Assembly (NCBI GenBank): GCA_014378495.1
Contig: JACMNP010000132.1
Span: 1 to 35,541, forward strand
Source of the DNA: Methylotenera sp.
Lineage (GTDB): Bacteria; Pseudomonadota; Gammaproteobacteria; Burkholderiales; Methylophilaceae
Length of the DNA stretch: 35,541 bases
Direction: 5' to 3'
Below are positions 1-35,541 of this stretch, piece by piece; the stretch's first letter is position 1, and the number at the start of each line of letters is the position of its first letter. A program made the translations under genes and the position numbers. The notes under the pieces were generated by a model. It saw nothing but the letters and a program-made list of their open reading frames with translations. It was not told the origin of the DNA and ran no database searches.

Positions 1-893
1 CGGCCTGCTGACAAACGCACAAAACTATTCGGCATCGTGATGCGTGCTGCAGCAATCGTGCGTACGAATTCAATTGGGTCTAAGTCTTCAGTGCCATGCA
101 ATGGCGTACCTTCTACTTGTGTGAGCAAATTGATAGGCACACTCTCTGGTGGGCGTTCCATATTAGCCAGCTGTGCTAGCAAGCCTGCGCGCTGATTACG
201 CGATTCGCCCATACCAATAATGCCGCCGCTACAGACATTGATATCTGCGCTTCTTACACGGCCTAAGGTATCTAGCCTATCTTGGTAAGTACGTGTAGTA
301 ATAACATCGCCATAAAACTCTGGTGCTGTGTCTAAGTTGTGATTGTAATAATCTAAACCTGCATCTTTTAACTGCTCAGCCTGACCCTCTTTTAACATGC
401 CCAAGGTCGCACAGGTCTCTAAACCCATCGCCTTTACTTCAGCAATCATTTTTAATACAGGGTCAAGGTCGCGCTGTTTTGGGCCACGCCAGGCAGCACC
501 CATACAAAAACGGCTGGCGCCATTATCTTTGGCTTCTTGCGCAGCAGCTAATACATCAGCTAGCTTCATCAACGGCTCAGCTTCAACATCGGTATGGTAG
601 CGCGCCGCTTGTGGGCAATAACCACAATCTTCAGAACAGCCGCCCGTTTTAATCGATAATAACGTGCTTACTTGTACCGTATTCGGGTCAAAGTTAGTAC
701 GATGCACTGTCTGTGCTTGATGCATTAAATCTGCAAACGGCAGCTCAAATAATGCGACAATATCGGCTACACTCCAACGGTCTACTGTTGGTGTATCACA
801 TGACTTTGCTAGATTTGATTTCATGTTACTTGTATCAATGATAGCTTCAGAATGAGAAGATTTCGATAAAGATGAGATTGCCGATTCAAGCAT
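1..893 (-). CDS. bioB: biotin synthase, C-terminus truncated by window edge
   Basis: Minus-strand translation from ATG at 893 contains the radical-SAM motif region [20 protein letters not shown] and the conserved [14 protein letters not shown]; frame stays open to base 1. Confidence 0.95.
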
Positions 894-973
894 ATGTAAT
901 TCCTTTTTTTAATACCATTTTAACCACTGAATTTATACAGATTATACCTTGTCAATAAAACATACCGCAAACT

Positions 974-1687
974 TTGAACATTAGATTAAAATTTAAACAA
1001 CTGTTTACGAAAAAACTATTTCAGCCACATTGTTTACTGTGTGCAAGCCATAATGGTGGGGAGTTAGGTTTTTGTGAAGCCTGCTTGCAAGACCTGCCTT
1101 GGAATATTGCGCCGCAGTGTCCGCAATGCAGCCTACTTTCTAATGGCTTAACGTGCGGTAGTTGCTTAAATGCACCACCTCACTTCGATGCGACTCAAGC
1201 GTTATTTACTTATGACTTTCCAGTGGATAGTCTCTTACAGCATTATAAATATAGAGATATGTTGCATCTGGCGAATACCTTTGCAAGCTTGTTGATTGCC
1301 AAAAAATTAGCTAGCCATGAACAAGTTAAGAAAATAGATTTAATCATACCAATGCCCATGCATCCAAGCCGCTTGCAAGCGCGTGGCTTTAATCAAGCCT
1401 TGGAACTAGCCCGTATAATTGCTAAAAACATGCAATTGCAGCTAGACTATTCTAGTTGTCAGCGTACTAAATTGACACCTCCGCAAGCGAGCTTGCCACT
1501 TAAAGAGCGCATCAAGAATATACAAGGCGTGTTTAATTGCTCGCAAGATCTAAAAGGTCTTAGCATCGCATTGGTTGATGATGTAATGACAACAGGCGCC
1601 AGTTTAAATGAACTGGCTAAAACATTGAAAAAAGCAGGCGCAGCACATGTAGAATGCTGGGTGATTGCCCGAACATTACCTAAATAA
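974..1687 (+). CDS. comF: ComF family / phosphoribosyltransferase-like protein
   Basis: N-terminal Cys-rich pairs ([26 protein letters not shown]) and C-terminal PRTase motif [19 protein letters not shown] start. Confidence 0.9.
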
Positions 1688-1719
1688 CTTTTTCAAACCC
1701 CAACCTAAAATCGAATCGT

Positions 1720-2184
1720 ATGTTTACTATCGTTTTATTTGAGCCTGAAATACCTCCAAATACAGGCAATATTATTCGCCTGTGTGCCAACACTGGCGCA
1801 AGTTTGCATTTGGTTAAACCACTAGGCTTCACCTTGGAAGATAAACAACTTAAACGTGCAGGCTTAGATTATCACGAATTTGCTACTTTAAAAGTACATG
1901 AAAACTGGCTAGATTGTAAAGCAACATTAGCTGGTAAGCGCATGTTTGCAATCACCACAAAAGGTAGTGCGCGACATAGTGATGTTCAATTTAAAGCTGG
2001 AGACGTCTTTGTATTTGGCCCTGAAACACGGGGGATACCTGAAGAAATACGAAATGAATTTATACCAGCACATAGGGTACGTTTACCAATGCTTGCAAAC
2101 AGCCGTAGTTTAAATTTATCAAATTCGGCCGCAGTATTACTCTATGAGGCTTGGCGACAAACTGGATTTGAAGGCAGTGTTTAG
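1720..2184 (+). CDS. trmL: tRNA (cytidine(34)-2'-O)-methyltransferase (SPOUT family)
   Basis: [29 protein letters not shown] and [26 protein letters not shown] are typical of TrmL. Confidence 0.93.
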
Positions 2185-2208
2185 TTGCGGTTTTGCCGCA
2201 TTAAAATA

Positions 2209-3228
2209 CTAAAGCCTTTCAGCTTTTTGGTTACGCCCTAATAAGTCCATCACCGCGTCTTTTGGGCTTTTACCATTCGATAGCGCTTGATTAACTTCAT
2301 GCGTAATTGGCATATCTACGCGCATAGTATTTGCACGGCGAATCACTTCAGCCGTTGTATTTACGCCTTCTGCAACGTGGCCTAAACCTTGCAAAATATC
2401 TGCTAATGACTTTCCACTGGCCAGTTGCAAGCCAACTTCACGGTTACGAGAGTATTGACCAGTACACGTTAAAATCAAATCGCCTGCACCTGCCAAGCCC
2501 ATAAATGTTTCAGGCTTTGCCCCTAGCGCCATACCAAATCGTGTCATTTCTGTTAAGCCCCGCGTAATCATGGCAGCGCGCGCATTATTACCAAAGCCCA
2601 TACCATCACTAATACCTGCGGCAATAGCCATCACGTTTTTAACAGCACCGCCTACCGAAACACCAATCACATCTGTGGTGTTATATACCCGTAAGTTAGC
2701 ACCGTGTATCAATACTGCCGCTTCATTAGAAAACGCTTCATCACTGGCCGCCAAGGTCACGGCAGTTGGCAAGCCACGCACCAACTCAGCAGCAAAACTT
2801 GGGCCTGACAATGCACCCCAATACTGTCCTGAATCTTTGAAATCGCCTAGCTCCTCTTGCGCAACTTCATAAGGCAGTTTTGCAGATTGAGGCTCTAAGC
2901 CCTTGTGTGCCCAAATAATAGGCAATTTACAGCCCAGTTGTTTAATATTTTGTAGCATGGCTCTAAAGCCTGCAGTAGGTACAACTGATAAAATCAGGTC
3001 TGCACCATCTAATGCAGCTTGCAAATCATCTTCAACTTGTAAGTTATCGTTAAACTTAAAGTCACCTAAATATAGCGGATTAGCACGTGCTTTACGCATG
3101 CCAGAAACATGCCCAGCATTACGCGCCCACAGCGATACTTGGTGGCGTTGGCTGATATTCATTGCCAAAGCGGTACCCCAAGCACCTGCACCGAGTACTG
3201 CAATTTTTTTTGAGCCAGCTTTCGCCAT
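2209..3228 (-). CDS. gpsA: NAD(P)H-dependent glycerol-3-phosphate dehydrogenase
   Basis: N-terminal GAGAWGTALA Rossmann motif, GLAGAGDLILTCTGQYSRNREVG. Confidence 0.96.
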   Translation of the reverse strand: MAKAGSKKIAVLGAGAWGTALAMNISQRHQVSLWARNAGHVSGMRKARANPLYLGDFKFNDNLQVEDDLQAALDGADLILSVVPTAGFRAMLQNIKQLGCKLPIIWAHKGLEPQSAKLPYEVAQEELGDFKDSGQYWGALSGPSFAAELVRGLPTAVTLAASDEAFSNEAAVLIHGANLRVYNTTDVIGVSVGGAVKNVMAIAAGISDGMGFGNNARAAMITRGLTEMTRFGMALGAKPETFMGLAGAGDLILTCTGQYSRNREVGLQLASGKSLADILQGLGHVAEGVNTTAEVIRRANTMRVDMPITHEVNQALSNGKSPKDAVMDLLGRNQKAERL

Positions 3229-3699
3229 TTAGTTAAAACCCCAAGTAGACGAAATTAGAATGTATCCTGAAGCGCCATCCCGATGTTTGACTTTAATCCA
3301 GCCATTATTGAGTTTTGCCTCTACAACCTCTAACACTACATCTTTTTCTACATTAGCGACCAAACTAGAGGTCAAGTCTGGCCCTTGTCTAATCTCAGCA
3401 CGATTCACGGTGACTAGTACTGTAGCTTTATTTGAGAGCTGTTTAGCCTCTACCCAACTAATACTGCCTTGCGCATCACGCACTTTTAGCCAATCACCCA
3501 AGTTGACCACAATTTCGACTGGGTAATACTGGCTTATAAGTAAGATTTTTTTAGCTGCATTAGAAGGTGCGTCATAAAGCACGGCCTTGGGAACAGAAAC
3601 TGAGCGGAACTCCAAGGCTAATGCCGAAATTGGCATTAGCCCCATAACAAAAGCAACTGTTAGCGCTAAGAAAAAATTCTTAGTGTTTTGGGGTTGCAT
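3229..3699 (-). CDS. exported SH3-domain protein
   Basis: Signal peptide (MQPQNTKNFFLALTVAFVMGLMPISALA) then two SH3-like segments; likely start is the internal Met (3699) of the 3229..3786 ORF, overlapping the secB 3' end. Confidence 0.75.
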   Translation of the reverse strand: MQPQNTKNFFLALTVAFVMGLMPISALALEFRSVSVPKAVLYDAPSNAAKKILLISQYYPVEIVVNLGDWLKVRDAQGSISWVEAKQLSNKATVLVTVNRAEIRQGPDLTSSLVANVEKDVVLEVVEAKLNNGWIKVKHRDGASGYILISSTWGFN

Positions 3700-4171
3700 C
3701 CGCTTGCTCTGCTTGTTGTTGCTTTTGTTGCGCAAATAACGCTTCAAAGTTAATTGGATTGAGTAATACTGGTTGAAAACCTGCACGAACCACTAAGTCA
3801 GAAACGGTTTCACGTGCATAAGGGAATAGAATATTTGGGCAAGTAATCCCAGCGATCATTTCCAGATTTTCTTCTGGCACGTTACGAATTTGGAAAATAC
3901 CAGCTTGTGTAACTTCAACCAAGAACACCGTTTTATCTTCAATTTTTGAAGTGACCGTCACTTTAATCGCTACTTCAAATACGCCATCTTCAAGCATTTG
4001 TGCAAAATTACCCAACTCAATACTGATTTGCGGTTGCGTGCGGTCTGTAAAAATTTGTGGCGCATTAGGGATTTCTAATGATGCATCTTTAACATAAATT
4101 TTCTCAATACTAAAACCTGCAGCCTGTGCTGAGCCGTCTTGTTCTGTTGCGTTATTATCTTCTTGTGCCAT
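3680..4171 (-). CDS. secB: protein-export chaperone SecB
   Basis: FSIEKIYVKDASLEIPNAPQIF, CPNILFPYARETVSDLVVRAGFQPVLLNPINFEALF. Confidence 0.97.
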   Translation of the reverse strand: MAQEDNNATEQDGSAQAAGFSIEKIYVKDASLEIPNAPQIFTDRTQPQISIELGNFAQMLEDGVFEVAIKVTVTSKIEDKTVFLVEVTQAGIFQIRNVPEENLEMIAGITCPNILFPYARETVSDLVVRAGFQPVLLNPINFEALFAQQKQQQAEQADATPKH

Positions 4172-4361
4172 AATTTTCTACTTAAAATAAGGGGTTAATT
4201 GAATAAGTTACTACTTTACAAAGACAGCATTTTAGCAGAATTTAGCACATTAGCCTTTAATGCGATGGCTTTCTAATCATCGAAAGTTTGCCGACTAGAA
4301 TCCTCATGACAGGAGTTCTAACGACTTGAGCTCTGATGAAGAGACTTTTAATCTCTAGCGG

Positions 4362-4619
4362 TCACCTTGAAAGCAAAGCGTCTAGCCCACCCGCTAAATC
4401 TAACGCGCGCAAATCATCAAAACCACCGATATGACGATCGTCAATATAAATTTGTGGCACAGTCCGACGCCCTGTTTTTGCTATCATTTCAACGCGCTGT
4501 TCAGGCTGCAAATCAATCCGTATTTTATTGATATTGACCACGCCCTTACTAGTGAGTAAGCGCTCTGCATTAATGCAATATGGGCATACTGCCGAGGTAT
4601 ACATTGTTACGTTAGGCAT
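4362..4619 (-). CDS. grxC: glutaredoxin 3
   Basis: CPYC active site, TVPQIYIDDRHIGGFDDL. Confidence 0.96.
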   Translation of the reverse strand: MPNVTMYTSAVCPYCINAERLLTSKGVVNINKIRIDLQPEQRVEMIAKTGRRTVPQIYIDDRHIGGFDDLRALDLAGGLDALLSR

Positions 4620-5131
4620 CAGCTTGGGTCTTTTACAATTTCATCATTTGCAGCCACTGTATTAGCAGTCACTTTTTTTGTCACAGCTTTAGTAGCGGCT
4701 TTGGCAGGAGCATTATTTGTCTGTTTTACAATAGGCAATTTAGCGCCCACCCACGCACTTAAACCACCTTGCAAATTACTGACCTGCGTAAACTCAGCTT
4801 TACGCAAAATATCACACGCCTTGACTGAGCGTGCGCCTCGTTGGCAATTGACCAAAATCGTTTTATTTTTATATTTCTTAAGCTCACCTAAACGCGCCTC
4901 TAAGTTAGCAAGTGGAATATGCATGGCGTCCGCAATGTGGCCTGCCGCAAACTCAGCATCATCACGCACATCTAGCACAAGTGCATTTGAACGGTTAATA
5001 AATGTCACGGCTTCAGGCGCTGTCAGGTTAGGTACGCCGCCCGCATTCTTTTTGAACATAGGGATCAACAGCATAATGGCAGAGCCAATGGCCAAACCAA
5101 TTAATAATATGTTACTTCTAATAAAATCCAC
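4619..5131 (-). CDS. membrane-anchored rhodanese-like protein
   Basis: N-terminal TM helix, rhodanese fold with CQRGARS loop. ORF extends to 5188, but a GTG at 5131 preceded by GAGAGGA is a plausible start. Stop overlaps the grxC ATG. Confidence 0.85.
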   Translation of the reverse strand: MDFIRSNILLIGLAIGSAIMLLIPMFKKNAGGVPNLTAPEAVTFINRSNALVLDVRDDAEFAAGHIADAMHIPLANLEARLGELKKYKNKTILVNCQRGARSVKACDILRKAEFTQVSNLQGGLSAWVGAKLPIVKQTNNAPAKAATKAVTKKVTANTVAANDEIVKDPS

Positions 5132-5343
5132 ACAATTCCTCTCAGGTTTTAGTAGCGTTAACATGGCGACATTAGCCATATTATTCAATACGACATTAAT
5201 ATAAATGTTTCACAAAATAAACACAAAAATAGACATGAAAAAAAGCCACAAAAAAACTGACTCATGAAACTAAATTTATAAACAGATTTTACGGGGTTAT
5301 AAGCTAAAATAGTGGCATTATTATTAAATTTTCCAAGTAAATA

Positions 5344-6912
5344 TTGAGCCTGAATATTATGCTACCAGCCGCGAACATTACCCCAGTATGCCTACTTATT
5401 TTAGATGGCTTTGGTTACCGTGAAGAAACTACTGATAACGCTATTGCACAAGCACGTAAACCTAATTTAGACGCGCTTTGGAAAGCATATCCACACACGC
5501 TGATTAATGCTTCTGAGCATTATGTAGGTTTGCCAGAAGGACAAATGGGCAATTCTGAAGTTGGTCACCTGAACATTGGTGCAGGCCGTGTAGTGTTTCA
5601 AGACTTTGAGCGTATTAATAATAGTATTGCAAATGGTGATTTTTTTGAACATGCTACGCTGAAAACTGCATTGCTCAATCTTAAAAGCAACAATAAAGCC
5701 CTACATATTTTTGGGCTGTTATCTGATGGTGGGGTGCATAGCCATCAATCCCACATTCATGCCATGCTGGAGATGGCCGCAAAATTAGGTTTGAGCAAAG
5801 TATATGTGCACGTGTTCTTAGATGGCCGCGATACACCACCAATCAGCGCAGCGCCATTTATTGCAGCATTAGAGGCTAAAATCAAAGCCCTAGGTGTTGG
5901 TAAAATAATTTCTGTGAGCGGTCGCTTTTACAGCATGGATCGCGATAAACGCTGGCCGCGCGTAGAAGCCGCTTATGCAATGATTACAGAAGGCATGGGG
6001 GAGTATACCGAAGCGAGTGCCAGTGAAGCATTACAAAGCGCATATACACGCGGCGAAAATGATGAATTTGTAAAATGTACCGCCATCCGCAAACCTAATG
6101 AAGCGCCAATTAAATTGGAAGATGGCGATTTAGTTGTTTACATGAACTTTAGGTCTGACCGCGCGCGCCAGCTCACTCATGCAATTTTAGGTGAAACGTT
6201 TGATGGATTTAACCGCAGACATGTGCCTAAGTTAGCAGGTTACTTTACGTTAACCATGCACGATGTAAAAGAAACTAAAGCCACGGCTATTTTTCCACCC
6301 CATGCGGTTAAAAATACTTTTGGTGAATATCTTTCGAGCCTAGGTTTAACGCAACTACGTATTGCTGAAACTGAAAAATATCCGCACGTCACGTTCTTTT
6401 TTAATGGTGGTGAAGAAACTATATTTGCTGGTGAGGACCGTATATTAGTGCCATCTCCAGCGGTACCTACCTACGATATGCAACCTGAAATGAGTGCTTA
6501 CGAGCTCACTGAAAAATTAGAAGAAGCCATTTTAAGCCGCCAATATAATGCCATCATTTGCAACTATGCCAATGGTGATATGGTGGGTCATACTGGCGAT
6601 TTACAAGCGGCAATTAAAGCCATTGAAACCCTAGATACTTGTGTCGGCCGTGTCGTAAAAGCCATGCAAAGTATAGGTGGAGAAGTGATTGTGACTGCTG
6701 ACCATGGCAATGCAGAAGTGATGTTTGATGTTGAAAATAATCAACCACATACGCAACACACCACGAACTTAGTACCATTATTTTACATAGGTCGCAAAGC
6801 GACACTCACCGCAAACGGCGCGCTTTCAGATTTAGCGCCCACATTATTGAAAATGATGGGCGTTCCACAACCTATTGAAATGACAGGAAAAAGTATTGTT
6901 AATTTTCAATAG
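5344..6912 (+). CDS. gpmI: 2,3-bisphosphoglycerate-independent phosphoglycerate mutase
   Basis: LLILDGFGYREETTDNAI, GNSEVGHLNIGAGRVVFQD, VTADHGNAE; start may be ATG at 5359. Confidence 0.96.
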   Translation: MSLNIMLPAANITPVCLLILDGFGYREETTDNAIAQARKPNLDALWKAYPHTLINASEHYVGLPEGQMGNSEVGHLNIGAGRVVFQDFERINNSIANGDFFEHATLKTALLNLKSNNKALHIFGLLSDGGVHSHQSHIHAMLEMAAKLGLSKVYVHVFLDGRDTPPISAAPFIAALEAKIKALGVGKIISVSGRFYSMDRDKRWPRVEAAYAMITEGMGEYTEASASEALQSAYTRGENDEFVKCTAIRKPNEAPIKLEDGDLVVYMNFRSDRARQLTHAILGETFDGFNRRHVPKLAGYFTLTMHDVKETKATAIFPPHAVKNTFGEYLSSLGLTQLRIAETEKYPHVTFFFNGGEETIFAGEDRILVPSPAVPTYDMQPEMSAYELTEKLEEAILSRQYNAIICNYANGDMVGHTGDLQAAIKAIETLDTCVGRVVKAMQSIGGEVIVTADHGNAEVMFDVENNQPHTQHTTNLVPLFYIGRKATLTANGALSDLAPTLLKMMGVPQPIEMTGKSIVNFQ

Positions 6913-6946
6913 TCTGAATCATGCACACATTAAGTAACACGTTATT

Positions 6947-8272
6947 TTGAACAAGAAATTATCTGGGCTTGGCCAACTTACTCGCACAGCAATGTGTTTA
7001 GCGATAGCTGGATTGTTAATTGCCCACACTGCATCAGCGTATGCCACAAAAAAATCTGAACAATCTAAACAAAGTTTAAATGATGTCCAAGAGCGCTTAG
7101 AGTCGCTCAAAAAAGAACTCGACAACTCACAAGAAGCCCACAAAGACGCAGCAGATGCACTAAAAGAAAGTGAATTGGCGATTAGCATTGCCAATAAAAA
7201 ACTATTTGATATTAACCATCAGCAGCAGCAAAATAAAAAAACGCTCACACAATTACAAGCTGATTCATTCGCTGCGAACCAAAGCCTTAGTCAGCAACAA
7301 AAACTATTAAGTAGTCAGCTCTACGAACAATACATTCACGGTGAGCAAAGTTATGTGCAAATGATTTTGCAAAGTGAGCACCCCAGCGCAATTGCGCGCG
7401 ACTTACATTATTTTTCATATATCGCAAAAGCACGGGCGGCATTGATAAATAAAATGCAAGGTAATTTAACCAAAATCAATAAACTAAATGATCAAACGGC
7501 TTCAGCATTGAAAGAAGTGGCTGAGTTAAAACAAAAGAAAATTGAAGAACGCCAAGCTTTACAGACACAAAAGCTAGCCAAGTCTAAAGTGGTTAGTACG
7601 CTGTCGCAAAAAATTGCTGCACAACGTGGCGAAATCAAAAAATTAAGTCATGATGAAAAACGGCTATCTGAGTTGGTTGAGCGTCTAGCGAGAATTATTC
7701 CACCACCCGCTAAAAAAATACCGCCGAAAAAAGTCGCATCGGCTAAAAACATTACTTCGCAAAAAAATAACACCTCAGATAGTACTGAAAACAACAAGCC
7801 ATCAAAAGAAATTGTAGCGAATAATGATACTTTATCTAACAACACTACACCGAGCAATGAGTTCGCAGGCGCGAATTTTGCCGCGCTTAAAGGCAAGTTA
7901 CGCCTGCCAGTACGTGGCAATGTGACTAATCGATTTGGTGCCAGCCGTGAAGACAGTGGAATCTCATGGAAAGGCCTGTTTATTAGCGCTAACGAGGGGG
8001 CAGAGGTCAAATCGGTAGCCAATGGCCGCGTAGTATTTGCCGATTGGTTACGTGGTTTTGGTAATTTGATTATCGTGGATCATGGTGATGGATATATGAG
8101 TCTATATGGTAATAATCAAGCAGTATTGAAGCAGGTAGGTGACACGGTACGTGCTGGTGACGCGATTGCATCAGTAGGCAACAGCGGCGGCAATGAGTCT
8201 AATGGACTTTATTATGAGCTACGTAGACAAAGCCGCCCTTTTGACCCGCTTAGTTGGAGTAACGTAAATTAA
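6947..8272 (+). CDS. murein hydrolase activator EnvC-like, coiled-coil plus M23 peptidase (LytM) domain
   Basis: Signal peptide, long coiled coil, C-terminal LytM domain (GLFISANEGAEVKSVANGRVVFADWLRGFGNLIIVDHGDGYMSLYG); adjacent to gpmI; TTG start. Confidence 0.9.
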   Translation: MNKKLSGLGQLTRTAMCLAIAGLLIAHTASAYATKKSEQSKQSLNDVQERLESLKKELDNSQEAHKDAADALKESELAISIANKKLFDINHQQQQNKKTLTQLQADSFAANQSLSQQQKLLSSQLYEQYIHGEQSYVQMILQSEHPSAIARDLHYFSYIAKARAALINKMQGNLTKINKLNDQTASALKEVAELKQKKIEERQALQTQKLAKSKVVSTLSQKIAAQRGEIKKLSHDEKRLSELVERLARIIPPPAKKIPPKKVASAKNITSQKNNTSDSTENNKPSKEIVANNDTLSNNTTPSNEFAGANFAALKGKLRLPVRGNVTNRFGASREDSGISWKGLFISANEGAEVKSVANGRVVFADWLRGFGNLIIVDHGDGYMSLYGNNQAVLKQVGDTVRAGDAIASVGNSGGNESNGLYYELRRQSRPFDPLSWSNVN

Positions 8273-8312
8273 TTGATCAACGTTTTTAAGCTTGAATAAA
8301 CAGAGATATATC

Positions 8313-8346
8313 AATAAAAAAGCACGCCTTAGCGTGCTTTTTTATT
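8313..8346. terminator. bidirectional rho-independent terminator between convergent genes
   Basis: AATAAAAAAGCACGCctTAGCGTGCTTTTTTATT: GC-rich stem flanked by A and T tracts. Confidence 0.88.
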
Positions 8347-8381
8347 AATGCCTACTGACTAGCAGGGGAATATATTACCAA

Positions 8382-8675
8382 TTACTTAGCTGCTGGTGCT
8401 GCATCTGCAGCTGGTGCCGCCTCAGCAGGCGCGGCTTCTGCGGCAGGCGCAGTTGCATCAATGGTGATGCCTGGCACACGTTCTTCAGCTGTTGGCTCGT
8501 AACCGCCGCCACTTGCCTTTTCTACTGGCGCTTCAACGACTGCTGGTGCCGCCACAGCAGCTGGAGCTGGCGCAGCTTCAACTGGTGCAGCCTCTTCTTT
8601 TTTACCACAACCAACCATCAACAAACCAGCAACACTTAAAACCAACATAGAGCGTAATAATACTGACATAGTCAT
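8382..8675 (-). CDS. small Ala/Pro/Glu-rich lipoprotein
   Basis: Lipobox LLMVGC followed by GKKEE; low-complexity Ala/Pro/Glu tails around a core SGGGYEPTAEERVPGI. Confidence 0.8.
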   Translation of the reverse strand: MTMSVLLRSMLVLSVAGLLMVGCGKKEEAAPVEAAPAPAAVAAPAVVEAPVEKASGGGYEPTAEERVPGITIDATAPAAEAAPAEAAPAADAAPAAK

Positions 8676-8829
8676 TCCTTTTTTTCGTTAAAAATATTGT
8701 ACATTCTAGGATTTTACATTCCTGAGTTCACCGTTAAATATCAACAACCGTAAAGCTCAAAAGTTTTAAAACTACAAAACTATTTACAATATTCTAACTT
8801 AAGTTCCTTACTCTGCGAATAAAAATAAT

Positions 8830-9327
8830 TTAAGCCGGTATACGCAATGTTTGGCCTGGGTAAATTTTATCTGGGCTACTTAACATGGGCTTGTTCGCTT
8901 CAAAAATCTTCATGTATGCATTGGCATTGCCATATTGCGCTTTTGCTATATGCGATAAAGTATCGCCACTCACCACCGTATAAAATACGGGCTCTGCTGC
9001 TGCCTCTACAACACCTAACTGGTCTTGCACATTTTCCACACCCGCTACATTACCGCAACATAATAAGATTTTCTCTTTATCTTCTTGTGTTGCTGCCATG
9101 CCTTGGACGATGACTGTTGAGGATGCGCCATCAAAGCCAATGGTTAATCCATCCGCCGTTAAATTCATTTTTTGTACGTAGCTAGCAATCGCATCTGCAG
9201 CCGCTTTGTTGGCGGCATCAATATTCACTGGTGTTGGGTCTGCCTTTGCTACCACATCCGCGGCCTTTGCCTCGCCTATGCCAAATAATTTTTCACCTGC
9301 ATTTTTGATAAATGAAAACATACCCAT
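8830..9327 (-). CDS. lysM: BON plus LysM domain protein (YgaU/LysM-like)
   Basis: BON-like segment, then YTVVSGDTLSHIAKAQYGNANAYMKIFEANKPMLSSPDKIYPGQTLRIP. Confidence 0.93.
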   Translation of the reverse strand: MGMFSFIKNAGEKLFGIGEAKAADVVAKADPTPVNIDAANKAAADAIASYVQKMNLTADGLTIGFDGASSTVIVQGMAATQEDKEKILLCCGNVAGVENVQDQLGVVEAAAEPVFYTVVSGDTLSHIAKAQYGNANAYMKIFEANKPMLSSPDKIYPGQTLRIPA

Positions 9328-9574
9328 GACTTTTCTCCCATGTTGATATTACAAGTTTTACAGCACTAACTTTCAGTACAAATGTAGATTACCACTTACA
9401 CTTAATTTGTAATTTATAGGCTATTAGTAATATGGTCAATATTAGCTTTGCATAAAACACTTAAATTCACAGTTGTTTACATATGGTTTTTACATAAATC
9501 TATTCTATATAGTGCTATACGCCACATAAGTAGCTATCACATCATTTGTAGCAAGATGACTTATTTGAAAAGTG

Positions 9575-9979
9575 CTAAAGTGAAAATTTTGAAAGTATTT
9601 GCGTGCGAATAAAAGCACCTTTAGCATAAGCTTCTACTTCATATGGATTTTTCCAATACCCATGACGCGATGCCCATAAATACTTGAATATTGTCATGCC
9701 AGATAAATACTGTTCTACATGGGTAAGTTCATGCGCTAGTAACTCAATATTTATCGCAAAGCTAACATTGCCAATACTTGGTTTATCAAACTTTGTGCGA
9801 AAATAAATGCGATGTTTTAACACAACTGCGCACATACTTTTACGAAGCCAAAACGGCACAGATCCTTCAATAATACGTGCCGCATTTAATGTATGTGATT
9901 GAAAATAAGGACTAAGCAAGCTTAGTTCATCATTATCCAACCTTCGCTCTAAGCTACTGAGGTGACGCCGTTCAAACAT
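9575..9979 (-). CDS. DUF4157-like small protein with HExxH-type motif
   Basis: NIELLAHELTHVEQYLSG zinc-binding-like motif; start overlaps the stop of the upstream YjbQ gene. Confidence 0.75.
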   Translation of the reverse strand: MFERRHLSSLERRLDNDELSLLSPYFQSHTLNAARIIEGSVPFWLRKSMCAVVLKHRIYFRTKFDKPSIGNVSFAINIELLAHELTHVEQYLSGMTIFKYLWASRHGYWKNPYEVEAYAKGAFIRTQILSKFSL

Positions 9980-10398
9980 TATTCACCAATCAAATGGAGT
10001 ATGACTCTACGCGAGCTTGCTACATGACGATGCTCATATAAAAACACGCCTTGCCAATGGCCTAAAGCTGCTTTGCCGTCTACGAGTGGAATAGATAAAT
10101 GTGTTTGCGTTAGCGCTGTTCTTACATGGGCTGGCATATCGTCTGGACCTTCCACCGTATGAATAAATAATGGGTCGCCATCAGGGACTAATCTGTTAAA
10201 AAACGCCTCTAAATCCACCAGCACGTCACGGTCATAGTTTTCATTAATCAACAAACTGGCTGAAGTATGTTGAATGAATAAAGTGATCAGACCCGTACGC
10301 AAACCGCTATGCTTCGCCCAGTCAATCACTTGGGGCGTAATGTCATAAAGCTTTCGGCCTTGAGTACTAATGCTGAGTTGGTGTGTTTTTTGTTGCAT
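9979..10398 (-). CDS. YjbQ family protein (secondary thiamine-phosphate synthase-like, UPF0047)
   Basis: LITLFIQHTSASLLINENYDRDVLVDLEAFFNRLVP, ALGHWQGVFLYEHR. Confidence 0.93.
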   Translation of the reverse strand: MQQKTHQLSISTQGRKLYDITPQVIDWAKHSGLRTGLITLFIQHTSASLLINENYDRDVLVDLEAFFNRLVPDGDPLFIHTVEGPDDMPAHVRTALTQTHLSIPLVDGKAALGHWQGVFLYEHRHVASSRRVILHLIGE

Positions 10399-10421
10399 TA
10401 ATGTAGCCTGCTTAATTTATA

Positions 10422-10955
10422 CTACCTAAAACCCCAAGGCCTATAAAATCCTCCACCCCAGCCAAAGCGGCTACCATAATAACCGCCATAAGGGCCAAAA
10501 CCGTATGGACCGTACCCGCCAAACGAATCATATTGGTATTGCTGTAACTGCTGGCGTTTCAGTTTCTCTAACTCTGCACGTTTAGTTTTTTCACGCTTGT
10601 TAATTTCATCAGCCACAGCATTCTGTTTAGCTAACTCATTGCTTTGATGTATATAATCCAGCACTTTTACATCCACTCCTTGCTTGCTTAGCATCAATGT
10701 TTGGCTAGGCGTTAACTCATAGCGTGAGTTACTGGCCTGAATGTTAGCAATAATATTCTCAGGTGTTTTACCTTCTTTAGTCTGCGCAACGATCATTTCT
10801 AAACTCACTGCGGCGACAGGAGGAGGCATGATTTTAGCGAGTTCCTCTGGTGTAATTCGGTCTATTTGTGCTGGGCGAGTCACCTCCGTGGCACAGCCTG
10901 CAAGTGACAACACACTGATTAGACTCAATATAGTTAATACTTTAACTTGATTCAT
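10422..10955 (-). CDS. lipoprotein with Gly/Tyr/Phe-rich C-terminal tail
   Basis: Lipobox LSLAGC; tail SFGGYGPYGFGPYGGYYGSRFGWGGGFYRPWGFR. Confidence 0.8.
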   Translation of the reverse strand: MNQVKVLTILSLISVLSLAGCATEVTRPAQIDRITPEELAKIMPPPVAAVSLEMIVAQTKEGKTPENIIANIQASNSRYELTPSQTLMLSKQGVDVKVLDYIHQSNELAKQNAVADEINKREKTKRAELEKLKRQQLQQYQYDSFGGYGPYGFGPYGGYYGSRFGWGGGFYRPWGFR

Positions 10956-10956
10956 T

Positions 10957-11901
10957 TCAAACTCCTTTTTGCTTAAATTTCGTTAACACTGGCGATGCAT
11001 TCGTAATATTTTCATCATAGGAATGACGTTTCGCTTGGTACAGACTCAACACTTTTTTAACATAAGCCTTAGTTTCTTTGTAAGGCGGCACACCTTTATA
11101 TTTATCCACAGCACCTTCACCCGCATTATAGGCAGCCACCACTAAAGTCACATCTCCTCTAAAGTAAGACAGCAGCCATCGTAAATAAGCCACACCACCT
11201 TTAATATTCTGGCTTGCGTTATAAGCATTCTTTACATTAAAGCGCTCTGCAGTCTCAGGGATAAGTTGCATTAACCCTTGTGCCTCTTTATTTGATTTTG
11301 CAGCTACTTTAAACCCAGATTCAGCGGTAATAATTGATAGGACTAATTTTTCATCGACTTTGTACCAATCAGAAATCGTACCCACTAAATCTACTACCCA
11401 GCGTTTACTTTTTGGCAATTGGGCTACATAAGCATCAATTGCAGGAGAGCCTTGATATTGCGCATATTGCGTTTTAGCAGCTTTTTCTGGCGCTACAGCT
11501 TCTAACACGCAAAGTGGTGTATCTGCAGTTTTAATCTCAATAGTCTCAAGCATTTTTTGCGCTTCAAAATGACCGTGTGTCGAGGCGATACCGAATAAAT
11601 TAGCCGCATAATCACGATTTTCAGGCACACCACGTCCAAATGCGTACAACATCCCTAAGCGGTAAACGCCTTCGGCACTGCCATAACGGGCAGCTTCACA
11701 ATACAAATTAGCCGCCTTCCAAGTAGCATCTGCATCATTTTCATTCGCCATCAACACACTTGCTCTTTCTAGCAGACTTCTAATTAGAGGTGGTTCGTTA
11801 TCGAAGGTTTCCAACTCATTTTGACTATACGCCACGCTAACACTAATTCCGAATGCCACATTTAGAGTGACTACTAAAAAAATGGCAATCAGTGTTTTCA
11901 T
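10957..11901 (-). CDS. lytic transglycosylase with Sel1-like repeats
   Basis: Sel1-like AARYGSAEGVYRLGMLYAFGRGVPENRDYA and SLT motifs ITAESGFKVAAKSNKEAQGLMQLIPETAERFNV, AAYNAGEGAV. Confidence 0.92.
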   Translation of the reverse strand: MKTLIAIFLVVTLNVAFGISVSVAYSQNELETFDNEPPLIRSLLERASVLMANENDADATWKAANLYCEAARYGSAEGVYRLGMLYAFGRGVPENRDYAANLFGIASTHGHFEAQKMLETIEIKTADTPLCVLEAVAPEKAAKTQYAQYQGSPAIDAYVAQLPKSKRWVVDLVGTISDWYKVDEKLVLSIITAESGFKVAAKSNKEAQGLMQLIPETAERFNVKNAYNASQNIKGGVAYLRWLLSYFRGDVTLVVAAYNAGEGAVDKYKGVPPYKETKAYVKKVLSLYQAKRHSYDENITNASPVLTKFKQKGV

Positions 11902-11922
11902 CAGTGTTAGCTTGCGCGTGAA

Positions 11923-14508
11923 TTAGCCTTTTGTAAATGTCATCTTTCCTGCCTTGCATTCAACTAATATAGTATCTTTTGCCACAAAATTCCCGGCCAA
12001 AATCTCGCGTGCCAGTGGATTCTCAATCTCACTTTGAATAGCCCGTTTTAACGGCCTTGCGCCATAGACAGCATCAAACCCTGCACTAGCAATCTCGGCA
12101 ATGGCAGCTTCAGACATGTTCAGTGTCATATCCATCGCCGCTAATCGTTTAGCCAGTAGCTGAATTTGAATATGTGCAATCGATTTCACTTGCGCTTCAC
12201 CTAGGCTATGGAAAACGACTACTTCATCAATGCGGTTGACGAACTCTGGTCTGAAATGTGTTTTCACTTCACCCATCACCGCCAATTTCACCACTTGATA
12301 GTCTTGATCTGCCATGCTTTGTATCATCTGGCTGCCAAGATTCGACGTCATGATAATCACAGTATTTTTAAAGTCTACTGTACGACCTTGACCGTCTGTT
12401 AAACGGCCATCATCTAACACTTGTAGCAACACATTGAATACATCAGGGTGCGCTTTTTCCACTTCATCCAGCAAAATTACTGAGTATGGCTTGCGACGCA
12501 CGGCTTCAGTCAATGTGCCGCCTTCTTCGTAGCCCACATAACCAGGCGGCGCACCTATCATACGTGCGACACTATGTTTCTCCATAAATTCACTCATGTC
12601 GATGCGAATCAAATGGTCTTCCGAATCAAACAAAAAGCCTGCTAATGCTTTGCAAAGCTCAGTTTTACCGACACCCGTTGGTCCTAAAAACAAGAAGCTG
12701 CCATAAGGTCGATTCGGGTCACTTAACCCTGAACGTGAACGTCGAATCGCATCTGAAACCAATCTTACCGCTTCATCTTGCCCAACGACACGTTCGTGAA
12801 GCTTAGCTTCCATGGTGAGTAATTTTTCACGCTCACCAGTCAGCATTTTACTGACTGGTATACCTGTAGCACGGCTCACGACTTCCGCAATTTCATCCGC
12901 CCCAACTTCAGTACGCAGCATTCTGTTTTTAGTCTGAGTTGCATTCGCTTCCGAGTGCGAAGCCTCTTTTAATTGCGCCTCTAAAGCCGGCAATTTGCCA
13001 TATTGCAGCTCAGAGACTTTTTGCCATTCACCTTTACGCGTGGCCTCTTCCATCTCAAATTTAATCTTCTCGATGGCTTCTTTAATATGGCTAGTGCCTT
13101 GCACCTGTGCTTTTTCAGAGGTCCAAATCTCTTCTAAATCTGCATATTCTTTCTCCAGATTTTCAATTTCTTCTTCAATCAGTCCAAAGCGTTTTTTGCT
13201 GCCTTCATCTTTTTCACGGCGCACAGCCTCACGCTCGATTTTGAGTTGAATCACACGGCGCTCAAGTTTATCTAACACTTCAGGCTTAGAATCAATCTCC
13301 ATCTTGATGCGTGAAGCCGCTTCATCAATTAAATCAATCGCCTTATCAGGTAAAAAGCGGTCAGTGATATAACGGTGACTTAACTCAGCAGCAGCCACAA
13401 TTGCTGGGTCGGTAATCTCAACACCATGATGCAACTCGTATTTTTCTTGTAAGCCACGCAAAATGGCAATAGTCGCTTCAACAGTGGGTTCGTCTACTAA
13501 TACTTTTTGAAAACGTCTTTCAAGCGCCGCGTCTTTTTCAATGTATTTGCGATACTCATCTAATGTAGTCGCACCCACACAATGCAATTCACCCCTCGCC
13601 AATGCAGGTTTGAGCATATTGCCAGCATCCATGGCGCCTTCAGCTTTGCCAGCGCCCACCATGGTATGGATTTCATCGATAAATACGATGGTCTGGCCTT
13701 CGTCTTGCGAAAGCTCTTTTAGCACGGATTTCAAACGCTCTTCAAACTCACCGCGGTATTTAGCGCCCGCTAATAAAGCCGCCATATCCAGCGATAATAC
13801 TTTTTTACCTTTGAGAGATTCTGGCACTTCTCCATTCACGATTCGTTGCGCCAAGCCTTCCACAATCGCGGTTTTACCCACGCCAGGCTCACCTATCAAT
13901 ACAGGGTTGTTTTTGGTACGGCGCATCAATACTTGAATCACACGACGGATTTCATCATCACGCCCAATCACGGGATCTAGCTTGCCCAAACTTGCGCGCT
14001 CAGTTAAATCTACTGTGTATTTTTTAAGTGACTCGCGGTTACTTTCACCTTCTTGATCGTTCACATGCTCGCTGCCACGCACTGCCATTATGGCAGCCTC
14101 TAGCGCAACTTTAGTCAAACCATGTTGTTTGAGCAATTTACCTGTTTCGCCTTTGTCTTCTGCTAACGCCAGCAGATACATTTCGCTGGCAATGTAGGCA
14201 TCACCGCGTTTTTGGGCAAGCTTATCGGTGACGTTCAATAGATTATTGAGGTCACGCGAAATAGCAATTTCGCCATCTTGCGCAGTCGATTTTGCTAAAT
14301 TGGCAATCGCAGTATTTAAGCTACTTTTAAGCGGTGCTAGGTTAACCCCAGCACGCGAAAGCAAAGATGCCGCACCGCCATTATCTTCTTGCAATAAAGC
14401 CAGCAACAAATGTTGTGGCTCTATTGCCGTACTATCTGCACCTACAGCAATGCTTTGCGCATCGCTCAATGCTTGTTGAAATTTGGTAGTCAGTTTATCG
14501 AAACGCAT
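11923..14508 (-). CDS. clpB: ATP-dependent chaperone ClpB
   Basis: Clp_N domain, two Walker A motifs ([27 protein letters not shown]), conserved ClpB C-terminus. Confidence 0.98.
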
Positions 14509-14569
14509 ATTCGTCCCCTTATCAAAGTCTGATTCAATGCCAATGAATAGAATTGGCTAATTGATATTA

Positions 14570-14597
14570 ATATGGAGCAAATTTTGCAGTTTTCAAT
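14570..14597 (-). promoter_or_regulatory. sigma32-like promoter upstream of clpB
   Basis: Minus strand reads ATTGAAA-N13-CTCCATAT versus consensus CTTGAAA-N11-16-CCCCATNT, one mismatch in each half; about 60 nt upstream of the clpB ATG. Confidence 0.6.
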
Positions 14598-14598
14598 A

Positions 14599-15177
14599 TC
14601 AAGGGTGAATCGCAGTAACCTCCCAAGTCCGCCCTTCATCTTGAGAGACAGCCTGCATATTTGCGGTAAAGTCACTTTCACGTTGTTGCCAAGTCACCGT
14701 AATATTTTGATTATCAAGCCTAAATCTTGGATTGATTGGCGAGTATTTTGAGAGTCTTTTAGGCAGGCTAGAAACCCAAGACTCACCATCCATACGTGCA
14801 TAAAACAAGCCGCTGAGTTTTTCTGGCTCTTTATTTTGCACCATGGATTCACTCCATAATACATGCCATCCCCATTGGCCACCTTGCTGTAAAGCAATTG
14901 GGGTAGTGCATTTTGAGATTGCTTCATCATTACTAAAAGTGATCTGTTTTATATCTAATGGAGTCTGTTTCACATTCGCCATTACTAGTTCCAATTTATT
15001 ATTGGGCTGCTTTTGTGACCATAACCGATAGATTTCACCTTTGTCATTGGTGCTTTCTATTGTGATAGATTGTCCAGATAGACAAGATTGCACTGGTATA
15101 TTAGATTGCTTATGTTCATCAGCTACAGCAACTGCGTTGCCAATCAATATTAAAAAAAATACTAAAATAAGTTTCAT
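14599..15177 (-). CDS. exported protein, possible sialidase/BNR-like
   Basis: Signal peptide; C-terminal SQDEGRTWEVTAI resembles an Asp-box (SxDxGxTW); start overlaps the stop of the PepSY gene. Confidence 0.65.
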   Translation of the reverse strand: MKLILVFFLILIGNAVAVADEHKQSNIPVQSCLSGQSITIESTNDKGEIYRLWSQKQPNNKLELVMANVKQTPLDIKQITFSNDEAISKCTTPIALQQGGQWGWHVLWSESMVQNKEPEKLSGLFYARMDGESWVSSLPKRLSKYSPINPRFRLDNQNITVTWQQRESDFTANMQAVSQDEGRTWEVTAIHP

Positions 15178-16712
15178 GATGGTTTAATTGTAACGCCTAA
15201 AAAATTAGCCGCCTTAGGTAGCCGCGGTAAAATCCAATATTCAAATGCTAATATCATAAACAACGACAACCCTAAAAATGGCAATAATATAGCAAAGGTA
15301 AACACTAGAGTTAAGATGCCAAATGGCGTACGAACATCATTTCTAGGCGCCTTGATTGGTGCACCCAGTGTATTAGTAGACACATCCATTCCGCGCCTTC
15401 TACGCCACCACATTACTACTCCGCTTACTGAAACAGTGATTAAACTTAAGGCTGTTAATAACCATAATAGTTGATTCAGCCAGCCAAATAACTGGCCTTC
15501 ATGTATCGAAATACCGAAACCTATAATGCGATCAAGTAAGCCCCGGTCAGCAAAGTTTTTTCTAGACAAGATATTGCCTGTGTTGGCATCTAACTCTAAG
15601 TTCACGCGCAATGGCCTATTTTGTGCATCAGACTTTGCCGTCCAATTGGGCGATCTTTTTAATGGCGCTGCGACTAAAACAGGGTAAGCCAAATGTAATG
15701 CTTTCACATTCTCAACCATTTGATTTAAAGATTTATTTTCTGCCATATTATCTAGCGCATTAAAATTAGCCGTTGGTACTTGATGAGCATGTTTGTGTTG
15801 CATCGCTTGATGTTGTGCATGCTCATCTTCAGTCATCGCTATTGGTGCAATCTTAACTTTAGCAGGCTTGATTAATTGCCTTGCTTCAAGTTCAGAAGCC
15901 CTACCAATAGTCCAATCTTGCGGTGTTTTTACTTGCATCGTGCTGTTCACATTACGCAATTCTTTTAAAATTCCGCCCCAAGATTTTGCCCATGGCAAGC
16001 CAGAAATGAGTAGAAATAGGGTTAAGAACGATACCCAAAACCCAATCACCGCATGCAAATCTCGCCAAAATAACCTAGACTTTACTTGTTGACCATTTCT
16101 GATAACAATACTAGAGGCTAAACGCGGATATAGGATGCCTGCCAAGCTATTTAAATTGCGTGGCCACCATAAAAATAAGCCCGTTATAATCATTACGATT
16201 GCCCATGAAGCGGCTAGCTCTACAATATTAGAACCACGATCTCCCAACAATAATTGGCCATGTAGATGATGAATATAAGTCATCAATTTATCATCTTCAC
16301 GTTCTATTTTTAAAACTTGTAAGTTAAATGGATTTACAAATACGCGATATAAATCCCCGTTTTTCACTAGCATTATTTGAGCAGCAGCTTGTGCTGTCTG
16401 AGGAAGTTGGTAAGCATTAAAATCTGAATCCGCTACCGCGGCAAGCGCCGCTAACACTTGCAGCTTGGCCGATTTAGCATTTTCTGTCGCACTTAAATTA
16501 CTAATGCCTACTTTACCAGCCACTACATTAGTAACAGGTAAATTATTGTAATCGCTATTTTGAAAAGCCTCATATTGCGGTTTAAATAGATAAATTGCTC
16601 CTGTAATAGATAACAAAATAATAAAGGGTATGCAGAACAACCCTGCATAAAAATGCCAGCGCCATACGGTGTTGTAACTCAATAAGGCAGGTTTATTCAG
16701 ATAATTTTTCAC
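15174..16712 (-). CDS. PepSY-associated TM helix domain protein (iron-uptake/reductase-like)
   Basis: WRWHFYAGLFCIPFIILLSITGAIYLFKPQYE, HHLHGQLLLGDRGSNIVELAASWAIVMIITGLFLWWPR, RDLHAVIGFWVSFLTLFLLISGLPW. Confidence 0.93.
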   Translation of the reverse strand: MKNYLNKPALLSYNTVWRWHFYAGLFCIPFIILLSITGAIYLFKPQYEAFQNSDYNNLPVTNVVAGKVGISNLSATENAKSAKLQVLAALAAVADSDFNAYQLPQTAQAAAQIMLVKNGDLYRVFVNPFNLQVLKIEREDDKLMTYIHHLHGQLLLGDRGSNIVELAASWAIVMIITGLFLWWPRNLNSLAGILYPRLASSIVIRNGQQVKSRLFWRDLHAVIGFWVSFLTLFLLISGLPWAKSWGGILKELRNVNSTMQVKTPQDWTIGRASELEARQLIKPAKVKIAPIAMTEDEHAQHQAMQHKHAHQVPTANFNALDNMAENKSLNQMVENVKALHLAYPVLVAAPLKRSPNWTAKSDAQNRPLRVNLELDANTGNILSRKNFADRGLLDRIIGFGISIHEGQLFGWLNQLLWLLTALSLITVSVSGVVMWWRRRRGMDVSTNTLGAPIKAPRNDVRTPFGILTLVFTFAILLPFLGLSLFMILAFEYWILPRLPKAANFLGVTIKPS

Positions 16713-16736
16713 AATTAAGGCTTTCCTGATAATCGA

Positions 16737-19065
16737 CTAATAATCAAACTTTAGCTGTAAATAGCCCGTGCGCTGTGGGTAGGGATGAAACGCATAGGCC
16801 TTATAGTTATTTAAATTATCTATACCAATACTCGCGGTAAATTTTTCGGCAAATTTATAGTTAGCTTTCACATCCATAATAAAAAACTTACTCACGCCAC
16901 CAAAAGTATCAGGATTGATGTCGCTATTATCTAAAGTATTGTATTGTCGACCGCTGTAGCGCGCGCCTAAGCTGTAAGTCAAATGGTTACCTTGATGATA
17001 AGTTGCTACGGCTTTAAAGCATACTTTTTGGAATACGTAATGGCTTGTTGCCTTCTAAGGCCGGATTAGCTTCGTTACGTAAAATTTCAGCTTCTGTAAG
17101 CGTTAAGCTACCCAATAAATCTAGGCCGTTTATCAGTAGATCTTGCCATTCTGTCGATAATTCAATACCTCTTGTACGCACATGATCTACATTTTGAATA
17201 AAAGTACATTGCGTACCAATACAACTAGGGCCTGTAGGAATAGTTTGTGAAACTAAGGCATCAAACTTATTTTCAGTGAACAAACTCGCCCGCACTAAAC
17301 CATTGGCAAAACGTCTTTCAGCGGTAAATTCACCAGAAATGACTTCTTCAGTTTTTAAGTCAGGGTTATTTTGTATTAATGAAGTGCCGCTAGTTACTTG
17401 CTGATAAAGCTCGCTCACGGTTGGAAAGCGGTAAGCTTGACTAACGGAAGCGCTGAAGCCCCAAGCAGGTAATGGCTCAAAGCTAATTGATATTTTTGGT
17501 GAAAATTTATTATCTGATTTATCGTAATATGCACTAGTTTGAAAACCAGCGCTAGTTGTCGTTTGGTTGCGTCCATCAGTTGCCTCCCAATGCTCTTGGC
17601 GTGCGCCTAATGTAAGCGCCCACTTAGGGTCAAGTTGCCATTTATCTTGTAAATAAATCGCTTGGGTCGCCGTTTCACCGCGAGAAGTACTAAACAAAGT
17701 GTCCTTGTCACCAACAGACCAATCAGCAGTATTGTTAGTGTCACTACGCAACTTGTAACCGTCAATATGGTAGCCAAAATCAATCGTATGTTGGTCACCA
17801 TGATTATCTACTGGTCGTAATGTTCCGCGCGCGTCAAATACTGTCCATCCTGTACCAGCTTGATCAACCACCCTACCAACTTTATTCAAGTAAGGGTTAC
17901 CAGCCGCCACAGTACCGCTGGATGGCACATTAGAAGTACTATTTTTATCTTTTTGATAATCATAGTTAGAAAACGTAAGTTGCCAATCAAACAGTCCTTT
18001 AGTATTAGACTTTAAATCCAGCGCTTGCATAATATGGGTCGCTTCTGCCTCACCTGGATTATTAAAGCCGCCCACATCATAATTCTTACCGTTGAACGTT
18101 ACACGGCCATTAAAAACGGCATTGCCAGCTGCATCTTTAATGTAGCTATCAACATCGCTATGGCTGTCTAAATTCCATATGCCAAAGGTATAAGCTATTT
18201 TAACGGTAGGTGCAATGTCATAAGCCGCTTTAAATTTCAAGTTAAGCTGTTCGCTATGGTCAATTCCCGTAGCACCAAAAACTACTCTATTTTTTCCTGA
18301 AGGATCTTTATCTAAATAAGCACCAGTGACAGCTGTTCTGCTCCCAGCAGTAGTGTTGGTAGCAATGCTGTTTGCAAACTGCATAGGCTGACTAGTAGTA
18401 TCTAAGTTATCTGCAGTGAATAAAAAGCTTAAATCATTAATTTTATTACCCACTGAAAAAGTCTCATGATGCCCATTGAATGTTTTATCAGTACCGTATA
18501 ACTCAAATTTTTGTATAAAGGCTTGGGTGCTTGCGTGCGCTTCAAATTTAGTCGGCATGCGGGTATTTAAATTAATGACACCACCCATAGAGTTACCTGC
18601 GTATAAGGCAGAAAAAGGTCCATATAAAATATTCACACTTTCAATTTCTTTAGGGCTTACCAAACCCCAGCGTGGGGCAAAGCCAAATGAATTACCAAGC
18701 AAATTTGATAGCAAAACACCATCGGCATATAGCAATGTTTGTGCACTAGAAAGCGTGCCAGTAGTGCGTGTAGCAATAGGGCCATTGCGATCACCAATAT
18801 AGCGTTCGCGAACTTGAAAGCTCGGCAAATATTTCAAAGTTTGCTGAGAAGTAGTTGCGTTTATGGTGTCTTCGATCTGTTGCTTGGTATAGGTTTCAAC
18901 TGCAGCAGGATGGTTAATAATACAACTGTCTATTGGCGCAGTCACCATTACTTCATCTAAATTGATCGCCTCTTTCTCTTCTGCAAATGCTACATTTGAA
19001 AAGTTAAATGCGAGCGCACTCAGCACGCATAAATAAATATGCGTGTAATTAAAAGCTGTATTCAT
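16737..19065 (-). pseudogene. TonB-dependent receptor, apparently frameshifted near the 3' end
   Basis: ORF 17014..19065 has signal peptide, TonB box-like NLDEVMVTAP, plug and barrel but stops early (GNKPLRIPKSML*). The next frame continues into 16737..16982 with a receptor C-terminus ending YLQLKFDY. Removing one T from the TTTTT run at 17025-17029 restores one continuous frame. Confidence 0.8.
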
Positions 19066-19089
19066 GTTAAAACTCCAAAAATCGTCGCC

Positions 19090-19114
19090 TTCAAGTCAAA
19101 TAATTTGACTTGAA
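19090..19114. repeat. 25-bp perfect palindrome upstream of the TonB receptor
   Basis: TTCAAGTCAAAT-A-ATTTGACTTGAA, 12-bp arms and 1-bp centre. Confidence 0.9.
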
Positions 19115-19156
19115 ATCGAATGTTTAATATAAAAGGGGTTATTAAAAATGCGTCAT

Positions 19157-20125
19157 TTAAAACGCAGTATTAATGCCCAAAGCCACTGACCAATCAGCAG
19201 TCAGCTGTGCTCCATTTACATATTGATAGATGGGTTTTTGTATAAAACCATACACTTGCGTCGTTGATGCAACGCGATAACTAAAACCTGGACTTAGGTT
19301 GATTGATTGACCACCAGAATCTGCAGGCTCAGCATTTGCGCCATTGTCTTTAGACTTATGTTGCAAATTCACTTGTAATAAAAGATTCAACTCTGGCGTA
19401 GCGCTGTAACTCATGCCAAAGTCAGCACTCAGTTTTCGGCCTGGCTCAAAGTCATCACGTTCATGCACGCTTTGTTGCCACATGCCTTGCACAAACCAAG
19501 CAGTATTACCTATACGGTAATTGTAATAAGCGCCTAATAAGGTATCTACGCTGCCACTACCCGGCTGCAAGGTACGCTCTGCGTCTTCTTCACTATTACT
19601 TTTGTGAATGCTACCCGTAGGTAATTTTATGCCAAATCTTAAACCAGCATTACTGTCTTTATCTGAATAAAAACGATAGCGTGCAATTGCTTGCACATCA
19701 CCCAAACCAGAAAAATTCCACTTTTCAACTTCTGGGTCGGTACCACCTGCCCCATTATCTTCATTAAAAATGTGTTGATGCGCACGGCTTACAAGCGGCA
19801 CTTTGAAGGTGATGCCCCAAGTAGGATTAATATTCCAATCCAAGGTTGTAAGTATATTGCGATTGATGGTGCGCACTTCATCATGCTCATCAACCTCGCC
19901 AGCGAGGTCAGCTTTGTGTGTACCATGACGCAACTGGTCTAAATCAATATATTCTGCACGTACATCTAAGCGAATACCTGGCTTAGAGGTAACGCCTTGT
20001 ACGTCCCAATCGGTACTTAAATTACAAAATGCACCGCCGCAGCTGGCGACTGCTGAGTAGCTAGTCAATAAACCAGCAGAGATTAGACTTGCGAACAAGC
20101 CCGTTTTTTTGAAAGATTTCAACAT
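19157..20125 (-). CDS. outer-membrane transporter-like protein with N-terminal CGGAFC motif
   Basis: Signal peptide MLKSFKKTGLFASLISAGLLTSYSAVA then SCGGAFCNLSTDWD; many amphipathic beta strands and terminal Phe. ORF extends to 20143; Met at 20125 is the likelier start. Confidence 0.75.
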   Translation of the reverse strand: MLKSFKKTGLFASLISAGLLTSYSAVASCGGAFCNLSTDWDVQGVTSKPGIRLDVRAEYIDLDQLRHGTHKADLAGEVDEHDEVRTINRNILTTLDWNINPTWGITFKVPLVSRAHQHIFNEDNGAGGTDPEVEKWNFSGLGDVQAIARYRFYSDKDSNAGLRFGIKLPTGSIHKSNSEEDAERTLQPGSGSVDTLLGAYYNYRIGNTAWFVQGMWQQSVHERDDFEPGRKLSADFGMSYSATPELNLLLQVNLQHKSKDNGANAEPADSGGQSINLSPGFSYRVASTTQVYGFIQKPIYQYVNGAQLTADWSVALGINTAF

Positions 20126-20219
20126 GGTTGATTCCCTAATCATGTAGCCACAACGAAGCTGTGACCTTAATAAAATAGAGTTTTAACGCCAACACTGGCG
20201 GCGAAAAAACAATTAAAAT

Positions 20220-20660
20220 TTATTCGATTTCGAGAGGTGGGGCGCGACTAAGATGGTCGCTTAGAAGTAGTGCAGTTAAAACAGGGGCTAGATAATAAGT
20301 TTGTAGGTAAAACTTACCTGTATCAAGCAATACGATACTTGTGTTATCTACCGCAGGAAAAGCCGCTGCAGTGGCATGATTTAAGCAAAAAGGGCAATGC
20401 TCAAAATGCATAGCGGTCGGCATAGAGTTAGGGTTAGATTCGCGTGAAGCTGTACCAGCGTTAATATCAGCTAAAGCATTATTCAGTGTAAAGCCTGCAG
20501 CAATACGCTTTGTGCCTTGTAAAGTACAAATCTCTTGCCAAACATTTTTAGGGCCCGTTTTATTTGCAAAAGCATGGGAAAGTGTAGGCGCTAGCGATGC
20601 GAACACCATTACCATCAAAATGGCTTTGCTTACTAATAATCGGAGGCGTTTAGAAAACAT
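20220..20660 (-). CDS. DUF2946-like protein
   Basis: N-terminal hydrophobic segment, HFEHCPFCLNH motif and downstream TM segment as in DUF2946. Confidence 0.8.
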   Translation of the reverse strand: MFSKRLRLLVSKAILMVMVFASLAPTLSHAFANKTGPKNVWQEICTLQGTKRIAAGFTLNNALADINAGTASRESNPNSMPTAMHFEHCPFCLNHATAAAFPAVDNTSIVLLDTGKFYLQTYYLAPVLTALLLSDHLSRAPPLEIE

Positions 20661-20706
20661 AAGAGGTTATTATACGCAAACTTGCTAATTCCAAAAATAC
20701 TATGTA

Positions 20707-20759
20707 TATGTCAAACGATAATGGCATGAGCAAAATTACAATGGTTTATGTTAAACGAT
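20707..20759. promoter_or_regulatory. two near-identical direct repeats spaced exactly 40 bp, candidate operator
   Basis: TATGTCAAACGAT (20707-20719) and TATGTTAAACGAT (20747-20759), 12/13 identical, upstream of the DUF2946 start. Confidence 0.4.
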
Positions 20760-20774
20760 GATGATTTTATTAAC

Positions 20775-21413
20775 TTAATCATCAGAAAAACGCTGCTCTT
20801 CAAAAGGATCAGCATAGTTGTGGTAACCACGCACCTCCCAAAAACCTAATCGGTCTTCAGCATGTAGCTCAATCGCTTTCAGCCATTTTGCGCCCTTCCA
20901 AGCATAACGCTTGGGCACTATCATCCGTGCAGGGCCACCATGCTCACGCGTAAGAGGTGCGCCAAGTACTGAGTGCGCCACAATCACATCATCATCTAGC
21001 AACGCCTCAAGCGCAATATTAGTGGTGTACCCATCGTAGCCGTGCAAAGTTACAAACTTAGCATTATCTAAGGGCTCAGCAAGCGCTAAAATATCTTGTG
21101 CACGCACACCTTGCCAATCCATATCCAGCTGACTCCAACGAGTAACGCAGTGAAAATCCGAAACATCAGTGATTTGTGGCAACGCTTCAAATGCTGACCA
21201 ATCAAGATTAATTTCGTTTTCCACCAACCCATATACCCGAAGCGACCAATCACTTTTAGCAATAGTAGGCTTCATACCCATGTCTAATACTGGAAAATTT
21301 TTAACTTCAGTTTGACCCGCTGGAACGCGCACATTGGCATTTATTTTACCTGGCGCTGCACCACGCTGTGCTACTGCAATTTTACTAGCGATGAGTTTTT
21401 TCCAATCTGGCAC
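20775..21413 (-). CDS. sulfite oxidase-like molybdopterin-dependent oxidoreductase
   Basis: SDFHCVTRWSQLDMDWQGVRAQDIL, HGYDGYTTNI, GGPARMIVPKRYAWKGAKWLKAIEL. Confidence 0.92.
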   Translation of the reverse strand: MPDWKKLIASKIAVAQRGAAPGKINANVRVPAGQTEVKNFPVLDMGMKPTIAKSDWSLRVYGLVENEINLDWSAFEALPQITDVSDFHCVTRWSQLDMDWQGVRAQDILALAEPLDNAKFVTLHGYDGYTTNIALEALLDDDVIVAHSVLGAPLTREHGGPARMIVPKRYAWKGAKWLKAIELHAEDRLGFWEVRGYHNYADPFEEQRFSDD

Positions 21414-21486
21414 AGCAATCTCCTAGCGTTTAACGTAGCAATATTTGTGTGACTATTTATGAGCCACTATTGTATTTTAATCTCTA

Positions 21487-21951
21487 TTATTGAGGTTTTT
21501 TAAAGCTATCAAATAGCAATGTGGCTACCCCTACACAAATTGCACTATCTGCCACATTAAAGGCTGGCCAATACAAATCGTGTAGATGGAAAAACAAAAA
21601 ATCTACCACATACCCTAAAGTCAGGCGGTCATACAAATTACCAATTGCACCGCCTAATATTAAGGCTAAACCCAGGCAAAAGATTTTTTCTTGGCGATGT
21701 TTGCGAATTAAATAAGTAATCACAATAATCGCCACAATTGAAATACCACTAAAAAATAACTTCTGCCAACCGCCAGCATTGGCTAAAAAACTAAATGCTG
21801 CACCTTCATTATGGTAGCGCACCAAATCAAAAAAACTAGTAATAGTAAGATGATCACCATACTGAAATGCGCCTTGAATTAAATGTTTAGTGTAAAGATC
21901 TAGCGCAATCACAATTGCGCTAATGGAAAACCATTTATAAAGCGCTTTCAT
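21487..21951 (-). CDS. lspA: lipoprotein signal peptidase II
   Basis: ALDLYTKHLI, RYHNEGAAFSFLANAGGWQK, GGAIGNLYDRLTLGYVVDFL, FNVADSAICVG. Confidence 0.97.
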   Translation of the reverse strand: MKALYKWFSISAIVIALDLYTKHLIQGAFQYGDHLTITSFFDLVRYHNEGAAFSFLANAGGWQKLFFSGISIVAIIVITYLIRKHRQEKIFCLGLALILGGAIGNLYDRLTLGYVVDFLFFHLHDLYWPAFNVADSAICVGVATLLFDSFKKPQ

Positions 21952-21962
21952 CCCACTGCCTT

Positions 21963-22046
21963 GTCATTCCCGCACAGGCGGGAATCCATTTTGACGTTGT
22001 TCTTAAAAAGAGTGCAAAAATGGATTCCCGTTTTCACACGAATGAC
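21963..22046. repeat. dRS3-like inverted repeat pair between ileS and lspA
   Basis: GTCATTCCCGCACAGGCGGGAATCCATTTT followed by the degenerate inverted copy AAAAATGGATTCCCGTTTTCACACGAATGAC. Confidence 0.85.
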
Positions 22047-22059
22047 GGAAGTCAGGTAA

Positions 22060-24966
22060 TTAAGCATATTTACGCACTTCACCTTTGCCAAACAAGTTGC
22101 TCACACAACGACCACAGATTGCTGGATGCTCAGGGTCAGAGCCAACATCGGCGCGGTAGTGCCAACAGCGGTCACATTTTTTGTTTTGACTCACGAGTAC
22201 AACTGCTTCAAAAGGGATATACCCCTCTACATAAGTTAGTTGTACTTTTGAAACAATAAAAATAAATCGTAAATCGTCTTCAAGACTGGCTAGGGCGTCA
22301 TAAATTATTTTTGAGCCACATTGGATTTCAATTTCAGCAGCTAATGACGACCCTATATCTCCTGTTGATCTTCTTAGTTCTAGACGCTTATTAACCATCT
22401 CTCGAAGATCACAAATCGTTTTCCATTTATCAATTTGAGTATTTTCAAATCCATGCTTAGGCAACTCATACCAAATATCTTCAAACACAGTTTTATCAGC
22501 ATCCAACTCCAACGTTTGCCAAATCTCATTCGCTGTAAAACTCAAAATCGGCGCCATTAAATGCATCATGCAGTGCGTAATATGATGCAGTGCACTTTGC
22601 GCAGCACGACGTGCGTGTGAATTTTCACCTGCTGTGTAAAGTCTGTCTTTCAGAATATCAAGGTAAAATCCACCTAAATCTTCTGAACAGAAACTAACGA
22701 ACTTTTGTACGGCTAGATGAAATTCGTAACGGTCATAATCAGCTAATACTTCTGTTTGCAACTTTTCAGTGAGCACCAGCGCATATTTATCGATTTCTAA
22801 CCATTCACTCACTGGTAGTAAATCTTTACCTGCATCAAAATCAGCAATATTCGCCAATAAAAATTTCATCGTATTACGAATACGGCGATAGCTTTCTGCA
22901 ACGCGTTTTAAGATTTCGTCCGAAATCGTCAGTTCGCCTGAGTAATCAGTAGAAGCTGTCCATAAGCGCAGAATATCCGCACCGTAGGTATCCATCACCT
23001 TTTGCGGAGCGACGACATTACCTTTAGATTTACTCATTTTGTGGCCTGCGCCATCCACCACAAAACCATGCGTCAGCAAGGCTTCATAAGGCGCACGACC
23101 ATCAATCGCACAGCCAGTCAGCAAGCTGGATTGGAACCAACCGCGATGCTGATCTGAACCTTCTAAATACAAATCGGCTGGATAAGCAAGTTCTGGGCGA
23201 CGTTTTAACACCGCCGCGTGCGTTGCGCCAGAATCAAACCAAACGTCTAATGTATAGGTTACTTTTTTGTATTCAGCCGCATTTTCAGGCGCATATTGCG
23301 CTAAAAACTCAGCGCCATCTAAGCTAAACCAAGCTTCAACGCCTGATTTTTCTACTAACAATGCTGCTTGCTCTAACAATTTTGGCGTTTGCGGGTGTGG
23401 CACACCCGTTTCTTTATGCACAAAAAATGGCATTGGCACGCCCCAGTTACGCTGGCGCGACACACACCAATCAGGACGATTTTTAATCATTGCCTCTAAA
23501 CGTGCACGACCCCAACTTGGGAAAAACTCAGTTTCATCGACAGCTTTATTAGCGTGCTCACGTAAGCTTATACCAGCCTTATCTTGTGCATTCATTCCAA
23601 TAAACCACTGATGAGTAGCTAATTGCATCAATGGTGTTCTGTGGCGCCAGCAATGTGGAAAGCTGTGATTTAATCTTGCACTTGCGAGCAAATTGCCAGT
23701 CTCAAGCATCTTAGCCAAAATTACTTTATTCGCTTCTTGGCGAGTTAAGCCTCTGATTGCTTCTAATTCAACCAAACCACTATTAAAGAATTTACCATCA
23801 CCACCCATTAAAATACGTGGCTTTTCGTTAGGAAAGTTGGCTTTCATCACAAGCCAGTCATCATTACCGTGGGCTGCAGCCGTGTGGACTAAACCTGTAC
23901 CAGCATCTGTTGTGACGTGGTCACCGCAGATAATAGGTACTTGGCGGTTATCGAATGGATGTTGTAAAAGAATATGTTCAAGTTGTGCACCTAAACAAGT
24001 GGCTAACTCTTCAAAACTCTCAATAGCGTATCTTTTCAATATATCAATATATTGGGGCACTAAGTTCGTACCTACTACAGCATTTTTACCTAACTGATGA
24101 GGATCAAGAGTAGACCGTATGGAATTTGAACCTGTATTAGGCTCTGCGGAAAGAATTAATAGTCCTCTTTCAGTTTTTAATAAACCATATTTCATTTCTG
24201 GATTCACAGCCACAGCTTGATTCGCTGGCAACGTCCAGGGTGTAGTAGTCCAAATGACGGCATAAGCATCTCCCGTCACTTCTACTCCAAATACTTTACC
24301 TAATGCTGCGTTATTAACTACCTTAAACCCCACATCAATCGCTGGCGAATTCACATCTTCATACTCAACTTCAGCCTCAGCCAATGCGGAGCCGCAATCT
24401 ACGCACCAATGTACAGGTTTGCTACCTTGATAAAGATAGCCATTGGAATAGATTTCACCCAAAGCACGCATGATGTCGGCTTCGGTTTTGAAGTCCATCG
24501 TCAGGTATGGATTATCCCAATCGCCCAACACACCTAAGCGGATAAAATCCTTCTTTTGGCGCTCCACTTGCTCAGCCGCATAGGCGCGACAAAGCTCACG
24601 AAACTTAGCAGGGTCTATATTTTTACCATGGCTCTTTTCAACCACCAACTCAATCGGCAAACCGTGGCAATCCCAGCCTGGCACATAGGGCGCATCAAAA
24701 CCACTCATGGTTTTAGATTTAACGATGATGTCTTTTAGGATTTTATTAACGGCATGACCGATGTGAATATCCCCGTTTGCATACGGCGGGCCATCATGCA
24801 GAATGAATTTTTTAGCACCTTTGCGCGATGCGCGAATACGCTCGTAAAGCTTTTTGTCCGTCCATTGTTTTAACCAAGCGGGTTCACGTTTAGCTAAATC
24901 GCCACGCATCGGAAACGTGGTTTCAGGCAGGTTTAATTTATATTTACTTGTATTTTCTTCGGTCAT
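22060..24966 (-). CDS. ileS: isoleucine--tRNA ligase
   Basis: [34 protein letters not shown]-terminal zinc motif [24 protein letters not shown]. Confidence 0.98.
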
Positions 24967-25006
24967 CTAAAAATCTCAAAAATCTATGTTCAATGTTTCG
25001 GTTTTC

Positions 25007-25117
25007 GTCATTCCCGCGCAGGCGGGAATGTAGGTAATTATGTTGCGTAAAGTGGCTGAATCAACCAACAATACTTGAATTGATATTTGACTGGATTCCC
25101 GCCTACGCGGGAATGAC
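25007..25117. repeat. dRS3-like inverted repeat pair between ribF and ileS, overlapping the ribF 3' end
   Basis: GTCATTCCCGCGCAGGCGGGAATG at 25007 and GGATTCCCGCCTACGCGGGAATGAC at 25093-25117, opposite orientation. Confidence 0.9.
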
Positions 25118-26011
25118 GCTAGTAAAAAAATTTCTCGCCACAATCACATCTTGTGCGATTTGCGCTTTTAATGCATCTAAACCGTCAAACTTCATTTCAT
25201 CGCGTATTTTATGAAAAAATTCTACATGCACGTGCTTACCATATAAATCATCATTAAAATCAAGCACATGCACTTCTAGCGAGAGTTTAGGTATGCCAGC
25301 AATGGTAGGCCGCACACCTAAATTTGCAACGCTGTTTAATCCATCTAATTTTACTGCATAAACACCAGTCAGGGCTGGGCGCTCATGGCGCATATGTACA
25401 TTTGCCGTTGGAAAACCTAATTGTCGCCCCCGTTTCGCGCCATGTACGACTTTGCCGCTAATACTATAAGGACGATTAAGCAAACTTGTCGCTTCCTGTA
25501 AATTACCCGCGGCCAATGCTGCGCGAACACGCGTGCTGGATACGCGAGCATCTTGTAGATCTACCTGCGGCAAACTGATTAAATTAAATTTTGCATTAAT
25601 AAAATCAACAATAGAGCCTGTACGCATTGCGCCAAATCTGAAATCTTCACCCACTAAAATAGCTTGCGCATTGAGTGAATCGCGCAAAATATTTTGCATA
25701 AACTCATCGGCTGTCACTTTTGCAAAACTGCGGTTAAAGCGACATACATAGACTTTATCAACCCCTGCCTCCGCAAAATGCTCCAACTTCTCACGTAAAG
25801 AACACAGTCTAGGTGGCGCACTCTCAGGTGCAAAAAACTCGCGCGGGTGTGGTTCAAACGTCATGACCGCAGAAATTAAATGAAGTGCTCGTGCATTTTC
25901 AGTCAGCTTTTTTAATAAAGCTTGGTGGCCCAAATGCATGCCATCAAAATTACCAATCGCTAACGCGCATGGTTGCTGTAAAACACTTGGAATATGCCGA
26001 AAGACTTGCAT
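25103..26011 (-). CDS. ribF: bifunctional riboflavin kinase/FAD synthetase
   Basis: ALAIGNFDGMHLGHQALLKKL, GKVVHGAKRGRQLGFPTANV. Confidence 0.97.
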   Translation of the reverse strand: MQVFRHIPSVLQQPCALAIGNFDGMHLGHQALLKKLTENARALHLISAVMTFEPHPREFFAPESAPPRLCSLREKLEHFAEAGVDKVYVCRFNRSFAKVTADEFMQNILRDSLNAQAILVGEDFRFGAMRTGSIVDFINAKFNLISLPQVDLQDARVSSTRVRAALAAGNLQEATSLLNRPYSISGKVVHGAKRGRQLGFPTANVHMRHERPALTGVYAVKLDGLNSVANLGVRPTIAGIPKLSLEVHVLDFNDDLYGKHVHVEFFHKIRDEMKFDGLDALKAQIAQDVIVARNFFTSVIPA

Positions 26012-27555
26012 TAAGTTTTTACTCTACGCATGTAATCACGCGGCCTAAAGCCTAGCAACAACAATGTTGCAAAATAACTCACCCCACCTAGCAACACTAA
26101 TCCACTGATAAAGATTAGGCGCTTCATTAACCCAAAGTTTAGCCATAAATGCGTATCACCCATCGCAAAATATAATGCCACGCCCATTACGCTGAGCGCT
26201 ATTAGTAGTTTAACAATAAAGACTAACCAGCCTGGCTGTGGCTGATATATATTAGCTTTACGTAAGTGATAGTAAAGCAAGGCAGCATTAATGCACGCAC
26301 CTAAACCGATAGCTAATGCTAATCCTGCATGTTGTAAATGCAATACAAATACAAAGATTACATTCATTAACTGAGTCACAATGAGAGTAAAAATGGCAAC
26401 CTTTACTGGTGTTTTAATATTTTGCCGCGCATAAAAACCTGGTGCTAATATTTTCACTAGAATAAGTCCTAACAGGCCCACACTATAAGCCACTAGCGCC
26501 TGCTGTGTCATTAGTGCATCATGGCTAGTGAATTTTCCATAATGAAAAAGCGCAATCACCAAAGGTGCGGCTAATACTGCTAAAGCCACTGCGGCTGGCG
26601 CTGCCAAAATAAAGGTTAAGCGCAAGCCCCAGTCTAGTAATTGTGAGTATTCACTATCATCTTTGCCTGCATAAGCTTTAGATAAACTGGGCAACAATAT
26701 GGTACCTAAGGCTACGCCCAGCACACCAGTAGGAAACTCCATTAATCTATCGGCATAATATAACCAACTCACGCTACCTGTATCCAAAAAAGAGGCGAAA
26801 ATCGTGTTGGTAATCATAGAAATTTGCGCAACAGAAACCCCTAAAATAGCTGGGCCCATCAGTTTTAAAATGCGCCATACCCCATCATCTTGTTGGTGTA
26901 AATCAAATTTAGGTAATAAGCCGATTTGCTTTAAAAATGGTATTTGAAACGCTAACTGTAAAAAACCACCAAAGAATACTGCCCATGCCAATACTTTTAT
27001 AGGCTCAGCGAAGTGATCTGCAAAAAATAGTACCGCAACAATCATAGAAACATTGAGCCATACTGGCGTAAACGCAGGAATTCCAAATTTGTTATACGTA
27101 TTAAGCACACCACCAGCCATTGAAACCAGTGAAATGAAGAAGATATAAGGGAAAGTGATCCGCAACAGCTCAACCGTGAGATGCATTTTTGCTGGGTCTG
27201 TTTTAAAACCAGGGGCAATCAAAGTAACGACCCAAGGCGCAACCAGCATGCCTAGGAGCGTTACCACCACCAATATTAAACCCAGCCAAGTGGCCACACG
27301 ATTAATCAAACTGTGTGTTTCATCAAAACTACGCTGGCTTTTATATTCTGCTAAAATAGGCACAAAGGCTTGGCTAAACGCGCCTTCAGCTGAAACGCGG
27401 CGTAATAAATTAGGGATTTTAAATGCGACGATAAAAGCATCGCTTAACATGCCTGCTCCAAATACGCGGGCAATGAGCGTATCGCGAACGAAACCTAATA
27501 TACGGGAAACAAAGGTCATACTACCGACCTTAGCTAAAGCTTTTAGTAGGTTCAT
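26011..27555 (-). CDS. murJ: lipid II flippase MurJ
   Basis: [35 protein letters not shown], many TM helices; the Met at 27555 is more plausible than the ORF start at 27639. Confidence 0.96.
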
Positions 27556-27642
27556 GCGTAACTTTTTAAGTAATAAAAAGTTAAAAAACAGCGTGAAAAT
27601 TGGCGTATTAACAACATATTCTATGATTTTAACATGCAAGCT

Positions 27643-27658
27643 GTTATCGGGCGATAAC
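27643..27658. repeat. 16-bp palindrome between divergent murJ and rpsT
   Basis: GTTATCG-GG-CGATAAC, perfect 7-bp arms. Confidence 0.6.
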
Positions 27659-27685
27659 TACTCACGATAATTGCTTGATTAAAAC

Positions 27686-27714
27686 TTGCAAAAACTTTAT
27701 AAAATAGCTATAGT
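27686..27714 (+). promoter_or_regulatory. sigma70-like promoter for rpsT
   Basis: TTGCAA-N17-TATAGT upstream of the rpsT ATG. Confidence 0.65.
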
Positions 27715-27767
27715 TATGGGCTTCGTATTTTGAATAGCTTTTAGGCAACTTTTAGGAAACAACACAG

Positions 27768-28031
27768 ATGGCAAATACCGCACAAGCAAGAAAACGTGCT
27801 CGTCAAGCAGTTAAGCAACGTGCACACAATGCAAGTTTGCGTTCTACTTTGCGTACGGCGATAAAAAAAATTATTAAAGCAGTAGAAGGTGGCGATAAAG
27901 CTGCAGCTACCGCTATTTACAGTGAAAACGTAAGCGTGATTGACCGCATTGCGGACAAACAAATCATTCATAAAAATAAAGCATCACGTCATAAAAGCCG
28001 CTTAAATGCAGCAATTAAGGCGATGGCTTAA
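27768..28031 (+). CDS. rpsT: 30S ribosomal protein S20
   Basis: [34 protein letters not shown]. Confidence 0.98.
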
Positions 28032-28055
28032 GCTAAAGTTTTAATGGCAACACAC

Positions 28056-28090
28056 AACAAAAAAGCCGAATTTGATTCGGCTTTTTTGTT
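28056..28090. terminator. bidirectional rho-independent terminator between rpsT and purK
   Basis: AACAAAAAAGCCGAATttgATTCGGCTTTTTTGTT. Confidence 0.92.
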
Positions 28091-28128
28091 TTATAAATCT
28101 TAAGTGCATTACTCATTAATTTAGCGAT

Positions 28129-29343
28129 TTAAACGCCTATATTTAACTCAGCACGCACTTGCATAGCTTGTTTGATTGCCTCATCTCTAATAGCATTAAT
28201 CACTGTAAAATGCCCCATTTTGCGCCCAATGCGCGCCTCTTGTTTGCTATACAGATGCATTTTTAAACCAGGCACATTAAGCGCATACTGCCACGCTGGT
28301 TCAGTTTGAGCATCAACTGTAGCATCATTCTTTTTTGCATGCTCATCTAGCTTAAACACACAACTAGGCCAAATATCGCCCAATAAATTCACCATCACTG
28401 CCGGACTATGCTGACGACTACTTCCAAGTGGCAAACCAGTCATTACCCTGACCTGCTGCTCAAATTGATTGGTAATGCAGGCGTCAATCGTGTAATGGCC
28501 AGAATTATGCGGACGCGGTGCCATTTCATTCACTAACAACTCTCCACCACATACAAAAAACTCCACTCCAAGCACGCCTGTATATTCGAGTTTTTCGGCT
28601 ACTAGAATTGCCAACTTTTGCGCTTGATGATTAATCGCATCACTACCACGCGCAGGAATTATTGATACATCTAAGATACCATTTAAATGGCTATTTTCCG
28701 ATGTCGGAAATGTTGCTACATTTCCATGCATATCCCTAGCGAGTACTACTGAAACCTCATAATCCAGTTTCATCATTTTTTCTAATACACATTCTTCGTG
28801 CGCAAATTGCGCATAAGCGATACGCGCTTCTTTGCTGTTTTTAACGCGCGCCTGCCCTTTACCATCGTAACCAAATCGCGCTACTTTTAGAATCGCTGGG
28901 TAAACATGACTCTCATCATTAGGTATATCTGCATCCGCGTTGATCACTAAGTAGGGCGCAACTGGTAAACCAGCCTCTTTGAGAAAGTTTTTTTCACTCA
29001 CACGGTGCTGAGCAATAGCTACACTGTTAGCAGAAGGACGCACAATGGTTGTTTGCGTTAAAAATGATAACGAATCAGCAGGTACATTCTCAAACTCAGT
29101 GCTAATTGCAAGGCACGATTTTGCTAATTTTTTTAATGCTGTTTTGTCATCAAAAGCCGCACAAATATGTACATCAGCTATTTTCCCCGCAGGGCTATTC
29201 TTGTCTGGGTCCAATACTGTAACGCGATAACCCATTTCATGTGCTGCAATGACAAAAAATCGGCCTAGCTGACCGCCTCCTAGCATGCCTAACATGGCAG
29301 ATGGCAAAATCACTTGTGGGTTGTCTAAGTTTTCATTACTCAT
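28129..29343 (-). CDS. purK: 5-(carboxyamino)imidazole ribonucleotide synthase
   Basis: GMLGGGQLGRFFVIAAHEMGYRVTVLDPD, NEMAPRPHNSGHYTIDAC. Confidence 0.97.
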   Translation of the reverse strand: MSNENLDNPQVILPSAMLGMLGGGQLGRFFVIAAHEMGYRVTVLDPDKNSPAGKIADVHICAAFDDKTALKKLAKSCLAISTEFENVPADSLSFLTQTTIVRPSANSVAIAQHRVSEKNFLKEAGLPVAPYLVINADADIPNDESHVYPAILKVARFGYDGKGQARVKNSKEARIAYAQFAHEECVLEKMMKLDYEVSVVLARDMHGNVATFPTSENSHLNGILDVSIIPARGSDAINHQAQKLAILVAEKLEYTGVLGVEFFVCGGELLVNEMAPRPHNSGHYTIDACITNQFEQQVRVMTGLPLGSSRQHSPAVMVNLLGDIWPSCVFKLDEHAKKNDATVDAQTEPAWQYALNVPGLKMHLYSKQEARIGRKMGHFTVINAIRDEAIKQAMQVRAELNIGV

Positions 29344-29427
29344 AAATTGAATACGTATTTCTAATTAGTTTATTTTTTAAGCTTAATCGATACTTATTAA
29401 GGGTTAATTCTATTCAAAAACATCAAA

Positions 29428-29925
29428 CTAAGGTTTATCTGTAAGTACCATCAGTTGCACTTTTTCTGCTTGCTTAGTACGAAACTCAGATAGTTTTTTC
29501 GCTAAAGATGCATCATGATTAGCCAAAATAGAAGCTGCAAACAATCCAGCATTTGCAGCACCAGCCTCACCTATCGCAAACGTAGCAACGGGAATACCTT
29601 TAGGCATTTGCACGATAGACAATAATGAATCTTGGCCTTGTAGGTGTTTAGATGGTACTGGCACACCAAGTACAGGTAAAGTCGTTTTAGCCGCAACCAT
29701 GCCTGGCAAATGAGCTGCACCACCAGCACCCGCAATAATCACTTGGTAACCTTTTTTAGCGGCTGCTTCAGCAAAACTAAACATTAGGTCTGGCGTGCGA
29801 TGTGCAGAAACAACATCAGCAGTGTAAGGAATATCGAAATCTGCGAGCATTTGCGCAGCCGCTTTCATAATGGGCCAATCACTATCAGACCCCATAATGA
29901 TGGCTACTAAAGGTTGTTTTTCCAT
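29428..29925 (-). CDS. purE: 5-(carboxyamino)imidazole ribonucleotide mutase
   Basis: [49 protein letters not shown]. Confidence 0.98.
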
Positions 29926-30004
29926 TGAAATTCCTTATATTCTTTTTTTTGAGTCAAATATGTTTTAAGTCTAATGTGCCAAAAAATTAAAGCATAGCGA
30001 TTAA

Positions 30005-31183
30005 TTAGAGTAAAACCAAATTATCCCTGTGTATGAGTTCTGACTCTTCCACATAACCCAACACTTTTTCAATCTCTTTACTGGATTTTCGCATGATACG
30101 CAGTGCTTCATTGGCCGAATAATTAACTAGACCACGGGCGATTTCTAAGCCGTTAATATCGCAACAAGCCACTACTTCACCGCGATCAAAATTACCATCA
30201 ACCGCAATCACGCCAATCGGTAATAAGCTTTTTCCATCTTGCTTGATCACTTTAACAGCACCAGCATCTAAGGTTAATTTACCGCGCAATTGCAAATGAT
30301 CTGCAAGCCATTGCTTGCGTGCCGTCGTTTTCATTTCTGTGGTTTGTAGATGCGTACCGATGAGTTCACCCGCACTTAAACGTACCAGCACATCGGCTTC
30401 GCGGCCTGATGCAATCACAGTATTTGCACCACTGCGCGCAGCACGTTTAGCCGCCAGTATTTTGGTTAACATGCCGCCAGTGCCAACACTACTGCCTGCC
30501 CCGCCTGCCATTTGCTCTAATGCAACATCGCCAGCGAGCGCATGCTGTATGAATTTTGCAGCTTTGTCTTTACGTGGATCAGCGGAATAAAGCCCTTGTT
30601 GATCAGTTAATATCACTAACGTATCAGCTTCAATCAAGTTAGCCACTAATGAACCTAGAGTATCGTTATCACCAAAACGAATTTCATCGGTGACGACCGT
30701 GTCGTTTTCATTAATAATTGGAATTACATTTAAATCTAATAGCGTACGTAAGGTACTACGCGCATTCAGATAGCGTTTTCTATCAGCTAAATCATCATGT
30801 GTCAGCAGTACTTGTGCCGTATGAAGTTGATGCTCACTAAAGCAACTTTCGTACATTTGCACTAAACCCATTTGTCCGACAGCCGCTGCCGCTTGCAATT
30901 CGTTCACTGCCGTTGGGCGCTTTTTCCAACCTAAACGTTGCATGCCTTCAGCCACAGCACCGCTAGAAACCAATACAATATGCTTGCCTTGCTTCACCAG
31001 TGTAGCAATTTGCGAAGCCCATTGCGCAATCGCGGCTCGGTCTAAACCGTTGCCGTCATTGGTCACTAAGCTAGAACCAACTTTCACGACAATCACTTTT
31101 GCATCTAACAGCAAAGACTTTGGCAATATTGACTGCGGTTCTATTGACTTGGATTCTATTGACTGAAGTTCTAAAGCACTCAT
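30005..31183 (-). CDS. proB: glutamate 5-kinase (with PUA domain)
   Basis: [79 protein letters not shown]. Confidence 0.97.
31129..31173. repeat. three tandem 15-bp repeats in the 5' end of proB
   Basis: TTGACTGCGGTTCTA / TTGACTTGGATTCTA / TTGACTGAAGTTCTA, in frame, encoding part of the N-terminal [16 protein letters not shown]. Confidence 0.85.
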
Positions 31184-31184
31184 G

Positions 31185-32318
<1,134 letters not shown>

Positions 32319-32322
32319 CTAA

Positions 32323-32417
32323 GCTAGGTAAGGCGCGAATAAAAAACTAAGACGCAGCATATATATTATATGTAAGGAGTAGTTTTTTGCGAGCAACGCC
32401 GCATAGCGACGAAGCTT
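32323..32417. repeat. imperfect palindromic intergenic element between rpmA and obgE
   Basis: GCTAGGTAAGGCGCGAATAAAAAACTAAGACGCAGCATATATATTATATGTAAGGAGTAGTTTTTTGCGAGCAACGCCGCATAGCGACGAAGC: complementary arms (AAAAAACTA / TAGTTTTTT) around an AT-rich palindromic centre. Confidence 0.55.
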
Positions 32418-32451
32418 GACTTTTTAGAAGTATCCTGCAGTTTACCAAATA

Positions 32452-32484
32452 AAAAAAGCCCCATCAAACGATGAGGCTTTAATA
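32452..32484 (-). terminator. rho-independent terminator downstream of rpmA
   Basis: Minus strand: AAAGCCTCATCgtttGATGGGGCTTTTTTT. Confidence 0.88.
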
Positions 32485-32497
32485 AAATCAATTTAAC

Positions 32498-32758
32498 TTA
32501 AACAGTAGCAATAATGCTAACAGTGTGGCGCTTTAATGCGCCTTTAATTGCAAAAGCCACTTTACCGTCAGCTTTAGCGTACAAAGTATGATCTTTACCC
32601 ATGCCTACATTTTCACCAGCATGCATTTTTGTACCGCGCTGACGCACGATGATGCTACCTGCTGAAACCACTTGCTCACCGAAAGCTTTAACGCCTAATC
32701 GTTGTGCGTGTGAATCGCGACCGTTACGTGAACTACCACCTGCTTTTTTGTGTGCCAT
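32498..32758 (-). CDS. rpmA: 50S ribosomal protein L27
   Basis: [31 protein letters not shown]. Confidence 0.98.
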
Positions 32759-32807
32759 TTTTCTCTAATCCTTAATCTTAACTTATCTGTTAATGAGCGT
32801 TAACTAA

Positions 32808-33119
32808 TTAAGCAGCGATTGTTTCAATTTTAATTTCAGTAAAACTTTGGCGATGGCCTTGTGTTTTACGATAATGTTTACGACGACGGAATTTGAAAAT
32901 CATTACCTTGTCACCACGACCATGAGAAAGCACAGTTGCTTTAACAGTAGCGCCTTTAATGATAGGTGAACCGATGGTGGTTTTATCGCCATCTGAAACC
33001 ATTAAGATTTGATCTAGCGTAACACTACCGCCAACTTCAACCTCAAGTTTCTCAACTTTTAATCTCTCGCCTGCGATTACGCGATATTGCTTACCACCAG
33101 TTTTGATTACTGCATACAT
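32808..33119 (-). CDS. rplU: 50S ribosomal protein L21
   Basis: [49 protein letters not shown]. Confidence 0.98.
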
Positions 33120-33156
33120 GATTATGCCTTTAACTCATACTTCAGAAGAATCGCGC

Positions 33157-33184
33157 ATTATACGCAAATAATCACGCAAAGCAA
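33157..33184 (-). promoter_or_regulatory. sigma70-like promoter for rplU-rpmA
   Basis: Minus strand TTGCTT-N16-TATAAT upstream of the rplU ATG. Confidence 0.6.
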
Positions 33185-33330
33185 ACCATAATCGCAAGCT
33201 AAATCAAAATATTCTAGCGCATACTCTGGTGCACCATTATCGCACCATTTATGCACAAACAGTTTAAGCAGATGCAATGAGTGAAAGTCGGCTGTGATAA
33301 AATAAATGCTACTTTTATAGGTTCATTATT

Positions 33331-34314
33331 GTGACGCAAAGCTCCAGCCAACTACAGTCCATTCAGTCCTGCATTTCTAACGATATTATAGCCGTGAATA
33401 CGGTGATTCAGCACTCACTCAAATCTGATGTTAGCTTAGTTAATCAGGTAGCACATTACATTATTAATAGCGGTGGAAAACGGCTGCGCCCCATGCTGGT
33501 ACTACTTTCTGCAGGGTTATTTGGTGAAATAAAACCTCAGCATCACCAACTTGCTGCTGTAGTTGAGTTTATTCATACCGCTACTTTATTACATGATGAT
33601 GTAGTGGATGAATCATCAAAACGACGTGGACAAAATACTGCGAATGCATTATTTGGGAATGCTGCGAGCGTATTAGTTGGCGACTTTGTTTATTCACGCG
33701 CTTTTCAAATGATGGTCGCAGTGCAAAATATGCGCGTAATGGAAGAATTAAGTAATGCTACTAACGTGATCGCCGAAGGCGAAGTATTGCAATTACTGAA
33801 TATTCACAATGCTGCCATCAGCGATGAAGCTTACTTACAAGTAATTCATTACAAAACGGCCAAATTATTTGAAGCCGCTACACGCTTAGGTGCAATCATT
33901 AGCGGTGCTTCAGCCCCTGATGAAGAGGCTCTTAGCAGATATGGTATGCATATCGGCACTGCTTTTCAGCTCATTGATGACGTATTGGATTTAAGTGGTA
34001 ATACCGCTGAAATTGGCAAGAATTTAGGGGATGACTTGAATGAGGGCAAACCTACATTGCCGCTGCTCTATGCAATGCGTCACGGCAACGCTAGTGAAGC
34101 AGCCGCTATTAAAAATGCGATTGAGCGTGGTGGATTAGATGATCTAGCGACCGTGTTAAGTGCAGTTGAACGTACTGGTGCTTTACAACATGTGCATAAG
34201 GTAGCAGAAAACGAAGCTGAATTAGCTTGCGCTTCAATAGCGCACTTCTCAGATTCAAGCTACAAACAAGCCATGATTACTTTAGCGAAATTTGCTGTTT
34301 CAAGAAACTACTAG
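33331..34314 (+). CDS. ispB: polyprenyl (octaprenyl) diphosphate synthase
   Basis: GGKRLRPML, LLHDDVVDESSKRRGQNTAN, QLIDDVLDLSGN; GTG start. Confidence 0.96.
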   Translation: MTQSSSQLQSIQSCISNDIIAVNTVIQHSLKSDVSLVNQVAHYIINSGGKRLRPMLVLLSAGLFGEIKPQHHQLAAVVEFIHTATLLHDDVVDESSKRRGQNTANALFGNAASVLVGDFVYSRAFQMMVAVQNMRVMEELSNATNVIAEGEVLQLLNIHNAAISDEAYLQVIHYKTAKLFEAATRLGAIISGASAPDEEALSRYGMHIGTAFQLIDDVLDLSGNTAEIGKNLGDDLNEGKPTLPLLYAMRHGNASEAAAIKNAIERGGLDDLATVLSAVERTGALQHVHKVAENEAELACASIAHFSDSSYKQAMITLAKFAVSRNY

Positions 34315-34334
34315 AAAAAAGTTGAAACAGCAAA
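34291..34334. repeat. 13-bp perfect inverted repeat over the ispB stop codon
   Basis: TTTGCTGTTTCAA-N18-TTGAAACAGCAAA between convergent genes. Confidence 0.8.
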
Positions 34335-34341
34335 CAGGTGA

Positions 34342-34788
34342 TTAATTCAGTGTAATTTTTTCACCACTATCTGCATGATAGTAAGTCAAATGCGCGCAAT
34401 TACTTGTACCCGATGTGAGTGAGCCATCAAATAAAAAACTACCATCTACATCTACTAAGGCATAGCCATTATGATACAAAGTTACCTCAGCGAGCCTTTG
34501 CGCTAATTTGGGCGCAGGGGCTGATGTAAGGTCAGAGACTAACTTGCCTTCTATGATAGCGCTTTCTACTGTTGGCCCTTGTGCAGAATTTTGACGCATC
34601 GCAAAACTGATGCAATTTTCCTCTTCATCTTCTGCATATACTTCCCAACCACGGCCACCAGCCAGCTGTGACAACCAAGCAGGTAAATCCACTTCAACAC
34701 GGCAAACAATAGGCTCATCCCATTCAGGATGCGCAAATTCAGCATGTGCAAACTCGGCTTTATTGGATTGATTGGTGGTTTCTGTCAT
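34342..34788 (-). CDS. hypothetical protein
   Basis: 148-aa ORF with ribosome-binding-like upstream sequence; no family recognised; short repeat AEFAHAEFAHPEW at the N-terminus. Confidence 0.7.
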   Translation of the reverse strand: MTETTNQSNKAEFAHAEFAHPEWDEPIVCRVEVDLPAWLSQLAGGRGWEVYAEDEEENCISFAMRQNSAQGPTVESAIIEGKLVSDLTSAPAPKLAQRLAEVTLYHNGYALVDVDGSFLFDGSLTSGTSNCAHLTYYHADSGEKITLN

Positions 34789-34991
34789 TATATTTCCTTA
34801 TTACTTACTACGATTATAATATTAACTCTAAGCATATTTGCGGGCAGCTCATATAAATTTCAAGTAGCTCTAATGATGTGAAGGATTGATTGCCACAAAT
34901 ATTTAACGATGCGATGATGCATTTAGTTTACGAGCCGCTTAAAGAAAACAAGTTAATGTAGCGCCTAATACAAGAAAAAATAAGGATAGAT

Positions 34992-35541
34992 ATGCCGAAT
35001 GCATTCATTGAAATCTCTGATTTACTGCAACAAAATAGTACTATTTTCATTGGCATCAGCATTATTTTCGGCTTAATGGTAGGCAGTTTTCTCAATGTGG
35101 TGATTCATAGATTACCAAAAATGATGGAACGTGAATGGCATAACAACTGCCTTGAACTTCAAGGACAAGAAATCACAGAAACAAGCAAATATACACTAGC
35201 AAAACCGCGCTCTGCTTGCCCATCATGCGGGCATATGATTTCTGCGTTAGAAAATATCCCTGTTATTAGTTACGTATTTTTAAAAGGAAAATGTCGTGGT
35301 TGTAAGGCGCCAATCAATATGCGCTACCCTTTGATTGAAACACTTACGGGCATCTTAATCGGCTTAGTGAGTTGGAAGTTTGGTTATAGTGGTGCCACCA
35401 TATTTGCTTGGATTTTTGTTTTTGCGCTTATCACACTCACATTTATAGACTTTGATACACAACTACTCCCTGATGACATTACCTTACCTTTATTGTGGTT
35501 AGGCTTATTATTTAACTTAAATATAGGGTTTACTGATTTAA
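34992..35541 (+). CDS. pilD: prepilin peptidase (type 4 leader peptidase), C-terminus truncated by window edge
   Basis: MVGSFLNVVIHRLPKMMEREW, CPSCGHMISALENIPVISYVFLKGKCRGCKAPINMRYPLIE, FIDFDTQLLPDDITLP; open to the window end. Confidence 0.95.
   Translation, partial: MPNAFIEISDLLQQNSTIFIGISIIFGLMVGSFLNVVIHRLPKMMEREWHNNCLELQGQEITETSKYTLAKPRSACPSCGHMISALENIPVISYVFLKGKCRGCKAPINMRYPLIETLTGILIGLVSWKFGYSGATIFAWIFVFALITLTFIDFDTQLLPDDITLPLLWLGLLFNLNIGFTDL

Follow-up and report, generated by a model that had tools for sequence, protein, structure and literature searches.

The closest described system to the locus analysed here is the cruR-crtA(bfrG)-crpH operon of Bordetella pertussis (PMC9426467, PMC12914433, PMC13038864), a TonB-receptor/PepSY operon which is switched by the leader CruR through ribosome stalling and Rho (PMC9426467). 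CruR belongs to the DUF2946 family of Pfam and carries a CXXC motif, required for the copper response, and a RAPP motif, required for expression, the two being 45 residues apart (45 +/- 2 in the CruR family); copper causes Rho-dependent termination in the gap behind cruR (PMC9426467). Arrest at the RAPP of CruR has been demonstrated in vitro (PMC12992588). CrpH, the PepSY_TM protein of the operon, requires its histidines and supports heme-copper oxidases, and FoxB-type PepSY_TM proteins reduce ferrioxamine (PMC13038864). Partners of CruR operons in the literature are TonB receptors, PepSY, Sco, PCuAC, YcnI, CopC, MbnPH and AhpC_TSA proteins.

Two other systems are relevant. CutF, the leader of cutFOG in Rhodobacter capsulatus, is likewise an exported DUF2946-family copper sensor which precedes copper genes and has a C-terminal proline-rich motif, but its copper response is opposite in that the multicopper oxidase encoded behind it is expressed more strongly with copper; some relatives may sense other metals (PMC9973294). 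In the TonB-dependent copper receptor OprC (TIGR01778) copper is bound by a barrel-wall HxM together with a CxxxM in the plug (PMC8610252).

Gene layout and the DUF2946 leader

The window, a stretch of 35,541 nucleotides, is one contig of a 79%-complete assembly of a Methylotenera-like bacterium. Five genes on one strand, as an earlier sequence-only reading had stated, lie within positions 14599-20660 (minus strand) and follow one another in transcription order as DUF2946, CGGAFC protein, TonB receptor, PepSY_TM and small exported protein. Pfam searches bore out the domains proposed in that reading (DUF2946, TonB plug and barrel, PepSY_TM); all Pfam matches of the CGGAFC protein and the last protein were sub-threshold. 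That the receptor is not encoded in one open frame had gone unnoticed in the reading. The HCPFC and CGGAFC motifs, the 24 nt between the receptor and PepSY genes (counted from the last stop of the second receptor piece, 16737-16982) and the overlap between the PepSY gene and the last one, which amounts to 4 nt, were likewise found as described. Relatives carry this gene set as well, which makes it more than a chance arrangement; the lack of a conserved neighbourhood there, which the reading had named as one refutation, was not observed.

The second and third genes are separated by 91 nt, with a terminator-like hairpin at 19166-19149 and a perfect 25-nt palindrome at 19090-19114 (no strand assigned), and transcription of all five genes as one unit is therefore not assured. 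Scans of the region revealed promoter-like sites and terminator hairpins no commoner than in shuffled sequence. The palindrome was considered as a conserved operator and rejected, being absent from the loci of relatives.

The first gene (20220-20660, minus strand) encodes a protein of 146 aa with an N-terminal export signal, which matches DUF2946 (PF11162) with 57.7 bits at a cut-off of 23.7 bits. The sequence-only reading had assigned it no clear function; one had in fact been published for the family (PMC9426467). The CPFC motif at aa 89-92 (20385-20396) corresponds to the copper-sensing CXXC of CruR and is followed, after 46 residues, by the ribosome-arrest motif RAPP at aa 139-142 (20235-20246), with four residues remaining behind it. 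In an alignment of 38 leaders both cysteines of the CPFC site and the PP of the arrest motif (RAPP, RGPP or QAPP) were invariant. As in B. pertussis, the leader gene stands first in its set and is followed by a sizeable gap, here of 76 nt, or 94 nt if translation of the next gene starts at the ATG at 20125, versus 162 nt in cruR-crtA-crpH. No second DUF2946 gene was found in the 79%-complete assembly.

As in the B. pertussis operon, a C>G bubble stretches out of the leader gene into the sequence behind it; on the grounds of composition only, it constitutes a candidate Rho-utilisation region. The longest continuous stretch of C>G windows places it at 20157-20368 (minus strand), over the 3' portion of cruR plus the intergenic gap. 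The sense-strand mean of C-G was +5.5 points for cruR plus gap, compared with -2.0 to -9.4 for the 15 other minus-strand genes of the window. When the protein was held fixed and synonymous codons were redrawn, the 3' half proved more C-rich than expected at this locus (P=0.007). Of the 38 loci put through this control, only 13 reached P<0.05, and part of the bubble therefore comes from the amino-acid sequence itself.

Judged by profile match, motif spacing, position and composition, the DUF2946 gene is most likely the cis-acting copper switch of the operon and not an uptake component, which settles its most likely role here. The gene set would probably be switched off by this leader when copper is plentiful. 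Because CutF responds in the opposite sense and relatives may sense other metals, both copper and the sign of the response are inferred for this leader.

The receptor in the window and its fate in relatives

The main receptor frame (17014-19065, minus strand; PF07715 and PF00593) provides the first 683 aa and ends early at 17014. The C-terminal residues, about 80 in number, follow in another frame at 16737-16982 (minus strand), which matches the C-terminus of PF00593 and shares 81% identity with the terminal part of the receptor of a related genome (L171), which is intact. Both pieces match the receptor family; the gene is thus split by a frameshift, which in this single assembly is either a mutation or an assembly error. 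Intact receptors are carried by relatives, and receptor homologues passing E 1e-40 were found in 25 of 61 related genomes, the organism's own included. CruR precedes the receptor, directly or with the barrel gene between them, in L182, L189 and, by tblastn, L171. PepSY_TM follows the receptor in L174, L183, L187 and L191, the third of which also has TonB-ExbB-ExbD genes at this place.

Four close relatives (L092-L095) have kept CruR and the barrel gene and have neither receptor nor PepSY, and L097 retains only fragments. Taken with the frameshift, if that is not an error of assembly, these absences suggest ongoing loss of the receptor part in the lineage. CruR staying with the barrel gene speaks for the barrel being an independent target of regulation. 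It is possible, though rather doubtful, that the receptor part is decaying and that the functional unit consists of CruR and the barrel (with the BNR protein encoded by the last gene), the barrel alone being the outer-membrane copper component. Most CruR-barrel loci elsewhere, which have no receptor adjoining, speak for this view as do the losses and the frameshift, but the PepSY gene of the window is intact, the frameshift may not be genuine, CruR, barrel, receptor and BNR are all intact in G050, and in L100 it is the barrel gene itself that is broken too.

The predicted outer-membrane barrel protein

The second gene (19157-20143, minus strand) encodes the CGGAFC protein of 328 aa, or a shorter form from the ATG at 20125. 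An AlphaFold2 model (pLDDT 86.4) was all-beta, with about 12 strands predicted to form a single closed barrel, and Foldseek matched it to FapF (5o65) and a COG4313 channel (4rl8) with E-values of 7e-12 and 9e-12. The resemblance, with TM of about 0.6-0.7 and a weak sequence profile match (E about 4e-4), is one of fold and not of function; identity is 12-14% and the gene neighbours differ. The CGGAFC motif (20024-20041, minus strand) lies near the mature N-terminus and contains two invariant cysteines. We know of no N-terminal C-x4-C reported in FapF or COG4313 channels. Among 39 aligned homologues C35, C40, R62, R120, H122 and D149 were invariant. The first cysteine of the motif was considered by eye as a lipoprotein cysteine and set aside, since most members have no lipobox.

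When named bacterial genomes were scanned with an alignment of 10 family members, 80 barrel loci were obtained, the closest named relatives being from Methylotenera. A C-x4-C near the mature N-terminus (CGGAFC, CGSAFC, CASCGC, CSSCGC or close variants) was present in all 80. In 37 of these loci, from many genera, the barrel gene was immediately preceded by a Pfam-confirmed CruR gene in the same orientation, and about half of the loci had no CruR at this place. PF11162 was matched by 38 of 38 candidate leaders, the window's own counted in; as the model for finding leaders was built partly from these barrel loci, Pfam provides the independent confirmation. An even sample of the order, 150 genomes in all, was searched separately with the barrel profile and with PF11162; the former found 36 barrel genes that were near-complete, the latter 89 DUF2946 genes. 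Eight barrel genes, including that of the window, had a DUF2946 gene no more than 600 nt upstream, compared with 0.0017 expected from random placement. It is only in physical adjacency that the two are enriched; presence of barrel and DUF2946 in the same genome was not enriched in this sample (P=0.55). When 122 downstream neighbours of barrel genes were scanned, about 33 were of thioredoxin fold (TlpA/ResA type; many of these genes run in the opposite direction) and four were SCO1; in Undibacterium jejuense an MbnP gene follows the barrel gene.

The recurrence of the barrel directly behind a CruR leader in many bacteria marks this family as a candidate for a new component by which bacteria are supplied with copper. 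The family is not named in the main texts on CruR and CrtA that were surveyed, and an earlier mention in their supplementary tables is possible. As a tentative proposal, the CGGAFC/CASCGC barrel family may be a previously unrecognised class of TonB-independent outer-membrane copper channel or of copper-docking protein, switched by CruR and dedicated, together with TlpA-type thioredoxins and BNR proteins, to supplying cuproenzymes. That it is instead a general porin or a channel for hydrophobic compounds which merely shares the leader would agree with its fold, neither FapF nor the COG4313 channel being a copper protein, but is unlikely given the two invariant N-terminal cysteines and the repeated association with CruR, TlpA-type, SCO1 and MbnP genes.

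Copper as the probable metal and the proposed mechanism

In profile-profile alignment, residues H344-I345-M346 of the receptor (18028-18036, minus strand) fall on the HxM copper half-site of OprC-type receptors, an alignment for which four receptors found with TIGR01778 were used, two of them below or near its cut-off. Within the receptor family the histidine is conserved in 13 of 15 and the methionine in 14 of 15 sequences. The receptor differs from OprC in that the plug CxxxM is absent and the main frame is not matched by TIGR01778. Possible membership in the CrtA family was judged from the published ligand residues: the constellation Y130, W265, E337, Q356, H358 and R395 of B. pertussis CrtA had no match in the receptors compared, and no Q-x-H with CrtA-type spacing was present in the receptor family. 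The operon itself agrees with that of CrtA, with CruR first and PepSY_TM after the receptor. Searches of the PDB gave no close match for any of the three proteins receptor, PepSY and barrel; the entries 9RVQ and 9RVX of CrtA were not among the matches. The nearest curated receptor models and solved structures were those of receptors for heme and siderophores, which all scored far under the cut-off.

The fourth gene (15174-16712, minus strand) encodes a PepSY_TM protein of 512 aa (PF03929, 217.8 bits), a candidate heme-dependent periplasmic reductase resembling CrpH. Five histidines (H20, H151, H220, H298, H404) are invariant in the family. Three stretches pair with FoxB in what is only a weak alignment (E 0.19). 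The His/Met-rich stretch noticed earlier was confirmed as the loop EDEHAQHQAMQHKHAHQ (15777-15830, minus strand), and the loop is His- or Met-rich in the five homologues compared. The small exported product of the last gene (14599-15177, minus strand) is homologous to the C-terminal half of BNR proteins of about 400 aa, and its model forms half of a sialidase/GH43-type propeller. Such short forms were found in eight relatives. Most of the long versions contain CECC and CPHHG motifs; the short form has neither.

In seven genomes of the genus (L172, L173, L175, L178-L181) a BNR protein of about 400 aa follows the receptor. Both genes face ccoO-ccoP-ccoG-fixH-DsbD_2 genes, and a divergent RegB/RegA-like pair is located on the other side of the receptor. 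In L195 CruR heads genes for a CcoI-type ATPase and ccoNOP. The organism's own genome encodes a candidate aa3-type oxidase and a cbb3-like enzyme.

Based on the CruR leader, the OprC-type HxM and the cbb3-assembly, SCO1, TlpA and MbnP genes found as neighbours in relatives, we infer copper as the metal, and the metal-acquisition role suggested by the sequence-only reading is well supported. The locus is probably a copper-acquisition operon under a CruR leader, a relative of cruR-crtA-crpH with which it shares the order of TonB receptor and PepSY_TM protein and the link to heme-copper oxidases. It differs in having two extra envelope proteins, the barrel encoded between leader and receptor and the BNR half-propeller at the end, in a receptor that is frameshifted and in which the published CrtA ligand residues are not recognised, and in the length of the gap behind the leader. 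Points counted against this reading are the opposite response of CutF and the other metals that some relatives may sense, the missing enrichment of barrel and DUF2946 at genome level, the receptor frameshift, the hairpin and 91 nt between the second and third genes, the barrel loci without CruR directly upstream and the loci which fail the codon control.

Uptake of iron as ferric siderophore or heme, with PepSY_TM as a ferrisiderophore reductase and the leader incidental, is quite improbable: the distant heme and siderophore receptors nearest to the receptor and the activity of FoxB-type proteins on ferrioxamine (PMC13038864) are in its favour, but not the CruR leader, the HxM half-site, the cbb3, SCO1 and MbnP neighbours or the absence of siderophore biosynthesis genes beside the operon. 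Most improbable is a CutF-like leader through which copper would raise downstream expression for detoxification and not uptake, for although CutF is of the same family and likewise precedes copper genes (PMC9973294), its stall motif and gap are unlike the canonical RAPP with CruR spacing, the C>G bubble and the gap found here, and an importer-type receptor and PepSY_TM lie downstream, with no multicopper oxidase or efflux system.

Under the copper-acquisition reading the ribosome would stall at the RAPP of nascent CruR when copper is scarce and shield the C-rich mRNA from Rho, so that the downstream genes are transcribed. Copper bound to the CPFC of nascent CruR would relieve the arrest, and Rho would terminate transcription between cruR and the barrel gene. 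The TonB receptor and perhaps the CGGAFC barrel would carry copper across the outer membrane, PepSY_TM probably reduces it in the periplasm with electrons passed through its hemes, and the downstream products would feed copper to heme-copper oxidase assembly, with the BNR protein as a proposed periplasmic partner.

To our knowledge, little is understood of how bacteria take copper through the outer membrane when it is scarce, and only a few TonB receptors for it are established. The best reading of this locus is that the barrel and the BNR protein are two uncharacterised parts added to an operon of the cruR-crtA-crpH kind. Genera in which a barrel gene comes directly after a copper-sensing leader include Methylotenera, Collimonas, Undibacterium, Ramlibacter, Duganella, Andreprevotia and Pseudomonas. 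The barrel is thus a specific candidate for copper supply, open to genetic tests in species that grow in culture, and the BNR protein beside the cbb3 genes is a second.

Palindromes near the receptor genes

A perfect 25-nt palindrome, TTCAAGTCAAATTATTTGACTTGAA, is located upstream of the TonB-dependent receptor gene at positions 19090-19114 of the window; this sequence was not detected ahead of the receptor genes in relatives. A different palindrome, CATATTGTCGCGCGGCAATATG, was observed at about 5808-5829 of locus L187, between the receptor gene and the divergent RegB/RegA-like pair, and is shared in part by locus L176. It may be a RegA site.

Variation in leader, barrel and BNR proteins

In several Methylotenera leaders (L091-L094, L096 and L097; alignment A2) the terminal arrest motif RAPP is replaced by QAPP. 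The gene for the outer-membrane barrel protein is broken into two frames in one relative (L100:8004-9096, the same contig as G022:C18). Most of the long (ca. 400-residue) BNR proteins adjoining cbb3 genes, e.g. L028:6879-8087, carry CECC and CPHHG motifs, which suggests a putative metal site.

CruR leaders, MbnP and oxidase genes

In Undibacterium jejuense (L120:6804-11062) a tandem pair of CruR genes lies upstream of the barrel gene. Downstream of the latter come MbnP and one further gene, putatively MbnH. The genome under study encodes a cbb3-like CcoN/CcoO pair (L201:735-3060) scoring 277 bits against an NCBIfam cut-off of 583, far under the cut-offs, which was read as a divergent cbb3-like oxidase; a putative Crp/Fnr-type regulator adjoins it. 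In relative G017 (L195:5636-12000) a CruR gene stands first, followed by a CcoI-type copper ATPase and ccoNOP, and therefore the cbb3 oxidase genes themselves may be under the control of the CruR leader.
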